Below, piece after piece: positions 1 through 64,000 of a stretch of DNA of 64,000 nt. The stretch is from assembly GCF_026000775.1 (NCBI RefSeq), contig NZ_AP026830.1, positions 1,077,056-1,141,055 on the forward strand, written 5' to 3'. The stretch comes from Vulcanisaeta souniana JCM 11219 (GTDB lineage: Archaea; Thermoproteota; Thermoprotei; Thermoproteales; Thermocladiaceae). Position numbers and translations under genes: made by a program. The first letter of the stretch is position 1, and each line of letters opens with the position of its first letter. Below the pieces are notes generated by a model. The model was not told where the DNA came from. It made no database searches and saw only the letters and a program-made list of their open reading frames with translations.

Positions 1-360
1 GTTATCCACATATATGGCGTTCCACGGCTCCAGTAACTCGATAATTAGGGAACCACCATCAAACACAAGCCTTATTATCCTGTCAAAGTTTAGGACATTT
101 ACATCCTTTAACCTCGAGTTCTCAATGAACTGCCTGAGTATCGTGACCCCCTCGGCACCGTGCTCAAGGACATAACTAGTTAGTCCAAACCTATGGGAGT
201 TTGCGATTATGAAGTACTTCTCGGGGCCCTTTCTGAACCTCAGCAACAACGAGTCGCCCATTGTGTATACCTTATCGATTATGGATCCCCTCAATTCAGT
301 AAGCTCAGTAACCACGGCAAGTAGGTCCAGGACGTTTAATGACTTTTTATAACTAGCCAT
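1..360 (-). CDS. NFACT/Rqc2-family protein, N-terminal part (runs off window)
   Basis: The minus strand reads 120 codons from ATG at 360 to the window edge without a stop. The N-terminus (MASYKKSLNVLDLLAVVTEL, then LRGSIIDKVY and later LRQFIENSRL) matches the NFACT-N domain of the archaeal Rqc2/NEMF/FbpA family. These proteins bind stalled 50S subunits in ribosome-associated quality control and bear a helix-hairpin-helix and coiled-coil region further on, which lies outside this window. A TATA-like CTTTAAAAAGG at about 381-391 sits 27 nt before the ATG, which fits a leaderless mRNA. The family call is from recognised N-terminal motifs only. Confidence 0.8.
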   Translation of the reverse strand, partial: MASYKKSLNVLDLLAVVTELTELRGSIIDKVYTMGDSLLLRFRKGPEKYFIIANSHRFGLTSYVLEHGAEGVTILRQFIENSRLKDVNVLNFDRIIRLVFDGGSLIIELLEPWNAIYVDN

Positions 361-404
361 TGCTCATTTTTAGTAAAGGGCAAACACCCTTTTTAAAGGC
401 GATT

Positions 405-665
405 TCACCTCTTCGTGGTTGCTGAATCACCCTTCTCCCTAAGTAATTCGATTAATTCGTTAATGGACTCCCTCAGGGACTTGATCTCCTTTATTAACTC
501 ATCAGTGCCTTCGAACTCGACCTTAAACCTAACGCCACTTGATTGCTCATAATCCTCCACATCACCAACGCGTCTCTTGATCCTACCCTTCCCATTGCTG
601 TCCCCATCATCAGTTAACTCCTGAAGTAATTCCTCGAGATCCACCTTCTTCTTCCTACCGAACAT
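405..665 (-). CDS. small charged hypothetical protein
   Basis: An 86-residue protein starting MFGRKKKVDLEELLQEL. The open frame runs six codons further upstream, but ATG at 665 is preferred because a TATA-like element at 687-697 lies 27 nt upstream. The N-terminus is basic; the middle is Asp/Gly-rich; the C-terminal third (from about DELIKEIKSLRESINELIELL) is a predicted amphipathic helix or short coiled coil. No known domain was recognised. It is divergent from the HDAC-like gene at 722 and appears to share its promoter box. Confidence 0.6.
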   Translation of the reverse strand: MFGRKKKVDLEELLQELTDDGDSNGKGRIKRRVGDVEDYEQSSGVRFKVEFEGTDELIKEIKSLRESINELIELLREKGDSATTKR

Positions 666-686
666 ACAAACTAAATGCCTCAAGTA

Positions 687-697
687 AGTTAATAAGC
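687..697. promoter_or_regulatory. shared bidirectional TATA element
   Basis: The near-symmetric GTTAATAAG lies 27 nt from ATG 665 on the minus strand and about 28 nt from ATG 722 on the plus strand. No other TATA-like element fits both starts, so one TBP site probably serves both leaderless genes. Confidence 0.5.
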
Positions 698-721
698 CAC
701 TGATGATTTCTTAATAAAGAC

Positions 722-1768
722 ATGATTGGGGTTATTTATGACTATGCATACCTAGAGCATAGGCCTCCCGGGAACCATGTGGAGAGACCAGATAGGGTTG
801 TCTCAATAATAAAGGCGGTAAATGGTTTAGCCCCTGTGGAGAGACCTATTAAGGATGTGGATGAATGGTTGCTTAAGGTTCATGATGCGGATTACGTAAG
901 TAAGATAGACCAAGTGTGCAGCGAGGGTTATGTATTTATAGATGCGGATACGTACGTAAGTCCAGGGACTTGCAGAGCAGCAAGGCTGGCCGTGGGCGCG
1001 GTCCTTAGGGGCATTGATAAGGTGTTGAGCGGTGAGTGGAATGCTGCCTATGCAATTGTTAGACCGCCTGGTCACCACGTTGGCCGTAATGGTAAGGCAT
1101 TGATGGCCCCCACCCAAGGCTTCTGCATATTCAATAATACAGCTGTTGGTGCTGTTTATGCCCTGGAGCACGGTGCCGGTAAGGTGGCTATACTCGATGT
1201 TGATGCCCATCACGGTAACGGGACCCAGGAAATCTTCTACAGCGATCCGAGGGTGTTGTACCTGAGCCTTCACCAGGATCCATTGACGATTTATCCAGGC
1301 ACCGGGTTTATAGACGAGGTTGGTGAGGGGTATGGCGAGGGGTTCAATGTTAATGTACCGCTGCCGCCATTCACGGCAGATGACGCTTATCAAGTCGCCC
1401 TTAATGGCATTGTATGGCCAATAATCGAGGAATTCAAGCCACGACTAATCCTAGTGTCGCTGGGTTTCGACGCCCATGAACTAGACGGCATAACCAACCT
1501 AAGGCTCTCCCTAAATACATACGCAGAGGTCTTTAGGAGGTTGAGGGACTTTATTGGTAGGGTTGGGGGTGTGGTGTTTGTCCTTGAGGGTGGTTACAAC
1601 AATGATGTGTTAAGCAGGGGCTCTGTACTACTCATGAACATCATGAGTAATAAGGAGATGGAGATCGATGAGGGGATCACTCGGACAGAACCCAGGGTGC
1701 TTGCCCGTGTAAACTCAGTAATTAGGGATGTAATTAGTACTCAAAGGGTGTATTGGCACTTGGGATGA
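722..1768 (+). CDS. histone deacetylase-superfamily hydrolase (class II-like)
   Basis: A 348-residue arginase/deacetylase-fold enzyme. Family motifs are all present: the active-site RPPGHHVG (about residue 113), the zinc ligands in DVDAHHGNGTQEIFY (about 160), the third ligand Asp in SLGFDAHELDG (about 255), and the catalytic GGYN loop (about 295). Archaeal members probably deacetylate acetyl-polyamines, acetyl-lysine proteins or small amides; the substrate cannot be told from sequence. A second, AcuC-like member is encoded at 42738-43796. A candidate C/D sRNA follows the stop codon. Confidence 0.9.
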   Translation: MIGVIYDYAYLEHRPPGNHVERPDRVVSIIKAVNGLAPVERPIKDVDEWLLKVHDADYVSKIDQVCSEGYVFIDADTYVSPGTCRAARLAVGAVLRGIDKVLSGEWNAAYAIVRPPGHHVGRNGKALMAPTQGFCIFNNTAVGAVYALEHGAGKVAILDVDAHHGNGTQEIFYSDPRVLYLSLHQDPLTIYPGTGFIDEVGEGYGEGFNVNVPLPPFTADDAYQVALNGIVWPIIEEFKPRLILVSLGFDAHELDGITNLRLSLNTYAEVFRRLRDFIGRVGGVVFVLEGGYNNDVLSRGSVLLMNIMSNKEMEIDEGITRTEPRVLARVNSVIRDVISTQRVYWHLG

Positions 1769-1803
1769 AAACGTTTAAATGCTCATTGATCAGTTTAGTT
1801 CCT

Positions 1804-1857
1804 TGCATGATGATGCTGGGCTGGATGAGCAGTGATTTAGGTTAATAGCGCTGATCG
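1804..1857 (+). ncRNA. candidate C/D box sRNA (weak)
   Basis: In the gap after the HDAC-like gene the sequence shows a C box ATGATGA (1807-1813), 11 nt, a D'-like ATGA (1825-1828), a 4-nt spacer, a C'-like TGATTTA (1833-1839), 11 nt, and a D box CTGA (1851-1854). This is the layout of archaeal 2'-O-methylation guide RNAs. A TATA-like GTTTAAAT at 1782-1789 lies upstream at promoter spacing. D' and C' deviate from consensus, so confidence is low. Confidence 0.3.
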
Positions 1858-1904
1858 CTTTCCTGTGAGTTAGTGATTTATTTCCCATCTACGTAATAAC
1901 TAAC

Positions 1905-2426
1905 GTGGTAAGACCTCAATACCTAGTAGTCATGGTGACGCTAATGGCATTGCTAGGTATTGCCTTAGTCTTACATGCCCAGCAAACTCAACTACCCATA
2001 TACGTGCCTGCCGTTAATGTGAGTATAACGGCATTATCAGCAAATGGAATGCCACTGGCGAAGTACGCGATTGTCAGCTTATCATGCGCGGGATACAACG
2101 TTAGTAACATAGGCTCTGTGAGCACGGTAATACCAATACCAAGTACAGGCTCAATAACCTGCAGGGCCTATGCCTACTCCTTTGGTATGTATTCGAATAA
2201 AACTGTGGTTCTCACGGCCGGTGAGAATGGAGAAACCGTGTCAGTGACACTGGTAATACCAGTAAGCGGTTATTATATGCCGGGCATTGGCTTTGTACCA
2301 GTGGGCACGTTAATTGTAATTACCATTGTCATTATAATAATCATAATACTGATAATCATTGGATTAATAGAGTATGCTAGGTGGAGGAGAGAAAGACTGG
2401 CGAGACTTATAAGACCGCCTGAGTAG
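1905..2426 (+). CDS. small membrane-anchored surface protein, paralogue of giant protein C-terminus
   Basis: 173 residues, starting at GTG 1905; TATA-like TGATTTATTT lies 27 nt upstream. It has an N-terminal signal/membrane segment (about 7-26), a Ser/Thr/Val-rich beta-type ectodomain, and one C-terminal membrane helix (about 123-155) followed by a basic cytoplasmic tail RWRRERLARL. From residue 35 onward it aligns with the last ~150 residues of the 2519-residue protein at 23926-31485: PIPSxGSITC, IPVSGYYxPGxGFVP and IEYxxWRRxRLAxLxxPP recur. It therefore probably uses the same surface-anchoring domain. Role unknown; an envelope or S-layer accessory protein is plausible. Confidence 0.75.
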   Translation: MVRPQYLVVMVTLMALLGIALVLHAQQTQLPIYVPAVNVSITALSANGMPLAKYAIVSLSCAGYNVSNIGSVSTVIPIPSTGSITCRAYAYSFGMYSNKTVVLTAGENGETVSVTLVIPVSGYYMPGIGFVPVGTLIVITIVIIIIIILIIIGLIEYARWRRERLARLIRPPE

Positions 2427-2448
2427 GATAAATACGTGGTTACTTAGG

Positions 2449-3315
2449 ATGATTTGCGGCATCATACTGAGCGGCGGTTCATCGCGGAGATTCCAGGCCA
2501 GTGGCGAACCATGGGTCGATAAGGCACTGTATAGGGTGAATAATGAACCAATGATCAGGCTTGTCTATAATGCCCTATCGCAGGTCACTGATGGGATCAT
2601 CATAGCCGTGAATAACATGGATAGGGCACTAAGTTACAAACCCATAATTCCAGGCGCTGACTATGTTATTGATGATGAAAGGCTCACGGGCCCGCTTGCG
2701 GGTATTTACTCGGCGCTAAACAAGTGTAGCGAGGATTATGCAGTGGTTGTACCCAACGACATGCCCCACATAACACCCAAAACCCTTGAGCCATTAGTGA
2801 ATGCATTAATGGGTTTCGACGCAGCAACATACGTATACCCGAATGGGCATCTAGAGAATGCATTAATGGGTGTTAGGAGGACAACAGCCCTTCAATTCAT
2901 GGATTTACTCATTGAATACGGCAGGACAAAGATCTTTGATTTAGTTAGAGGATTGCCAAGGGTACTGTTCCTAAATCCATTAATTCACGGTATTGAGTTG
3001 AGGAGCCTTATTAACGTGAATACACGCAATGATCTAATGGCTAGTTCCATAGTAATTAATGGACAGGTGGTTAAAAACGATGTTTCGGTAATTAGGGAGT
3101 ACACAATTAATGATGTGGTGAACAAGGACCTTAATAGGGTCATGGGTTCACTCTGGTATACATTAATGACTGGCGATCCCTGGCCCGAGTTCAGGCTATA
3201 TACCGAGGCAGGGCTTCATTTTCTGGCAGCCCACGTACTCCTTGACTCAATTAATGAGAACGTCAAACAACTTGGTAGGCGTATATTATCATCCTTCGGT
3301 GTTGATAAGGCATGA
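2449..3315 (+). CDS. MobA-like nucleotidyltransferase
   Basis: 288 residues. The N-terminal half is a GT-A-type NTP-transferase fold of the MobA family: glycine-rich IILSGGSSRRF at the start, a lysine-bearing WVDKAL, TGPLAGI, and the metal-binding Asp in VVPNDMP (about residue 105). Such enzymes attach GMP or CMP to molybdopterin or related cofactors. The C-terminal ~90 residues are an extra domain that I do not recognise. The gene overlaps the next one by four bases (ATGA, 3312-3315), so the two are translationally coupled. Confidence 0.75.
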   Translation: MICGIILSGGSSRRFQASGEPWVDKALYRVNNEPMIRLVYNALSQVTDGIIIAVNNMDRALSYKPIIPGADYVIDDERLTGPLAGIYSALNKCSEDYAVVVPNDMPHITPKTLEPLVNALMGFDAATYVYPNGHLENALMGVRRTTALQFMDLLIEYGRTKIFDLVRGLPRVLFLNPLIHGIELRSLINVNTRNDLMASSIVINGQVVKNDVSVIREYTINDVVNKDLNRVMGSLWYTLMTGDPWPEFRLYTEAGLHFLAAHVLLDSINENVKQLGRRILSSFGVDKA

Positions 3316-3857
3316 ATATAATAATAATGGCTGGTGGCATGGGGAGTAGATTATCAAACCCGAACAAGCCATTAATCGACATCTGCGGTAAACCAATCAT
3401 TGAACATGTGGCTTCATCAATCAATGGGTTTGGTAGGGTCTATGTGGCGACCACGATAAGGCATGGTGAGGTGGTTAATTGGGCTAGGCAGCATGGCTAT
3501 GAAATAGCGATAACCAGCGGCAGGGGCTACCCAGAGGATTTGCTGGAGTCCTTGTCAATGGTTAGTACGCCGGTTATCTTTGTTCCGGCCGATATGCCCT
3601 TCATAACCAGGGAGTTAATAAGGAGGTTCCTAATGATGGCGGCTTACATAACATCACCAATGATAACATTAATGTACGAGAGAGGTGATTACCAGCACTT
3701 CACGGGAATAAGCCTAGTGAGGAAACTGGAATTAATGCATGGGATTATACCATGGGTCTCCCTGGTGATTCCCTGGACGCCGGAGTTACTAAACATAAAT
3801 ACGCAAGAGGACTTGGAACTGGCACGCGAATTATGCAAAACGCACAAATTACTTTAA
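3312..3857 (+). CDS. cobY: adenosylcobinamide-phosphate guanylyltransferase-like (CobY)
   Basis: 181 residues. It begins MNIIIMAGGMGSRL with NKPLIDICGKPIIEHV, the NTP-binding pattern of archaeal CobY, and has the conserved GRGYPEDLLESL and the acidic PADMPF. CobY transfers GMP from GTP to adenosylcobinamide phosphate in B12 nucleotide-loop assembly or salvage. It is close in fold to MobA and sits directly downstream of a MobA-like gene, so a related nucleotidyltransferase for another cofactor is the main alternative. Length fits the CobY family (about 180-200). Confidence 0.75.
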   Translation: MNIIIMAGGMGSRLSNPNKPLIDICGKPIIEHVASSINGFGRVYVATTIRHGEVVNWARQHGYEIAITSGRGYPEDLLESLSMVSTPVIFVPADMPFITRELIRRFLMMAAYITSPMITLMYERGDYQHFTGISLVRKLELMHGIIPWVSLVIPWTPELLNINTQEDLELARELCKTHKLL

Positions 3858-3944
3858 GTCCTCCATACCTGTAATACGAAACGGTGCCCAAAGAAACCAC
3901 ATGACCAAAAGACCAAAAACAGTCTTTAATCAGTTAAACTCAGC

Positions 3945-5057
3945 CTAATCCTCTGGCAGGAACCTCCTTATAATGGCGTAGTATAGGGTTATTGTGAATA
4001 TTGCCGTGAATATGAGCGTTGATAGGAGCATTGTGTATATTGCGATTAGGGGTAGTGGTATGAGCGTGTTTAGTAATTGGGTTATTGGTATGCCCGAGTT
4101 ACCGCTTAGGAATAGGTATGGGTACCTGGAGCCATCATTAACGTACTCCATGAGTACGAGTATTGCCTCGGCAAGGAAGCCCGTGCCTATGACAGCGGGC
4201 CTAACAACCCTACCCTGCATTGCCGCATAGAAGGCATATAGGGCAGTGGCACCTAGGGCTATGGTTAGGGTTATCGCGGTGTAGAAGGCTGGGTAGAATA
4301 GCGCCGTGCCTGGGTCGTAACCCAGCAGTGGGCCTGCGATGTTGCTTACTATGTATGGGTCGTACCTCCCAAGCACCGTGAAGTAGTAAGCCCCGGCAAT
4401 GGCCTGCGGCACAAGCAATACTAACCCAGTGCCTAGGGCGATTCTCATTCCATTAATGTTCATGTTCCTCCTGGTGGCCAGTACTGAGGCGGTTACGAAG
4501 GCCCCAATGTCCATGGCACCAATGAGCGTGTGGATAATGAGAGGTGGATATATTGGGTTTGAGAATACGGCCAGTGAATTAGTCATAATGTACTGTGGGT
4601 AGTCGAGGCCCGCGAAGAGATACCTGAAGCCCACTGGGACGAGGAGCACGGATATGGCGAGGGGTACGCCGATTAGGCTGTGGGTCCTTGGGTTAACCCT
4701 ACCCCACAGGTGCCAGTAGATGGCTATGAGTGGTATACTCACTAGGATCCCCACGAGGGCTATGGCTATTGGGTAGAAGTAGGTCCTCGTGAATATGGCG
4801 GTCATTGATGGGAAGAGCCCCGCCATAAACACCGTAAGTATCGTACCCCAGACACCACCGAAGAGCTCAGTCACCACCATGAGCCTGAACATGCCCTTGG
4901 CCACCGACTCGAGACCTGGGTCCCTGCGTAGGTAGGCCAGGTACCTCGTTACCACGGTAAGTACTGTGGCCCCAATAATCACGTTCACGAATACCAGGTG
5001 CATCTCCAGGGCGAAGCCTAGCACGGCGAAGGATAGTAGGGCCAGGTAACTACTCAT
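3945..5057 (-). CDS. cytochrome bd-type oxidase, second subunit (CydA'/CydB-like)
   Basis: 370 residues, almost wholly membrane-spanning (about nine helices). The ATG at 5057 is preferred over GTG 5063; GGGGTGAG just upstream is a good ribosome site. It overlaps the end of cydA. Its N-terminal half resembles CydA more than bacterial CydB: a His in EMHLVFVNVIIGA, and MVVTELFGGVWGT at the place where CydA has its NFALG helix. It lacks the quinol-loop GRQPW motif. This fits the two-subunit archaeal bd-like oxidases in which both subunits are CydA-related. It would pair with the next gene in the membrane to reduce O2. Confidence 0.75.
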   Translation of the reverse strand: MSSYLALLSFAVLGFALEMHLVFVNVIIGATVLTVVTRYLAYLRRDPGLESVAKGMFRLMVVTELFGGVWGTILTVFMAGLFPSMTAIFTRTYFYPIAIALVGILVSIPLIAIYWHLWGRVNPRTHSLIGVPLAISVLLVPVGFRYLFAGLDYPQYIMTNSLAVFSNPIYPPLIIHTLIGAMDIGAFVTASVLATRRNMNINGMRIALGTGLVLLVPQAIAGAYYFTVLGRYDPYIVSNIAGPLLGYDPGTALFYPAFYTAITLTIALGATALYAFYAAMQGRVVRPAVIGTGFLAEAILVLMEYVNDGSRYPYLFLSGNSGIPITQLLNTLIPLPLIAIYTMLLSTLIFTAIFTITLYYAIIRRFLPED

Positions 5058-6708
5058 GACCACTCACCCCAGCCAACTCCCTAACCCTGTCAAGGAGACT
5101 TGGCCTAGTGGCTACGTAGTACATTGCCAGGGCCCCAATAACTGCTATGGCAAGTAGTATGGTGATTACGAAGGCCACGAAACCCGGTGTTATGACGTCG
5201 CCCGTGACCACCTCGTTCGTGGTTATTAACCCATAGACAGTCCATGGCTGTCTACCAATCTCCCTCGCAGCCCACCCAGCTGTGGCCGCCACCGCAGACA
5301 GCACAGCCATTGCCGAGGCTAGGAAGGGCATTACGTTCTCGGCACCTATTAACACGCCAAGTATTTCATTATTTATGAAATCAGTTATTGTTGAGAGGAC
5401 GGGCACCCTGACGAGGTACGTGAATAGGGCAAGCACCGCGGCCACTGCGAGTAGTATTCCGGCGCCAATCATTGTGTAATAAAACGCGCTGACCAACGGT
5501 GCCAACGGCTCTAGGGCTAGTACTGCTGCCTCGCAATTCTGGGCAAGCGTGACGTTGGCCAATGGGCCGAGGTAGCCCAGCATCCCTGGGTCAAGCTCAC
5601 CGTAGAGCTGGCCGAAGGTGGTGTTGCCCAGCGCCCTGCATTGGCTTAGGTAGTACTGGAACCCGTAGAGTGGGTGGTATGGGTTTCCGTAGGCGAACAG
5701 TGCCTCCACGGGGTCGTAGTACTCATACCCATAGACCCCTGGGCCTCCCGTGAGTGTGGTTAGTGCCGTGAACTTGAGCGGTTGGTATGCCACCACGTCA
5801 TCGCCCATGAAGTGGCCGAGGACTATCGGTTCGATGAGGAGCACCACGGCAAGTATCCAGAGGAGGGGCTTTAGCAACTTGATGTACTTATTATCGTGGG
5901 TCCTGAAGAACCTAATCGATATGGCCAGCGCCACCGCCCCAACGCCAATTGCGTAGGCCGCGAATAATGTGTGTAGTGTGGTCACTATGGCGTCTGGGTT
6001 GACCATGGGTAACCATGGGTTCGTAAGGTACGTACCCACCAGCGAGGTGAAGTTCATGCTTGTCAGCGCCACGGAGCCAGAGCCACTGATTGTGTAGTGC
6101 AGGAGGAGTGCGGCTAGGTTTAGTGTTGCGGTTAGGTTTGCGGCGTCCGGCCCGTAACTCGGTAGGAATGGGTACAGCGCATGTGGTATTCCGCCTAATC
6201 CGAAGGGCGTGTTCATCCACGCGTTTGCCGTGAGTATGAAGTACCCGGATAGTGAGCCGAGGAGCCAGGCCGCAATCAGTATGCCCAGTGTGTACCCCGC
6301 CCTCCACCTGCCTATGGCTATGATGAAGAGCACCACTAGGACTGCCTCGCCTATGAAGGCTATGGTGGCCTCATAGAGGAGTGGGATGAAGGCTGAGGAG
6401 GAGAAGAGCAGTATGCTCGTGGGCCAGATATCCAGTAGGCCGAACTCCACTATCGTGCCTGTGACGGCGCCTAGGGCGAAGTTCACGGCCCAGACCATGG
6501 TTAGGGTCTTGGAGTAGTTTAGGAATAATGCGTCGCCTGTCCTGTACCACTTAATGAGCCAGGCGAGCATGGCCAGTGGGAAGCCCAGTGTGAATGATAC
6601 GAAGACCGCATGTAGGTAAATCCCGAATATCGTCATTATCATGGAATTACTAACGTTTGTAGTATGTACATAGATCTCAACTAATTGATTGGGCATGGAA
6701 TAGCCCAT
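5050..6708 (-). CDS. cydA: cytochrome bd-type quinol oxidase subunit I
   Basis: About 552 residues from ATG 6708 (MGYSMPNQLVEIYVH). ATG 6696 is possible, and the frame is open to 6786. CydA hallmarks are clear: a haem-ligand His in GIYLHAVFVSFTLGFP, NFALGAVTGTIVEFG, the paired glutamates in YEATIAFIGEA, ANAWMNTPFG, and GRQPW near the C-terminus. It has about nine membrane helices. A long hydrophilic loop with several Cys/Tyr residues (about 310-400) replaces the usual Q-loop region. It is followed by the second subunit in an overlapping operon. The enzyme oxidises quinol and reduces O2, probably with high affinity. Confidence 0.9.
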   Translation of the reverse strand: MGYSMPNQLVEIYVHTTNVSNSMIMTIFGIYLHAVFVSFTLGFPLAMLAWLIKWYRTGDALFLNYSKTLTMVWAVNFALGAVTGTIVEFGLLDIWPTSILLFSSSAFIPLLYEATIAFIGEAVLVVLFIIAIGRWRAGYTLGILIAAWLLGSLSGYFILTANAWMNTPFGLGGIPHALYPFLPSYGPDAANLTATLNLAALLLHYTISGSGSVALTSMNFTSLVGTYLTNPWLPMVNPDAIVTTLHTLFAAYAIGVGAVALAISIRFFRTHDNKYIKLLKPLLWILAVVLLIEPIVLGHFMGDDVVAYQPLKFTALTTLTGGPGVYGYEYYDPVEALFAYGNPYHPLYGFQYYLSQCRALGNTTFGQLYGELDPGMLGYLGPLANVTLAQNCEAAVLALEPLAPLVSAFYYTMIGAGILLAVAAVLALFTYLVRVPVLSTITDFINNEILGVLIGAENVMPFLASAMAVLSAVAATAGWAAREIGRQPWTVYGLITTNEVVTGDVITPGFVAFVITILLAIAVIGALAMYYVATRPSLLDRVRELAGVSGHE

Positions 6709-7028
6709 TAGGGTCAATATATCATTAAACTGCAACTTAATAAAGTGTTGGTGCCGTTTAGTTGTGCAACTAAATAACCGGTACATACTTATGTTAATTG
6801 AAGTCAGGGATCTGATTTATTTATAAAGGCAATTACATATAAATGAATACTAGTAATACTAATTATTGAGGAACCCACTATACCCTGGAACCTAACATGA
6901 CTTAATGCATGGAATCTAAACGATCCAACAACACTGATTCCAGGTTATGCACTTGAACTACGGTGAGTAATAATCACATCAAACTCATTGCAATAAACTT
7001 TTATTTAGCCTAGGAGAAGTACTAATGG

Positions 7029-7874
7029 ATGTCTTTTCGTGATGAGTTTTTGCGTTTGTTGAGGGAGGATGAGGAGTTTAGGCTGGCCGTGATGGGTCTA
7101 CTTGGTATTGTTGACATTCAATCATCACTAAGGCAGTTGGTGAGTGCCGTTAATGATTTGATTAGGACTGTTCAGAGGCTTGTGGAGGGTCAGGAGAGGC
7201 TTTGGGATGGTCAAAATAAACTATGGGAGGAGAATAGGAAAATGTGGGAGGCCATTAAGGCATTGCAGGAGGGGCAGAACGCCCTAAGAACAGACGTGAA
7301 TAGGCTCTGGGAGAATCAAAACAAACTCTGGGAAACCGTCAAGGCATTGCAGGAGGGTCAAAACGCCCTCAGAGCCGACGTAAACAAACTATGGGAGGAG
7401 AACAAGAAAATCAATGAAAACATAGAAAAACTATGGCAAGAAAACAACAAAATGTGGAAAGAAATAAGGAGCATTAGGATTGAGCTTTCTGGTGTTTCTA
7501 GGACTGTTGGTGCTTTGGTTGAGCGTGATGTTAGGCACTACCTGCCTAGTTGGGTTAGGGAGAGGTTTGGTGTCAATGTTGATAGGCTTAGGAGGGCTAG
7601 GATTGAGGGCATTGGTGAGTTTGATGGTTATGCGGAGGTTGATAATAAGGTGGTGGCCGTTGAGATTAAGGCAACACTTAGGCTTAGGGATGTCGAGGAC
7701 TTTGTGGATAAGGTGAGTAGGTTAAGGAGTGCTAAGGTTGGTAGGGAGGTTATCGCCGTCGTAGCCTATGCTAATGAGACCAGAGACACGGGCAAGGCCG
7801 TAGAGCTTGCGAGGACCAATGGCATTAAGGTTGTTAAGCACCATGGCGAGGATGACTTCGAGGAGCTCACCTAG
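7029..7874 (+). CDS. coiled-coil protein with C-terminal PD-(D/E)XK-like domain (DUF3782-type)
   Basis: 281 residues; TATA-like CTTTTATTTAG lies about 27 nt before the ATG. The first ~45 residues (LLREDEEFRLAVMGLLGI, then DIQSSLRQL) are nearly the same as those of the protein at 22254-23801. Residues ~55-150 are an unbroken heptad array of units such as KLWEENR, ALQEGQN and ALRADVN. The C-terminal ~120 residues contain GEFDGYAEVDNKVVAVEIKA, matching the D...ExK core of PD-(D/E)XK nucleases. The family is common in Thermoproteales and has no established role; nuclease activity is inferred. Confidence 0.75.
   Translation: MSFRDEFLRLLREDEEFRLAVMGLLGIVDIQSSLRQLVSAVNDLIRTVQRLVEGQERLWDGQNKLWEENRKMWEAIKALQEGQNALRTDVNRLWENQNKLWETVKALQEGQNALRADVNKLWEENKKINENIEKLWQENNKMWKEIRSIRIELSGVSRTVGALVERDVRHYLPSWVRERFGVNVDRLRRARIEGIGEFDGYAEVDNKVVAVEIKATLRLRDVEDFVDKVSRLRSAKVGREVIAVVAYANETRDTGKAVELARTNGIKVVKHHGEDDFEELT
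7257..7424 (+). repeat. 84-bp tandem coding repeat (two copies)
   Basis: Two consecutive 84-bp units start at 7257 and 7341 (both begin AAGGCATTGCAGGAGGG). They encode four heptads each, so duplication keeps the coiled-coil register. The second copy is more diverged at its 3' end. Confidence 0.8.
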
Positions 7875-7920
7875 CCACTAACTACCTAGTGAGTTCATGA
7901 ATTACTCAATGAGCAGTAAG

Positions 7921-8046
7921 TCAACTCTTACCCGGCTTTACGCCGTACTTAACCCCGTAATCCTTAACCAACCCAACTTAACCACCTCTTGATACCCAGT
8001 CACGTTTCTCAGGCAATGCCTTAACGATCTCATCAACGGAGCTCAC
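7921..8046 (-). pseudogene. decayed small ORF, antitoxin-like in character
   Basis: The minus strand from GTG 8046 reads MSSVDEIVKALPEKRDWVSR, then GG, a TAA at 7978-7980, and in the same frame VGLVKDYGVKYGVKPGKS to a TGA at 7921. The segment sits in the gap between two genes. A TATA-like GGTTTAGAAAAGG at about 8067-8079 lies at leaderless spacing. The charged helical composition resembles a small antitoxin or regulator, but no family match can be claimed. It may be a remnant with one nonsense mutation, or chance. Confidence 0.3.
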
Positions 8047-8131
8047 TACTGGCTACATAACTCCTTTTCTAAACCTCCTCGTAAATGGTCCTCAGCGGTT
8101 TAAATGAAATAACCATTAAAACCCAGGGAAG

Positions 8132-9379
8132 CTAAAGGATCTTCCTAACCAACTCAGCAAGCTTATCAACAAACTTATCGAAGGTTATGTCCCTAACCCT
8201 ATCCAGGCTCCTCATAGAGTAATTACTCCACGCCCTTGAATCCGTCATGAGCTTAGCCAGGGCATCGACTGCCTCATCAACGCCCTCATAGCCAAGCCCA
8301 ACCTCACCATTAAGGGCCAGGTCACTCCACGCACCACCACTCTTATGAACAACCACAGGCAAGCCCCTCGCCATAGCCTCCGCAACGGCAATACCCCAGT
8401 GTTCATTAATAGTTGCATGAAGGAAGACCCTTGATTCATCGAGTAAATTAATCATTTCCTGTCTCGGCACATTCTTCATAAGTATTACATTCGCATTGAG
8501 AATATGCGAAGCACTCGTTCCAACCCTTAAGCCGCTCCTTAACGCTGTCTTTACTAAGTAGTTATAGTAGGATTCAGATGTGCTTGTTCCAGCGCTACCC
8601 ATTATTACTACCCTAGCCTGGGGAACTTCCTTAATTAACTTAGGTACTATATTCTCTAAAACCCAGTGGTAACGTTTCTCCTCGGCGTACCTACCTACCA
8701 TGACTACGTAGGGTCTTCGCTCGTTAAAGGACTTGTTATTACTCGTTATGGGTGAGTTGGGTGGTAATGGCGGGTTAAGGACTATGGGGTCCTCATTAAA
8801 TGCCATCCTTATTATTGACGCGGTCCAATGAGAATTTGTGAGAACAGCTGTGGAGACCTGAAATGGGTTTTCCCTGGCGAATTTATCAAATAACTTTGAG
8901 TATAGCCATGCATATACATTTAATGGAAATCTTGTATACCTCTCGGCCATATACTGATCCTCAGTATAGTAATAGCCGAGACTTGCGTATTTCCGTCTAA
9001 AGGACAGGTCAAGTGGAAAATGAATATATTCGAATAATTTAATGTTCTTTCTCCTTAAATCATTTATTAATGGTTTATAAGTTGGTGAGTCAATAAAGAT
9101 AATCCCTGGGCTATAACGCCTTAAGGCAATCTTAACGGGATACCAAACCAACAACCTCATGTACAATCCAAAGGACCTCAACTTAATGCCCATCGAGATG
9201 CGGGGATAACTAGAGATATCAATACCAAACCAATCAAGGTACTTCCTCGGCTCGAAGTCCGATAATGACGTGAGCACAGGTTGATACCCAGACCTGGCCA
9301 TGGCATGGGCTATCGATGCCATCACCAATTCCCCTCCACCGGGCCTATCCCAGAAGTGATGCGCAATTACTGAATGCAT
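8132..9379 (-). CDS. glycosyltransferase family 4-like
   Basis: About 415 residues from ATG 9379 (MHSVIAHHFWDRPGGGELVM). The open frame extends ~118 codons further, but that part lies antisense to the divergent gene at 9426 and has no GT character. The GT-B fold is clear: N-terminal glycine-rich acceptor loop RPGGGEL, VMVGRYAEEKRYHW starting the donor domain, and the C-terminal HATINEHWGIAVAEAMARG motif with the EX7E glutamates. It probably transfers a sugar to a lipid- or protein-linked glycan on the cytoplasmic side. It belongs to the 8-17 kb glycan cluster. Confidence 0.85.
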   Translation of the reverse strand: MHSVIAHHFWDRPGGGELVMASIAHAMARSGYQPVLTSLSDFEPRKYLDWFGIDISSYPRISMGIKLRSFGLYMRLLVWYPVKIALRRYSPGIIFIDSPTYKPLINDLRRKNIKLFEYIHFPLDLSFRRKYASLGYYYTEDQYMAERYTRFPLNVYAWLYSKLFDKFARENPFQVSTAVLTNSHWTASIIRMAFNEDPIVLNPPLPPNSPITSNNKSFNERRPYVVMVGRYAEEKRYHWVLENIVPKLIKEVPQARVVIMGSAGTSTSESYYNYLVKTALRSGLRVGTSASHILNANVILMKNVPRQEMINLLDESRVFLHATINEHWGIAVAEAMARGLPVVVHKSGGAWSDLALNGEVGLGYEGVDEAVDALAKLMTDSRAWSNYSMRSLDRVRDITFDKFVDKLAELVRKIL

Positions 9380-9425
9380 ATTCCTTAATCTATTTAAATT
9401 CGCGGGACTTGATTTTAAATGCATA

Positions 9426-10382
9426 ATGTGCCATGACATAACAATAGGCGTTTTGGGGAAAAACAGCGCGTGGATTCTCAAGTATAGCATGCAGTCGCTA
9501 AGGAAGGCCGTCCAAGTTATACGTAATAGTGGTATTAACGCCGAGGTTATATACGTGGATGGCGGCTCAACGGATAATTCAAAGGAATTGGTTAGGGATG
9601 CGTTAGGTAATGGGGTGAGGATAATCGATGCGCCCGGATCAAATATACCTGAGGCACGTAATATAGTGATTAGGGAGGCGTCAGGTGATTGCATAGTGTA
9701 TTGGGATAGCGACATAGTGGCGCCTCCATACATATTAACGATGCTGATAAATACAAATAAACCGATAGTATCTACGGTTCGTAGGGACGTTTATGTAAGG
9801 TCGGACGACGAAATACAGGGGATATTAACGAAGGTGATGGACCTAAGGCCTAGGGAACTCATCATGAGGGAGGTCCCATACACTGTGTTTGGCGTGAATT
9901 TATTTAAGAAGGAGGTTTTTGAGAAGGTAGGGCTATTTGATAATAGATTAACACAAGCTGAGGATAGGGATTTCGGAATTAGGGCCTTATGCCACGGCTA
10001 TAAATCATACTTAATAGAGAATGAGATTGTCTATGACATTAATAGGAGGTTTAAGAGCGAGATTCCTATAATAACATCACTGAGACAGTATATGAGGGGT
10101 ATTCATAAGAAGGCTGCAATATATGCATACACTGGGTCAATAAGACAAAAAGGCTTAAGTGGGGCATTCATAGCCTTACACGCAATTACAATAGCTTCAC
10201 TCTTCTTACTACCACCATTATCAGCAGTTGAGTTTTTACCATTGGTATACCAGATATTTAAGTATGGACCACGTAAGGGTGTTGAGATGTGGGTCAAGTC
10301 CCTGGTATTTTACACAATGCTTGGGTTCGCATATCCAGTGGTTAAGCTCAGTAATATATGTAATATACTAAGTAATTGGTGA
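9426..10382 (+). CDS. glycosyltransferase family 2, membrane-associated
   Basis: 318 residues. The GT-A N-terminus shows ITIGVLGKNSAW, VIYVDGGSTDNSKELV, and the metal-binding DSD in IVYWDSDIVAPP. An acidic AEDRDFGIRALCHG corresponds to the catalytic ED region. One or two hydrophobic segments near the C-terminus (about 245-300) probably hold it to the membrane. Its promoter interleaves with that of the divergent GT4 gene: TATATTTAAATT-like DNA at 9391-9400 lies about 30 nt upstream. The next gene starts six bases after its stop. Confidence 0.85.
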   Translation: MCHDITIGVLGKNSAWILKYSMQSLRKAVQVIRNSGINAEVIYVDGGSTDNSKELVRDALGNGVRIIDAPGSNIPEARNIVIREASGDCIVYWDSDIVAPPYILTMLINTNKPIVSTVRRDVYVRSDDEIQGILTKVMDLRPRELIMREVPYTVFGVNLFKKEVFEKVGLFDNRLTQAEDRDFGIRALCHGYKSYLIENEIVYDINRRFKSEIPIITSLRQYMRGIHKKAAIYAYTGSIRQKGLSGAFIALHAITIASLFLLPPLSAVEFLPLVYQIFKYGPRKGVEMWVKSLVFYTMLGFAYPVVKLSNICNILSNW

Positions 10383-10387
10383 TTAGT

Positions 10388-11566
10388 ATGGATAATTACA
10401 ATGAGACAATAGCGTATATAACCGGCTTCAACATAAAATTCTACCCTAGACCACTATTCGTAAAACGCGCATTGAGTGGGTTAGTTAATATATACAGGCT
10501 TAGGACATTCATAGGATATTTCCGAAGTGGAAGTAAGTCGCTAAGTGATACTGCCAAGGCGCAGGTAGCTATAGGGAAAAGGGACATAAATACTTTGCTG
10601 CCAAGGATCCACGATTGCCCGAGGATAGATAAGACCGATATAATGTCTGCGCTGCTTGTCGAGACGCTGTATGTGCCGTTCTTTAGAAAAATACGTGAAA
10701 AGACAATAATAACGTTAAATACCGTGAGTGCACTCGCAGCCATGAGTATTGGCAAAAGAGTCGTTATCGATTTAATGGATTTGTGGTCATGCGATCCTGG
10801 AAAGTTACGCTTAAATGCCTTCGATTATCACGTGCTTAAAAAGGCGTGGCAAGTATGGGCCTGGTCGAAGGCAATAATGGCGTTACTTAAGAGAATCGGA
10901 ATAAGTAATGTGAAGTATGTGCCATTCGGCATAGACTTAGGTCAATTCGATCCGATGAGGGTATCGACGAGCATATTCTTTGAGAGGTATAGGGATCTTG
11001 AGGGTAAGGTGCTCATTGGCTATAGTGGTGGTATGTGGTTTGTGAATGGCAAAGAGAGGATTGGCGTTGAGAAGATAATACGCGCATTCAAGTTAATTGA
11101 GGATAGGGTTAAGGGCGATGCTGTTCTTGTTATGCAGACATCGAGGTCTGTGATACCAATAATTAAGAAGTACGGCATTAAGAACTACGTATACATAAGC
11201 CAAACAAGACTGAGCAATGACCCGTTCAGGCTATCGTTGCTGCGCGCAATGGATATTAAGGTGTTAACCGCCACGAAGTACTTACCAGTGTACTTATCGG
11301 AGAGAACCACGATGTTCCAATACATGGCCGGTGGAGGAGCAATAATAGCTGAGAAAACACCAGGCGCATTAGGCGTCTTAAAGCACATGTATAATGCATA
11401 TGTGGTAAATCTAGACGACATAAACGCAATGGCACAAGCAATGCTAGAACTAATAAATAACAGAAAGTTAATAAATAAACTAGGCACTAATGCAAGGAGG
11501 GACATAGAGACAGAATACAATTGGCACGTAATATCCCATAATATACGGAGTTACTTAGGGCTTTAA
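10388..11566 (+). CDS. glycosyltransferase family 4-like
   Basis: 392 residues from ATG 10388, preceded by GGTGATT, a good ribosome site overlapping the end of the upstream gene; TTG 10376 is less likely. Features of GT-B enzymes: VVIDLMDLWSCDPG, VKYVPFGIDLGQFDP closing the N-domain, LIGYSGGMW opening the donor domain, and YLSERTTMFQYMAGGGAIIAE at the EX7E-like site (Tyr/Glu-containing, partly degenerate). It is coupled to the GT2 upstream. The 3' end overlaps the convergent flavoprotein gene by 12 nt. Confidence 0.8.
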   Translation: MDNYNETIAYITGFNIKFYPRPLFVKRALSGLVNIYRLRTFIGYFRSGSKSLSDTAKAQVAIGKRDINTLLPRIHDCPRIDKTDIMSALLVETLYVPFFRKIREKTIITLNTVSALAAMSIGKRVVIDLMDLWSCDPGKLRLNAFDYHVLKKAWQVWAWSKAIMALLKRIGISNVKYVPFGIDLGQFDPMRVSTSIFFERYRDLEGKVLIGYSGGMWFVNGKERIGVEKIIRAFKLIEDRVKGDAVLVMQTSRSVIPIIKKYGIKNYVYISQTRLSNDPFRLSLLRAMDIKVLTATKYLPVYLSERTTMFQYMAGGGAIIAEKTPGALGVLKHMYNAYVVNLDDINAMAQAMLELINNRKLINKLGTNARRDIETEYNWHVISHNIRSYLGL

Positions 11567-12859
11567 GGACATCCTCTTTATGATATCCTCGTAGATCTTA
11601 TCCGTGTTCCAGTATCTCCAACAACCCCACCTGCCTATTAAGGTTATTCCCTGCTCCTTCACCCAACTAATGACCTCATCCCTGGCCCTATTTGACTCAA
11701 TAGTGTGCACTGGATAACCATACTCATGAAGCCAATATTTAGTAAAAAGAACATCACCTTCATTAACAACGCCCAGCCTTACTAAATCCCTGAGAGCCTT
11801 GTTCATCAGATCTTCCTCATTAACTGTTTCCCATCTGGGTATTGTAATTTCAAGGAGCAATGAGGACCTACCCCTCGGCGCGTTATGCGGACTGTAGTTG
11901 GAGATCCAGGCATACCTATGGAAAACCACATCATCACTAGGCACATAAACCCAATGCTGATTCGGCGCCGGTTTATTAAGGGCTACGCCAATCACGAAAA
12001 CCCTATTATAATCCAGTCTCCTTGATGATCTGATCACAGACTCAGGCGCATCCATGTATGTAACAAGCTCATTAAGTGGAATTGAACTAACAATACTTCT
12101 AGCCTTAATCTTGCCATTTATGACCCACTCGTCACCGACTCTTCTAATGCTCTCAATGACATAACCACTTAAGAATTTAACGCCAAGTGATTGAATTTCC
12201 CTAGCTATGCCATTGTACAGAGACTGAATGCCGCCAATGCTTGGGTAATAAAACACTGCCTGCTCACTATAGCCAATAGTAATTATTCCCATTGCCGACT
12301 TAACCACATCTCTCCAGTTAGGTATTGGAAGCCTACCTGGTGTATAAACCCAATCAACATCAATCTCTCCCAAGTCCCTCTTCCAAACCTTCCTATTATA
12401 GGGAACCAAGTACTTTTCAGCAATCCACTTACCGAAGAATCCGTGTATCCACTCGTTGAGGTTCCTAGGTTTCCAATCGGCCATGCGACTTATCTGAGCC
12501 TCTAAGAAGGTTATCAACGCCTCGACTCTATCCTCAAGCGGAAGCGCGTACAGCCCATTCTCCAGCGGATATAGGACTAGGGCATTGCCAATCCTAATGA
12601 AAGACCTTCTTTCATGCTTGACGAAGCCGTTATTGAGAAAATTCAACATCTTTGAGAGAATCTCCCTATTGCTTGAGAATATTACGTGACTACCGCCAAT
12701 ATCAAAGGTGAATCCATTAACGATCTCACTCCTTAACAATCCGCCTAACCGAGTTAACTTATCAATCACGAGAACATCAGTGCCAGGGAATCTTTGTCTC
12801 AACTCAAGGGCATAAACCAAACCAGCCCAACCACCACCCAAAATAACAATAGAGAACAT
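11555..12859 (-). CDS. FAD-dependent amine-oxidase/UDP-galactopyranose-mutase-like flavoprotein
   Basis: 434 residues. The N-terminus carries the Rossmann dinucleotide motif VILGGGWAGLVYALELRQ, then VIDKLTRLGGLLRSE and FDIGGSHVIF, as in protoporphyrinogen oxidase-like proteins and UDP-galactopyranose mutases. The C-terminus has the second FAD contact ITLIGRWGCWRYWNTD. Since it sits inside a glycosyltransferase cluster, a role in nucleotide-sugar or glycan modification is more likely than haem synthesis; this is inference. It appears to share promoter DNA with the divergent gene at 12919. Confidence 0.75.
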   Translation of the reverse strand: MFSIVILGGGWAGLVYALELRQRFPGTDVLVIDKLTRLGGLLRSEIVNGFTFDIGGSHVIFSSNREILSKMLNFLNNGFVKHERRSFIRIGNALVLYPLENGLYALPLEDRVEALITFLEAQISRMADWKPRNLNEWIHGFFGKWIAEKYLVPYNRKVWKRDLGEIDVDWVYTPGRLPIPNWRDVVKSAMGIITIGYSEQAVFYYPSIGGIQSLYNGIAREIQSLGVKFLSGYVIESIRRVGDEWVINGKIKARSIVSSIPLNELVTYMDAPESVIRSSRRLDYNRVFVIGVALNKPAPNQHWVYVPSDDVVFHRYAWISNYSPHNAPRGRSSLLLEITIPRWETVNEEDLMNKALRDLVRLGVVNEGDVLFTKYWLHEYGYPVHTIESNRARDEVISWVKEQGITLIGRWGCWRYWNTDKIYEDIIKRMSLKP

Positions 12860-12879
12860 ACAATCACAATATCATAACT

Positions 12880-12896
12880 AAATAAATAAATATAAG
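12880..12896. promoter_or_regulatory. shared A/T promoter element for divergent genes
   Basis: AAATAAATAAATATAAG lies about 27 nt from both start codons (ATG 12859 minus, ATG 12919 plus). The boxes for the two directions overlap within these bases. Confidence 0.4.
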
Positions 12897-12918
12897 CAGT
12901 ATGCTTAAGCTTGCTCTG

Positions 12919-13776
12919 ATGGTTAGCGTTTGTTTTGTGACTTTTACTAGGAATTCTGGTTGTTGGTTAAGGGGTTTGCTTGATAATGTTGTTGATATTG
13001 TCGATGAAGTTGTGGTTGTTGATGGTTACTCAAGTGATGACACTGTGGAGATCGCCAAGTCCTACGGCGCTAGGGTGTTTCAAAGGAAACCGAGGGGTTA
13101 CGTAGAGCCCGATAGGATGTTCGCAATAAGACAATGCAACAATGATTGGGTACTCTACTTAGATACTGACGAAAGACTTAACACGAGGCTCAGGAGGGAT
13201 TTGAAAGAGATAATTGATAAAGCCATAAAGAATAATTACTCGGCAGTAATGATAAATAGGTACAATTACCACATTAAATCAGGGAATTTCATATTCGATG
13301 CCGGATTCCCAGACCCACAAATCCGGATATTCAATAAATACAGAGTTGAATATAAAGGCATAATTCATGAATTTCCAAAAGTTCATGGAAGGATAATGAA
13401 ACTAGCGCCAGAATACGCTATAATACACCTAGTGAATGACTTAACACCATTAAATAAAAAAGATGTGATATACGCTTATGTGGAGAGACTGGATCACACA
13501 TATAAAAGATCAAGACTTTACTCGGCATTCACCCACTTAAAGCCATTCACAATATTAAGTGCATGGGTAATACTTTATGGTTACTTCACCGTGAGGCAAT
13601 TAATGGCGAGAAAGCCTGTAAATATAGTAGGCCTTATGAACAATCTACGTGTAGCCCTTTACAAACACCTGGCACTACTACTAATAGTAACGCGTGGAAG
13701 GAAGCTTGATAGAATAGCAAATGCAATAAACGAACACGGATTAATAAAACTACTAGAACACAGCGAAATAACGTAA
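12919..13776 (+). CDS. glycosyltransferase family 2 (WaaE-like)
   Basis: 285 residues from ATG 12919 (MVSVCFVTFTRNSGCWLRGL). The upstream ATG 12901 lies too near the TATA element. Motifs: VVVVDGYSSDDTVEIA, the RNxA-like AIRQCNNDWVLYLDTDER with a DTD metal site, and DPQIRIFNKYRVEYKGIIHE, all typical of the WaaE/KdtX-type inverting GT2 group. A C-terminal hydrophobic helix lies at about 210-235. It is likely cytoplasmic and membrane-peripheral, adding a hexose to a surface glycan. Confidence 0.8.
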   Translation: MVSVCFVTFTRNSGCWLRGLLDNVVDIVDEVVVVDGYSSDDTVEIAKSYGARVFQRKPRGYVEPDRMFAIRQCNNDWVLYLDTDERLNTRLRRDLKEIIDKAIKNNYSAVMINRYNYHIKSGNFIFDAGFPDPQIRIFNKYRVEYKGIIHEFPKVHGRIMKLAPEYAIIHLVNDLTPLNKKDVIYAYVERLDHTYKRSRLYSAFTHLKPFTILSAWVILYGYFTVRQLMARKPVNIVGLMNNLRVALYKHLALLLIVTRGRKLDRIANAINEHGLIKLLEHSEIT

Positions 13777-13837
13777 TCATTTAAAGCGTTATTATTTTAA
13801 AACATGTATTAGCATCACACCTCGGGTTAGGGCGTCT

Positions 13838-14887
13838 GTGGTTTGGCTTAATTATAATAGTATGGGGTTTATTGATGTGGCTTTGAGGAGTCTTGGGTCT
13901 TTTCTAAACCTTGATTTTGATGGTTATGAGTTGGTTGTTGATAATGCCTCGAGTGACGGTAGTTTTGAGCGTATTAAGAAATTCATTGAGGAGAAGAGGC
14001 CGGGTGGTGTTAGGGTGAAGGTAGTACGCAATGAGAGGAACCTCGGGTATGCCGGCGGCATGAACGTTGGCTGGGAAGCCAGGGACCCAGACTCGAAGTA
14101 CGTAGCCTTTGTGAACAACGACCTAATACCAACACCACAATCACTAACCAAACTAATCGAGTACATGGAGGGAGACGAGAAGATAGCAGCAACAAACGGA
14201 CTAATAAAATACCCAGACGGGAAGACCATTTATGCGGCTGGTTGGGCTGTTGATGATATATTAACTGGCATTGGTGTATGTAATGGACGGGGGTTAGCTG
14301 ATTGTTCCACTGTTGATAAGCCTCATCTCGTCACTTACGCCGATGGTTCTTACATGGTTGTTAGGGTCAGCGCCATTAAGGCGGTCGGTTTTGATGGTAA
14401 GCCCTTTATTAATGAGACGTTCTTATACGCTGATGATGCATTGCTAGGCATTAGGTTGTGGAACCTTGGATACTCCTCATACTATGTACCTGTCGAAGCC
14501 GGCATTCACCACGCATCATTGACCACGAAGAGCACGGGCTTTATTAGGTATTACCCAATTAGGGCTAAGTTTATCATGTATGCCATGATTAGGACCTCGC
14601 ATAATAATGTGCTACCCATTTACCATGCTAGGATTAAGTGGTCCTCCTGGCTCCTATGTAATGCAGGCCTTGGTCAATACTGTACGATGTATAAAGCCGT
14701 TACTGATGGCTGGGAATTAGGGATGAGGTTCAGGAATAGATATGGATTCCTCGACTTGAACAAAGCGCCGCATATTAAGTTACCAACCTATGTAGTGATG
14801 GCTCATGTATTCTTCCCAATAAGGTCAACATTCCTAAGGAATAGATTTGTAACCCACGATGATTTAATGCTTGATGAGTTAGGTTAG
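13838..14887 (+). CDS. glycosyltransferase family 2 (rhamnosyltransferase-like)
   Basis: 349 residues from GTG 13838 (MVWLNYNSMGFIDVALRSLG). No ATG/GTG/TTG in frame lies further upstream, although the reading frame continues as ITPRVRAS before it. GT-A features: LVVDNASSDGSFERI, RNLGYAGGMNVGW, the DxD equivalent VNNDLIPTP, and NETFLYADDALLGIRLWNLG near the catalytic base. The closest described relatives are rhamnosyl/galactofuranosyl transferases of polysaccharide loci. Two Cys residues occur near SSWLLCNAGLGQYC. Confidence 0.8.
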   Translation: MVWLNYNSMGFIDVALRSLGSFLNLDFDGYELVVDNASSDGSFERIKKFIEEKRPGGVRVKVVRNERNLGYAGGMNVGWEARDPDSKYVAFVNNDLIPTPQSLTKLIEYMEGDEKIAATNGLIKYPDGKTIYAAGWAVDDILTGIGVCNGRGLADCSTVDKPHLVTYADGSYMVVRVSAIKAVGFDGKPFINETFLYADDALLGIRLWNLGYSSYYVPVEAGIHHASLTTKSTGFIRYYPIRAKFIMYAMIRTSHNNVLPIYHARIKWSSWLLCNAGLGQYCTMYKAVTDGWELGMRFRNRYGFLDLNKAPHIKLPTYVVMAHVFFPIRSTFLRNRFVTHDDLMLDELG

Positions 14888-14942
14888 TGCGTCTTTCCAA
14901 AGGGGTTTAGTTTTTATGGGGGTTTCCTTGGTTTAGGTTGTT

Positions 14943-15821
14943 ATGTCCGTGTTCCCATTTGGCAGTGTTGTTGAGGTTAAGCCTGTACTCGTTGGTGTTG
15001 CTAATTATGCGGTTTGGGGCTCTGTTTTTAGGGATTTTGATGGTTCAATTGGTTTGTATGCCTCTGTTTGTGGTGGTCCTCGGGATTGTTCCATTGTTTT
15101 TTATAGGTCGCTTGATGGTTTTTCGTTTAAGGAGGTCGGGACAGTCATTGATGATGGGTTAACCGCGGCGCCCTTTAGGTTTGGTGACTCGTACTACCTC
15201 GTCTATGTGGATAGGAAGAGGGGTAATAGGGTTAGGCTCGCCGTTTCGAGGACCCCGGACTCCGGCTTTAGGGATGAGGCGATAATCGCAACGCCTCAGG
15301 TCTTTGGTAACGCGACCGAGGTTGACCTTGGGTGTAACGTGTACATGAGGGGCCCCATGGTTGACTTGGTGGTGAGTAACATACTGCCATACCCAAGGAG
15401 CCTATACCTACTTAGGTTCTCCATTAGTGGTAACTTCATAACCGTGAAGTCCCTGGTCAATGGGTTCGGCGTCCCAGGTCCCTGGCACAGCCTGCATAAT
15501 GCCTCCGTGTATAGGGTTGGCGATTCGTACTACCTATTGTCAGCATCCAATGACTACTCGCAGAAGCCGTATAGGGGCTACATAGTTGCCTTCGTCATGG
15601 ATTACCCATACAATATCGGTGATTCGCTCAGGTACGTACTCATTGACGCAACCCAACTATCCAAGTTATTCATTGGTAGGGAGACCGTGCTTGGTGCCGA
15701 CACGCCATCGCTACTAATGAGGAATGACGACGCCCTATTATATCTAAGCGTCGTGGATAGGGGCGGTGGTCCCTGGAACCTATATGTGGTTAAGTATAAA
15801 AGTGAGCGTTATGCATTCTAG
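14943..15821 (+). CDS. predicted five-bladed beta-propeller protein (GH43/GH32-like)
   Basis: 292 residues, no signal peptide. Recurrent blade-like units carry DSYYLVYVD, DSYYLLSASND and DDALLYLSVVD, with APFRFG and WHSLHNASVYRVG at blade starts. This arrangement is typical of GH43/GH32/GH130 five-bladed propellers, but I cannot point to a secure catalytic triad. It lies between glycosyltransferases and an ATP-grasp gene, twelve bases from the latter, so it probably acts on a sugar or glycan intermediate inside the cell. TATA-like GTTTTTATGG lies about 28 nt upstream. Confidence 0.5.
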   Translation: MSVFPFGSVVEVKPVLVGVANYAVWGSVFRDFDGSIGLYASVCGGPRDCSIVFYRSLDGFSFKEVGTVIDDGLTAAPFRFGDSYYLVYVDRKRGNRVRLAVSRTPDSGFRDEAIIATPQVFGNATEVDLGCNVYMRGPMVDLVVSNILPYPRSLYLLRFSISGNFITVKSLVNGFGVPGPWHSLHNASVYRVGDSYYLLSASNDYSQKPYRGYIVAFVMDYPYNIGDSLRYVLIDATQLSKLFIGRETVLGADTPSLLMRNDDALLYLSVVDRGGGPWNLYVVKYKSERYAF

Positions 15822-15832
15822 AGCTGAGAGGA

Positions 15833-16933
15833 ATGCGTAGTGCCAGGGTATTGATTACAGGCATTGGTGGTATTGGCGGTGTTAACTTCGTCAATGCCCT
15901 AAGACTCGCAGAGAGGCAGGTTGACTTAAGGCTGTACCTAGTGGGTACTGACCATAACCCATACTACATACACTTCGCCAATGTCGATGCCAGGTACAGG
16001 ACGCCGCGGCATGATGACCCAACCTTCCTAAGCACCCTACTCGACATAATTAAGAGGCACGGCATTGAGTTCCTCCACCCACACCCAAGCGTTGATGCTA
16101 ACGTGGTGGCGAGCAATAGGGGTTTGTTCGATTCCATCAATGTGAGGGCGTACCTACCAAGCCCGGAGTCCATAGCCCCCGACAAGGCGTTGATCGCCGA
16201 TAAGATGATTAAGGCTGGGGTGCCCGCGCCGAGGACCATGAGTATTAAGGTCCTTGATGATATCGATGAGGCGTTCTCTAGGCTGGGAAGCCCACTGTGG
16301 ATAAGGGCTAGGCGTGGTGCGGGTGGTAGGCTTAGTCTCAGGGTTAATAACCCTGAGGAGGCGAAGCTCTGGGTTAGGTTGAACGTGCTCCAGAGCAGGG
16401 CATCCATTGAGGATTTCATAATCCAGGAGTACCTACCGGGTAGGGACGTGGCCTTCGACTCACTGTGGTACAGGGGCAGGTTGATTACGTCCTACGCCAG
16501 GGAACGCATCGAGTACCCATTCAAGCATATATCGCTGTCTGGGATAACGGGCACACCCTCGGTGGCTAGGACAATAAGCGATGAGGAGGTCAATAAGGTG
16601 GGTGTGAGAGCGGTACTGGCGCTTGACCCTGAACCCCATGGCTTCTACTCAGTTGATCTTAAGGAGGACCTCAATGGTAGGTTTAGGGTTACCGAGGTTG
16701 ACGGTAAGTGGCACACAACGGCACCGCTCTGGGGCCTCTCAATGGCAAGGGCTTACCAAGACCCAAGATACAATCTGGCGTATGTCTACCTGGCTCTTGG
16801 CATGTGGGATGAACTGCCCTGGGATCTGCCTCAGTATGACCTATTCCCAAGCGATCACTACCTAATTAGGCAGATGGACAGTGGCGTATTACTAATGCGT
16901 GGAAGGGATGGTAACCTATGGAGGATACTATAA
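15833..16933 (+). CDS. ATP-grasp ligase (carbamoyl-phosphate-synthase-like)
   Basis: 366 residues; GAGAGG precedes the ATG. It starts with a Rossmann-type preATP-grasp segment, VLITGIGGIGGVNFVNALRLA, then HPHPSVDANVV. The ATP-grasp domain follows: PSPESIAPDKALIADKMIKAGVPAPRT, LWIRARRGAGGRLSL, FIIQEYLPGRDVAFD and the metal-binding region HGFYSVDLKED...VTEVDGKWH. Enzymes of this kind join a carboxylate to an amine or thiol. Its place in a glycan cluster suggests amino-acid or acyl decoration of a sugar or cofactor. It overlaps the HAD gene by 16 nt, so the two likely function together. Confidence 0.75.
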   Translation: MRSARVLITGIGGIGGVNFVNALRLAERQVDLRLYLVGTDHNPYYIHFANVDARYRTPRHDDPTFLSTLLDIIKRHGIEFLHPHPSVDANVVASNRGLFDSINVRAYLPSPESIAPDKALIADKMIKAGVPAPRTMSIKVLDDIDEAFSRLGSPLWIRARRGAGGRLSLRVNNPEEAKLWVRLNVLQSRASIEDFIIQEYLPGRDVAFDSLWYRGRLITSYARERIEYPFKHISLSGITGTPSVARTISDEEVNKVGVRAVLALDPEPHGFYSVDLKEDLNGRFRVTEVDGKWHTTAPLWGLSMARAYQDPRYNLAYVYLALGMWDELPWDLPQYDLFPSDHYLIRQMDSGVLLMRGRDGNLWRIL

Positions 16934-17475
16934 CCAACTACGCATTGGTCCTCGACTTTGACGGTGTAATAACCAGGCTAAACATTGATTGGAAATCACT
17001 GAGGGAGGAACTCAGTAAGTACCTGGGCATTAGGGTCGTGAGCATAAACAAACTCTTTGAGGAGACCTACGGAACGCAAACCTTCTGGTTGGCGCATGAA
17101 TTCGTGGAGAGGCACGAACTAGAGGCTGTAGAAACAAGCGAGCTGAATAATGGAATTAGGGAAGTGGTTACGTACTTCCCAGGCATTAAGTACATAGCAA
17201 CGCTGCAGTCCGAGAGAGCAGTAATGAAGTTCCTGGAGAGGTATGAACTACTGAACACCTTTAGGGAGGTTCTTGGCAGACCAAGGTTTGCAAGTAAAGA
17301 GCAGGAACTTAAGTACATAATAAACACGGTGAGCCCAGGTAGGGTGATATTCATAGATGATTCACGGCAAAACATAGAAACCTGCAGAGGGCTTGGAATT
17401 AAGTACTGCATTCACATGAGAAATTACCCGGGGGTCGAGCACATCATTAAGTTATTAAGGGAAATACTGCATTAA
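16918..17475 (+). CDS. HAD-superfamily hydrolase
   Basis: 185 residues. Motif I is LVLDFDGVITRLNIDW with the nucleophile Asp, motif II is in YIATLQSER, and motif III/IV is GRVIFIDDSRQNIETC. The cap is small and helical. The sequence fits a phosphatase or phosphoglycolate-phosphatase-like HAD enzyme. The start codon ATG 16918 lies within the end of the ATP-grasp gene, so expression is coupled. It probably removes a phosphate from a metabolite of the same pathway. Confidence 0.8.
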   Translation: MEDTITNYALVLDFDGVITRLNIDWKSLREELSKYLGIRVVSINKLFEETYGTQTFWLAHEFVERHELEAVETSELNNGIREVVTYFPGIKYIATLQSERAVMKFLERYELLNTFREVLGRPRFASKEQELKYIINTVSPGRVIFIDDSRQNIETCRGLGIKYCIHMRNYPGVEHIIKLLREILH

Positions 17476-17520
17476 GGGCAGATCGTGGTTTTACCTCAAG
17501 CCCTGCTTTAATCTAGAAAG

Positions 17521-17543
17521 TAGGGCGTTGAGGCTTCGCCCTA
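17521..17543. other. perfect 7-bp hairpin
   Basis: TAGGGCG (17521-17527), a 9-nt loop, then CGCCCTA (17537-17543), in the 138-nt gap after the HAD gene. It could be a transcript-end structure; there is no T-run directly after it. Confidence 0.35.
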
Positions 17544-17613
17544 TGTACATTGGGTGTTGGGTGACCATGCGTAAGGGTTAATAGGTTGTGTCTGGTGGTT
17601 TGGGTGGCTTTAT

Positions 17614-18129
17614 ATGAGTACTGTGGTTGTTGATGTGCCGAGGACGCTTTATGAGGAGGCTGTGAGGAGGGGTCTCAATGTTGAGGAGTTGTTAATAACA
17701 ACGTTGATTAAGGTGTTGAACCTGGACCCTGAGGTGGCTGTTAGGGCTAGGCTTGAGTTGGCGGTTAAGTACCTGAACGAGGGTAGGGATTTAATAGATA
17801 AGGACCCCGTGCAGGCCAGCGAGGAGCTCTATAAGGCGGCTGAGGAGGTTGTTAAGGCCTTGGCTATGCATTACGACTTGAGGGACGTGTTGGCAAGGGT
17901 TGAGGGTAGGGGTAGGTGGACAGTCACTGACTTGGCTAGGGCTGTGGCGTCGATAGCCGATAGGTTGGGTAAGTGGTTTGAGGGAGCTTGGGATGCCGCG
18001 AATTACCTACACGTCTGGGGGTTTCATGAGGCAAAGCTGGACAGTGAGTTGGTTAGGAGGAGATTGCCGGACATAGAGAGGATGGTTCAGGAGGCCCAGA
18101 AGGTAGTAATTAACGAGGGACGGGCCTGA
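17614..18129 (+). CDS. PaREP1-family protein
   Basis: 171 residues. A short N-terminal strand-helix (MSTVVVDVPRTLYEEAVRRG) precedes the PaREP1 core: ARLELAVKYLNEGRDLIDKD, PVQASEELYKAAEEVVKALA, then WTVTDLARAVASIADRLGKW and AANYLHVWGFHEAKLD. PaREP1 (Pyrobaculum aerophilum repeat family 1) proteins are multi-copy in Thermoproteales. They are helical and HEPN-like, but their role is not settled. The next gene, 87 nt downstream, has a related composition but its own promoter. Confidence 0.85.
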   Translation: MSTVVVDVPRTLYEEAVRRGLNVEELLITTLIKVLNLDPEVAVRARLELAVKYLNEGRDLIDKDPVQASEELYKAAEEVVKALAMHYDLRDVLARVEGRGRWTVTDLARAVASIADRLGKWFEGAWDAANYLHVWGFHEAKLDSELVRRRLPDIERMVQEAQKVVINEGRA

Positions 18130-18216
18130 CCTTTAATTAATTAAACGTAGGTTCATTACATATTGGGAAGGCGGTCCTCAATAAGTATTTAAGGGAGGAA
18201 ATACAGTAAGTAAGTC

Positions 18217-18768
18217 GTGGATGCGGAAGTCCTTGAAAGGCCCTTGCCTAGGCCGACTGCGGAGGATTACATCAATGCGAGGATTTTGGAGTCGTTAATC
18301 GAGGCTAGGCTCTCCCTCGAGTTTCTGGGTAGGGGTTTGGTTAGGAATTCTGCCGGCAAGGCCTTTCAGGCATGGAGGGCGTTTTTAGCCGCGTTACTGA
18401 GGCTTGAACTTAACAAATTACTCCAAGCGGTTAAGACCGATGAGGAGAGGCGATGGCTCATGGAGAGGGCAGTCCCTAGGGTACCAACCACGAGGATGAA
18501 GGCACTATCACAAATGCTCGAGAAAGTTGGTTATGGAGTGTTATCTGCATGGACCGACAAGGCACTGAACCTACACGACTACCAATACAACGGGCCAGAC
18601 CCAGACATGGCAATGAGCAAGTACAGGAATAGGGGTGAGGCCGCGGTAGATGTGAAACTGCTCATAGGGGAGTTAATTAGGCGCATTGAGGAGTTAAAGG
18701 CAAGGGTAAAATGGACCGATGAGCTCGAGAACGCATTGATGGAGCTAAAGAGAGAACTTGGATCTTAG
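18217..18768 (+). CDS. PaREP1/HEPN-like helical protein
   Basis: 183 residues from GTG 18217; AGTATTTAAGG at about 18185-18195 lies 27 nt upstream, so a leaderless GTG start fits. Key segments are RPLPRPTAEDYINARILESLIEA, RNSAGKAFQAWRAFLAALLR and HDYQYNGPDPDMAMSKY. This pattern recurs in Thermoproteales proteins labelled PaREP1 and resembles HEPN four-helix bundles. No catalytic RX4-6H is obvious. The 3' end overlaps the microprotein gene on the other strand by 24 nt. Confidence 0.7.
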   Translation: MDAEVLERPLPRPTAEDYINARILESLIEARLSLEFLGRGLVRNSAGKAFQAWRAFLAALLRLELNKLLQAVKTDEERRWLMERAVPRVPTTRMKALSQMLEKVGYGVLSAWTDKALNLHDYQYNGPDPDMAMSKYRNRGEAAVDVKLLIGELIRRIEELKARVKWTDELENALMELKRELGS

Positions 18769-18867
18769 GAAATGCGTTAATGAAGCGATAAGCACCAGAC
18801 CTGCTGTATAGTTCAGTATGAACCTGGCCTTACTAACCCTACGCCTGCCGTAAATACCTTTTGCCAT
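18745..18867 (-). CDS. 40-residue membrane microprotein
   Basis: ATG 18867 to TAG 18745 encodes a basic N-terminus (MAKGIYGRRRVSKAR) followed by one hydrophobic segment (FILNYTAGLVLIASLTHFL) and a short basic tail. TTATATTTTTG at about 18888-18898 lies 26 nt before the ATG, the exact spacing of the leaderless promoters in this window. The positive-inside rule predicts N-terminus in the cytoplasm. It is too short for routine gene calling. Function unknown; its convergent position beside PaREP1-like genes suggests a toxin-like or regulatory membrane peptide, as inference. Confidence 0.5.
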   Translation of the reverse strand: MAKGIYGRRRVSKARFILNYTAGLVLIASLTHFLRSKFSL

Positions 18868-19130
18868 AGTAATTAAGGTAGAGGGTCAAAAATATAACAC
18901 GCCTAACCCAACCACGAACAGGCAAGACACCCAATACAAGGCATTGAGGAGACACAAAGAAAGGCGCTCAACGACGAGACATAGGCGAGGGCCGGGTAAC
19001 GATGGGTGGTTTTCCAACCCCATCACGTTTAGAAATTTCTAAACGCAAACCAAAACATAGATAATGACGTAGACCGTCAACGCGTTGGTTGCTGATTGTT
19101 GTATTGCGTGGGTTGGGGTTTGTCAGGCGC
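18868..19130. other. gap with promoter, hairpin and direct repeat, no further gene
   Basis: This gap holds the promoter of the 40-residue ORF (about 18888-18898) and the left palindromic repeat (19001-19064). I see no other supported gene in it. Confidence 0.5.
19001..19064 (+). repeat. left copy of palindrome-bearing direct repeat
   Basis: A 41-bp unit (19024-19064) begins CACG, contains the perfect 18-bp palindrome GTTTAGAAATTTCTAAAC (19027-19044) and continues with CAAACCAAAACA. It matches 21327-21367 with three mismatches, in the same orientation. An imperfect hairpin (GATGGG with CCCATC, 19001-19024 approximately) directly precedes it. It lies 67 nt past the stop of the leftward ATPase. 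Confidence 0.85.
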
Positions 19131-20147
19131 CTAGGCCGTGATGCCTAATAGCCTGAGTGTTGTGGCTAGGGCTTCCCTGTGTATGGGTGTTTGCCATGCG
19201 TAGAACCTTCCCACTCCGATTTCCTGGTTTGGGTTGATGGGACTTCCCGACAGTGTTGCCCAGTCCTTGTATATTATGTAGTTCTCCCTAATCAGTAGTT
19301 CCCTGAGTTCCGTGGTCCCTGGGTCTCCGTAGAATGTGTCCACGTCGTTGATGGCCATCCTCAATGGGTTTACTAAGCCCCTTGCCTTGATCGTGTCCAT
19401 TAATAGCACGGCGCGCCTCACGTAGTCGTTGAGCATGGCCCTCAAATCCCAGTTATACCTATTGGCTAGTTCCATGGCCTTGCCTGGGTTACCTCCCAGG
19501 AGTCTCCAGGCCTCCTCAACGTCGAAGCCTCTCGGTGGGTTTAAGGCGTTGAGTAGTTCCATGAAGGGCTCCCTATCGAGGTTCCACAGGAGGGCTGCGT
19601 GGCCATGCCTATGCCTAGTCACTGAGCCTAGGCTCTCGCCCTCTGAGGTCGCGACCACGAAGTTTATCGCCCTGGGCCCATACTCACTGCTTAGCTTATT
19701 CATTAACTCGAAGAGCCACTTAACGTACCACTCAACCCTGTCCATGCCGACGGCCCTAACCACGTCATCCACAACCACCAGTACGTAATTACCCCTAAGC
19801 CTCTGCCTACCCACGGCCCTCTCCAGCACGTCAGCTATGGCCCTGGCCAGTGAGGGCCCAACACCAAGCACCCCATTGATTACGTCCCTAATTGCATCAA
19901 TCATTAATGACAGGCCCGGCGGCGTAAGCACTGCCTTCTCAATCGAACCCATCTCCAAGGCATCGATGTACACCGCAACGGCGTCACCCCCAAAGTACTC
20001 CCTGAACCTCCTCACGAATTCCTTGAGGAGCCTCGTCTTACCGCAACCCTCCGGTCCATAGACGTAGAGTGGCACGTACCTAAACCTGGAAACCCAACCC
20101 CTCAACCAACCCAGCTCCGAAACCCTATCAACGAAGAGAGGCTCCAT
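19131..20147 (-). CDS. STAND/archaeal AAA-type ATPase
   Basis: 338 residues from ATG 20147 (MEPLFVDRVSELGWLRGWV). The frame runs 14 codons further, but CTTTTAAAAG at 20172-20181 lies 29 nt before 20147. Walker A is VYGPEGCGKTRLL, Walker B VLVVVDDVV, and a sensor-like VVATSEGESLGSV follows. The C-terminal half is helical and ends with IGVGRFYAWQTPIHREAL. It is paralogous to the divergent gene at 20272 along its whole length. Function unknown; a signalling or defence ATPase is plausible. Confidence 0.8.
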   Translation of the reverse strand: MEPLFVDRVSELGWLRGWVSRFRYVPLYVYGPEGCGKTRLLKEFVRRFREYFGGDAVAVYIDALEMGSIEKAVLTPPGLSLMIDAIRDVINGVLGVGPSLARAIADVLERAVGRQRLRGNYVLVVVDDVVRAVGMDRVEWYVKWLFELMNKLSSEYGPRAINFVVATSEGESLGSVTRHRHGHAALLWNLDREPFMELLNALNPPRGFDVEEAWRLLGGNPGKAMELANRYNWDLRAMLNDYVRRAVLLMDTIKARGLVNPLRMAINDVDTFYGDPGTTELRELLIRENYIIYKDWATLSGSPINPNQEIGVGRFYAWQTPIHREALATTLRLLGITA

Positions 20148-20271
20148 TAAGCAATGAAGACAATAACCAACTTTTAAAAGCACTGCCATGCCACGCTGTA
20201 GCCTTTATTGATGGGCTCCTTGACAATGCGGTAGGGTATTTATAAGTCCTGCATTAGTTTCAGTGGGATTC

Positions 20272-21276
20272 ATGAAGAGGGTTAAACTCAGCTTTGCTGG
20301 TTTGCAGGTGGAATTCGTTGATAGGGACCTCGCCCTTAAACTCATTGAGGAATGGGCTGGGAGAGGTACTGGGCTTCCGAGGGTCATTTATGGTCCTGAG
20401 GGTTGTGGTAAGACTGCCTGGCTAATGCAGTCTGTGGTGTTACTTAGGGAGCTTGGTTTTGAGGTTATTTACGTTAATCCTGTCAATAGATTTGCCATTG
20501 CCGAGATAGGGGTTGCCAGTCTTAGGGATGAGTTCTTTAGGCTTGTTAGGGAGGCGATTAGCCAAAGTGCGTTGGCTAGAATTGCCTGGATAGCCTATAA
20601 CGTGGCTTATGACGTGATCAAGGCAACGAGAGGAAGAATAGCCGTAATCGTCGATGACGCGTTTCAGGTAATCGGTATTAAAGAGTCCGCATTGTATGTG
20701 AAAGCTCTGCTCAACCTCATTGAGTATCCTCCAGAGCACTACGAGAAAATAGTCACGATAGCCGCAACCAGCGAGGGCGTCAGCTTGAGGGAGATTGGTA
20801 GGCACTCGTGGTCTGACACGGCGCCCATCTGGAACATGGCGAGGGAAGGCTTCAGGCAATTATACGATCAATTACCAGGTAACAAGCCACCATTCGAGGA
20901 GGTCTGGAGACTGACGGGTGGAAACCCAAGAATACTCGAGAGGCTTTACATGAGGAATTGGGGTACGAACGAGGTCATAAACAGCCTCATCAAGGAGAAG
21001 GGGCTATCACCCGACTTCGTTAGGAGGTGGGCGAGCCACCTTAGGGAGGCTGTCAATGATCCGGATTACCTGTGGTTCAACGCACCCGGGGAATTGATCA
21101 ATGAGTTGGTCGAAAGAAACCTCATCATCCACTTCCTACCCAAGAGAAGCCCAAACCAATGGATAGACCAACCACCACCAGAAAAGGATGAGAAACTCGG
21201 AATCGGCAAGTACGTAGCCTGGCAAACACCAATACACAGAGAAACCGTGAGAAAGGCACTGGAGGAATCTACGTAA
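20272..21276 (+). CDS. STAND/archaeal AAA-type ATPase, paralogue of neighbour
   Basis: 334 residues from ATG 20272 (GTG 20263 possible); TATTTATAAG lies about 28 nt upstream. Walker A is IYGPEGCGKTAWL, Walker B IAVIVDDAF, then AATSEGVSLREIGRH and the shared ending LGIGKYVAWQTPIHRETV. It aligns end to end with the protein at 19131-20147, and the two are transcribed head to head. The right copy of the palindromic direct repeat begins about 50 nt after the stop. Confidence 0.8.
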   Translation: MKRVKLSFAGLQVEFVDRDLALKLIEEWAGRGTGLPRVIYGPEGCGKTAWLMQSVVLLRELGFEVIYVNPVNRFAIAEIGVASLRDEFFRLVREAISQSALARIAWIAYNVAYDVIKATRGRIAVIVDDAFQVIGIKESALYVKALLNLIEYPPEHYEKIVTIAATSEGVSLREIGRHSWSDTAPIWNMAREGFRQLYDQLPGNKPPFEEVWRLTGGNPRILERLYMRNWGTNEVINSLIKEKGLSPDFVRRWASHLREAVNDPDYLWFNAPGELINELVERNLIIHFLPKRSPNQWIDQPPPEKDEKLGIGKYVAWQTPIHRETVRKALEEST

Positions 21277-21297
21277 ACACCAAACCAACAACCAGCG

Positions 21298-21367
21298 GCA
21301 TGCCACGTATGCATGGCCATGCCCGCCACGTTTAGAAATTTCTAAACACAAACCAAAACACAAATAA
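21298..21367 (+). repeat. right copy of palindrome-bearing direct repeat
   Basis: The 41-bp unit lies at 21327-21367 and the 18-bp palindrome GTTTAGAAATTTCTAAAC at 21330-21347, followed by the same CAAACCAAAACA. As in the left copy, an imperfect hairpin (GGCATG with CATGCC, about 21298-21325) comes just before it. The hairpin sequences themselves differ between copies, so the structure rather than its sequence recurs. Confidence 0.85.
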
Positions 21368-21423
21368 CTACATGACCCACCACCCTAGCCCCTACCCGAC
21401 CCTACCAAGAGGCGCGCTTGCCA

Positions 21424-21443
21424 CTTAGGGATTAGCCCCTAAG
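21424..21443 (-). terminator. hairpin downstream of the HEPN-MNT operon
   Basis: CTTAGGG (21424-21430), a 6-nt loop, CCCTAAG (21437-21443). It lies 25 nt past the stop of the leftward operon and may mark the transcript end. Confidence 0.35.
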
Positions 21444-21468
21444 TCGTAGTCCCTGGTGGTTGACTTGA

Positions 21469-22257
21469 TTAGGGGCTCATGTGCCTTTCCAAGTGGTTTA
21501 GGTACTCATTGATGTTCAGGAGTTCTAGGTACCTCCTCCATAGGTAGTTCATGGCCTCCTCCTCATCGCCGTGGATTACCACGCCATCATTAATTACGGA
21601 GTATAGGATCCCGGCGCCGGCGCTCTCCAGGTGGACCACGTCTATTAGGTCCTCATTCACGCCCAGGGTCTCGGCAATATCCACTATTAACTCGCCGAGC
21701 TCGATTGCGCTTCTGAGATCTGCGGAAATGGCGATGTCGTAGTCCCTACCAACCCCTGCCCTGGCCCTCGAACCGAAGAGTAGGGCGAACCTCACGCCAT
21801 GCCTCTCGAAAACGGGCTTCAACCTAGCCCTCAACTCCTCAATGTCCATCTGCCCTGAGTCTCCAGTGCCGCTTATGAAGTTCCTGAGCCTCTCGATTAT
21901 TAAGGGTAGCCTTTCCTCCATATCCCTAAAGGCCTCTTCCTCAAGTTCCCTATTAATCTCGGCATACCCATGAACTAGCACATTCCTAAAACCGGCGAGC
22001 CCCCTAAGGAATTTCCTAAGATCCTCGTCTAGGCCTAACTTATTAGATAGGTAATCAGCAATGTCTCTGTACGTCTCGGGTTTCCTGTCCCTGAGTTCGA
22101 CAGCCAGCATCGCGCCTAAATCCAACAGGGCCTGTATTGTTAATTGGGTTAGCCTCTCAACCGCGTAAATACTCCCACCACCCCTGCGCATAGCCCTGAA
22201 TTCATCGAAGTACCTACTCAGTGAGTCGAGGATTCTCCTCAGCCTCATGACCATCAT
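21469..22257 (-). CDS. single-chain HEPN (HepT-like)-MNT nucleotidyltransferase fusion
   Basis: 262 residues with two domains. Residues ~1-130 form a HepT/DUF86-type HEPN bundle with an exact RX4HXY ribonuclease motif (Arg91, His96, Tyr98 in GFRNVLVHGYAE). Residues ~140-230 are a minimal nucleotidyltransferase: LLFGSRARAGVGRDYDIAIS gives GS at 162-163 and Asp172/Asp174. In two-gene systems MntA AMPylates the Tyr of HepT and silences it; here both lie in one chain, so self-modification is possible (inference). ATGA overlap with the upstream coiled-coil gene shows translational coupling. Confidence 0.85.
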   Translation of the reverse strand: MMVMRLRRILDSLSRYFDEFRAMRRGGGSIYAVERLTQLTIQALLDLGAMLAVELRDRKPETYRDIADYLSNKLGLDEDLRKFLRGLAGFRNVLVHGYAEINRELEEEAFRDMEERLPLIIERLRNFISGTGDSGQMDIEELRARLKPVFERHGVRFALLFGSRARAGVGRDYDIAISADLRSAIELGELIVDIAETLGVNEDLIDVVHLESAGAGILYSVINDGVVIHGDEEEAMNYLWRRYLELLNINEYLNHLERHMSP

Positions 22258-23801
22258 GCCTGCCGTCTCGTTAGTTCCTCGGGATAGACAATCCTTATTC
22301 CTAGGGAGTTGGCGAGTTCGGTCACTGCCTTCTCATCCCTCTCCCCAATGAAGTAGGTCACTAGGTACCTGGCGTCGAGCCTCCTGCCAGTGACCCTCTC
22401 GTAGAGTTCAATAATGCGTTTAAACACCACGACATCACCCCTACTCACTGAGGACTTGATCTCCACGGCTAAGGCCTTGTCATCCTTGACCACCACGTCC
22501 AGGTCCACGACGCTTGAGTAGCCAAAGACGTAGCCCTCAGAGTCATTATAACTCCACTTCTCAACCCTATAACCAGCACCACTGAGCAGCTCCTCGACAG
22601 TCCTCCTAAACGCATCCTCACTAAGCACGCCCCACCTGGCGCCAATAGCCGACAACTTCCTATCAAGCCTATCATACCTCTCCCACAGCCTGTCCTGACC
22701 CTCACGCAACCTAGTCTCCTCCTCCCTCAAGGCCTTAATTTCCTGCCAAATCCTATTATTCTCCTCGAGAAGTTTGTTTTGCACCTCCCTCAGTGCACTA
22801 ATTTCCTGCCATATCTTCTCTATGTTCTCGTTTATTTTCCTTATCTCCTGCCATATCTTGTTGTTTTCCTCCCACAGCTTATTTACGTCGGTTCTTAAAC
22901 CCTCATAACCCTCACGCAGAGCCTTAATCTCTTGCCAAATCTTATTATTCTCCTCAAGGAGTTTATTCTGCGCCTCCCTCAATGCCCTGACCTCCTGCCA
23001 CAATTTATTGTTCTCCTCCCATAGTTTATTGACGTCCACCCTCACCGCCTCATAACCCTCCCTAAGCGCCTTAACCTCCTCCCAAAGTTTTTCCTGACTC
23101 TCACGTAGGGCCTTCACCTCCTGCCACAACCTATTATTCTCCTCAAGCAACTTACTCTCCACCTCCTTAAGCGCATTGACCTCCCTCCAAATCCTCTCCT
23201 GCTCGTCAGCCAGCCTCTTGATTTCCTGCAGTAGGCCTGCCTGGTTCTCAGTCAGCTTCCTTATCTCAGCCAACACGTTGTTTTGGCCCTCCTGTAGCGC
23301 CTTGACCTGCTCCTGAAGACTCTTCACCTCCTGCCAGAGCCTTCCCTGGGACTCCAGGGACTGCCTGAGTAGGTCGAGTATCTTCCCCTCACCATCAATC
23401 AACTGCTTGACCGCGTCCCAGGTAACCCTCTGCACGTCGGCCAACTGCCTAATGGTGTTGCCCAGCTCCTCTTGTCCCTTGGCCAAGCGCTCAACCATGT
23501 CAATGGTCCTGCTCAGGGTTTCCGCTAGGTCCATGATCATCTCATTGATTTTAGCCAGCATGTCAGTGACCTTACCAAGCATCTCCGTTAACCTGGCCTC
23601 ACCCTCGGCAACACCCTGCAATGCATTCACCGATTTTGACTGAGCCTCAGTGAGCCTATTAACGGCGCTTATTAACTGCCTAAGGGAGGACTGAATGTCA
23701 GTAATACCCAGTAGGCCCATCACGGCTAGCCTGAACTCCTCATCCTCCCTAAGAAGCCTAAGCAACTCATCCTTACTAACCCTATTAGCCTGCCCACCCA
23801 C
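22254..23801 (-). CDS. long coiled-coil protein with PD-(D/E)XK nuclease-like domain (DUF3782-type)
   Basis: 515 residues from GTG 23801 (MGGQANRVSKDELLRLLRED); CTTATATTTAAC lies about 25 nt upstream. An N-terminal module (~15-60) is shared with the protein at 7029. Residues ~140-385 are a very long, in-register heptad array (KLWEENN, KLWQEVR, ALREAQN). The C-terminal ~120 residues carry VVDLDVVVKDDKALAVEIKSS, a D...ExK site at about 433-449. It may be a filament-like sensor with a nuclease head; activity is unproven. It is the first gene of an operon with the HEPN-MNT fusion. Confidence 0.8.
   Translation of the reverse strand: MGGQANRVSKDELLRLLREDEEFRLAVMGLLGITDIQSSLRQLISAVNRLTEAQSKSVNALQGVAEGEARLTEMLGKVTDMLAKINEMIMDLAETLSRTIDMVERLAKGQEELGNTIRQLADVQRVTWDAVKQLIDGEGKILDLLRQSLESQGRLWQEVKSLQEQVKALQEGQNNVLAEIRKLTENQAGLLQEIKRLADEQERIWREVNALKEVESKLLEENNRLWQEVKALRESQEKLWEEVKALREGYEAVRVDVNKLWEENNKLWQEVRALREAQNKLLEENNKIWQEIKALREGYEGLRTDVNKLWEENNKIWQEIRKINENIEKIWQEISALREVQNKLLEENNRIWQEIKALREEETRLREGQDRLWERYDRLDRKLSAIGARWGVLSEDAFRRTVEELLSGAGYRVEKWSYNDSEGYVFGYSSVVDLDVVVKDDKALAVEIKSSVSRGDVVVFKRIIELYERVTGRRLDARYLVTYFIGERDEKAVTELANSLGIRIVYPEELTRRQA
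22740..23100 (-). repeat. 147-bp (seven-heptad) coding repeats
   Basis: Within the coiled-coil gene, the unit starting KLWEENN recurs exactly 49 residues apart (DNA copies about 22866 and 23013 on the plus strand, differing by 147 bp). Unit length is a multiple of seven residues, so repeats keep the coiled-coil phase. Confidence 0.75.
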
Positions 23802-23925
23802 TGTTTTACTAATTCATGGAGTTAAATATAAGGTTGTTGGATCGGGCGAGGAGGAAGGAAGAGGAGGGAAAGGATTTGAGGGAAAAATTTTGAGGTTTTA
23901 AAGGCGATTTATGTATTTAGGGCGA

Positions 23926-26900
23926 TTACTTCGGCGGGCCCAATAGACCAGCTAACCTCTTCCTCCTCCAGTTGCTGTACTCAATCAGCAGTATCACTAT
24001 CAGTATCACCACTATTATTATCACAACAGCCAGCAGTATGAATGTACTCGTCGGCACAAAGCCAACACCGGGTATGTAGTAACCACTCACCGGTATCGTC
24101 AGTGTCTGCGTCATTGTCTGCCCAGCCTGACTACTCGACAAAGTCACCGTGGTGCTAGCGCTCTTTCCATAGCTATAACCAGTCACTGTACACGTTATTG
24201 AACCGCTGCTCGGTATTGGAACTGTCACTGTCTGCGAACCAACACCGCTGGCCACTGGCACAGCACCGCTTGGTGTCTGGCATGTGACATTCACAGTAGC
24301 CTCATTCGTCAATGGAGCACCACTGGCACTCACTGGGGTAACTGTTAACTCAACAGCCGGTACTGACACCTGTATTGGCGTCGTTGCGTTACTGCTTGTT
24401 ACGTAGTAGGTGTAGGTGTAGCCCAGTGGTATGCCCTTCCACGACTGCACTGACACAGTTACCTGGGCCGCAAACGGTGATATTGGTACCACGAATGTGC
24501 TGGTTGATACTTGGCCTTGGGCATTCGTTGTTGCGGTCGTGGATGGAATTGCTGTGGCTGTCGTGCACGTGCTTGGTGATGGCACTAGCGGCGATACTGT
24601 GTATGTATAGCCAACAATTGTTAATGCTGGTGACACACTGGATATGGTCACTGGGCACTCTGGTTCGGATACACTGTAGCTTAGTGTAACGCCCGGCGCT
24701 GGGCCGAAGCTTGATAGTACAACCACTATGTTTGCCGTGGTCAGTACATTGCTTAGTGTGAAGGATTCAACGGCCTCCGTCGCAGTCACAGTCCTCTGTA
24801 TACTGAAGGTATTCTCAAACACAGGCACCAACTTAAGCGATGCTCCACTGCTTATTGCCTGCTGTATATCCTGCCACGTCAGCGGTGTACCATTAGCTGC
24901 GTAGTACACAACTACGTAGTAGTTGGTTGGCGGTAATTGACTTGTGGCTGGTGGGTATATCCTGTAGTCAACCGGAGTTATTGAACCGTCAGTACCAGTA
25001 ACATTGAAGCCTAGGAATTCATTACCCATTGTTGGCTGGTCAAACACAACAACCAGGGCGCCAGGTATTCCAGTACCAGCAGCATTCTTTAGGTACACAG
25101 TGGCGGGTACGACGTGTGTCTCAACAGTAGCTGTTGCTGTTGCATTACCCAGCGTCTGTACATCGGTGAGTATGCTTGTGTCGTATATGTTGATGTATGG
25201 GTAGGCGCCATTTGTTATTGTGTAGAGCAGGCAGCTGTCGTACCAGTACACAACAGTCCTGCTGTTGGCTGGCAATGGCTGTAGTAATTGACCATTAACA
25301 CCACTGAAGTCAATAGCTATCGATCCAGTGCCCGCGCACAGTACTGGCGTTGTGCTCGTGCCGTAGGAGACAATCATCTGGTTGGGTAGCGGCCTACCAT
25401 CCCAATCCTCAATTGACGCTAGCGGTATTGTTGGGTAAGTGAACACCATCTTAGCCTCAGTATCACTACTCGCACTCGGCAGTAAGTCTGGCGCTGATGA
25501 AACACCAACATAACCAGCAATATCCCACTTACCACTGACTGGGTATGCCTCATGGTCATACAGTATTGCCTGAGCACCAACTATTGAACTTGAGTAGTTG
25601 TAATACGACTCATAATACACACTACTCCTGGCACTCTCACCAAACTGCGGTATCGTCACCGTCGTATTCACATTATCTAATTCACTGCCTGCGTATAGCG
25701 TTGTGAAGTTAATTGTTGGTGACTGTAGTGGAGCCTCCAGTTGGCTTATGTTGTAGGTGTGTGTTCCAATACTTACCTGGCCATTCGGGTACACTGTGAA
25801 GTTCAGTGGCATGCCGTTGGCTAGGTAGAAGGTGGCGTTAGGCGGTGTGTAGTAGAATGTTGCTGATAGGTCCGGTATGTATGGCGTGTAGTTGCCTAGG
25901 TCACACCACGTTGATGCGAACTCATAGCTACTACCATAAATATACTGGGCAGGTATCTCAGCAAGCATTCCTGGAGCAATCTCAGTGGTTGGTACGCTCA
26001 GTGGGTAGTTGCTGCCTGCTGATGAGTATGTGAAGCCTGTCACGAATATTGGGAACGAGGCGTTGTTGTATATGTCGACGCTCTCCAGGGCAATCGTCCT
26101 AATGTTATACACGCCATTGGCCGGCATAGTGCTCAGAGTCACATTCCACAGGTCCTCTGGGAATAGTGTGTCATTCCTTAGCATTGGGGCTGATGTACCG
26201 CCTGTACCAGCGCCAATCGCGGTCATGTACAGCGAGCCGCTGCTTGATACTGTGCCAAGCGGTAATTCACCGGTATTCACTGCTGATGCTCCCTGCTCAG
26301 GCGTTATGTAATTCAGCAACACGTAGCTACTTATTGCCAGCTCAGGCAGTGGTGATGGGGACGTCGGTGTGTACTGGCTTGGCTTTATCACTGCGGTTAT
26401 GCTTCCATAACCAATGTTCTGCGTAACTAGGTAACTACCGCTTGATGCGCCCATCACCCAGAACCTTGCAATCCTCGTACCATAGGCACCGGTTGTCGGT
26501 GCCCACCATGGTAAGTCAAACACAGCCTCACCACTGCTTGGCACTGGTATCACAACAGTCAGTGGACTGCCGAAGTACGGGTACCACTCGGCATTAGGTG
26601 ATGGGTATGAGAACGTTATGCTCATTGTGCCCGTGCCGGTCGAGTTGGTGTACAGATTCTCGGTGTAGTAGCTTATTGTACCGCCGAAACCGCTGCTCAG
26701 TACTGGGTACTGCACGTGCACGTGATCAGCAGCCGCTGCCGGTGGTAGTATGTATAGTGAACCGCTGCCGTAGATGTAGAGCACCACTGCGACTTGCTGC
26801 ACATTCTCCACTGCATTCTCTATTGCGGCAACATTCAGTGGTAGGTATAGCGGTATTGTCCTTGTCATTGCCTCCTGGAATGTTGATGTCTCATTAGTGC

Positions 26901-29900
26901 TATAGACGAAGTACCAGCCGGTGGCGTTGGCAGCGTACACGCCTATTGTTGCGTTGGTTATTGAGGTCATTCCAGTGGCGTTTATGTAGGCCTCCCACAG
27001 CCTGTAGCTGGCTATGTTGTGCGTTACTATGTTGTGCGTTATGTAGTACGTGAAGTTCAGCACCGAGTAGTACTTCTGTGAAACCTCCACCGCATACGTC
27101 GTTGGGCTAATGCCACTTAGCTGCATAGCCTGTACTGAGGCTGATGGTAATGTTCCATTAAGCAGGACATAGGTTGGCGCTAGTAATGACTCGTTAATCA
27201 AAAGCCTATACTCACTGTAGGAGGCACTTGGCGCGTATAGGAATGTGTCGTTCGGGTAGGCAGTGGTCGTTGTGCCCAGTGTTGTTGAATACGTCGGTAT
27301 GCCCATTGTCAGGTTGAAGACTACGGCGGACGGCGTTGCACTGAATACGTTCGGGTAGATACTAGTCATGTATAGTGGTGTTAGGCTTGTTATTGGTGAG
27401 CTGGAATTGACGAAGAAGCCCATTAGGTTTGGCAGTACGTAACCAGCCATTGAGTAGACGTTATTGACGGGCTCATAGCCAGGGACTGTCCTTGGGTTGT
27501 AGTCAACGGTTGTTGTGCCGTAGGTCTCGACCATTGCGTAGGTGCCGTTGTTCATTATTGCGTAGATGTCACTCGGCATTAGTATTCCTGAGCCAGTCAC
27601 GTTGAATGGGTATAGTATGTTGCTTATGTAGTTCTGGGCTACCGATGTGCCTAGTGATGTTCCTGGCATTACGTACTCCCTGTAGAGCACGTCTGTGAAT
27701 GTTAGGCCTAGGTAGGTGTTGCCCACTGGGTATAGTCCGCTCTTGCTGGTTATGTTGAAGGTGACTGGGTATACGCTGGTCTCAATGACTATGCTGCCTG
27801 GCGGTACCGAGACTGCCTTACCGCCTTCATAGACTGTATAGCTTGTTACGTACTGTACCTGCCCGCTTGGCGTTACCACGGCTATTTCATTGGGTTGTGG
27901 TACAGGGACTAGCTGGTTGAATACCTCCTGGCCTAGGTAGTAGACCTTCATTGGGAATACTTGGCCTGGCATGAATAGCCTCACGAATATGGTGCCCTCG
28001 TGAGGCGCTATTGATGGGAAGCTGAATACGGCGTATGGCGATGCAGTGCTGTAGTTGGCCAGTGTGGCGGCTAGTATGTAGTAGCTGTAGTTGCCCGTGT
28101 ACCACATTGCGTACTGCTGCAGGCTTATTGAACCGCTCTGGTACTCGGACTGGGCGGTGCTCATTAATGACTCGAACTCGCTCTCTATACCCCTGTACAC
28201 AGGTTGCATCCAGGTCTGTCCAACAACCCTGAAGTCAGTTAGGTTGTCGTAGAATTTGAAGGCAGGTGTTGTTGTTTCCCACTGGCTGGCTAGGTCATAT
28301 GGGCTGTACTGGTCAGCGAGCACCAGGGTCACGTTGTAGTAGAAGCTTGGGCAGTAGCTTGGTGTTGCGCATGGGTAGACTGGCTGGCTACTCAACACAT
28401 TGCCCTTCAGGTCAGTCACGTATACATTCAGTGTTTCAACAGGCACGGTTACTGGAAATACCTGACCACACACAGCTGTTGTCGGCACTGATAGTGGCTC
28501 GTAGTATATCGTCAAGTTTTCGTCAAACGGACCCCTGGTACCCAGTGTGTATGCGTAGTACCCACTTGGTATGTTCAAATCGCTTGCGTACTGGCTATAG
28601 GTCTGCCCGTATGTGGTTGATACTGAGGCGTAGGAGTAGGCGCTGTCCGTGGATGGGCTTATCGTCCTCACCTTAAGCATTACGTATGCCTTACCCTGCG
28701 GCTGTATGTAGCTGGCGTTGAGTGGCACGTTCATCACATACACGAAACCACTCGAGTTGGTTATTGCGTGCCACATTTCGAAGGTTCCGTTGTAGTTGTA
28801 GACGCTCACTGCGAAGCCCCACAGTGGGTAGGCCGGTGTTGTGTTGCTCTGAACCTCCACATTAATATCGATGAGCGGGAAGTAAACAGTACTGATAATT
28901 CCTGGTGTCAGTACGTAGTTGTACTCAGGCTGCCTACTGGTGTAGTTGACACTTGGCATTGTGTAGCCGTAGTAGTTTAGCGTGAAGTTGAATATGGGTG
29001 ACATGGCCACTATGTACGGTACGCCAGACAATGAGGATATCTTTAGGCCTATTGGTGATGTTATCTTCATTATGTAGGCCGATGAACTCAGTGTAACCGG
29101 TGTTAGTGTTATTGACGCACCGCTTGGTGTCATTTCACTGACGTAAACCGTGCCAGAGGTTATTGTCTCATTGCACAGGTTGAGGAATTGCACGTTATAG
29201 ACTGTGTACGTGGCGGCTATAAATGCCCTCTCCACCGTGACGTTGGCAAACACTATGGTACCTGCACTTGGATTTACACCAGTTGGTGTTGTGACCGCTA
29301 GTTCACCAGCACTTCCATAGAACTGCGCCAGCGTTGCATTACTGCCATACACCGGCTGGAATATTGGTACCTCGGGTGTCGTGAACTTGTATTGTTCATT
29401 GAAGATCCCTGGGGAGCCTGTGACGTTGTAACCAACCTCGTAAACTCCGTAGCCAACCGTCATCCCATTGTATGTAAGCCAGAAGCTGTAGTAGTAGTAC
29501 TGGGCACCCGTCGTGTAGTTACTTGCTGTTAAACCAACATTACCACTCCTTGCAGTTATTGATGCAGTGAGTGGTGGCGCTGGGAACCAATTGACCTCAG
29601 GCGTTACTAGTATACCGGCTATTGATGACTCCTCAAACGGCGGGAACTGGGCTATTGTGGCCGGGTAGTAGGTTCCGTACGTGGTCTCGTTAGTCCACAC
29701 CTGCTCCTCATAGTACAGCATTCCTGACTCTGCACCACTTGGTGGTGATTGCTGTATTATTGGTGACTGAGAGGAGAACATGTAGTAGGCGGTTATGTAA
29801 GGCACTTGGTTGGGGCTAAGAGGTAGCTGCTGCGTTGCGTTAGTACCTGCCGCAAACTGGGTTATGTTTATGAAGACCGGCATTAACGCCACCGTTACGT

Positions 29901-31485
29901 TATTTATCCTGACGCTGGTTACTCCACTCACGGATAGTGTTGCCGTGAACACAGGCTGATTCTCATAGAATATGTAGAGCTCTGGCGTTGGGAACCCGGT
30001 CTGTGTTAACTTCGGTGTTCCAGCAAGTCCGGTGGATGTTGGTGCGCCTGTGAAGTAGCCCACCGGCACTAATGCGGGTGTTGATTCATAGTACAGTAGG
30101 TAGTTCTCGCTAACCACAGTGGCGGTTGGCGTTGTTGAGAGTAACCACTTGACGTAGAGCTTCTCGGCAAGTATTGGGTTGGGTATGGACGTGGCATTAC
30201 GAATTATTAAATTACCCTTCAGATCAGTGACATTACCAAGGTAGAACTCCACAACAGGCACGCCAACGAGTAGCGCTGGGTCAACGCCAGTTGCATTACA
30301 TAGTGCCGATAAATAAATAAATGTTCCAGAGTACCAATCATATGCTTGAGCAGCATTGAATGACTCTGGTGTTGTACCTGCATTAACCGTTGCGGTTGTG
30401 TAATTAAACAGCACCACCGACTGGCCACTTGGGTATACGTCGCTAACGGTTATGACTATTGGCTGGGCAGTGACGCTTGGGTAGTTGTGGTCTTTCGTAT
30501 TTAAGCCACTGAATTCGTTGGTTACGTAGTATATTGGGCCGAAGCCCGTATAAATACTCTGTAATGCGGTTGATACCGTGCTGTTGTACGTGGTTGGTCC
30601 AAATACCGTAACACCAGTGCCCAGGGTCACCGAGGCCTCCAGCTGTGGTGATGGAGGTAATGATGATGGCTTTACTGACGCACTAGTGGTTGCTCCAACG
30701 TATAGGAAGAAGAAGTAGAGGTCTGGTAGAACAACGTATAAGTCACTCGGTGTTGTCTCAGCGCCATGGACCGGCCTGAACAATGGGTATTCATATGCCG
30801 TCACATATGTACCGTTTGGTAGTTCGTATTTCACGGTTGATGTAACAGCGGGTATTAGGCTCTCTTTTATTGTTGGTGATACCGGTATGTAACTGCTGGT
30901 GCTGACTGTTGTTAGGTTGTTCATTAGGTGCTGTAGGTCCATGAATGTTGATGTTACGTTGAGGACCATCCAGTTGGCTCCTCCGTAGCCGTTTAGGACT
31001 ATTGCTATTGTCCAGTTGGCGTAGACCTGGTTTGGTTGTATTCCGTTGGTTAGTGTTGTGCTTACGGTCCAGGTCACGCCACCAGTTGAGTTGGCTGTGG
31101 CGGTTGCCGTCATTTCAATTGGTGAGTAAAGCGTAAACCCAGTACCATTCCAGTAGTAGACGTCGCTTGCATTGGCTATGTATATGCTGAAGGACTTACC
31201 GGCTGTGAAGTACCAGGGAACCATATGGTCAATTAAGCTGGTATAGCAAGCTGATGGGCATGTTGGTGTTACTCCGTACTCAAGTCTTGCGTCTGTTAGG
31301 TTCCAGTACATTGTGTAGGTGTAGGTCTTTGGCGGTATTGGTACTGATACTGGTCCGTAGGGTCCGTATGTTACCTGTGCCAGGGCTAGGTGCCCCAGTC
31401 CGGCAACTACTCCTATTACTAGTAGTAGTGTTACTACCGGTAGTATTGTTTTTGTTATTTTCCAGTTGGTTTTGGTCCTAGTCAT
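23926..31485 (-). CDS. giant 2519-residue membrane-anchored surface protein, S-layer/adhesin candidate
   Basis: The longest gene in the window. It has an N-terminal signal helix (about 11-36, ILPVVTLLLVIGVVAGLGHL), about 2400 extracellular residues rich in Thr, Ser, Tyr, Val and Pro with very many NxS/T sequons and almost no charged residues, and a C-terminal membrane helix (~2475-2500) ending WRRKRLAGLLGPPK. Only a few Cys are present. The last ~150 residues match the small protein at 1905. TTATAAAC at 31507-31515 lies 26 nt before the ATG. The composition fits an S-layer or long surface-fibre protein; no catalytic domain was recognised. Confidence 0.8.
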   Translation of the reverse strand: MTRTKTNWKITKTILPVVTLLLVIGVVAGLGHLALAQVTYGPYGPVSVPIPPKTYTYTMYWNLTDARLEYGVTPTCPSACYTSLIDHMVPWYFTAGKSFSIYIANASDVYYWNGTGFTLYSPIEMTATATANSTGGVTWTVSTTLTNGIQPNQVYANWTIAIVLNGYGGANWMVLNVTSTFMDLQHLMNNLTTVSTSSYIPVSPTIKESLIPAVTSTVKYELPNGTYVTAYEYPLFRPVHGAETTPSDLYVVLPDLYFFFLYVGATTSASVKPSSLPPSPQLEASVTLGTGVTVFGPTTYNSTVSTALQSIYTGFGPIYYVTNEFSGLNTKDHNYPSVTAQPIVITVSDVYPSGQSVVLFNYTTATVNAGTTPESFNAAQAYDWYSGTFIYLSALCNATGVDPALLVGVPVVEFYLGNVTDLKGNLIIRNATSIPNPILAEKLYVKWLLSTTPTATVVSENYLLYYESTPALVPVGYFTGAPTSTGLAGTPKLTQTGFPTPELYIFYENQPVFTATLSVSGVTSVRINNVTVALMPVFINITQFAAGTNATQQLPLSPNQVPYITAYYMFSSQSPIIQQSPPSGAESGMLYYEEQVWTNETTYGTYYPATIAQFPPFEESSIAGILVTPEVNWFPAPPLTASITARSGNVGLTASNYTTGAQYYYYSFWLTYNGMTVGYGVYEVGYNVTGSPGIFNEQYKFTTPEVPIFQPVYGSNATLAQFYGSAGELAVTTPTGVNPSAGTIVFANVTVERAFIAATYTVYNVQFLNLCNETITSGTVYVSEMTPSGASITLTPVTLSSSAYIMKITSPIGLKISSLSGVPYIVAMSPIFNFTLNYYGYTMPSVNYTSRQPEYNYVLTPGIISTVYFPLIDINVEVQSNTTPAYPLWGFAVSVYNYNGTFEMWHAITNSSGFVYVMNVPLNASYIQPQGKAYVMLKVRTISPSTDSAYSYASVSTTYGQTYSQYASDLNIPSGYYAYTLGTRGPFDENLTIYYEPLSVPTTAVCGQVFPVTVPVETLNVYVTDLKGNVLSSQPVYPCATPSYCPSFYYNVTLVLADQYSPYDLASQWETTTPAFKFYDNLTDFRVVGQTWMQPVYRGIESEFESLMSTAQSEYQSGSISLQQYAMWYTGNYSYYILAATLANYSTASPYAVFSFPSIAPHEGTIFVRLFMPGQVFPMKVYYLGQEVFNQLVPVPQPNEIAVVTPSGQVQYVTSYTVYEGGKAVSVPPGSIVIETSVYPVTFNITSKSGLYPVGNTYLGLTFTDVLYREYVMPGTSLGTSVAQNYISNILYPFNVTGSGILMPSDIYAIMNNGTYAMVETYGTTTVDYNPRTVPGYEPVNNVYSMAGYVLPNLMGFFVNSSSPITSLTPLYMTSIYPNVFSATPSAVVFNLTMGIPTYSTTLGTTTTAYPNDTFLYAPSASYSEYRLLINESLLAPTYVLLNGTLPSASVQAMQLSGISPTTYAVEVSQKYYSVLNFTYYITHNIVTHNIASYRLWEAYINATGMTSITNATIGVYAANATGWYFVYSTNETSTFQEAMTRTIPLYLPLNVAAIENAVENVQQVAVVLYIYGSGSLYILPPAAAADHVHVQYPVLSSGFGGTISYYTENLYTNSTGTGTMSITFSYPSPNAEWYPYFGSPLTVVIPVPSSGEAVFDLPWWAPTTGAYGTRIARFWVMGASSGSYLVTQNIGYGSITAVIKPSQYTPTSPSPLPELAISSYVLLNYITPEQGASAVNTGELPLGTVSSSGSLYMTAIGAGTGGTSAPMLRNDTLFPEDLWNVTLSTMPANGVYNIRTIALESVDIYNNASFPIFVTGFTYSSAGSNYPLSVPTTEIAPGMLAEIPAQYIYGSSYEFASTWCDLGNYTPYIPDLSATFYYTPPNATFYLANGMPLNFTVYPNGQVSIGTHTYNISQLEAPLQSPTINFTTLYAGSELDNVNTTVTIPQFGESARSSVYYESYYNYSSSIVGAQAILYDHEAYPVSGKWDIAGYVGVSSAPDLLPSASSDTEAKMVFTYPTIPLASIEDWDGRPLPNQMIVSYGTSTTPVLCAGTGSIAIDFSGVNGQLLQPLPANSRTVVYWYDSCLLYTITNGAYPYINIYDTSILTDVQTLGNATATATVETHVVPATVYLKNAAGTGIPGALVVVFDQPTMGNEFLGFNVTGTDGSITPVDYRIYPPATSQLPPTNYYVVVYYAANGTPLTWQDIQQAISSGASLKLVPVFENTFSIQRTVTATEAVESFTLSNVLTTANIVVVLSSFGPAPGVTLSYSVSEPECPVTISSVSPALTIVGYTYTVSPLVPSPSTCTTATAIPSTTATTNAQGQVSTSTFVVPISPFAAQVTVSVQSWKGIPLGYTYTYYVTSSNATTPIQVSVPAVELTVTPVSASGAPLTNEATVNVTCQTPSGAVPVASGVGSQTVTVPIPSSGSITCTVTGYSYGKSASTTVTLSSSQAGQTMTQTLTIPVSGYYIPGVGFVPTSTFILLAVVIIIVVILIVILLIEYSNWRRKRLAGLLGPPK

Positions 31486-31616
31486 CGGGCATCAATGCAG
31501 GACTGGGTTTATAAGGGACTCGCTTGGAAGGGTCGTTGGACTACCTCGTGGAACTACTGCGTTCGTGGAACAAATAAATAATATATTTATAATTTAACGG
31601 TAAATATATATTTAAA

Positions 31617-32768
31617 TCAACCAGGCACCTCAACTGTGGCCGGTTGCCCAGGGGCATCCAACCACGTTGGGTAGCTCTGTGTTGTGCCCGTGATGTTCCA
31701 TACAAACCATTGACTTGGGAATCCCTGTGGGTACGTAATCACCATCACTAGGTAGTACCCGCCCGGCACTTGTTGGTTCATGTTCATCACTATGTTGTAG
31801 GTTATTGGTTGTGGTAGTGTGCACCAGATAAAAAACTTGTTATACTGATTGTACACATAGTAGCATGTATTTCCCTGCAGCCCTGGGAATTGTATCCAAG
31901 TCATGTCAAAGGCGCACTGGGCCGTTAAGTGAGCGCCGTTGCATGTTGGGTTTAGCCAGGTTGCGCTGTCCTGGCTTAGTACGTAGAGGGTGAAGTATTG
32001 GGGTTGCCTGATGAAGCTTGTACCATTTAGGAATGTTATGCTTATGCCTATTGCCGTGCTGTTAATGGGGTTAATTGTTACTTGCGGCCAGTACCCGTTG
32101 TATACAGTCGTGTCTATTGGGCCGGGTGGTGGTGCTGGGCATGTGGTGTAGGCGCCATTAACACCAATGCCTCCGTAAATGTTTATGCAGCCCCACTGCC
32201 CAATGCCGTAGTCCTTGGTTATGTATGTGTTTAGGCCGTTTAACGGGCCGACTATGTAGTTCGGGTCTATGTGTAGTAGGTAATAATTATTGCCCAGCGT
32301 TATTATGACCCCTGGGTACTGGTTTTGTTGGTTCTGCCCCGTGGTTATCACCGCCGAGACCCAGTGATACAAGTAGTAACTAATTGGGTTAGCGCCTAGG
32401 GCTGGGTTACCTGCGTCTGTTTGCGCTGGGTCAAGTATCACCGGCCCTACACTTGTTAGCAATAATTCGGGTTCTGTGCTTTTACTCACGTACTCATAAG
32501 TCGTGCTATTAATAACCTCGAAACCGCTTGGCGCCACTGCGCCTATTATTGTCACCGGGCCCTTGGTGCTTATTAACGCGCCTCCCTGTGTTACTAATCC
32601 GCTATACGTCGCGGCTGCCTCGCCCACGGTGTTCACGTGGTTTGCCGCTATGCCCTCCAGGGTTATTATCATGGACATAACCTCAACGGCAATGCCGATA
32701 CCCATGAGTAAGGCAATTAGCACTAGTACCCCGGCGAGTATTGTCGATAGTGAACCCCTGCTCCTCAT
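31617..32768 (-). CDS. pilin-like secreted protein
   Basis: 383 residues from ATG 32768 (MRSRGSLSTILAGVLVLIALLMGIG). The frame is open for 21 more codons, but CTTATTAATTAAG lies 27 nt before 32768. A short basic leader ending RSRG, then a hydrophobic helix starting SLSTILAGV, resembles archaeal type IV pilin (class III) signal peptides cut by PibD-like peptidases. The rest is a Tyr/Asn/Thr/Pro-rich ectodomain with scattered Cys. At this size it would be a large pilin or pseudopilin-like surface protein. It lies upstream of and in the same direction as the giant gene, which has its own promoter. Confidence 0.55.
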   Translation of the reverse strand: MRSRGSLSTILAGVLVLIALLMGIGIAVEVMSMIITLEGIAANHVNTVGEAAATYSGLVTQGGALISTKGPVTIIGAVAPSGFEVINSTTYEYVSKSTEPELLLTSVGPVILDPAQTDAGNPALGANPISYYLYHWVSAVITTGQNQQNQYPGVIITLGNNYYLLHIDPNYIVGPLNGLNTYITKDYGIGQWGCINIYGGIGVNGAYTTCPAPPPGPIDTTVYNGYWPQVTINPINSTAIGISITFLNGTSFIRQPQYFTLYVLSQDSATWLNPTCNGAHLTAQCAFDMTWIQFPGLQGNTCYYVYNQYNKFFIWCTLPQPITYNIVMNMNQQVPGGYYLVMVITYPQGFPSQWFVWNITGTTQSYPTWLDAPGQPATVEVPG

Positions 32769-32863
32769 CAATAGAATAACTATCAACTTAATTAATAAGG
32801 CACTACGGCGATGCGCATTGCTCTGAAGCAATAATTTAAAGGGGCATAATTTTAAGCAACTAT

Positions 32864-33601
32864 ATGCTAGCGCCAGTTATACTACAGCAGTACTTAGTCC
32901 CAAAACCCGTGGGACTTGTCGGGACCGCAGCGATATCCATGGGGCGACTCGGTGATTACGCAACGGCCTTAGGAATATCGAACGACTTAGTAGGTAATAT
33001 TACGAACGCCTTTAGGGATGCCTTAGATAACGAGGTTTACGCGGTTTTAAACGCTGAGGATGTTACGAACACGTTTTTAATAGACCTACCGATATTCACG
33101 GGTAGGGTGATTAACCTCATGATTAGGTCTACCCAGGATGTGGTTAGGGGCATCAGTCTCAGTAAGATTTCCATTAATGATTTTAACAGGGCTGAACTAG
33201 CAATCAGTAGGGAATTGGCTAGGTTAATTAGGTCCACTAATTACCCACATGCTGAGGACCTCGTCTATGCGTTGTCCATGCTCATTGAGTATGATCTGTG
33301 GGTTGTGAATAACGTGGTTAGGTACGGGTTTAATGAGGTAATAAGCAGGATAAACGAACGCGCACTTAACGAGGCCGGTGAGGCATCGGCGTATTTAATG
33401 GCCACGGCATTTGCTTGGTACTCATCAACATCCGCGGTATTGGGCATGGTTAGGGAGTACAGGGAGGGCAATAGGGACCTACTTGCCCGCTGGTCAAGGG
33501 AATACGCGGATGAACTCGACGCATACATAGACACGCTAGATCTACTAATCAATGACGAGACCTATGAGGCGTTGGTGGAGGAGGGTGTGATTAAGCAGTG
33601 A
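32864..33601 (+). CDS. helical protein of unknown function, antitoxin-like tail
   Basis: 245 residues; AATTTAAAGG at 32832-32840 lies 28 nt before the ATG. The sequence is mostly alpha-helical, with no membrane segment and no family recognised. The last ~35 residues (EYADELDAYIDTLDLLINDE, then TYEALVEEG) resemble the C-terminal toxin-binding helices of RelB-type antitoxins. The gene ends two bases before the broken RelE-like gene, the usual antitoxin-toxin arrangement. Acting as an unusually long antitoxin is inference. Confidence 0.5.
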   Translation: MLAPVILQQYLVPKPVGLVGTAAISMGRLGDYATALGISNDLVGNITNAFRDALDNEVYAVLNAEDVTNTFLIDLPIFTGRVINLMIRSTQDVVRGISLSKISINDFNRAELAISRELARLIRSTNYPHAEDLVYALSMLIEYDLWVVNNVVRYGFNEVISRINERALNEAGEASAYLMATAFAWYSSTSAVLGMVREYREGNRDLLARWSREYADELDAYIDTLDLLINDETYEALVEEGVIKQ

Positions 33602-33603
33602 AG

Positions 33604-33861
33604 ATGTACGGCGTGGAGTTCTCGTAAAAGGCCAAGAGGTCGCTAAGGAACCTTCCAAATGATGTGCGCGATGGAATCCTCAATAGGATTAATGAATTAG
33701 CTAGCAACCCTGTTTGCGAGAAGGGACTTAAAGGAAGGCTTCAGGGGTTGTGCAGGGCAAGGGTTGGTGACTACAGGATAATATACTCAATAGATCACGA
33801 GCACCGCATTATAAGGATAATCGACGTTGGTAAACGGGAGAATATCTATGAAAGACTATGA
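33604..33861 (+). pseudogene. RelE/ParE-family toxin with a premature stop
   Basis: Reading from ATG 33604 gives MYGVEFS, TAA (33625-33627), then in the same frame KAKRSLRNLPNDVRDGILNR, INELASNP, LKGRLQGL, VGDYRIIYSID, IIRIIDVGKRENIYERL. The two sides join into a full-length RelE-type protein in which family members commonly have Lys at the stop position (TAA versus AAA). It looks like a single nonsense mutation in a toxin. A GTG at 33664 could start a truncated 65-residue product lacking the first helix. The 3' end overlaps the convergent ATPase by 6 nt. Confidence 0.8.
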
Positions 33862-34938
33862 GCGCGTGAAGTACCTGGCCCTAAGCACTGCGTACCTAAC
33901 TATTGGGTCTGGAATGCCGTACCAATCACCATCCTTGGTCAGGAACCCCATTTTGACCAGGTTGTTTAGGTCCCTAGAGAGAGTTGCATTGGTTGGCCTC
34001 TCACCCATCCTAGCCATTAGGTACTTCATGACGTCACTCCACCTGGCCTTACCGAGTACGGCGACCGCCTCCATTATGTACCGGTAGTACTGGCTCCTCG
34101 AGAATAACTCCTCAAGCTCAGACCTAACTAGGTTGGCGCCAATCTCCTTAACCTCATTGATTGCATCCTCACCCCTCTCAGGATAGAGCCTACCAAAGTA
34201 TACAAGCCAGCCGGCAATACCGCCCAGCTCATCGACGGCCCTCTCAATGACCCTATCATCAACGTTAATGCCTAACTCCCTGAATCCCCTCCTAAGGAAC
34301 TCAATGGATCTCTCCCTATCGAATGGCCTAAGCTCAATAACATGGTAATACCTACCATAGAGCCCGGATGATGGGTCGTCAAGGCCCAGGAAGTCGTGTA
34401 AGAGACCAACCTCATTACCCGTGAGTACTAGGGTTATGTTCCTCAGGTGGTCATAGGCGTATGCCAGTAATGGTCTGAGACCGATCGTTGAGTATCTGAG
34501 GTACTGGGCCTCGTCGAAGACGAGCACCACGTGCTTACCGGCATTATTAATCGCCTCAAGGATCTTTGCAATCCCATCCCTAATCCTCGAGGCGCTAAGT
34601 CTAAACCTAATGGGGCCAAGGGATACGTCAATCTCGTCAATGATCCTCCTAACCCCCTCCCAAAAACTGAGGTTGCCCAGTGACATCCTTAACTCATTGT
34701 ATATCCTCTCCGCGGGCACCTTCCTCGAGACATTATCATAAAGCTTCCTAACGTCGATGAATACGTAGTCAATGCCCAGGGAATTAAGTACTGAAAGCAC
34801 GAGGCTTGACTTACCGACCCTCCTAATCCCAAGCACAAGGACCAACCGCTCATTAAGGCCGCTCCTAAATCTCTCTATCTCTGCCTCCCTGTCAAAGAGC
34901 TCGTCCAGTGAGGTCTTGGGCTCAGTGCTGAAGAGCAA
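33856..34938 (-). CDS. archaeal ATPase (PF01637-type) with C-terminal winged helix
   Basis: 360 residues from TTG 34938, with a strong ribosome site GGGGGTGAT just upstream. It opens LDELFDREAEIERFRSGL, then Walker A VLGIRRVGKSSLVLS, Walker B VVLVFDEAQYLR and a sensor-like LVLTGNEVGLLHDFLG. The C-terminal ~75 residues (WSDVMKYLMARMGERPTNAT, LSRDLNNLVKMGFL) form a winged helix. Such archaeal ATPases are common in accessory regions and have no fixed role. A duplicated 11-bp motif lies in its 5' region. Confidence 0.85.
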   Translation of the reverse strand: MLFSTEPKTSLDELFDREAEIERFRSGLNERLVLVLGIRRVGKSSLVLSVLNSLGIDYVFIDVRKLYDNVSRKVPAERIYNELRMSLGNLSFWEGVRRIIDEIDVSLGPIRFRLSASRIRDGIAKILEAINNAGKHVVLVFDEAQYLRYSTIGLRPLLAYAYDHLRNITLVLTGNEVGLLHDFLGLDDPSSGLYGRYYHVIELRPFDRERSIEFLRRGFRELGINVDDRVIERAVDELGGIAGWLVYFGRLYPERGEDAINEVKEIGANLVRSELEELFSRSQYYRYIMEAVAVLGKARWSDVMKYLMARMGERPTNATLSRDLNNLVKMGFLTKDGDWYGIPDPIVRYAVLRARYFTRS

Positions 34939-34965
34939 GTATCACCCCCGCTACTAAGTATCACC
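34937..34965. promoter_or_regulatory. 11-bp direct repeat before the ATPase start
   Basis: AAGTATCACCC occurs at 34937-34947 and again at 34955-34965, 18 bp apart centre to centre. The first copy includes the ribosome site of the ATPase gene; the second sits in its leader or promoter. It could be an operator or a duplicated ribosome site. Confidence 0.35.
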
Positions 34966-35004
34966 CTCAATACTTAAGTTTTCCGAAACGCATATTAATG
35001 AATT

Positions 35005-35385
35005 ATGGACCCTAGGTTAGTTGTGGGGCATGTGTATGTTGATGTTGAGTTAATTGGTGTTAAGGGGATTGGTAGGTTCAGGGCTCTTGTGGATACTGGC
35101 ACCGCATACACTGTGGTTCCAAGGAAGGTCGCTGAGGAATTGGGTATTGCCGGCACTAGTAGGCATGTCAGGGTAATGACTGCGAGGGGTGAGGCAATGC
35201 TTGAGGAGGGTATTGCGGTTATTAGGTTGATGGGTGAGGAGAGGACCAACGTGGTCCTGATAAGTGATGAGGTCAAGCAGGTACTCATTGGGGTGACCAC
35301 GCTGGGGGCCTTCGGCCTGAGGGTAGACCCAACCACAGGCAGGCTGGAGAGGACCGGCGTACTACTCTTAACTCTATATCAATAG
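35005..35385 (+). CDS. retropepsin-like aspartic protease
   Basis: 126 residues, single domain. The catalytic motif is FRALVDTGTAYTVVP (DTG at about residues 30-32), preceded by a beta strand pair (VYVDVELIGVKGIGRFRA). The second hydrophobic-hydrophobic-Gly motif is VLIGVTTLGAFGLRVD. This is the clan AA single-lobe fold that works as a homodimer. Cytoplasmic, no signal peptide. Archaeal members are common but their substrates are unknown. It lies just upstream of a HEPN/MNT pair on the same strand. Confidence 0.85.
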   Translation: MDPRLVVGHVYVDVELIGVKGIGRFRALVDTGTAYTVVPRKVAEELGIAGTSRHVRVMTARGEAMLEEGIAVIRLMGEERTNVVLISDEVKQVLIGVTTLGAFGLRVDPTTGRLERTGVLLLTLYQ

Positions 35386-35427
35386 GTTTATTACCCTGGA
35401 TGGGGGATTAATGCCTTGATTAATTCT

Positions 35428-35829
35428 ATGAGCCTCGACGCCGCTGAGGACTTCATGAGGAGGGCTGAGGAGTACATGGTGGTTGCCCGGGTATCCTTCG
35501 AGAGGAGTTTTTACAATGCCGCAGCTGTGAATGCCGAGATAGCTGCTCAATTATCAATCAAGGCGTTACTCATTAAACTTGGGATTGAACCACCAAGGAC
35601 CCACAACATTAGGTCATTACTGGGTCTAGTGGCTAATCAGTTGGGGGGTAATGCTGGCGAGGAGGTTAGGGCATTCGTGAGTAATAATCGTAGAGAATTA
35701 ATAATACTGGAGGATTCAAGGAGTCTTGGTCAGTATGGAATGCCTAGTGTCGATAGGGATAGGGCTGAGATTGCCTTGAGGACTGCCGAGTCCATAATTG
35801 AATTGGTGAGGAGGTTATGGAGCCTGTGA
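35428..35829 (+). CDS. HEPN-domain protein
   Basis: 133 residues from ATG 35428; TTG 35416 in frame is an alternative. Typical PF05168-type HEPN sequence: AAEDFMRRAEEYMVVARVSF, YNAAAVNAEIAAQLSIKALL, and PPRTHNIRSLLGLV with the conserved His. Together with the next gene, which overlaps by 13 nt, it forms a HEPN/MNT two-gene toxin-antitoxin-type module. The HEPN protein is the likely RNase toxin in such pairs. Confidence 0.85.
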   Translation: MSLDAAEDFMRRAEEYMVVARVSFERSFYNAAAVNAEIAAQLSIKALLIKLGIEPPRTHNIRSLLGLVANQLGGNAGEEVRAFVSNNRRELIILEDSRSLGQYGMPSVDRDRAEIALRTAESIIELVRRLWSL

Positions 35830-36140
35830 GGAGGATTAAGCTCCTTAGGGATTGGAGGTCGTTGGTCAACGCCGTTTTACCAATACTCAGGAGGTATGGG
35901 GTTGAGTGTTATGTCTTTGGTTCCGTAATCACGGGTAGGATCACGGGCTCGAGTGACGTGGATGTCCTCCTGGTAATCAGTGATGGTGACCCACTGGAGG
36001 TTAAGGTCAAGGTCCTCGAGGAGGTTGAGGATAGGCTCGGCGATGTAGTTCACCTACTTGATATTAAGGTTGTTAATGCCAGGGATAAGGGTAAGCCGCC
36101 GTACGCGTGGTTCCTTAGGAATGCCATTAGGATCTTTTAG
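35817..36140 (+). CDS. minimal nucleotidyltransferase (MNT)
   Basis: 107 residues. The canonical motif YVFGSVITGRITGSSDVDVL gives GSX10DXD at about residues 37-51, and a later Asp lies in DLDIK-like LLDIKVV. MNT proteins partner HEPN proteins and, in characterised pairs, act as antitoxins by AMPylating the HEPN toxin. The start overlaps the HEPN gene. Unlike the fused protein at 21469, this pair is encoded separately. Confidence 0.85.
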   Translation: MEPVRRIKLLRDWRSLVNAVLPILRRYGVECYVFGSVITGRITGSSDVDVLLVISDGDPLEVKVKVLEEVEDRLGDVVHLLDIKVVNARDKGKPPYAWFLRNAIRIF

Positions 36141-36323
36141 GTGGGGCTCATTAATTTTATTCACGGTATTGAATCAATAATGAGGACGACCATGGCTATG
36201 GCTAACCTGCTAGGCGGCTTTGAAGTCAAGGGTTGTAAACGCCCTAATTGATACTAGTTCGATCAAGGCACTGGCAGGTTTAGTTAAGAGAGCACAACCC
36301 TTATCAGCGACAGGGCTAGTGCA

Positions 36324-37016
36324 TCAGCACTTCTTCTCCTCCTGCCCACCCTGCCCCTGCTGCTTCTGTGACTGTTTCCTAATGGCTTCACCAACCATTA
36401 TACTCGCGTATATATGAAGCTTCCAGGCCTCCGGGTACTCACCGTACTCCCTAACAACCTTCCTCGCAAGCTCACGAAGTTCGAGGGCCTCCTCCAGCGT
36501 TAATTCATCCCTATCAAGCAACTCCTTGATCCTATCCCACTCCTCCTTACTTAACGGGTTGCCAGAAACCGCGAGCCTCATGACCCTCCTAGCCTCGTTA
36601 CGAAGCATAGACGCCTTCTCAGCCTTTAATAAACCCTCGGCGCTGAGGTACTCAACGAAAAACTCCTGATAATCACTATAGGCCTCGGCCAACCTACTAA
36701 TCCTCGTATTAACCTGGTTAAACCTCTCATCAACATAATTCCTCAACTCAGTAATCCTCATATCAACATAGCTCTTCAAGTCCTTCTCCAACTTATCGAA
36801 TCTCTCATCGATTTTTTCGAATCTCTCGTCAATTTCTTCGAATCTTTTGTCGATTTGTTTGAATCTTTCGTCGATTTGCCTGAAGTGCTCATTAATCTCC
36901 TTAAACCTCATTTCAATTTCCTTAAACTTACCACCGAGCCAATAAAGCGTCGTACCCAAAATCGTAACTATAGTAACCACAGGCCCAACAACACCCAAAA
37001 TCAACGAAACATCCAT
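36324..37016 (-). CDS. membrane-anchored coiled-coil protein
   Basis: 230 residues from ATG 37016 (MDVSLILGVVGPVVTIVTIL); GTTTTTATTC lies 27 nt upstream, while ATG 37031 is too close to it. One N-terminal membrane helix is followed by a heptad array of FKEIN, FKQID, FEEID and FDKLE units (~35-115) and a helical domain (~130-215). The tail is Gln/Gly-rich and ends in Cys. No enzyme motif. It probably forms a membrane-tethered rod; its partners are unknown. Confidence 0.65.
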   Translation of the reverse strand: MDVSLILGVVGPVVTIVTILGTTLYWLGGKFKEIEMRFKEINEHFRQIDERFKQIDKRFEEIDERFEKIDERFDKLEKDLKSYVDMRITELRNYVDERFNQVNTRISRLAEAYSDYQEFFVEYLSAEGLLKAEKASMLRNEARRVMRLAVSGNPLSKEEWDRIKELLDRDELTLEEALELRELARKVVREYGEYPEAWKLHIYASIMVGEAIRKQSQKQQGQGGQEEKKC

Positions 37017-37052
37017 CGATGTGTATTCCATGAACTTGAATAAAAACCTTCC

Positions 37053-37607
37053 TTAGACTGATTGACTTTGCTGCGCCTGTTGTGTCTCCTGCTGCGGCTG
37101 TGCCGTTGACCTCCTTAGTATTGGGCTTGTTATTGCGTAGGTCACCCTATCCTCGAGCTCCCTTGGCACCAGGTAACCCGGTGACTTAACTACCCTGCCG
37201 TCAACGGTTATGTGCCCGTGGGTCACCAGTTGCCTCGCCTCGTAAATAGTCTTTGCAAGGCCCTTTCTGTAGACAATGGATTGTAATCTCCTGTCCAGTA
37301 TTGCCCTTACGTCCAGTGATAGTACGGCGTCCAGCGGTATCTCCTGCTCCGGGATGAAGCCAGCCCTGAATAGTCTGGCCTTAAACTCAGTCTCCAGCCT
37401 TGCCCTCTGCTCAATGGGCATTGAGAGTAGTGACCTGGCCCTGTGCTTGATCTCCCTGAGTAATGACTTCGAGAGCCAAAGCTCCCTCTTATTCCTAAGG
37501 CCATACTCACCAATGAGCCTAAGTTCCTCCTCAAGCAACTGCCTATTCCAAAGCCTCCTTGGCTTACCGCCAATGTACTTCTTCCTTGGCTTCCTTGGAT
37601 CGCCCAT
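37053..37607 (-). CDS. rps4: 30S ribosomal protein uS4
   Basis: 184 residues. The archaeal S4 N-terminus ([20 protein letters not shown]) is followed by the helical core and the S4 RNA-binding domain [24 protein letters not shown]. The C-terminal tail is Gln/Ser/Thr-rich. It binds 16S rRNA early in 30S assembly. In many archaea it lies with uS13, uS11 and rpo3; here it stands alone between a coiled-coil gene and an ABC transporter. It appears to share a TATA element with the divergent ABC gene. Confidence 0.95.
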
Positions 37608-37629
37608 TCAAGCGGCATATGCATAGAAC

Positions 37630-37641
37630 CCTTTTTAAATT
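37630..37641. promoter_or_regulatory. shared bidirectional TATA element
   Basis: CTTTTTAAATTT lies about 27 nt from both ATG 37607 (minus, uS4) and ATG 37665 (plus, ABC ATPase). It is the only TATA-like stretch between the two starts. Confidence 0.5.
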
Positions 37642-37664
37642 TGAGGTCCCTCAGCAATCACGTA

Positions 37665-38534
37665 ATGCAGGCAATAATGGCAAGCAAACTGAGGAGGAGT
37701 TTCGGAGGTAGGGACGTGCTGAGGGGTGTTGACCTGGACGTTGATTATGGCGTGATAGCCACATTACTCGGGCCAAACGGCGCTGGCAAGACCACACTCA
37801 TCAGGATATTAACTACGGAGTTGATGCCGCATGGTGGTGATGCCTACGTTGCCGGGTTCGATGTTGTTAGGCATGCCTCTGAGGTTAGGCGTAGGATTGC
37901 GGTGATTCCCCAGGATGCGAAGCCCATATCCTACATGACGCCCCATGAATTCGTATACTCATACCTACTCCTCCGTGGTTTACCCAGGAATGATGCGGGG
38001 AAGGCGGCTAGGGATTCACTTGAGGAACTTGGTCTTTGGGAACTTAGGAATACGCCCATTTATCAGTTGTCTGGTGGTATGTCGAGGAGGGTTCTCGTGG
38101 CCGCCGTCCTCGCTTCCAGTGCAGAGGTTATTTTCCTCGATGAGCCCACCGTGGGTCTTGACGCTGCCTCAAGGCGTGTCGTGTGGAACTCCCTTAGGCG
38201 TTACAGTAATGATGGCGCCACTGTATTCCTAACAACGCATTACATTGATGAGGCGGAGCAAATATCGGATGTTGTTTATCTAATTGATAATGGTCTAATA
38301 ATCTCGCGGGGAAGGCCTAGGGAGCTTGTTGAGAGGTTGCCTGGTAAGTACGTAGTTGAGTACCCAGTATCGGCAGGTATTGATTCCTGCATTAGGATTG
38401 GTTCTTCATGTTTTTCCTTCGTGAATTCCCTCGATGAGGTTGGGGACGGCGCCATTAGGGTCTCGCCCAAGTCCCTTGAACACTATGTCCTTGTTACCAT
38501 TAAGTCCTGGGGTGAAGAGAATGAGGAGGATTAG
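37665..38534 (+). CDS. ABC transporter ATP-binding protein (ABC-2 exporter type)
   Basis: 289 residues from ATG 37665; the frame runs 8 codons upstream but this start fits the TATA spacing. Walker A LLGPNGAGKTTL, Q-loop IPQDAKPIS, signature QLSGGMSRRV, Walker B VIFLDEPTVGLD and switch His in LTTHYIDEAE are all present. The C-terminal ~70 residues form a small extra domain with two Cys. With the permease encoded downstream (overlapping by 14 nt) it makes a DrrA/B-like exporter. Confidence 0.9.
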   Translation: MQAIMASKLRRSFGGRDVLRGVDLDVDYGVIATLLGPNGAGKTTLIRILTTELMPHGGDAYVAGFDVVRHASEVRRRIAVIPQDAKPISYMTPHEFVYSYLLLRGLPRNDAGKAARDSLEELGLWELRNTPIYQLSGGMSRRVLVAAVLASSAEVIFLDEPTVGLDAASRRVVWNSLRRYSNDGATVFLTTHYIDEAEQISDVVYLIDNGLIISRGRPRELVERLPGKYVVEYPVSAGIDSCIRIGSSCFSFVNSLDEVGDGAIRVSPKSLEHYVLVTIKSWGEENEED

Positions 38535-39279
38535 GGGTGGTTTAATGCATCAGTTGAGGGCTGTCCTGGTGCTTGCTTGGTTGAATGGCTTACTGCCAAT
38601 AATTAGGTCGCCGCTGTGGGCCATATCCACCCTCGCAACGCCAATATCCCTACTCATACTACTCACTGTGCTTTATCGGGGCATCGGCATGATGATGGGC
38701 ATAGTCGGTGGACTCGTCTGGACAATGCTCTCCAGCGGTACGGCCCTCATTGGCGACGCCGCGTATTACAGGCTTGAGCTTAAGTTTCAGCAAATGATCG
38801 TGGCAACACCAACTAACCCACTGGCTTACACGATCGGTTTGGCGCTAAGTGAGGTGATCTTTACGCTGCCGGGTATTGTTTTGTTTGTGGTCTTGCTCGT
38901 TCTCAAGACCTCGGTCTCATTATGGGGCACCCTGGGGATCACGGCATCACTGGTATTGCTTTGGTACGCCGTGTCTTCCGTTGCCTTCTACGCATCGACG
39001 CTGTTCACGTACATTAGGTACACGTGGGCCGTCGTTAGTCTATTGACGCTCGCCCTTGGTGTCCTGCCGCCGGTTTACTACCCAGCAACGTACCTAGGTG
39101 GTGCTTGGTGGATTGCTTACCTAGTGCCAACCTCTGCGACTGCCATGGTTGTACAGAGTGCCGTTGGGATAACCCATTACTCAATGTTGCAGTTGGGCAT
39201 GTCCTACGTCTCCAGTATTGCCTGGTGCTTGGTGGGTACGGTCCTCACCCTGAGGGTTGCCAAGTGGAGGACCCCGTAG
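38521..39279 (+). CDS. ABC-2 type permease
   Basis: 252 residues from ATG 38521 (MRRIRGGLMHQLRAVL), with GGGGTGA upstream; ATG 38545 also has a fair ribosome site. About six membrane helices are seen, starting with LLPIIRSPLWAISTLATPIS; the pattern and the GVLPPVYYPATYL loop fit ABC-2 membrane subunits (DrrB/NodJ-like). It is coupled to the ATPase gene. Substrate unknown; drug, lipid or glycan export are possible. Confidence 0.85.
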   Translation: MRRIRGGLMHQLRAVLVLAWLNGLLPIIRSPLWAISTLATPISLLILLTVLYRGIGMMMGIVGGLVWTMLSSGTALIGDAAYYRLELKFQQMIVATPTNPLAYTIGLALSEVIFTLPGIVLFVVLLVLKTSVSLWGTLGITASLVLLWYAVSSVAFYASTLFTYIRYTWAVVSLLTLALGVLPPVYYPATYLGGAWWIAYLVPTSATAMVVQSAVGITHYSMLQLGMSYVSSIAWCLVGTVLTLRVAKWRTP

Positions 39280-39326
39280 GTTATGTGTGGAAGAATTAAA
39301 AATTCCCCTGCATAGGATTAGTTGAT

Positions 39327-40025
39327 ATGAGTAAGAGGAATTACGTGATTGCCAGGTATGAGAAGGATGACTACGTCTTCGAAATACTCGTTGACCCAGA
39401 CGCAGCTCTGGACATGAGGCTAGGCAAGTCTATTGGTATTGATAAGGTGTTGATTACGGACACGATTTATAAGGATGCAAGGAAGGGCCTTAGGGCCAGT
39501 GAGGAGTCGTTAATGAGGGTCTTCAAGACCACGGATCCTAGGAGGGTGGCTGAGTTCATTGTGAAGAATGGTGAGTTGCCACTCACGGCTGACCAGAGGA
39601 GGAGACTCATTGAGCAGAAGAGGAAGCAGGTAATTGATTGGATTAGTAGGAATTGCATAGATACTAGGACTAGGACTCCCGTGCCTCCGCAGAGGGTTGA
39701 GGCTGCCATGCAGCAGGTCGATGTTACCATAGACCCATTTAAGCCTGTGGAGGAGCAGGTCAACGCCATAATAAAGGCCCTCCAGAGGATCCTACCTCTT
39801 AAGGTGGCCGTTAGTGTTCTTGAGGTGAGGGCTCCCGCTGATTATGCCCATAAGGTTAGGAGTAACCTGTCGAGGATGGGTAGGGTGGTTAAGGAGAGGT
39901 TTGAGGGCGATGGCTCGCTGGTGATGCAACTTGAGGTTCCTGCCGGGCTTCAGGACACGATTATTGCCAAGGTTAATGAGTTAACGCATGGCACTGGCGA
40001 TGTAAGGATTGTGTCCACTTCATGA
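39327..40025 (+). CDS. ribosome maturation protein SBDS/Sdo1
   Basis: 232 residues with the three SBDS domains: N-terminal FYSH (YVIARYEKDDYVFEILVDPD, then ALDMRLG), the central helical domain with LTADQRRRLIEQKRKQVIDW and the C-terminal ferredoxin-like domain. ATTAAAAATTC lies 27 nt before the ATG. SBDS helps release the anti-association factor aIF6 from the 50S subunit. It is followed by rrp4, part of the classical archaeal exosome superoperon. Confidence 0.95.
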   Translation: MSKRNYVIARYEKDDYVFEILVDPDAALDMRLGKSIGIDKVLITDTIYKDARKGLRASEESLMRVFKTTDPRRVAEFIVKNGELPLTADQRRRLIEQKRKQVIDWISRNCIDTRTRTPVPPQRVEAAMQQVDVTIDPFKPVEEQVNAIIKALQRILPLKVAVSVLEVRAPADYAHKVRSNLSRMGRVVKERFEGDGSLVMQLEVPAGLQDTIIAKVNELTHGTGDVRIVSTS

Positions 40026-40076
40026 GCAATGCGCGGGATTAAAAATAAATTGGGGATACAGGCAGGGTATTTGATT

Positions 40077-40814
40077 ATGCCTCTCTATGTCAGTGATAGG
40101 CAGATAGTGCTGCCTGGCGATGCCGTGGCCACCAGGGATTATAATGTGGGTGGTAGTGTTTATTGGGATGGCGATGTTGCGTACTCTGCCGTGGTTGGTC
40201 TCGTGAATGTAAAGAGCGAGAGGGATGTGGAGGTTATACCCTTGAGTGGTATTTACAGGCCTAGGGTTGGCGATGTGGTTATTGGGTATATAGTCGACAT
40301 TGGGCTTACTGGCTGGACTGTCGACATTAAATCCCCATACTCAGCATACCTGCCTGTTCAGGAGGCTACCCTGAAGCCCATTGATCTAACCACGGTTGAC
40401 CTAAAGGATCTATTGGGTATCGGTGATATTGTGCTTGCAAGGATAATAGACTTCAACCTAACCAGGGATTACCCAGTCACGTTGACGCTTAAGGAGGCCA
40501 GGCTTGGTAGGATCGAGGGTGGGACACTTGTTGAGATCGATGCCAGCAAGGTGGCTAGGGTGATCGGTAGAAGGGGCTCCATGGTTGGTATATTTGATGA
40601 GGAGCTTAATTGTGATGTCACTGTTGGTCAGAACGGTAGGATTTGGATCAGGTGTAGGAATCCCGAGGATGAGCCGTTCGTTGCCAGGGTCATAAAGCTC
40701 ATAGAGAGCGAAAGCCACACGAGCGGGTTAACAGATAGGGTCAAGGCAATAGTGTCTCAGTATAAGGAGAAAAAGGCGGGTACTAAGGCTCAGGGCTCAT
40801 CCACATCCTCTTAA
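40077..40814 (+). CDS. rrp4: exosome RNA-binding subunit Rrp4
   Basis: 245 residues from ATG 40077 (MPLYVSDRQIVLPGDAVATR). The frame opens at 40029, but the TATA-like TTAAAAATAAATT spacing and family length favour 40077. The N-terminal domain is followed by an S1 domain (YRPRVGDVVIGYIVDIGLTG) and a KH domain (VARVIGRRGSMVGI). Rrp4 caps the Rrp41-Rrp42 hexamer and feeds RNA into it. The 3' end overlaps the convergent thioesterase by 32 nt. Confidence 0.95.
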   Translation: MPLYVSDRQIVLPGDAVATRDYNVGGSVYWDGDVAYSAVVGLVNVKSERDVEVIPLSGIYRPRVGDVVIGYIVDIGLTGWTVDIKSPYSAYLPVQEATLKPIDLTTVDLKDLLGIGDIVLARIIDFNLTRDYPVTLTLKEARLGRIEGGTLVEIDASKVARVIGRRGSMVGIFDEELNCDVTVGQNGRIWIRCRNPEDEPFVARVIKLIESESHTSGLTDRVKAIVSQYKEKKAGTKAQGSSTSS

Positions 40815-41757
40815 TCCTAGCCAACTCCTCATCCCTAACCTGCCTCCTCCTCTCGCCCTCAGCGAACAAACTTTTCTCATAGTCGTTAATAGGGACATAC
40901 TCAGGAACAGGCGCTGGTTTTCCACTACTATCGACATGAATGTATGTGTAGTAAGCCGTGCATACATGCCTGGCTTGTCCGTAGGCGCCCTCAGCAATTA
41001 CGTCAAGCATGATCTCCATCGATGACTTACCAACGTAGGTAATCCCAGCTCTCACGGTGACTATATCCCCAACCCTAATTGGGGCGTAAAAAGCCGTCTC
41101 GTCCACAGAACCCGTCACGGCTGCACCACCGGAGTACCTGGCTGCGAGTAGGCCGGCTATTTCGTCAAGCCAAGCCAATAATCTACCGCCAGACACCAGG
41201 TTACCAACGAAGGCATCAGACGGCATAGCCCAGCGACTAGACTCGACACGCCACTTAAGTCCCTTGGTTGGGTCTGTTAGGTCAAACCTCTTGAACTTCC
41301 TATCCTCAATCTTCCTCTTTCTCTCTTCATATCTTTTCTTGGCCTCCTCATAGATCTGCCTCTCGTCATTGGTAGGCTCAAGCACGTTATTTATAGGCCT
41401 TGGAACACCATACTCATCAACAGCCACGTAGGAGGCGGTTGCCATGGTAACCAGTTCCTGCTTACCGCCAGGACCCTCCTTCGAGGCTTCAATACGGACT
41501 TCCATTGATGATTTACCAGCATACTCAATCCTCGCCTTGAGTATGACGAATTCCCCAAGCCTGACAGGCCTTATGAAGAAGTGCCTGTCCAGGTATGCAA
41601 GGACTGCTGGACCTCTTGAGAATCGCGTGGCAGTTACTGTGCCTATGTTGGCCATCCACTCGAGCATTCGACCGCCGAAGAGGTTGCCGAGGGAGTTTAT
41701 GTCAAAGGGTTGAATGGCCTCAACAAGGATCATCTCCGTGCCCTTAATACTAACCAT
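40783..41757 (-). CDS. acyl-CoA thioesterase with tandem hotdog domains
   Basis: 324 residues. Two hotdog domains lie in tandem: N-terminal LGNLFGGRMLEWMANIGTVT and C-terminal VGNLVSGGRLLAWLDEIAGL. Each has a Asn/Asp-Gly loop and a VGKSSMEI/AGKSSMEV strand that repeats almost word for word. This is the BACH/YciA-type arrangement, with hydrolysis of acyl-CoA to free acid. A charged helical linker (about 135-165) joins the domains. TTAAAATTTAAG lies 28 nt before the ATG. Confidence 0.85.
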   Translation of the reverse strand: MVSIKGTEMILVEAIQPFDINSLGNLFGGRMLEWMANIGTVTATRFSRGPAVLAYLDRHFFIRPVRLGEFVILKARIEYAGKSSMEVRIEASKEGPGGKQELVTMATASYVAVDEYGVPRPINNVLEPTNDERQIYEEAKKRYEERKRKIEDRKFKRFDLTDPTKGLKWRVESSRWAMPSDAFVGNLVSGGRLLAWLDEIAGLLAARYSGGAAVTGSVDETAFYAPIRVGDIVTVRAGITYVGKSSMEIMLDVIAEGAYGQARHVCTAYYTYIHVDSSGKPAPVPEYVPINDYEKSLFAEGERRRQVRDEELARIKRMWMSPEP

Positions 41758-41843
41758 ATTAATTAGGTACTTAACAACTTAAATTTTAAGGATTAACTAT
41801 ACGGAAATAGATAAAACAACCTTGCCTAACAGTGTTGATCGGT

Positions 41844-42365
41844 ATGGCGAGGGCGTTGTTCATCGGGAGGTTTCAACCATTGCACAGGGGACATGAGGAG
41901 GTGATTAAGTGGTTATTGGGTAGGCATGAGGAGCTTGTGGTAGCCATTGGGTCGGCCAATGAATCATTCACACCGAAGAATCCATTCACTGTTGGCGAGA
42001 GGATTGAAATGTTGATCTCAATGCTTAAGGAGCTGAACCTAATTAGTAAGGTCATGTACTGCGCAGTGCCCGACACAAAGGGTGACTCAGCCCTGTGGTA
42101 TGCCTACGTACATGGGCAATGCCCCTCATTCGATGTTGCCTATACCAATGATGAGTTCACGAGGTTGTGTTTCGAGTATGGCAATGTAAAGGTCCTAAAC
42201 ACACCATTCTTCAATAGGGAGACCTATAGTGGCACAAGGATTAGGGAGTTGATGGCGACCGGAGATAAGTCATGGCGGGACCTAGTGGCTACAGGCGTAC
42301 TGCCTGTGCTGGGTAGGATAAATGCCGAGGATAGAGTTAGGAGATTAATGCAAAAACAAATTTAA
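41844..42365 (+). CDS. nadM: nicotinamide-nucleotide adenylyltransferase (NadM)
   Basis: 173 residues from ATG 41844. The nucleotidyl-transferase motif RALFIGRFQPLHRGH (HxGH type) and the C-terminal SGTRIRELM (the archaeal ISTTxxR counterpart) are conserved. PKNPFTVGERIEML is the usual family signature. It forms NAD+ from NMN and ATP. Length equals that of archaeal NadM (about 170). The rpo12 promoter lies within its end. Confidence 0.95.
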   Translation: MARALFIGRFQPLHRGHEEVIKWLLGRHEELVVAIGSANESFTPKNPFTVGERIEMLISMLKELNLISKVMYCAVPDTKGDSALWYAYVHGQCPSFDVAYTNDEFTRLCFEYGNVKVLNTPFFNRETYSGTRIRELMATGDKSWRDLVATGVLPVLGRINAEDRVRRLMQKQI

Positions 42366-42389
42366 GGGGGTTGCCTACGGCAAATACCC

Positions 42390-42632
42390 GTGAGTGAGGA
42401 GTTCTTTGAGGAGGGTGGAGAGGAGACACCGGCCAATTCATTGAGTGAGGGAGGCGAGGGCGAGGCACCTGGCGAGGTTGCCGGTAGGAAGATGTATATG
42501 TGCCTTAGGTGCGGTAGGGTTTTCTCACTTGAGGATATGATAACGCCAGGCGTTCACTGCCCATACTGCGGTTATAGGATAATCGTTAAAATAAGGTCCT
42601 TCCAAACAAAGAGAATAGCAAATATTGAGTAG
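42390..42632 (+). CDS. rpo12: RNA polymerase subunit Rpo12 (RpoP) with acidic extension
   Basis: 80 residues from GTG 42390; AAATTTAAGG at 42357-42366 lies about 28 nt upstream. The C-terminal ~45 residues (YMCLRCGRVFSLEDM, then GVHCPYCGYRIIVKIR) are the Rpo12 zinc ribbon with two CxxC pairs. The N-terminal ~34 residues are very rich in Glu and Gly, which is longer than the ~45-50-residue family norm. Rpo12 stabilises the Rpo3/Rpo10 assembly platform of the polymerase. Confidence 0.85.
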   Translation: MSEEFFEEGGEETPANSLSEGGEGEAPGEVAGRKMYMCLRCGRVFSLEDMITPGVHCPYCGYRIIVKIRSFQTKRIANIE

Positions 42633-42714
42633 GGCTTTTTACCAGACTGTTTTATGGATAGCCATTATTCAATGCGAAAAGGCGGCGAAACCCTTGTAAT
42701 AATATGCAGAAAGC

Positions 42715-42733
42715 CCTGCCCCTTGATGGCAGG
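42715..42733. terminator. hairpin between convergent genes
   Basis: CCTGCC (42715-42720), 7-nt loop, GGCAGG (42728-42733) between the ends of rpo12 and acuC-like genes. A GGGCTTTTTACC T-run also follows rpo12 at about 42633, and may be its actual end signal. Confidence 0.3.
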
Positions 42734-42737
42734 TAGT

Positions 42738-43796
42738 TCACAGTCCAAGTCTCTGTTTCACGGCATCTATTACGTAGAGTGACTCCTCGTAGTAACGCCC
42801 AGGTGTCCTAGTGGGTTCTGGGTCAAGGTATTCAGAGTATTGCTGGAGTCTATTGGGTTCCGTAAGCATTACTATTGCCAAGAACCATGTCTTCACGGTA
42901 TTCCAAACGTCATAACCACCACCCCCTGTCATGACCAACTTACCGTTAGCGTGCCTATGCGCTGCCTCATGCACCGTGCCCAGCACCTTGAGGTAAGAAG
43001 CCGTGGATAAATCAAGTATGCCTAACTCATCACCTGTATGTGCATCAACCCCGAATTGAAGAATTAGGAACTCGGGTGAGTACCTATCGAGTATTGGGCT
43101 TATTATTTCATCGATAACAATTGAGTAAATATCATCACCAGTGTGCGGTGGCAGTGGTATGTTCACCTTAAGGCCCTTTCCTGCGCCAACGCCATCCTCA
43201 TCAATCCAGCCAGTGCCTGGGTAGAAGCGGCCGTCATAGCCATGGGTCGATATTAGGAGAATATCCTCGTTATTAAGGGCCTCCTGCGTGCCGTCAGCAT
43301 GATGAACATCCACATCAACCACGGCCACGCGTCTCACGCCATTATTCCTAAGCCACTTAACGGCTATGGCCATGTCATTGTAAACACAGAAACCCGCGGC
43401 CCCGCTGGGTTTGGCGTGGTGAAAACCACCACCTGGGTTGAAACCGTGTAGGTACTTACCTGAGTTAACTAGCTTGGTAACGAGTAGTGTTCCGCCAACC
43501 CTAATGGCGGCCGCTTCATGAATGCCCTTAAAGGCCGGCGTATCCCCGTAATCCAGATACCCAGTGCCTTCCTCGCTGGCCCTCTTTACGAATTTTATGT
43601 AGTCCATGGTATGCACAAGCATTAACTCCTCATCCGTTGCTGACTCAGGCTCCACTGGGTCTACGTAGTTCCCCAGTAGGCCGTGTTCCCTCAGTAACTC
43701 CATCAATCTCTGCTCTCTATATGGCTTAAAGGGGTGCCATGGTCCAAAATTATAACTTAAATATTTATCCGAATACGCAAGCACGATTTTCTCCAT
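42738..43796 (-). CDS. acuC: AcuC-like histone deacetylase-superfamily hydrolase
   Basis: 352 residues. Motifs: GGGFHHAKPSGAAGFC, the zinc site VVDVDVHHADGTQEAL, LQFGVDAHTGDELG and the catalytic Tyr in GGGGYDVWNT. The N-terminus (FGPWHPFKPYREQRL) is typical of class I/AcuC enzymes. In bacteria AcuC deacetylates acetyl-CoA synthetase; archaeal members may act on acetylated chromatin proteins or metabolic enzymes. It differs in class from the enzyme at 722-1768. Confidence 0.9.
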   Translation of the reverse strand: MEKIVLAYSDKYLSYNFGPWHPFKPYREQRLMELLREHGLLGNYVDPVEPESATDEELMLVHTMDYIKFVKRASEEGTGYLDYGDTPAFKGIHEAAAIRVGGTLLVTKLVNSGKYLHGFNPGGGFHHAKPSGAAGFCVYNDMAIAVKWLRNNGVRRVAVVDVDVHHADGTQEALNNEDILLISTHGYDGRFYPGTGWIDEDGVGAGKGLKVNIPLPPHTGDDIYSIVIDEIISPILDRYSPEFLILQFGVDAHTGDELGILDLSTASYLKVLGTVHEAAHRHANGKLVMTGGGGYDVWNTVKTWFLAIVMLTEPNRLQQYSEYLDPEPTRTPGRYYEESLYVIDAVKQRLGL

Positions 43797-43861
43797 AAAC
43801 TTAATACCTAGTTAGGAGTAATTAAGGTTTATTAATTCAAATAATAATTGATCACTATTAA

Positions 43862-44764
43862 TTACTGTAGTTGTACCTCGGTGATCTCCACGTCAAAATA
43901 ATACTCAATTAGGTTATTATCCACCAGTGCATTTAGAAGAGCCCGCGTTCCCTCATCACCTGCCCTAATAATCAGTTTATCTCCATCAATACTCACTGAG
44001 AGCCCATGTATCCTGAGTATGCTGGAAATCCCGTTTATGTCCCCATTGGCCTTAACAATTAATTCCAGGGACTTTGTTTCCTGCCTCTTAATTTCGTGTT
44101 CCCTAATTAATTGGTTCACCATGTTGATTATTTCGTGGGGTTCAGCGTCCCTGGATACCGAGATTATTACTGTGGGGTAGCCCTCGTAGGAGAAGTGGCC
44201 TGTGAAGTCCGCAGGGCTTGACTCAATGATATCATAATTATCAACCCCTATTGGTTTGGGTACGGTGATCGACCACTTGTCTGAGCTGATGAGCATTATT
44301 ATGAGTTCAGGCCTCGTCTCATGAATCATACTGTGAAGTTTGATCGAGTACTTACTTCTCAGTGTCAGTGCGTCATACCTTACGGGTATTCCATCACCAT
44401 CAATGGTGTAGAACGTATTCTTCCCCTTAATTACATCCCATGAATTGAAGGGCCATGGGTTTACCATGGGCATTACCTCCATAGTCCACTTGGAAAGTTG
44501 CGATGAACTAAACGTTGGTATGGAATACACGTGTTCAGCACACTTGTTAAGCACCGCATGGACCAGGGCATTGCTTATTCTATAGTCATTTACCGAGAAC
44601 CCCGTAACAAGGGCAATACGCCTATTTCCACTGCCAATTGTTAGTGTTAGGAATTCCTTATCCATTGTTGGGTTGCATTTGAAGTGGTCCATTAATGAGT
44701 ATACGTACCTAGGCGTGACTATGTCCGTGAGTAGCGCCTTAAAGGGTTCGCCAGTAAATGGCAC
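43862..44764 (-). CDS. hypothetical protein
   Basis: 300 residues from GTG 44764; TTTTATAAATACC lies about 26 nt upstream, supporting the GTG. No signal or membrane segment. A mixed alpha/beta N-terminal part (RRIALVTGFSVNDYRISNAL) and a C-terminal ~75-residue domain with an RNA-binding-like alternation (LELIVKANGDINGISSILRI) can be seen. I do not recognise the family. It is followed on the same strand by nothing closer than 65 nt and may be monocistronic. Confidence 0.7.
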   Translation of the reverse strand: MPFTGEPFKALLTDIVTPRYVYSLMDHFKCNPTMDKEFLTLTIGSGNRRIALVTGFSVNDYRISNALVHAVLNKCAEHVYSIPTFSSSQLSKWTMEVMPMVNPWPFNSWDVIKGKNTFYTIDGDGIPVRYDALTLRSKYSIKLHSMIHETRPELIIMLISSDKWSITVPKPIGVDNYDIIESSPADFTGHFSYEGYPTVIISVSRDAEPHEIINMVNQLIREHEIKRQETKSLELIVKANGDINGISSILRIHGLSVSIDGDKLIIRAGDEGTRALLNALVDNNLIEYYFDVEITEVQLQ

Positions 44765-44868
44765 GCTTACCTCATTAACCAGGTATTTATAAAATGTACA
44801 TTCACCCCTGGAACCCGCTTAATCACCGCACTGCCCAATTTATTTAGGCAATGAAAGACTGAGTTAAT

Positions 44869-45372
44869 TTAATTATGGGGCGCTCCGTCCTTAATTAACT
44901 GCGGGATCAGGGCCCTTAACTTGCTGGCTATATCCATCGTTTTTTCCATCACTGCATCCGGGTCGGTTATTGTGAAGGATATGGCCGATGGCTTGGGCAC
45001 CACATGTATGTGCATGTGTTCCTCAATACCGGCACCCGCAACCCTGCCTATGTTTATTCCAATGTCAAAATCTCCATAGTTAATACCCAAAACCCTCACT
45101 AAAGCCTCAGTAATTGCCATTAATTGTGCAGAGCACTCACTCAACTCTTCATTACTTAAGTCAGTTATTGTTGGCACGTGTCGATTCGGCACCACCATCA
45201 CGTGGCCTATATTGTATGGGTACTTGTTCATGACTATGAAACAATGCCCTCCTCTATAAATAACTAGTCCATCATCGCTCCCGTGCAGGTATGCGCAGAG
45301 GACGCACTCACCGCCCTTGTTGTTTGTTGATTTTATGTACGTCCAACGCCACGGCGTGAAAACAACCTCCAT
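44869..45372 (-). CDS. HIT-family nucleotide hydrolase/transferase
   Basis: 167 residues from ATG 45372; the frame is open 48 codons further, but CTTTATTTGCC lies 28 nt before 45372. It shows CVLCAYLHGSDDGLVIYRGG, NKYPYNIGHVMVVPNRH and the HIT triad HMHIHVVP (HxHxH). Family members hydrolyse AMP or dinucleoside polyphosphates such as Ap4A, or AMP-lysine adducts. The CxxC near the N-terminus resembles the zinc-binding form of archaeal and bacterial HIT proteins. Confidence 0.9.
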   Translation of the reverse strand: MEVVFTPWRWTYIKSTNNKGGECVLCAYLHGSDDGLVIYRGGHCFIVMNKYPYNIGHVMVVPNRHVPTITDLSNEELSECSAQLMAITEALVRVLGINYGDFDIGINIGRVAGAGIEEHMHIHVVPKPSAISFTITDPDAVMEKTMDIASKLRALIPQLIKDGAPHN

Positions 45373-45459
45373 TCCAATAATGCCAAGGCCCAGGGGCAAA
45401 TAAAGTCTTACCTCCTTTAGGTATAAATAGGTGTTTTTAGTTTTATACGGGGTATTGTA

Positions 45460-45732
45460 ATGACGAAGATAGTGCATGTCAGGAGGTTCATACCGCTGAG
45501 CGCAAGCGTTGGGCAAATGACAAGGGGCGTGGAGCTGGATGTCGCGTTAAATAGACTTGATGAGTCATTAAACAAGGCATTAAGGGAGCTGGATAGTATG
45601 GTTGGCTCACATGGGGTTAGGCAGGTCGGTATAAACGTTAGTAATGTGAACCTAGGTAATGTGAGCGGAATACTAATAATAGCCTACGCATTGGTTGATG
45701 CCGATGACGAGACTAGTAAAGGCGGTGGTTAA
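45460..45732 (+). CDS. small hypothetical protein upstream of an ATPase
   Basis: 90 residues. A basic start (MTKIVHVRRF) leads to a helix (ALNRLDESLNKALRELDSMV) and a hydrophobic strand pair (RQVGINVSNVNLGNVSGILI). No family recognised. It overlaps the next gene by 29 nt on the same strand, so the two are probably translated together and may form one complex. Confidence 0.6.
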   Translation: MTKIVHVRRFIPLSASVGQMTRGVELDVALNRLDESLNKALRELDSMVGSHGVRQVGINVSNVNLGNVSGILIIAYALVDADDETSKGGG

Positions 45733-46777
45733 GGGATTTAAGGGCTTAGGAAGGGAGGCATCCATTAATTTTAATGGTAACACCATGGTTGTTGGCGGTA
45801 GTGGTTCAGGGAAAACAAGCCTAATGGAAGCCCTGGCACTCCTAATGCAGAGTAGGGGTGAGGAGTGGCTTGTCCTTGAGGGTAATTTCCTAGTTATTCA
45901 TGAACCTGAGGACTTGGTTTACGGGTTAAATCCCGATGGAACAGTTACCGTGGGTGTTTATTACGAGGTTGATGGCGATGGCGAGGGGCTTGGCCGCAGC
46001 ATTGGTCTTGAGTTGAGGAGGGGTTCTATCATAGGTTATCACTACAGCTTTAGGTTTAGGGATTACTGGGTTAGGCAGGAGGTGTACCTGGACAATGAGC
46101 CTGTGGCTATTGTGGAGAAGGTGGGTAATGACGGCGTAATGAGACACCCAGCGACTAATAAGCTCTGTATTGCGCCTACCCATGTAATGCATGAGGATGC
46201 GTTCATGGTCTGTGATGGCGATCAATCAAGGAGGGCCATCGCATTAATGTTTGTACTTAGGAACATGCTTAAGAATAAGTTCTATTACCTTGGTGAGGGT
46301 AGGGTCTGTTGGTGGAAGAGGGATTATGAGACGACCGTGGATTTACCGAGCAATTCCGTGGGCTCTGATGGACAGTATACCGTGCATCAACTCTCTGTTA
46401 TAGAGACGAGACCTGAGTATGAGGGCGTGTACGGTGAAGTAAAGGGCTTGATTGGTGAGTTGGGCATTGAGGATATAAAGGCTGGGTTCACTGCGCCGAA
46501 GAGGGTTTCGGGTTACGTTAAGGTTAATGGCAAGTGGGTCCCCATGTACCATGCTGGTCTTAAGTTGAAGGCATTATTACCAGTGATTGTTCAGCTGGTG
46601 CTTACTCCTCCGGGTTCTGTGTTGGTTATTGATGGTATTGACTTGGGGCTTGCACATGATGAGTTAAGCGCCGTGGTAGACATTGTAGATAGGGTCGCCA
46701 GGAAGGTGGGTTACCAAGTAATAATGAGCGGTAAGGTTGCGCCTGTTAATAGTCATGTGAGTATCGTTAATATTTAA
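45704..46777 (+). CDS. SMC/RecF-like ATPase
   Basis: 357 residues from ATG 45704 (ATG 45698 is close by). It begins VKAVVKGFKGLGREASINFN, like RecF/SMC heads, with Walker A MVVGGSGSGKTSLMEAL. Near the C-terminus VLVIDGIDLGLAHDE replaces the usual DEP Walker B/D-loop and MSGKVAPVNSHVSIVNI ends the fold. There is no coiled-coil insert; the middle is a beta-rich ~180-residue segment. It may be a non-canonical ABC-class ATPase working with the small upstream protein. Role unknown. It meets the convergent glycosyltransferase with a 4-nt overlap. Confidence 0.65.
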   Translation: MTRLVKAVVKGFKGLGREASINFNGNTMVVGGSGSGKTSLMEALALLMQSRGEEWLVLEGNFLVIHEPEDLVYGLNPDGTVTVGVYYEVDGDGEGLGRSIGLELRRGSIIGYHYSFRFRDYWVRQEVYLDNEPVAIVEKVGNDGVMRHPATNKLCIAPTHVMHEDAFMVCDGDQSRRAIALMFVLRNMLKNKFYYLGEGRVCWWKRDYETTVDLPSNSVGSDGQYTVHQLSVIETRPEYEGVYGEVKGLIGELGIEDIKAGFTAPKRVSGYVKVNGKWVPMYHAGLKLKALLPVIVQLVLTPPGSVLVIDGIDLGLAHDELSAVVDIVDRVARKVGYQVIMSGKVAPVNSHVSIVNI

Positions 46778-47985
46778 CGGGTGGTCTTAAGCCAATTATT
46801 AATGGGTACTAACGGTGATGTTATTGTTACTGCGCCAAGCAACAACCAGTAAATGGGTAGTAACACTATGGCTTCGCCCATATTCATGCTCTCATGGATG
46901 AAGTCACGCATTAGGTAAAGGACCATCATCTCCGACATTATAACCGCGAGCGCTAATTGGTATAGGATGGCTATGGTGTATGCCTTGGTTATTATCGCCA
47001 TATAAGCCACAAGGATAAAACCTATGATTGAGCCCACGAGTAGCGCCGGCGGTAGCACAATGAATACGTAAAGCATTATTACCCTCAATGCGTAATTAAA
47101 TTGAACGCCCTGCCTAAACAACAAAACCAGGTTCTGGGCATAACCCTTATTCCACCTAATTCTCTGTCTTATGAAGCTAGTTATATTCAATGGTGCTAAT
47201 TCGTATACGTACGAGTCAAGGAGCCCAATGGAATAACCTCGACTAGCCAACTTAAATGATAATAGGGCGTCCTCAGCCATGCTATGGGGCACGAAATCAA
47301 CGGCATCCCTCCTTATGAAGAGCCCCTCACCCGACAGCGGTGTTACTTTAATTGTGGTCCTCAAAAACGGAACTATGGCATTATACCAAATTATTGACTC
47401 CAGGTACATCAAACCACCAAGCACGCTATCCCTATACCTATACACCCTGGTACCCACTGCTGCGTAACCCCTCTCCATCATTAACAGTACGGCATTAAGG
47501 ACTTGGTCGTTTGGGAACACGTCATCAGCATCGTAGAAGCCAATGATCAAGCCACTGGTGTGCTTCATGGCTGTGTTCATGGCTATGGCCTTAAGCCTAC
47601 GCCCGGCATTATCATTGGTTATGACCTTTATGTTTAATGAACTCAGGAACCTCCCAGCGGCCCTTAACGCTTCATTGAACGTGTTCACATCATCCTTATC
47701 AATAACGATTAGAACCTCCAGTAGGTTCTTGGGATAGTTCTGTGACGAGACACTGTCAAGTGTCTTCTCAATACTCTGCTTCCTCTCCCTATAAACGGGT
47801 AGTACAATGGACACCTTGGGAAGGTTCTCAACCTGCATATTTACGGATGTTGGTTTTTCATATGCATGGACCCTTCTTGAAACGAAGTACTGCACAGCCC
47901 ATAATGCCGTACCAATCATTATTAACACTTCCAATGCGGTAATTACGCTATCCTGCATACTATGGATGCCTATTATTAAGGGCAT
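46774..47985 (-). CDS. processive membrane glycosyltransferase (GT2, cellulose/hyaluronan-synthase-like)
   Basis: 403 residues (a start at ATG 47958 is possible). One N-terminal membrane helix is followed by a GT-A domain: VSIVLPVYRERKQSIEKTLD, LIVIDKDD, FYDADDVFP (DxD), LSGEGLFIRRDAV, MAEDALLSFKLA (catalytic ED) and the processivity motif QRIRW. Three or four C-terminal membrane helices form the likely channel. Such enzymes polymerise and export beta-glycans. It could make a surface or extracellular polysaccharide, apart from the 8-17 kb cluster. Confidence 0.85.
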   Translation of the reverse strand: MPLIIGIHSMQDSVITALEVLIMIGTALWAVQYFVSRRVHAYEKPTSVNMQVENLPKVSIVLPVYRERKQSIEKTLDSVSSQNYPKNLLEVLIVIDKDDVNTFNEALRAAGRFLSSLNIKVITNDNAGRRLKAIAMNTAMKHTSGLIIGFYDADDVFPNDQVLNAVLLMMERGYAAVGTRVYRYRDSVLGGLMYLESIIWYNAIVPFLRTTIKVTPLSGEGLFIRRDAVDFVPHSMAEDALLSFKLASRGYSIGLLDSYVYELAPLNITSFIRQRIRWNKGYAQNLVLLFRQGVQFNYALRVIMLYVFIVLPPALLVGSIIGFILVAYMAIITKAYTIAILYQLALAVIMSEMMVLYLMRDFIHESMNMGEAIVLLPIYWLLLGAVTITSPLVPINNWLKTTR

Positions 47986-48011
47986 TTAAAGTATTTTATA
48001 ACGTACTTAAA

Positions 48012-48473
48012 ACCTCGCCCCCTTCTAGGGCAGGGATATGTAGTCCTCTAGGATTAGAAGGAGCGGTGCCTCAAAGACCTGAGTAGACTGTATGAAAGGG
48101 TAAGTCAAGTGGGGGTTTTGAGGAGGAGTTGATGGATGTTGGGTTCGGTGAATTAATACGTATCATTAGGTGGCAAATGAGTAAAGGCATGGGAAGGAGT
48201 TTAGATGAGTTAACCCTAGGCGATAGGGTGTTCAAGTGCCCTAGGCGTGGGTTAATCATTGATAGGGACCTGAACGCAGGCATTAACATCCTAAGGCATG
48301 GGGTTGAGAGCCGCCCCTACTACCTGTGGAGCTCCACCAATACCCGTGGTTTTTCACCACGGGCAAGGCGGGGCAATAAAACAGGAAACCTCACCATCCA
48401 AGGTTGGGTAGCCCACCTACGTAGATGCGGCGTGAGCATTAACATAATAAGAGGTATTATCCGCTGTGATTAA
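48012..48473 (+). pseudogene. degraded TnpB (IS200/IS605 OrfB) remnant
   Basis: The 527-nt gap between two genes holds a broken TnpB. A segment at 48129-48300 reads FGELIRIIRWQMSKGMG and then DRVFKCPRRGLIIDRDLNAG, INILRHGVESRP; the TnpB signature is DRVFKCPRCG...DRDLNAAINIL. The first CxxC motif is deleted and the second reads CPRR. An earlier piece (KDLSRLYERVSQVGV, from 48073) is in another frame. Palindromic pieces lie before it (CTCGCCC...AGGGCAGGG at about 48015-48035) and after it. No intact element remains. Confidence 0.75.
48325..48363. other. palindrome and hairpin within the TnpB remnant
   Basis: A perfect 12-bp palindrome GTGGAGCTCCAC (48325-48336) is followed by a 7-bp hairpin CCCGTGG, loop, CCACGGG (48343-48363). 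They sit just after the conserved TnpB C-terminus, where IS605-family right-end and guide-RNA structures lie. Confidence 0.45.
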
Positions 48474-48512
48474 AATGAGTATTTTAAATATTCTCGGGTG
48501 AAGGTGGTGATC

Positions 48513-49598
48513 GTGGATTTAAGCATCAGGATTATTCAGGAGGGTGATGAGTATCAAGTGATTATTGAGGGTGATGGAGTGACAAGGATCCTAAAGGCTC
48601 GCTCGATTGATGAACTCACTAATTCCCTGACTAATGAGATCAGGGATTTACTGTCAATTAAGGAAAATACGGAAACCCTAAAGTCAAGTGCATGCACCCT
48701 GAGGGGTTGGTACATTAGGTTACCGGTAATGAAGCTCCTGGACATAGTGGCTTTTCTTACGAAGAATAACCAGGGTGACGCCACAGAGAATCTACTGAAA
48801 TACTTGGATACGCATGGGCTTAGCAGGTCGAATTACAGGGTGATCGTACCAACACTGTCAGCGTTGGGCCTTTGGAAGCAGGGCAGATTAACCAGGGAGG
48901 CTGAGGAGTTGGGTAAGGCCGTGATTGACGGAAGTCAGGAATTACCTAACTTGCTGTATAGGATAGCCATTAGGAATTGTATGTTGAGGGACGTCATCGA
49001 TAAGTTGGCCGAGGGCTACCCAATGAATGATGCAATAAAGCTTCTGGGCTTAACCAGGAGGGATGAGATCAATTACACGATAAACCTGCTGGAGATCATA
49101 ATGAGTGGTGACGAGTTTAAGTGCCTTTACTACACCAAGGCCCTTGGGAATTACCTAAGGAATGGTGGTTGCTTCACTGCGTTGGATCTACCGAGAGGTT
49201 GCACGCTGAATCAGGTTGTTGCAATCTTCAATTATTTAATGAACAATAAGGGTTTTCATATGATGAGTCTCCTAAATGATGTTGATGTAACTGTGAACCT
49301 GGGCTCCGTAACTGCGCAGTTGTATGATGATTACGCATTGATCATTCAGGGTAGTAAGCCCGTCGGTGCCTTGATTGGCGAGGTCATAATTACCAACAGT
49401 AATTATGCACCTAGGGCTAGGGAGGCTGTGGATAGGCTTGAACCAATAGCCACAAAAATAACGAGACTCAATAACCTAGCCTTCAGTATGATAATAGTAC
49501 CCATAGTAATAAGGGATGAATGCCCAAGGGTGAAGGCCTATGTTATGGTTGGTAATAAAATGGGTGATTGGATTGCGAGGGTTTTTGACCTTCCCTGA
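48513..49598 (+). CDS. hypothetical protein, possible winged-helix regulator
   Basis: 361 residues. The frame opens at GTG 48498, but TATTTTAAATATT at 48480-48493 puts the start at GTG 48513 (MDLSIRIIQEGDEYQVIIEG). A segment at ~70-150 (LLDIVAFLTKNNQGDATENL, YRVIVPTLSALGLWKQG) resembles a winged helix, and a second helical region follows. The C-terminal ~120 residues are beta-rich. No family recognised. It probably acts in the cytoplasm, since there is no membrane segment. Confidence 0.65.
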   Translation: MDLSIRIIQEGDEYQVIIEGDGVTRILKARSIDELTNSLTNEIRDLLSIKENTETLKSSACTLRGWYIRLPVMKLLDIVAFLTKNNQGDATENLLKYLDTHGLSRSNYRVIVPTLSALGLWKQGRLTREAEELGKAVIDGSQELPNLLYRIAIRNCMLRDVIDKLAEGYPMNDAIKLLGLTRRDEINYTINLLEIIMSGDEFKCLYYTKALGNYLRNGGCFTALDLPRGCTLNQVVAIFNYLMNNKGFHMMSLLNDVDVTVNLGSVTAQLYDDYALIIQGSKPVGALIGEVIITNSNYAPRAREAVDRLEPIATKITRLNNLAFSMIIVPIVIRDECPRVKAYVMVGNKMGDWIARVFDLP

Positions 49599-49600
49599 AC

Positions 49601-50068
49601 CTAGGTTTCCTTGGCGTAAATACTGACGAGTGACCTGAACCCCATCTTATTGTAGAAGTTTATGGCTATCTGGTTCTGTGTTGGGAATTCAGCTGTTATT
49701 AACTGGGCACCTTTCTCACGAAGCATTGCTATGGCCTTCTCAAGCATCATCCTTCCCAACCCCTTACGCCTGTACTCAGGCATTATGTAAAAATCGACGA
49801 TGGCGCCCTCAACACTCGGTGAATAAAAGAACCTCTCCCTAATGTCTGCCTTTACGAACCCAACTATCTTACCCATGTCCTCGGCAACGAGTAACAAATG
49901 ATCCTTGCCATTACGAATCGCGTTTACTAGGTACTCCCTGGCGCGCTCTGCACAATCATTCCTTGCACTGAATAACGGGTCAAATTCACTATTTAGTCTT
50001 TTTAACCTGACCGCGAGGTCGACCAATACCTCCACGTCGCCTTCCCGAGCCTCCCTAATTGTAACCAT
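49601..50068 (-). CDS. GNAT-family N-acetyltransferase
   Basis: 155 residues. The acetyl-CoA-binding motif MPEYRRKGLGRMMLEKAIAM follows the beta strands VGFVKADIRERF and EGAIVDFYI; NFYNKMGFRSL closes the fold. It transfers an acetyl group to an amine, either a protein N-terminus/lysine or a small molecule. TTTTTAAGGG lies 27 nt before the ATG. It is divergent from rrp41. Confidence 0.9.
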   Translation of the reverse strand: MVTIREAREGDVEVLVDLAVRLKRLNSEFDPLFSARNDCAERAREYLVNAIRNGKDHLLLVAEDMGKIVGFVKADIRERFFYSPSVEGAIVDFYIMPEYRRKGLGRMMLEKAIAMLREKGAQLITAEFPTQNQIAINFYNKMGFRSLVSIYAKET

Positions 50069-50132
50069 ACCGAGGAAAAGGAGAATTCACCCCTTAAAAA
50101 TGCTTTTATATCAAAGAATATCCAGGAAAGCA

Positions 50133-50873
50133 ATGGGTAAGCAATCCCCAGTGCCGTTGTTGGTTAATGGAAGGAGGAGCGATGGTAGGTTACCCGATGA
50201 GCATAGGTCGGTGAAGATGGAGGTGGGTGTGATAAACAATGCCGAAGGTAGCGCATTGGTTGCCTATGGCAATACGGTAATACTCGCCGCTGTCTATGGA
50301 CCTAGGGAGGTGCCTCAGAAGCACCTTGAATTACCTGATAAGGCAATACTGAGGGTTAGGTACCACATGACGCCGTTTAGTACCTCAGAGGGTAGAAAGA
50401 GCCCTACACCGTCTAGGAGGGAGATTGAGATATCTAAGGTAATCAGGACTGCCCTGGAGCCTGCGGTGATCCTTGAGAGGTTTCCGAGGACCACCATAGA
50501 TGTCTATCTAGAGGTGTTGCAGGCTGACGGTAGTACCAGGGTCACTGGAATAACAGCGGCATCCCTAGCCCTCGCTGACGCTGGGATCCCAATGAGGGAT
50601 TTGCTCGTTGGTGTTTCCATAGGAAAGGTATCGGGCACCATAGTGGTTGACCTAAACCAACTTGAGGATCAGTATGGTGAGGGTGACATGCCCTTCGCAA
50701 TCATGTATGGGCATGGTTTAATAACACTCATGCAGGCCGATGGTGAGTGGCTACCTAGTGAGATTAATCAGGCGGTTGAGCTCGCCTTTAAGGCTGCTGA
50801 AAGGATCTATAAGATGCAGAAGGACGTACTTAAGAGTAAGTATACTGAGCCATCAGTTTCATTGATGACTTAA
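50133..50873 (+). CDS. rrp41: exosome catalytic subunit Rrp41
   Basis: 246 residues from ATG 50133 (MGKQSPVPLLVNGRRSDGRL). CTTTTATATC lies 26 nt upstream; the longer open frame is antisense to the GNAT gene. RNase PH signatures: RRSDGRLPDEHR, SPTPSRREIEISKVIRTAL with the phosphate-binding Arg pair and Ser, and the catalytic acid region VVDLNQLEDQYGEGDMPF. It phosphorolyses RNA 3' ends and can polyadenylate. It pairs with Rrp42 encoded downstream. Confidence 0.95.
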   Translation: MGKQSPVPLLVNGRRSDGRLPDEHRSVKMEVGVINNAEGSALVAYGNTVILAAVYGPREVPQKHLELPDKAILRVRYHMTPFSTSEGRKSPTPSRREIEISKVIRTALEPAVILERFPRTTIDVYLEVLQADGSTRVTGITAASLALADAGIPMRDLLVGVSIGKVSGTIVVDLNQLEDQYGEGDMPFAIMYGHGLITLMQADGEWLPSEINQAVELAFKAAERIYKMQKDVLKSKYTEPSVSLMT

Positions 50874-50929
50874 AACCATTAATATCGAAACAAATAAAAT
50901 TAAAAGGCTTAGGTAGCGCCGCTTTTTGA

Positions 50930-51781
50930 ATGCTAAGTGTAACTCAGGAGAAGGGCGTTGTTCCAAAGCTTAAGCAGGAGGTTATGAAGAAGATGATCGA
51001 GCAAGGCGTTAGGATCGATAATAGGGGCCTGAATGATTATAGGGCATTGAGTATTAGGGTTGGGGTTGTGAAGACTGCTGACGGGAGTTCACTGGTATCC
51101 CTCGGTAATACCAAGGTAATGGCGGGTGTCAAGGTTGAGATCGGAAAGCCCTTTGAGGACACGCCTGATGAGGGCGCATTAATCGTAAACCTGGAGATCG
51201 CGCCTACGGCGTCCCCAGACGTAGAGCCTGGGCCACCTGATGAGAATGCAATTGAGGTTGCCAGGGTGGTGGATAGGGCGATAAGGCACAGTGGCTTCCT
51301 GAACTTCAAGTCTCTATCAATAGTCACTGGCAAGCATGCCTGGTTTCTCTGGGTTGATGTTTATGTGCTTAACCACGATGGTAATCTCGTGGACGCATCA
51401 ACAATAGCCGCAGTAACCGCATTAATGAACACGGCATTGCCTAAGGTTGAACTCGACCCAGCAGGTAATATACTAAGAATAGATAGGGGTAGTAGATCAC
51501 CGCTGTCACTGAACATGGATAAATTACCACTAACAATAACCCATGTTAAGATTGGTAATTTCCTCCTTGTGGATCCCATACGTGAGGAGGAGGACCTATC
51601 TGATGGCGCCTACATAACTGGCGTGGCTGGCGGTAGTATTGTGTCGATACAAAAGGTGACAGGCGCCTTTACTAAGGACGAAGTGAATTACATGGTGAGT
51701 AATTCCATTAATCAATACGTAAAACTCAGGGAATCCGTAATAAATATCATGAAGAACCCACCGACGGACCTTCAACTCTAA
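50930..51781 (+). CDS. rrp42: exosome subunit Rrp42
   Basis: 283 residues. RNase PH fold with RIDNRGLNDYRALSI, the family-specific KPFEDTPDEGALIVNLEIAP and FLNFKSLSIVTGKHAWFLWV. It lacks the catalytic acids of Rrp41 and forms the structural partner in the hexameric ring. AATTAAAAGG lies about 28 nt before the ATG, so it may be transcribed both with rrp41 and on its own. A C/D sRNA is encoded on the opposite strand right after its stop codon. Confidence 0.95.
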   Translation: MLSVTQEKGVVPKLKQEVMKKMIEQGVRIDNRGLNDYRALSIRVGVVKTADGSSLVSLGNTKVMAGVKVEIGKPFEDTPDEGALIVNLEIAPTASPDVEPGPPDENAIEVARVVDRAIRHSGFLNFKSLSIVTGKHAWFLWVDVYVLNHDGNLVDASTIAAVTALMNTALPKVELDPAGNILRIDRGSRSPLSLNMDKLPLTITHVKIGNFLLVDPIREEEDLSDGAYITGVAGGSIVSIQKVTGAFTKDEVNYMVSNSINQYVKLRESVINIMKNPPTDLQL

Positions 51782-51782
51782 C

Positions 51783-51834
51783 TCAGTCCTCAGCGGTTTC
51801 GTCACAAGTCAGGGCTGCAAACCATCATCACTTA
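51783..51834 (-). ncRNA. C/D box sRNA (2'-O-methylation guide)
   Basis: Read on the minus strand: C box GTGATGA (51831-51825), 12-nt guide, D' box CTGA (51812-51809), 4-nt spacer CTTG, C' box TGACGA (51804-51799), 12-nt guide, D box CTGA (51786-51783). All four boxes and both spacings fit archaeal C/D sRNAs bound by L7Ae, Nop5 and fibrillarin. The D' guide TGGTTTGCAGCC and D guide AACCGCTGAGGA imply targets GGCUGCAAACCA and UCCUCAGCGGUU. A/T-rich DNA at 51852-51864 lies about 25 nt upstream. Confidence 0.75.
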
Positions 51835-51850
51835 AGAAATACTTATCAAA

Positions 51851-51864
51851 ATTAATTAAAGGGC
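51851..51864. promoter_or_regulatory. shared TATA element for sRNA and nuclease gene
   Basis: AAATTAATTAAAGG lies about 25 nt from the sRNA 5' end (minus) and 26 nt from ATG 51882 (plus). The element is nearly palindromic (TTAATTAA). Confidence 0.45.
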
Positions 51865-51881
51865 TTGCGCATTAGTTAATG

Positions 51882-52538
51882 ATGGCTAATGTAGGCATTA
51901 AGTTCGAGGATTACGTTGCCGAACTACTGAGTAGGCTTGGGCTTAAGGTCCTTGATAAGAGGGCCAGGGTTACGGTTAATGGAATTGAGGTTGGCGAGGT
52001 CGATATAGTTGCCGAGGACAACGCAGGTAATAAGTATGCCGTTGAGGTTAAGTCGGGTAAGGTTGATGTGAGCGCCATTAGGCAGGCATATGTTAATGCC
52101 AAGGTATTGAACGCTAAGCCATTGATCGTTGCCAGGGGTTTCAGCAACGATTCAAGTAAGGCATTGGCTGATGAGTTAGGTGTTTCTGTGATAAACCTTG
52201 AGGAGGCCGTTGTTTTAACAATTGATGAGTTAAGGACCGTCATTGAGAGTGTCATTTACGAATCCGTTGGAGACTTAATAAATACGGTGTTTACGTTAGC
52301 CACGAAATCATGCGATGCCAAGGCTAGGGCCATCATGGATGCGGTAATTAATTGCAACGATTGGAACTGCGTATGCGATAAACTGGGTGTTAACCAGGGC
52401 GATTGCGGTTCCCTAATAAGCGATATCAAGAGGGAGTTAGGGCTTGGTAACTTATCACTGAGTAAGTTAAGGACCGCTATCCGACTGTATAACCTGGTTT
52501 CCCTATTGGTAAATTCATGCAACAAGGGAAACACTTAA
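51882..52538 (+). CDS. RecB-like (PD-(D/E)XK) nuclease
   Basis: 218 residues from ATG 51882 (51879 is equally open). The nuclease core is VGEVDIVAEDNAGNKYAVEVKSG (D...ExK) at about residues 40-63, preceded by a helix with FEDYVAELLSRLG. The C-terminal half is helical with four Cys (SCDAKARA, NCNDWNCVCDKLGVNQGDCG). This protein type often lies next to exosome genes in crenarchaea; whether it acts on RNA or DNA is not known. The next gene has its own promoter in the 3' end of this one. Confidence 0.7.
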   Translation: MANVGIKFEDYVAELLSRLGLKVLDKRARVTVNGIEVGEVDIVAEDNAGNKYAVEVKSGKVDVSAIRQAYVNAKVLNAKPLIVARGFSNDSSKALADELGVSVINLEEAVVLTIDELRTVIESVIYESVGDLINTVFTLATKSCDAKARAIMDAVINCNDWNCVCDKLGVNQGDCGSLISDIKRELGLGNLSLSKLRTAIRLYNLVSLLVNSCNKGNT

Positions 52539-52564
52539 TTAGGATTCTACGTAGTAACCGACTA

Positions 52565-54028
52565 ATGAAGATAGACGAATTATTGAGGGAGTATAGGTCT
52601 GTGTGGGCAATTGATCACGCAAGGTCATTACTGGAGTGGGACTTGGAGGTTAACATGCCAGTTGAGGGCACCGCCGCACGCGGTGAGGCACTGGCGCAAT
52701 TAACCCTGATCCGGAGGGAGTACCTACTTCGGCTTAGAGATTTGGTTAGTAAGTATAGGGATTTCAAGGACCTCAGCGACCTTGAAAAGGGCGTGATTAG
52801 AGTTCTAGATAGGGAATTGAAGTATTATACCCTGATACCTCCTGAGGTACTTGAGGAGCTTGATAGGACAGCAACAAAGGCAGCCGTCATCTGGAGAGAG
52901 GCCAGGAGGGAATCCAACTTCAGTAAGTTTAAGCCGTATTTATCGAAGATCCTTGAGTTGGAGAGAACTATTGCGGATAAGCTTGGTTATGAGGGGCACC
53001 CATACAATGCACTCCTTGACTTATATGAAGAGGGATTCACAGTTAATGACGCTGATCATGTCTTTAACACATTACTTCCCAACCTAAAGGCGTTGCTTGA
53101 TAAGATAATGAGCGAGGGCAAGTACCCAAGTAGGCATCCGCTTGAGGATGTGCCCTATGATGTAAATGTAATGAAGTCAATCAATGAGGAATTACTTAGG
53201 GTACTGGAGATGCCTGTGGGTAGTAGGTTCAGGATGGATGTATCGGCCCACCCATTCACAACAGGTATATCAATCAATGATGTGAGGATAACCACTAGGT
53301 ATGAGGGAAGGGACTTTAGGTCAACCATGTTCTCCGTTATCCATGAGAGCGGGCATGCAATGTATGAGTTAATGATTGACCCATCCCTTGATATGACGCC
53401 AGTGGGCCGTGGTGTCTCCATGGGCGTTCATGAAAGCCAATCTAGGTTTTGGGAGAATATTATTGGTAGGAGTAGGGAGTTTGTGCATTTAATATACCCG
53501 TTACTCAAGGAGAGGTTGCCGTTCCTTAGGGACTATAGCGAGGAGGATATTTATAGGTACTTCAATATTGTTAGGCCGAGCCTGATTAGGGTTGATGCTG
53601 ATGAGGTTACGTATAACTTCCACATAGCCCTTCGTTATGAGGTTGAGAAAGGATTGATAGCTGGTAAGCTTGATGTGTCTGACTTGCCGTCATTATGGAA
53701 TGACTTTATGGATAAGTACCTGGGTGTTAGGCCTAGGAATGATGCTGAGGGTGTTCTTCAGGATATTCATTGGTCCCAGGGATCCTTCGGCTACTTCCCA
53801 ACCTACACGCTGGGTAATGTTGTTGCTGGCATGATATATGCAAAGCTACCTGGGCTTAGGGATAAGGTCGCGGGCAGGAGGTTTAATGAGATTAGGGAGT
53901 TCCTTAGGGATAAGATCTGTAAGTATGGTGCCATATATCCACCCAAGGAGTTGCTGATGAGGTCATTTAACGACACGTATAACCCAACTTACCTGCTTAA
54001 TTACTTACGTGAGAAGTACCTTGGTTGA
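52565..54028 (+). CDS. carboxypeptidase Taq (M32 metallopeptidase)
   Basis: 487 residues from ATG 52565 (MKIDELLREYRSVWAIDHAR); TTAATTAG lies about 27 nt upstream. The zinc-binding HEXXH is in VIHESGHAMYEL (about residue 262) with the third ligand Glu in GVHESQSRFWENII. WDLEVNMPVEGTAARGEALA is the family's N-terminal hallmark. It removes C-terminal residues from peptides in the cytoplasm. Length agrees with thermophilic M32 enzymes (about 500). Confidence 0.95.
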   Translation: MKIDELLREYRSVWAIDHARSLLEWDLEVNMPVEGTAARGEALAQLTLIRREYLLRLRDLVSKYRDFKDLSDLEKGVIRVLDRELKYYTLIPPEVLEELDRTATKAAVIWREARRESNFSKFKPYLSKILELERTIADKLGYEGHPYNALLDLYEEGFTVNDADHVFNTLLPNLKALLDKIMSEGKYPSRHPLEDVPYDVNVMKSINEELLRVLEMPVGSRFRMDVSAHPFTTGISINDVRITTRYEGRDFRSTMFSVIHESGHAMYELMIDPSLDMTPVGRGVSMGVHESQSRFWENIIGRSREFVHLIYPLLKERLPFLRDYSEEDIYRYFNIVRPSLIRVDADEVTYNFHIALRYEVEKGLIAGKLDVSDLPSLWNDFMDKYLGVRPRNDAEGVLQDIHWSQGSFGYFPTYTLGNVVAGMIYAKLPGLRDKVAGRRFNEIREFLRDKICKYGAIYPPKELLMRSFNDTYNPTYLLNYLREKYLG

Positions 54029-54084
54029 GACTTATTGGGTTCTTAAAAAAGACTTAAAAGGTATTGATTGTTCATCATTGATGT

Positions 54085-55185
54085 ATGGGGATTGATATTG
54101 AGGAATTGAAAAGTAAGATAAACCCAAGGCTGAGGCCAATAATATGGCGAGACAGTGACAACACCCTAGTATTACTTGACCAAAGAAAGCTACCCTTTGA
54201 GGAGACGTACGTGGAGTTACGGGATCCACAATCCACAGCCGACGCAATTAGGCAAATGATAGTCCGCGGAGCACCGGCGATAGGAATAACCGCGGCCTAC
54301 GGAATGGTGCTAGCCATAGCCCATGGCAATGCATCAACACTTGATGAAGCTCTCAATGAACTAGCGAGGGCTAGAGACGCTTTGAATGCCGCAAGACCAA
54401 CTGCTCAAAACCTATTCTGGGCTACGGAAAGGATGCTTAGTACGGCCAGTAACGCCATACATAACGGTAGCGCCAAGAGCGTGAGAGAATTACTTGGCGT
54501 AATGAAGAGGGAGGCTAAGGCTATATTTGATGAGGAGTTTGACGCAGAATTAAGAATGGGGATTTATGGTCTTGAGAAGGTAAATGACGGAGACACCATA
54601 CTGACACAGTGTAATGCGGGTGGTCTAGCCACAGGTACAGGTATTGGCACTGCCACGGCACCAATAAGGGTTGCGCATGCACTGGGTATTAGGGTCTCCG
54701 TGATTGCGCCTGAAACAAGGCCTTGGCTTCAGGGCGCCAGGTTAACCGTGTATGAACTTATGGCTGATGGTATACCGGTCACGTTGATAGCTGATACGGC
54801 AGTTGGTTACGTAATGTATAGGGGTATGGTGAATAGTGTAATGGTTGGTGCAGATAGGATACTCAGGGATGGGCATGTTTATAATAAGATCGGCACTTTT
54901 AAGGAGGCCGTGATCGCCCATGAGCTCGGTATACCATTTTACGCCATAGCGCCTTCATCAACCTTCGACCTAAGGAGTAGGGTTGAGGATGTGAAGATTG
55001 AGGAGAGGGATCCGGATGAGGTTAGGAAGATAAGGGGTGTTCCAATAGCCCCTGAGAATGTCCCTGTGTTTAACCCAGTGTTTGATGTTACGCCTCCTAA
55101 GTACGTGACCGCACTAATAACTGAGAGGGGAATTATATACCCGCCCTTTGACAAGAATGTGCCTAGGGTATTAAGCGTTAGATAA
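54085..55185 (+). CDS. mtnA: S-methyl-5-thioribose-1-phosphate isomerase (aIF2B-like)
   Basis: 366 residues. Motifs: [36 protein letters not shown] with the catalytic Cys, [17 protein letters not shown] and [19 protein letters not shown] with the catalytic Asp. It isomerises methylthioribose-1-phosphate in methionine salvage. Archaeal relatives include ribose-1,5-bisphosphate isomerase and aIF2B subunits, but the pattern here is that of MtnA. The 3' end overlaps the convergent reductase by 15 nt. Confidence 0.9.
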
Positions 55186-56547
55186 CCATTTAAGGGATAA
55201 ACCAAGTCCCCTTGCATACTCCCTATATGCGTTCACCACCTTTCCATACCAACTGGACAAGGCGCTGGGATCCGTTGGGTATGTCTCGTATAAAGACTTT
55301 ATCTCATTCATGTACCTCAACGCAAGCCTTAATTTGGATGCGACGTCAGGTACCTTCATTAGGCGTAGGCCTATTTTCAACTTGTCAATAAATGATAACT
55401 CCAATGAACCCCTCTCTGATATTTCCAATACCTCGTCCTCAGTGAGGAGCCTTGCCCTTAGACCTCTGTTGAGTTGATCATCAGTGAGCGTCTGAAGCAT
55501 TAACCTAAACACGTCAAGCATTGCCTGCTTTGTGCCATAGGCCTTCAAGTACTCAAGGTTATACTTCCACAAGCCCCTCTCTGATACGTCGTTCCTCTCA
55601 AAGGCATCAATCACGGCCTTTGAAGCCAACTCAGCCGAGAGAAGGGCAGGCCCTATACCGCCACCATGTACTGGGTTCACGGTAACCGCGGCATCACCAA
55701 CCGCAAGGAATCCATTGGCTACTAGCGATGGTAATGGCCTACGTGTCGGTACAATACCACCACCCACATGAATTATCTTCCTACCCCTAGTGTATTGGCT
55801 GTTGGCTAGGTACCTATCGTAATTATGCCTCGGGTTTATACCATTCTCCTCACTTAGTTTACCCCATAGACCAAGCCCAATGTTCATTGTGTTTGAACTC
55901 TTCGGAAACAACCACCAGTAACCACCAGGAGCTATTTTAGAATCAAGGTATATCCTTATGTACTCTGGTCTCTCGATCTCATAATCAACCTGTATCACCT
56001 CCCTATACGCATTAGAGACGTCCTCAGGTAATAATGGTTCCGAAACCCACCATTCGCGGGGAAGCCTACTTCTGACGACGGCGCCAACGCCGCTGGCGTC
56101 AATGACGACCTTAGCCTTGAAATCCTCAACAGAACCGTTAGGCTTCAAGACCTTAATGCCGGTAACTGAACCATTCTCTATTATTGGTCCCTGAACCTTA
56201 TGGTTATCGAGCACATGAACACCAGCCCTCTCAGCCTCTCCTATAAGCCACCTAGCCCATTTAGCCATGTCTAGTCCGAAGCCCTTGCCGAGAACCACGT
56301 ACTTTATGGATAGGTCAGGACTATAGAGCTCCGCGCCTTCATACCGTATCATGAAGACGTCACTCGGTGGCTTAATTACCATTCGATCAATGTGGTGAAC
56401 ACCGATGGCATCACCCGTAGTCTTGAACACCTTGTTCCTGCTCTTCATCTCTATGAGGGCTACATTAAAACCTGCCTTGGCAAGTATATATGAGGCATAG
56501 GAACCACCTGTGCCTGCGCCAACCACTATAACATCAAAATTCTCCAT
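55171..56547 (-). CDS. geranylgeranyl reductase-family flavoprotein
   Basis: 458 residues. FAD-binding [21 protein letters not shown], a second dinucleotide region [16 protein letters not shown], a [17 protein letters not shown] strand and the FAD-contact [20 protein letters not shown] are as in digeranylgeranylglycerophospholipid reductases. The enzyme saturates isoprenoid chains of archaeal lipids or a quinone side chain. The longer C-terminus (about 90 residues, helical) resembles crenarchaeal members. CTTAAATTTC lies 27 nt before the ATG. Confidence 0.85.
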
Positions 56548-56602
56548 ACCAACAACGATGTGCTGAAGGAAATTTAAGTATTAAGGGCTTAGTAGCGATT
56601 AA

Positions 56603-57292
56603 TTACTTGATTGGCAATTGTAAAATCTCGCCTGGCTTTAGAATGAATACCTTAACGTCGGGAAGCATTGACTCCGCAAGTTCCTTAAACTGCTGTGGGT
56701 CCTGCTTAATGTCTGGGAATGTATTGTAATGCATTGGTATTGCTGCCCTCGGCCTCAATAGTGTTAATGCGTAGGCTGCTTGCCTGGGATCCATGGTGAA
56801 GAGGCTGCCTATTGGTAGCATGGCGACATCAATCTTAAATAACTTGCCCAGTAGGTCCATCTCGCTGAAGAGCCCCGTGTCCCCAGCATGGTATATCGTG
56901 GCCTCGGGGGCCTTTATTATGAAACCCACGGGCACTCCCCTGCTGGAGCTATGTAGCGCAGGTGTTACGTAAACCTCGACTTCACTCGATAACTTAGCAA
57001 AACCACCAACATTCATACCTATGGTGTTCTTAACACCCTGCTCGCTCAGGTAATTCACTAGTTCGAATACGCCGATAACAGTGGCATTGGTCCTCTTGGC
57101 TATATCCACGGTCTCGCCCAAATGATCAAAGTGGTCATGCGTTACGAGAATGTAATCAACACTCGTAACTTCATTAAGGGATACCGGAGATAGTGGGTTT
57201 GAGATCCATGGATCTATTAGTATCTTCTTTCCGCTTAGCATTATCTCGAAGGCCGCATGACCAAGCCATTTAATGTATGATTGCGCACTCAT
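56603..57292 (-). CDS. metallo-beta-lactamase-fold hydrolase (UPF0173)
   Basis: 229 residues. IKWLGHAAFEIMLSGKKILIDPWI opens the fold; VTHDHFDHLGETVDIA is the HxHxDH metal site, IYHAGDTGLFSEM and AIPMHYNTFPDIK provide other metal ligands. It matches UPF0173/UlaG-like proteins that hydrolyse phospho-lactones or cyclic nucleotides; the substrate here is unknown. CTTATTTAAC lies about 27 nt upstream. Confidence 0.85.
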   Translation of the reverse strand: MSAQSYIKWLGHAAFEIMLSGKKILIDPWISNPLSPVSLNEVTSVDYILVTHDHFDHLGETVDIAKRTNATVIGVFELVNYLSEQGVKNTIGMNVGGFAKLSSEVEVYVTPALHSSSRGVPVGFIIKAPEATIYHAGDTGLFSEMDLLGKLFKIDVAMLPIGSLFTMDPRQAAYALTLLRPRAAIPMHYNTFPDIKQDPQQFKELAESMLPDVKVFILKPGEILQLPIK

Positions 57293-57332
57293 TAACCTAG
57301 GTAGTTCCTAATGTTAAATAAGTTTTACGCGA

Positions 57333-57617
57333 TCACCTCCTCTTAATTGTGAGGAGGAGCTTGATGGCCCTTGAGTGCGGTGCGTATATCATTAAGTCAT
57401 CAATTGCAATACCATACTTGTCTACCAATGCCTTTATTAATTCATTAATACTGGCAAACCTCATTGGTTGTTCAAGGTATATCTTTATACTGACCTCAAG
57501 CCCTTGTTTCGAATCCCTTACACTAACCCGCGTGAACTTCAATGACTTCGTCTCAAGGTTCTTAAGTACTTTATCCACAAGCTCCTTTAATTCGCGTTGT
57601 ATTGATGATGCCACCAC
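57333..57617 (-). CDS. small hypothetical protein
   Basis: 94 residues from GTG 57617; TTTAATAATATTC lies about 27 nt upstream. The pattern is helix, two or three beta strands and helices (LKELVDKVLKNLETK, EVSIKIYLEQP, ELIKALVDKYG). The fold may be KH- or ACT-like, but no family is recognised. Gene neighbours are Hjc and the UPF0173 hydrolase, on the same strand. Confidence 0.6.
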   Translation of the reverse strand: MVASSIQRELKELVDKVLKNLETKSLKFTRVSVRDSKQGLEVSIKIYLEQPMRFASINELIKALVDKYGIAIDDLMIYAPHSRAIKLLLTIKRR

Positions 57618-57664
57618 TAATCCATTTAATGAATATTATTAAAGATTAATTGTTACTGGCTGGG

Positions 57665-58084
57665 TTACTTTAGGTATTCCATTAATGACTTGCTCATGTA
57701 CTTGTTGATCAATTGCTCAAGTGTATAGGCATTACCTAAATCCTCGGGTTTAACGAGAAGGCCCTCCTTACTCGTGACAGGGAGGAAACGCCAATCGTCT
57801 CCCCTAAACTTTATGGCAACGTAGGCATCGCCCTTAGCCCTCTGGGCAAACTCAAGTAGTCTGGCTATCTTCTCCTCCTCGATTCTTATGGGGTTTCTTT
57901 CTGATCTGTACTTAGCCTCGAATATTAATACGAAGCCAGGGCCCATGGCGACTATATCAGGTACAAACCTCTTCCTAACGCCACCGCCCGATGAGCAACC
58001 CCTGAGAACGGCTAGGCCCATATCCCATAACTTATTTGCCAAAGCCCTCTCGTGTGCCGAACCCTTTCTCTTTGGCAGACTCAT
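57665..58084 (-). CDS. hjc: Holliday junction resolvase Hjc
   Basis: 139 residues. The signature RKGSAHERALANKLWDMG contains the catalytic Glu; VLRGCSSGGGVRKRFVPDIV has the metal Asp and FEAKYRSE the ExK. It cuts four-way junctions as a homodimer. Length (about 140) matches archaeal Hjc. It lies four bases downstream of the unknown gene at 58088, which in turn follows TBP, forming one operon. Confidence 0.95.
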   Translation of the reverse strand: MSLPKRKGSAHERALANKLWDMGLAVLRGCSSGGGVRKRFVPDIVAMGPGFVLIFEAKYRSERNPIRIEEEKIARLLEFAQRAKGDAYVAIKFRGDDWRFLPVTSKEGLLVKPEDLGNAYTLEQLINKYMSKSLMEYLK

Positions 58085-58087
58085 GAT

Positions 58088-58792
58088 TTAGTCAACCCTC
58101 ATCTCCCTAACTAAGTCCACGCTTGGGCATAATAGGATGCATAGTGGATTTATTGATTTGCCACAGAAGTCGCAGTTGGCATTTATGATTAGTTTATTAT
58201 CGTCAGTGGAATTGCTCCTGGTGATACTGTTATACATCTCTGCTGTTTTTATGTCATAGGTGAACACGAGCCGTGAGCGGGAGACCAAGTCTATGCTGTT
58301 TACCGTACCCCCTCTAATTAATACATATAAGTCCCCCCCTGAGTCCACGTAGTCGATTAGCCAATTAACAATGGGTTTTGGTATCCCTCCAGGCAATATG
58401 GGAACCCTGTTGCTGATTACAGGGTCTATAAATAACTCATTGGGTAGGTTGAGTAGGTGTGGCCTTAATTCCATGAATTTCGTCAATGCATCCAGCGTAA
58501 GCCCAACGACCGTGTTTACGAGACTCGTCACATACCTAAGCCAGGAATAACCAACACCAGGGCCCAGTATTATTATGGATCTGTCAAATGTGTTGATTGC
58601 CCTTGGTATTTTTGCGTGAAGTTCATCATTGATCCTGACAATACCGATTACCTCCTTACCCAGGGACTTTATTTTTCTAACCAGCGTTGTGTTGACCTCG
58701 TTATTTATCTCAATTGCTAATTTACCCGTAAACACTAACCTTGGTATTCGCCCTATGTCCTGGTCAATAACAGGCACTGCCTCCAGGTACAT
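58088..58792 (-). CDS. conserved-looking hypothetical protein with Cys cluster
   Basis: 234 residues between TBP and Hjc in one operon (3-nt and 3-nt gaps). The N-terminal two thirds are alpha/beta (RLVFTGKLAIEINNEVNTTL, SIIILGPGVGYSWLRYVTSL). A C-terminal Cys cluster, INANCDFCGKSINPLCILLCP, gives CxxC and CxxxxC spacing that could bind zinc or an iron-sulfur cluster. I do not recognise the family. Context with TBP and a resolvase suggests information processing. Confidence 0.6.
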   Translation of the reverse strand: MYLEAVPVIDQDIGRIPRLVFTGKLAIEINNEVNTTLVRKIKSLGKEVIGIVRINDELHAKIPRAINTFDRSIIILGPGVGYSWLRYVTSLVNTVVGLTLDALTKFMELRPHLLNLPNELFIDPVISNRVPILPGGIPKPIVNWLIDYVDSGGDLYVLIRGGTVNSIDLVSRSRLVFTYDIKTAEMYNSITRSNSTDDNKLIINANCDFCGKSINPLCILLCPSVDLVREMRVD

Positions 58793-58794
58793 AA

Positions 58795-59373
58795 CTAAAA
58801 CTCCTCCTCTTCCTTACTGACCTCCTCATACAACGCCCCTATGTCTTTAAGCACATCATGAATCTTAAAAACTGCGTCCTTAACCTGCATCTCCTTCTTG
58901 GCGCCTGTGCACACTATCTTTCCGGAGCTGAATATTAGGAGGACGACCTTTGGGTCATCCATCCTATAGATTAGGCCAGGAAACTGCTCGGGCTCGTACA
59001 TCGAGTTCTCGAGCATCAAGGCCGACTTCTCAATATCGACCTCTGCATGCAGGTTGCCGGAGGCCACTATGTTCTGTACCTGAATCTCCGGCGTGATTGG
59101 TACGTCAGCCCCATGCTCATTAAGCAACCTAACTAACTCCTTAACGGCTCTCTTAAGTTCATTCTCACTCTTAGCACCCGTGCACACCATCTTACCCGTC
59201 CTAAAGATCAACGCGGATATTTTTGGCCTCTGAAGCCTGAGGATCAAGCCAGGGAATTGCTCGGGGTTATACTCAGCCGCGGGGAGCCTCTCTGCGAGCT
59301 TGTCAAGGTCTAAATCAACGCCAAGATTTACCGTAGCAACAATATTCTCAATACGATAGGTGGGATTTGGCAT
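58795..59373 (-). CDS. tbp: TATA-box-binding protein
   Basis: 192 residues made of two direct repeats of about 90 residues, each with YNPEQFPGLILRL / YEPEQFPGLIYRM and GKMVCTGAK / GKIVCTGAK. The last residues are acidic (EEVSKEEEEF), as in crenarchaeal TBPs. It bends promoter DNA and recruits TFB and RNA polymerase. GGTTTTTTAAGTG lies 26 nt before the ATG, so its own gene uses a strong TATA element. First gene of the TBP-unknown-Hjc operon. Confidence 0.98.
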   Translation of the reverse strand: MPNPTYRIENIVATVNLGVDLDLDKLAERLPAAEYNPEQFPGLILRLQRPKISALIFRTGKMVCTGAKSENELKRAVKELVRLLNEHGADVPITPEIQVQNIVASGNLHAEVDIEKSALMLENSMYEPEQFPGLIYRMDDPKVVLLIFSSGKIVCTGAKKEMQVKDAVFKIHDVLKDIGALYEEVSKEEEEF

Positions 59374-59498
59374 TATTCATGATTTAAAAAAGCACTTAAA
59401 AAACCTTTCCGACACAACCATAGGCGTAATACCAAACTCATGGAGGTTATGAAGTATAGTTTATAAATGGGTGCATTAAGTCAATTAATCGATCAGGC

Positions 59499-59849
59499 AT
59501 GGGTGGAAAGAAGAAACCAACATTATCACAATTAGCCAAGAAACAGGACAAGCAACAACCGGCGCCGGCGAAGCCGGCAGCCAAGGGCAGGAAGACGACA
59601 GCTGAGGAAAGACAAACCGCCAAAGCCTCCCTGGTGGAGCCTAAACTACTCAGTGACGTTGAGAAGGAGGTCACGAAATGGGAGTACGTAACGCCATACT
59701 TGGTGGCGAATAGATTCAACACAAAGATAAGTGTTGCCTACCAAATATTGAGGACGCTCGCGGGCAAGGGAACACTGGTACTCGTTTCAAAGGGACACAG
59801 GACAGAGGTATACACGACACCGGAGCGGCTTAGGCAGATCGCCGCATAG
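59499..59849 (+). CDS. rps25e: 30S ribosomal protein eS25
   Basis: 116 residues. A basic, Lys/Pro/Ala-rich N-terminus is followed by the winged-helix S25e core: LLSDVEKEVTKWEYVTPYLV, ANRFNTKISVAYQILRTL and the wing VLVSKGHRTEVYT. GTTTATAAATG lies about 35 nt upstream, leaving a short leader. The stop lies three bases from the end of the convergent gene. Confidence 0.95.
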   Translation: MGGKKKPTLSQLAKKQDKQQPAPAKPAAKGRKTTAEERQTAKASLVEPKLLSDVEKEVTKWEYVTPYLVANRFNTKISVAYQILRTLAGKGTLVLVSKGHRTEVYTTPERLRQIAA

Positions 59850-59851
59850 GA

Positions 59852-60727
59852 CTAGGTGAATAGGGAGTCAAGTCTGACCTTAACAAAATCCTTGGGTAAT
59901 TCCTTAATCCTATTAACCACGCCAGGTTCCACGACTTCCACAAGCCCCATTTTCCTAAGTGCCCTTAAAACACTATCCTCAATCCTAAGCGTACTCTCAT
60001 TAATGCCACCAAACTGCTTGGCTATATCGATCTTTAGCCTCAACTCACCAACACTCCAGTACCTATATAAGTAGGTCAACATCGCCATGGCCACCTTGAG
60101 GGCATCCTCCCTATTCTGCGGTAATTCCTCGCCAATAACCCTCCTAAGCGCCGCCACAAGGCTATCCGTTGATGTGAAGGAAAAATCATAATTCTCAGGC
60201 CTCTCAATGTTTATGGCAGGGCTACTTACCCCACCAGTCTCATTAGGCTTAGTACTACCCTCCTCAGTGGTTGCTTCACCATGCTCCTCCACCTTGGTGG
60301 GTTCCTGCCTTTGCGGAGTCTCCGCCTTACTTGGTTGCTCAGGGGCGCTTTCCCTAATTTCACTGGATTCCCTTGTCTCGGTCTGTCTTTCCTCCTTAAT
60401 TACCTCAAGGATACTCGAACTCCTGCTGGTTCTTTGCCTGGTTTGGCGTTTAACGGGCGCTACGGCTTTTGCCGGTTCCCCAGGCACCTCTATGTATGTT
60501 GGTATTGATAATTTAATGTCATTGCCTCCAATCCTCATTGTACCAACCACGTACTCCCCTGATGATTTGAGTTTCTTTTCACGAATTAATTCCCTGATAA
60601 GTAGGTAAAGTAGTACATTACCAATCTTATTTGCGGATGCCCACTTCAATAGATCCTGGTGGCTAACCCTCTTGCTCCTCATTATGTATGTGCTCAGTGA
60701 GATCTTCAAATCCTCAAAACCAACCAC
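59852..60727 (-). CDS. hypothetical protein: two helical domains joined by acidic linker
   Basis: 291 residues. The N-terminal ~90 residues (MVGFEDLKISLSTYIMRSKR, VSHQDLLKWASANK) look like a winged helix. Residues ~95-190 are disordered, rich in Glu, Thr, Ser, Pro and Arg. The C-terminal ~100 residues (ALRRVIGEELPQNREDALKV, AMAMLTYLYRYWSVGELRLK, RIEDSVLRALRKMGLVEVV) form a second helical, probably DNA-binding domain. No family recognised. It appears to share a promoter with a membrane regulator gene. Confidence 0.6.
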   Translation of the reverse strand: MVGFEDLKISLSTYIMRSKRVSHQDLLKWASANKIGNVLLYLLIRELIREKKLKSSGEYVVGTMRIGGNDIKLSIPTYIEVPGEPAKAVAPVKRQTRQRTSRSSSILEVIKEERQTETRESSEIRESAPEQPSKAETPQRQEPTKVEEHGEATTEEGSTKPNETGGVSSPAINIERPENYDFSFTSTDSLVAALRRVIGEELPQNREDALKVAMAMLTYLYRYWSVGELRLKIDIAKQFGGINESTLRIEDSVLRALRKMGLVEVVEPGVVNRIKELPKDFVKVRLDSLFT

Positions 60728-60749
60728 AGTAATTCTCTCCCGAAAGAAC

Positions 60750-60762
60750 TCTTTTATACTTA
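60750..60762. promoter_or_regulatory. shared bidirectional TATA element
   Basis: CTTTTATACT at 60751-60760 lies 27 nt from both ATG 60727 (minus) and ATG 60782 (plus). A second A/T stretch (CTATAAG) follows and could fine-tune the plus side. Confidence 0.5.
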
Positions 60763-60781
60763 CTCTATAAGTATTGCTACA

Positions 60782-61594
60782 ATGAGTAGGGACTTTGATG
60801 ATTTTAGTGTCATATTATTGAGACCAAGGAGAGTGCAGATACTTAGGTTATTGATTAGTCAGGGTACCATGAAGATCTCGGACATTAGGAAATTATTGAA
60901 TGCGCCCGCCTCGTCTCTTTACTATGACATTGAGATCTTGAAGGCCAATGGACTTATCATTAAGGATGGCCCGTACGTAAAGATAACCAGTAAGGGAAGG
61001 GCATTAATTGAGAAAGCCGATGGGATATTGGCTCAAGGCCCCAGGAAACCTGGTGCAAAGTCCGAGGAATTAACCAATATTCTACTTATGAGGCCGCTGA
61101 CGATAAACATGTATAGGCTTGGACCAAACGCCCTCCTTATCTACTCAACCATAATAATAGTCCTTGGGTTAGTTATGGCATTCATGCAGGGTTATGAATT
61201 ATTACTACTTATCTTCGTTGAGAGTAATTACCTAGTGCCTGTCGGTATAACCACCGTGTCGATACTGGCCTACCTAGGCATTGCACTATTCATTTACAGG
61301 TATTTGCTTAGTAGCGAGATCATAGACCTCAAGTTACTGAGCGGGATCCTCGCCTCGTTGATACCGATGTCATTATACCCAACAATAATGACGTTAATAA
61401 CGCCCTGGGTGGCACCATTACCGCTCTCCATAATTGACGCCCTACTGAAGGCTTTATTGCCCCTCGCCAGCTTAATAGTACTTGCCACCGTGCTCTCAAT
61501 GACCTCGGGAAAACCCGTGGAGTACTCCCTGCTTTTTGAAACGATTTTCCTACTAATACCATCAGTCATAATATACATTGCCCTGTTTAAGTGA
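60782..61594 (+). CDS. membrane protein with N-terminal winged-helix domain
   Basis: 270 residues. Residues ~10-80 are an ArsR-type winged helix (LLRPRRVQILRLLISQGTMK, PASSLYYDIEILKANGLIIK). The rest has about five membrane helices, starting at ~120. Archaea have many such membrane-bound HTH proteins, and their ligands are mostly unknown. It overlaps the methyltransferase gene by four bases, so the two are translationally coupled. Confidence 0.75.
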   Translation: MSRDFDDFSVILLRPRRVQILRLLISQGTMKISDIRKLLNAPASSLYYDIEILKANGLIIKDGPYVKITSKGRALIEKADGILAQGPRKPGAKSEELTNILLMRPLTINMYRLGPNALLIYSTIIIVLGLVMAFMQGYELLLLIFVESNYLVPVGITTVSILAYLGIALFIYRYLLSSEIIDLKLLSGILASLIPMSLYPTIMTLITPWVAPLPLSIIDALLKALLPLASLIVLATVLSMTSGKPVEYSLLFETIFLLIPSVIIYIALFK

Positions 61595-62199
61595 AGATGA
61601 GGATCGTAATACTAGACAACGTTTACTCCCCAGCTGAGGACTCATGGCAAACGGCTGAGTTGCTTAGCTGGATCGTGGGTAATTACGTGAGTAATGAAGA
61701 GCCGCGGGTAATAGATGTAGGTTCAGGCACCGGTGTATTGGCATTAACGGCACTACTGAGCGCAATGAATAAGGGGCGCGTCGCGTGGATCATCGCAATA
61801 GATCATGATCGCAGCGCCGCAATTAACACTAGAATTAACCTCGCTAATAACGGGCTTTATCAATATGCTGACGTCGTTTCGATGAATGTCCTCGATGCGA
61901 TTAGAGGTGGAGTTCGTATTGACGTTATTGTTAGTAACCCTCCATATCTCCCTGGTAGTTGGGATGAGGATTGGAGGATATTCGGCGGCCCCGATGGTAA
62001 TAATGTGACCAGGCAATTAATAACCCATGCATGTGGCGGTAATGCCCTCCTAATTGTGTTAACGCAGTCCTCCTTGTCGAATTGGGAGGAAACCACTAAA
62101 TTACTGAGGGATTGCAATTATAGGTTGGTCATGATTAAGGCATCTCATTATTTTTTCGAGGATATAATAACCATGGTCTTTTTGAAGGTTAACCATTGA
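61591..62199 (+). CDS. HemK/Mtq2-like class I methyltransferase
   Basis: 202 residues (GTG 61591 or ATG 61597). It begins YSPAEDSWQTAELL, with SAM-binding VIDVGSGTGVLALTAL, an acidic AIDHDRSAAINTR and catalytic VIVSNPPYLPGSW. NPPY with the YxPxEDS start is typical of the archaeal/eukaryotic HemK2 (Mtq2) group, which methylates the Gln of GGQ in release factor aRF1. Small-molecule or rRNA methylation is less likely but possible. Confidence 0.85.
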   Translation: MKMRIVILDNVYSPAEDSWQTAELLSWIVGNYVSNEEPRVIDVGSGTGVLALTALLSAMNKGRVAWIIAIDHDRSAAINTRINLANNGLYQYADVVSMNVLDAIRGGVRIDVIVSNPPYLPGSWDEDWRIFGGPDGNNVTRQLITHACGGNALLIVLTQSSLSNWEETTKLLRDCNYRLVMIKASHYFFEDIITMVFLKVNH

Positions 62200-62210
62200 T
62201 TTTAGGGATA

Positions 62211-63269
62211 TTAACTGAACTGCTCGATTGCTAGGTTAAGTAGCGCTTCACCAACGTCCGACGCGTACTCAGCGATCCTGTAGATGCTATCTAGTATTAA
62301 CTTTGCTGATGCAGCTGCCTGTGTGGTTAAGTTGTAATTAGCCAGTGAGGAACCCAGTGAATCCGTGGTTGTCCGGATTTCGTATTTCACCGTATCAATT
62401 ATGTAATTAACTTCCTTAGTGTCTAGTCTCTCCATCATGACCTTGCCAATGTTATTCATTATTGCTGAATCCTTGGTGAGCAGGTCACTGAAGCTTTGTC
62501 GAAGATCCTGCGGTATTAAAAGCACGTACTTATTCTCCAGGTTGACTATTTCCCTGGCTATCTTGACAGCATGGTCAGCCGCCCTCTCCAGCGACTTATT
62601 GATTATAGCGTATTCAATGATACTCCTTGGGTCCTGAATACCAGACAGACTGAGGGCGTGCTTACTGACCAAGACCCTCTTTAACTGCCTATTTAGTAGC
62701 CAGTAGAATTTGTCAACCTCGTTATCCCTCTCAATTATATCCATGGCTATTGAACCATCACCATTCTCCACAGGGACCTTAAGGTCATCTATCATGCCAA
62801 CCACGGTCTTCACGAGCTTTATGATTATATCCTTAATATTAATGTCAGGGACATTAACGAGGTTTTGAATGACGAGTGTGTTTCTGCCCTCCTCGATGAT
62901 CTCAACGCCGGTCAGCTTCCTCCGGACTACATCCTTAACCTGCTTTTTCAAGTTTAATGTCGATATGTCGAAGTTAAGCTTAAATAGATCATAACCAGAC
63001 AGGTAATGGGCCAGTAGGACCCTCTCGAGGTGATCCATGTTAGATACGTCCTGGGTCACGTTTATTGATGACTCAAGTAATGGCGCCTTAACCATTTTCT
63101 TGGGCACTATAAGCAATGATAGGTCTGGCTGCGGTATTACCAATACCTCATCGCCTGGCTTAAGGTCAACCTGCCTAGTCCACTCCTTTGGCAGGGACAC
63201 TATTAGTGTTGCACCACCTGTTAATTGGACCCTCCTTGTTTCCGGCTCAAATTTCACTATAGACATCAC
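62211..63269 (-). CDS. AbrB-PhoU-domain regulator (phosphate uptake type)
   Basis: 352 residues. Residues ~1-55 form a SpoVT/AbrB swapped-hairpin DNA-binding domain (VQLTGGATLIVSLPKEWTRQ, LKPGDEVLVIPQPD). Residues ~120-350 hold two PhoU-like helical bundles with acidic metal-site residues (ERDNEVDKFYWLLNRQLKRV, KSLERAADHAVKIAREIV). Archaeal AbrB-PhoU proteins are thought to regulate phosphate uptake. TATTTATAGG lies about 25 nt upstream. The plus-strand methyltransferase ends 11 nt away. Confidence 0.85.
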   Translation of the reverse strand: MMSIVKFEPETRRVQLTGGATLIVSLPKEWTRQVDLKPGDEVLVIPQPDLSLLIVPKKMVKAPLLESSINVTQDVSNMDHLERVLLAHYLSGYDLFKLNFDISTLNLKKQVKDVVRRKLTGVEIIEEGRNTLVIQNLVNVPDINIKDIIIKLVKTVVGMIDDLKVPVENGDGSIAMDIIERDNEVDKFYWLLNRQLKRVLVSKHALSLSGIQDPRSIIEYAIINKSLERAADHAVKIAREIVNLENKYVLLIPQDLRQSFSDLLTKDSAIMNNIGKVMMERLDTKEVNYIIDTVKYEIRTTTDSLGSSLANYNLTTQAAASAKLILDSIYRIAEYASDVGEALLNLAIEQFS

Positions 63270-63368
63270 GAACTAATAATTAGACCCCTATAAATACCTT
63301 ATCCTAATAAATCAGTAATTATTAATCACATGGTTTTTAGAGATGAAATATTTAAGCCATATTCATAA

Positions 63369-63794
63369 CTATTCTATTAAAACCTCCGTCTCGGCTATAC
63401 TACCTAATTTAGGAATAATTACCTGAAGCACGCCATCCCTATAGGCCGCCTTTGCCCCATCAACCTTAAGCCTCACACCAAGCTCCACCTTCCTATATAC
63501 CCTAAAATTACTTAGTCTCTCCAGCCTAGCGGCCTTACCGACAACTGGCAATGGCTGTGGCTCAGCCGCAATCTCCACATAGTTATTACCAACCCTAACC
63601 TTAATACTATCCTTCTTAACGCCAGGCAGATCAGCGAGTATTATTATTGAGTCACCATTATCGATTACATCCATGGGCGGCTCCCTCGTCACAAGCCTTG
63701 GATCAACCACATTAGCCAACTTACTAATCAACTCATTTATCCCAGCCTCCACCTTATTTATGCCCACCGCAATATCAGTAGTGTTTTGTTCCAT
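63369..63794 (-). CDS. small heat shock protein (Hsp20/alpha-crystallin)
   Basis: 141 residues from ATG 63794; ATG 63800 lies two codons upstream but is closer to the TATA-like AATTATTAACC. The alpha-crystallin domain spans ~45-135 with ILADLPGVKKDSIKVRVGNN and the conserved C-terminal AxxxxGVL motif AAYRDGVLQVIIPK. An IxI-like tail (VLIE) ends it. The N-terminal arm is helical. It forms large oligomers that hold unfolded proteins. Confidence 0.9.
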   Translation of the reverse strand: MEQNTTDIAVGINKVEAGINELISKLANVVDPRLVTREPPMDVIDNGDSIIILADLPGVKKDSIKVRVGNNYVEIAAEPQPLPVVGKAARLERLSNFRVYRKVELGVRLKVDGAKAAYRDGVLQVIIPKLGSIAETEVLIE

Positions 63795-63948
63795 CGTCAT
63801 GGTTAAGTAATAACCACGGTTAATAATTACCCAAACACATTAATTAAACGATACTTCATGAATCACACATGAATAATACAACCTATTAACATGCCAAGTA
63901 ACGAAGGAAATCCGTTGAAGGCACGTTTAAATAACGAGTAACTCCTTA

Positions 63949-64000
63949 ATGAGGTTACCGGTGGCGAACCTATCTGGTAGGAAGGGCTTCATTATGGGAT
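63949..64000 (+). CDS. start of an unidentified gene (runs off window)
   Basis: ATG 63949 is followed by 17 codons without a stop: MRLPVANLSGRKGFIMG. GTTTAAATAACG at about 63925-63936 lies near the expected TATA position. GTG 63961 could be the start instead. Too short to assign. Confidence 0.35.
   Translation, partial: MRLPVANLSGRKGFIMG

Follow-up and report, generated by a model that had tools for sequence, protein, structure and literature searches.

A 64-kb stretch of a complete 2.43-Mb Vulcanisaeta genome (hereafter the window) carries a two-gene operon, in which a coiled-coil protein ending in a PD-(D/E)XK nuclease domain (P0002) is followed by a single polypeptide bearing both a HEPN and an MNT domain (P0001). 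What is new here is this pairing, special to Vulcanisaeta, of a single-chain type VII-like toxin-antitoxin with a DUF3782 nuclease. The earlier note on this DNA had proposed a candidate undescribed system, which goes too far, since both halves belong to known families (DUF3782/PDDEXK_10 and HEPN-MNT fusions) and no general linkage between them was seen. In the preferred reading, to which we give a probability of just under one half (about 0.48), P0001 would be silenced by AMPylation of its own Tyr98 and, co-expressed with the rod-shaped P0002 nuclease, would form a cassette that acts in two steps against foreign DNA, damage or stress. The operon and its parts are as follows.

22254..23801, minus strand: P0002, coiled-coil PD-(D/E)XK protein of 515 aa with a GTG start, DUF3782 and PDDEXK_10, first gene of the operon (ORF, Pfam, purifying selection).
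21469..22257, minus strand: P0001, HEPN-MNT fusion protein of 262 aa, second gene of the operon (ORF, Pfam, NCBIfam, orthologue alignment, Foldseek).
22254..22257, minus strand: ATGA stop/start overlap of P0002 and P0001, a coupling element of 4 bp.
23823..23834, minus strand: TATA-like element ACCTTATATTTA, about 22-33 nt 5' of the P0002 start codon (alignment), a putative promoter.
23352..23801, minus strand: HEAD1, N-terminal alpha-helical head of P0002, aa 1-150, of which aa 10-51 are common to several other coiled-coil nuclease genes (sequence comparison).
22647..23351, minus strand: heptad rod of P0002, aa 151-385 (periodicity, DNA repeats, length comparison).
22257..22646, minus strand: TIP1, PD-(D/E)XK nuclease tip of P0002 with ExK (VEIKSS) (Pfam, alignment, AF2, fold match).
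21868..22257, minus strand: HepT-type HEPN domain of P0001, aa 1-130 (HepT-like PF01934, 6.9e-18; NF047751, 62.0 bits).
21964..21987, minus strand: RX4HXY motif R91-NVLV-H96-G-Y98, predicted RNase site and AMPylation residue Tyr98 (exact match; orthologue alignment).
21508..21843, minus strand: MntA-type minimal nucleotidyltransferase domain of P0001, aa 139-250 (Polbeta PF18765, 1.2e-10).
21736..21774, minus strand: GS-X8-DYD nucleotidyltransferase motif, G162 S163 ... D172 D174 (orthologue alignments).

The gene coordinates, minus strand and ATGA overlap were exactly as the earlier note had given them, and its domain calls were borne out by PF01934 and PF18765 on P0001 and by PF12644 and PF07788 on P0002. 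The two genes share one conserved promoter-like element upstream of P0002; its core, ACCTTATATT, is kept in an alignment of 6 Vulcanisaeta genomes, the remaining upstream sequence being less conserved, and its position appears to fit the promoter of a leaderless archaeal transcript. Since P0002 has a TATA-like element of its own, the operon is probably independent of the giant gene upstream. Both genes are under purifying selection, with dN/dS of 0.10-0.17 across three complete genomes (G000, G008 and G004). The following genes lie around the operon.

23926-31485, minus strand: giant gene for a surface-type protein of 2519 aa with a C-terminal transmembrane segment (ORF).
17614-18129 and 18217-18768, plus strand: two PaREP1/8 genes (domain match).
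19131-20189 (minus strand), 20263-21276 (plus strand) and 33856-34938 (minus strand): three archaeal ATPase_2 genes (domain match).

The giant gene, whose product gave no match in a Pfam scan, lies directly upstream of the operon in all genomes with P0002. Domain matches among the scanned neighbour genes were to archaeal ATPase_2, HAD, PaREP1 and S4. ATPase_2 copies also adjoin HEPN-MNT genes in two further genomes, G009 and G019 (L061, L079).

P0002 exceeded the gathering cut-offs of both DUF3782 (PF12644; 2.1e-22, 79.5 bits against 24.4) and PDDEXK_10 (PF07788; 1.7e-22, 79.6 bits against 21.2) and has a PD-(D/E)XK fold with D...ExK, placing it in the DUF3782/PDDEXK_10 family (COG5493, the old DUF1626). 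This crenarchaeal family of coiled-coil endonucleases has been described (PMC1913061, PMC4786415), and in its literature no member with measured endonuclease activity was found. P0002 shares with the family the heptad stalk and the C-terminal PD-(D/E)XK domain with ExK, whereas its rod is unusually long, pure-heptad and Trp-rich, an HEPN-MNT partner lies downstream, and the beta-layer ATK[DE] motifs carried by some paralogues are absent. The catalytic Asp and Glu are invariant in 24 sequences, dN/dS for TIP1 is 0.10-0.15, and the AF2 model of TIP1 (pLDDT 80, pTM 0.75) has its best fold match in the PD-(D/E)XK enzyme EndoMS/NucS (probability 1.00, E 2.1e-3). The long in-register coiled coil and the variable rod noticed earlier were both confirmed. 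A single heptad register runs over approximately residues 141-386 (about 245 residues), hydrophobic periodicity peaks at 3.50, every Trp spacing is a multiple of 7 (7, 14, 21 or 49), DNA repeats of the rod are spaced in multiples of 63 nt, and orthologous rods differ in length between species by 42, 126 and 168 aa, each again a multiple of 7. Matches of P0002 to SMC, ZorA, JetC, COG3_N and similar models of Pfam, PADLOC and NCBIfam were dismissed as reflecting coiled-coil composition. A PADLOC hit to PDLC01085 ('C3a181, Diadenylate cyclase') covers aa 300-482 (E 3e-35); this region is DUF3782 plus PD-(D/E)XK, and the label looks wrong or borrowed from a neighbouring gene.

P0001 carries both HEPN and MNT active sites on one polypeptide, as had been read from the sequence: the RX4HXY motif is exact, with Tyr98 as its tyrosine, and the MNT domain has GS-X8-DYD together with a third Asp, D206. 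The curated HepT model NF047751 gave 62.0 bits, above its cut-off of 60, while with 45.5 bits the curated MntA model NF047752 stayed under its own cut-off, also 60. Compared with the canonical GSX10DXD, the MNT motif lacks two residues, and this GSX8DXD form typifies the P0001 subgroup. The shortening and the low MntA score count against the preferred reading; since the DXD and the third Asp are present, the domain could still work like MntA. Residues R91, N92, H96, Y98, G162, S163, D172, D174 and D206 are invariant among 7 type-A orthologues of 37-90% identity, so that the catalytic motifs, on whose conservation the earlier note had let its proposal depend, have indeed been retained. Among 26 fused Thermoprotei proteins picked by similarity to P0001, RX4HXY is kept in 24, DXD in all and GS in 23, the other 3 having GG instead. 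The top Foldseek matches of the P0001 model were the HEPN/MNT toxin-antitoxin structures 7ae9, 7ae2, 7aer and 6m6u. With a pLDDT of 79 and a pTM of only 0.50, the placement of the two domains in this AF2 model, and hence the geometry of cis-AMPylation, is not reliable. A sequence search of P0001 against solved structures returned no match, and a profile search of the genome contigs with the HEPN-MNT alignment found nothing.

The nearest described systems are the type VII HepT/MntA modules (class I HEPN/MNT), for which the transfer of AMPs onto the RX4HXY tyrosine by a GSX10DXD MntA has been experimentally established in two-gene versions, including one from an archaeon (PMC7641770); the named cases are S. 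oneidensis SO_3166/SO_3165 and Thermococcus cleftensis CL1 (PMC7641770; structures 7ae9, 6m6u). P0001 resembles them in its HepT-family HEPN domain with RX4HXY, its MNT domain with catalytic DXD and third Asp, and the matching folds. It differs in being one 262-aa polypeptide in HEPN-MNT order rather than a two-gene module, in having GSX8DXD rather than GSX10DXD, and in being preceded by a nuclease gene. In the preferred reading, the HEPN domain would act as a metal-independent RNase via R91 and H96, and the MNT domain of the same chain, or of a homodimer partner, would move AMP from ATP onto Tyr98 beside the active site and thereby keep the HEPN domain silent. P0002 would be a rod-shaped endonuclease that multimerises through its heptad stalk and carries the nuclease tip on it, and both proteins would be made from a single promoter. 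As a first step the P0002 nuclease might cut DNA; as a second, once AMPylation failed or was reversed, the HEPN RNase might arrest growth, which would give the pair a role in defence.

The P0002-P0001 pair was found only in Vulcanisaeta, in 5 species and at one syntenic locus. The suggestion that it might be conserved in other Thermoproteales was not upheld, as the orthologous P0001-type fusions in Thermoproteales family f2 (4 intact and 3 broken; 37-41% identical to P0001) stand alone, without a nuclease partner. In four genomes (G000, G008, G004 and G003) the pair sits with the giant gene on one side and an ATPase_2 gene on the other; G002 has the pair and the giant gene, and no ATPase_2 gene was detected at this locus there. 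The frameshifted copies in G002, G003 and G009 were considered as pseudogenes, and this was mostly rejected because their neighbours are broken likewise (the giant gene in all three, the ATPase of G003, numerous flanking genes of G002), which makes sequencing error likely in G002 and G003; the HEPN-MNT gene of G009 is, besides its frameshift, strongly diverged. Several public Vulcanisaeta JCM draft assemblies (L241, L244, L238) show frequent frameshifts in unrelated genes, and pseudogene calls are unsafe there.

A general linkage between DUF3782 and HEPN/MNT genes looked promising at first and failed a within-locus control. This adjacency test covered 79 DUF3782 loci in other organisms and used genes in the same stretches as controls: HEPN/MNT genes lay within 1 kb of 7/80 DUF3782 genes and 21/396 control genes (p=0.29), or of 5/75 and 21/359 when Vulcanisaeta was left out (p=0.79). 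With adjacency at background, the two gene families are not generally coupled, and, taken together with the family f2 fusions, this means that functional coupling may be absent from the pair itself. One of the family f2 fusions, in G027, has an unrelated DUF3782 gene about 1 kb away, on the opposite strand and beyond a purM-like gene. Another locus (L188, 8804-9715 and 4844-5404) shows a reverse-order fusion, MNT then HEPN, with RX4HXY intact and close to a DUF3782 gene, which itself comes after a partial HEPN-MNT gene. A mobile-element origin was also set aside, since viral contigs yielded relatives of neither P0001 nor the nuclease tip, and matches in plasmids and phages were confined to a HEPN or an MNT domain alone; that no virus or plasmid link emerged also counts against the preferred reading.

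These distributions bear most directly on the main rival, by which the HEPN-MNT protein is an independent, self-contained toxin-antitoxin, serving addiction or stress, that came by chance to stand after the nuclease gene in a single Vulcanisaeta lineage, with a shared transcript and separate mechanisms. This is almost equally likely and itself tentative. It would explain the stand-alone relatives in family f2 and the background adjacency elsewhere, and it agrees with a pair that represents one syntenic inheritance with no repeated gain, as well as with the two of three fused HEPN-MNT genes in this genome that have no nuclease neighbour. The 4-bp overlap and the lack of a promoter of its own before HEPN-MNT argue against it, as do the retention of the pair in 5 species and the loss or degradation of HEPN-MNT exactly where TIP1 has been lost.

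This last point comes from a comparison of coiled-coil nuclease genes, in which the N-terminal 50-150 residues of P0002 turned up again on other coiled-coil proteins whose nuclease-like tips differ. One such gene lies in the window.

7029-7874, plus strand: P0003, second coiled-coil protein, 281 aa, with a Trp-rich heptad rod and TIP2 (PDDEXK_10 at only 13.6 bits).

The head of P0003 matches that of P0002 (86% over aa 10-51), while TIP2 is a different PD-(D/E)XK-like tip; the two genes are convergent and about 14 kb apart, an arrangement also present in G008, G002 and G004. A further gene at about 224.7 kb in the same genome (L235, 2144-3094, minus strand) matches P0003 at 95.7% DNA identity along 299 nt in head and rod and carries TIP3, unrelated to TIP2, which, judged from the DNA comparison, is recent domain exchange. 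In G009 the order is the giant gene, a HEAD1-rod-TIP2 gene whose protein is P0002-like up through the rod and P0003-like at the tip, an inverted interior of at least 5 genes relative to G004 (L238/L239, contig 3, about 40.5-57 kb, against L240), a displaced HEPN-MNT gene (43-46% identical, frameshifted), and then a G004-like right flank; TIP1 and HEAD2 are missing, that is, there is no reciprocal TIP1-rod-HEAD2 gene. This is what recombination between two inverted rods, followed by loss of the reciprocal product, would give. An inversion of about 14 kb between the two coiled-coil genes thus seems to have swapped tips in this one species, leaving HEPN-MNT as a diverged remnant. Ordinary recombination would need no more than the rod DNA common to both genes (78-87% identity, with exact words up to 32 bp in G008), and nothing points to programmed inversion. 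The HEAD1 gene of G005 is interrupted by a TGA, with neither TIP1 nor HEPN-MNT present.

In 5/5 Vulcanisaeta cases TIP1 comes with HEPN-MNT, and genomes that have lost TIP1 either lack HEPN-MNT or keep a diverged remnant of it, so that HEPN-MNT goes with TIP1 and not with HEAD1. This association suggests coupling, as the preferred reading requires, among few and related genomes. A broader scheme can be built on the same comparisons, in which Vulcanisaeta would hold a reservoir of nucleases with a conserved head and heptad rod and with interchangeable PD-(D/E)XK tips, swapped by recombination between in-register rods, including inversion of convergent genes, the one-chain HEPN-MNT protein being the cognate partner of TIP1. 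We regard this scheme as doubtful, although the rods do appear to serve as joints for exchanging nuclease ends between genes.

The earlier note had instead suggested the coiled-coil protein as a possible sensor of a trigger that turns on the HEPN toxin, making the pair a sensor and effector in defence. The operon, the variable rod length and the way HEPN-MNT follows the PDDEXK_10 tip lend some weight to this idea, while the restriction of the pair to Vulcanisaeta, the fusions that exist without a partner in other genera and the background adjacency weaken it. Moreover, the rod varies in length alone, in steps of complete heptads, and its dN/dS of 0.12-0.23 gives no hint of diversifying selection; the nuclease end, with its intact catalytic motif, is more effector-like than sensor-like. 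Such a sensor is therefore unlikely.

The fusion itself, which had been taken as a departure from the two-gene norm, is real and not exceptional: this genome has three, HEPN-MNT fusions with intact motifs are common in Thermoprotei, and fusions with the same domain pair in one chain were mentioned by Makarova 2009 (PMC2701414) and Anantharaman 2013 (PMC3710099). HEPN domains fused to MNT have been described as typically lacking the RX4-6H RNase motif and as having a substrate-binding role (PMC3710099), whereas the motif is intact in P0001 and in the 24 of 26 Thermoprotei fusions noted above, an exception worth recording. The MNT domain might accordingly be an effector that nucleotidylates RNA, protein or a small molecule, with HEPN binding the substrate as in kanamycin nucleotidyltransferase, and weak fold matches of the P0001 model to AAD(9) and ANT(3'')(9) point the same way. 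This is slightly less probable still than the sensor, given that RX4HXY is invariant in P0001 orthologues, that the best structural matches are toxin-antitoxin complexes, and that the HEPN-MNT order is opposite to that of KNTase-like proteins, where a HEPN domain without RX4-6H lies C-terminal to the nucleotidyltransferase.

Two other published arrangements resemble the locus in part. HEPN-T(PaREP1/8) operons with MNT and REase (DUF1626) have been reported (PMC3710099, Table 1), and a HEPN/MNT/DUF1626-nuclease neighbourhood with PaREP1 genes nearby is found here too; unlike in those operons, the HEPN domain of P0001 is of the HepT/DUF86 type, fused to MNT and encoded immediately after the nuclease. 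CoCoNuTs (coiled-coil nuclease tandems, PMC11090510) likewise combine coiled coils with nucleases, some also with HEPN; the McrB-type GTPase that defines them, along with McrC and a coiled-coil nuclease, was not seen among the flanking genes scanned. Lastly, that P0002 is a structural rod tied to the upstream giant surface-type protein, with a vestigial nuclease motif, is very improbable: the giant gene is upstream in every genome with P0002 and the rods are long and in register, but the PD-(D/E)XK motif is kept under the low dN/dS of the tip, P0002 has its own promoter-like element, and the DUF3782 nuclease family mostly occurs without a giant-gene neighbour.

If P0001 works as proposed, the toxin could not lose its AMPylating silencer independently, and what reverses HepT/MntA AMPylation could be addressed in one purified hyperthermophilic chain; P0001 would also contradict the published generalisation that HEPN is inactive in MNT fusions. 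The exchange of nuclease tips, if true, would give archaea a counterpart of polymorphic nuclease systems diversified by recombination, and would show how heptad repeats that run on without interruption allow nuclease families to be rebuilt with the fold intact.
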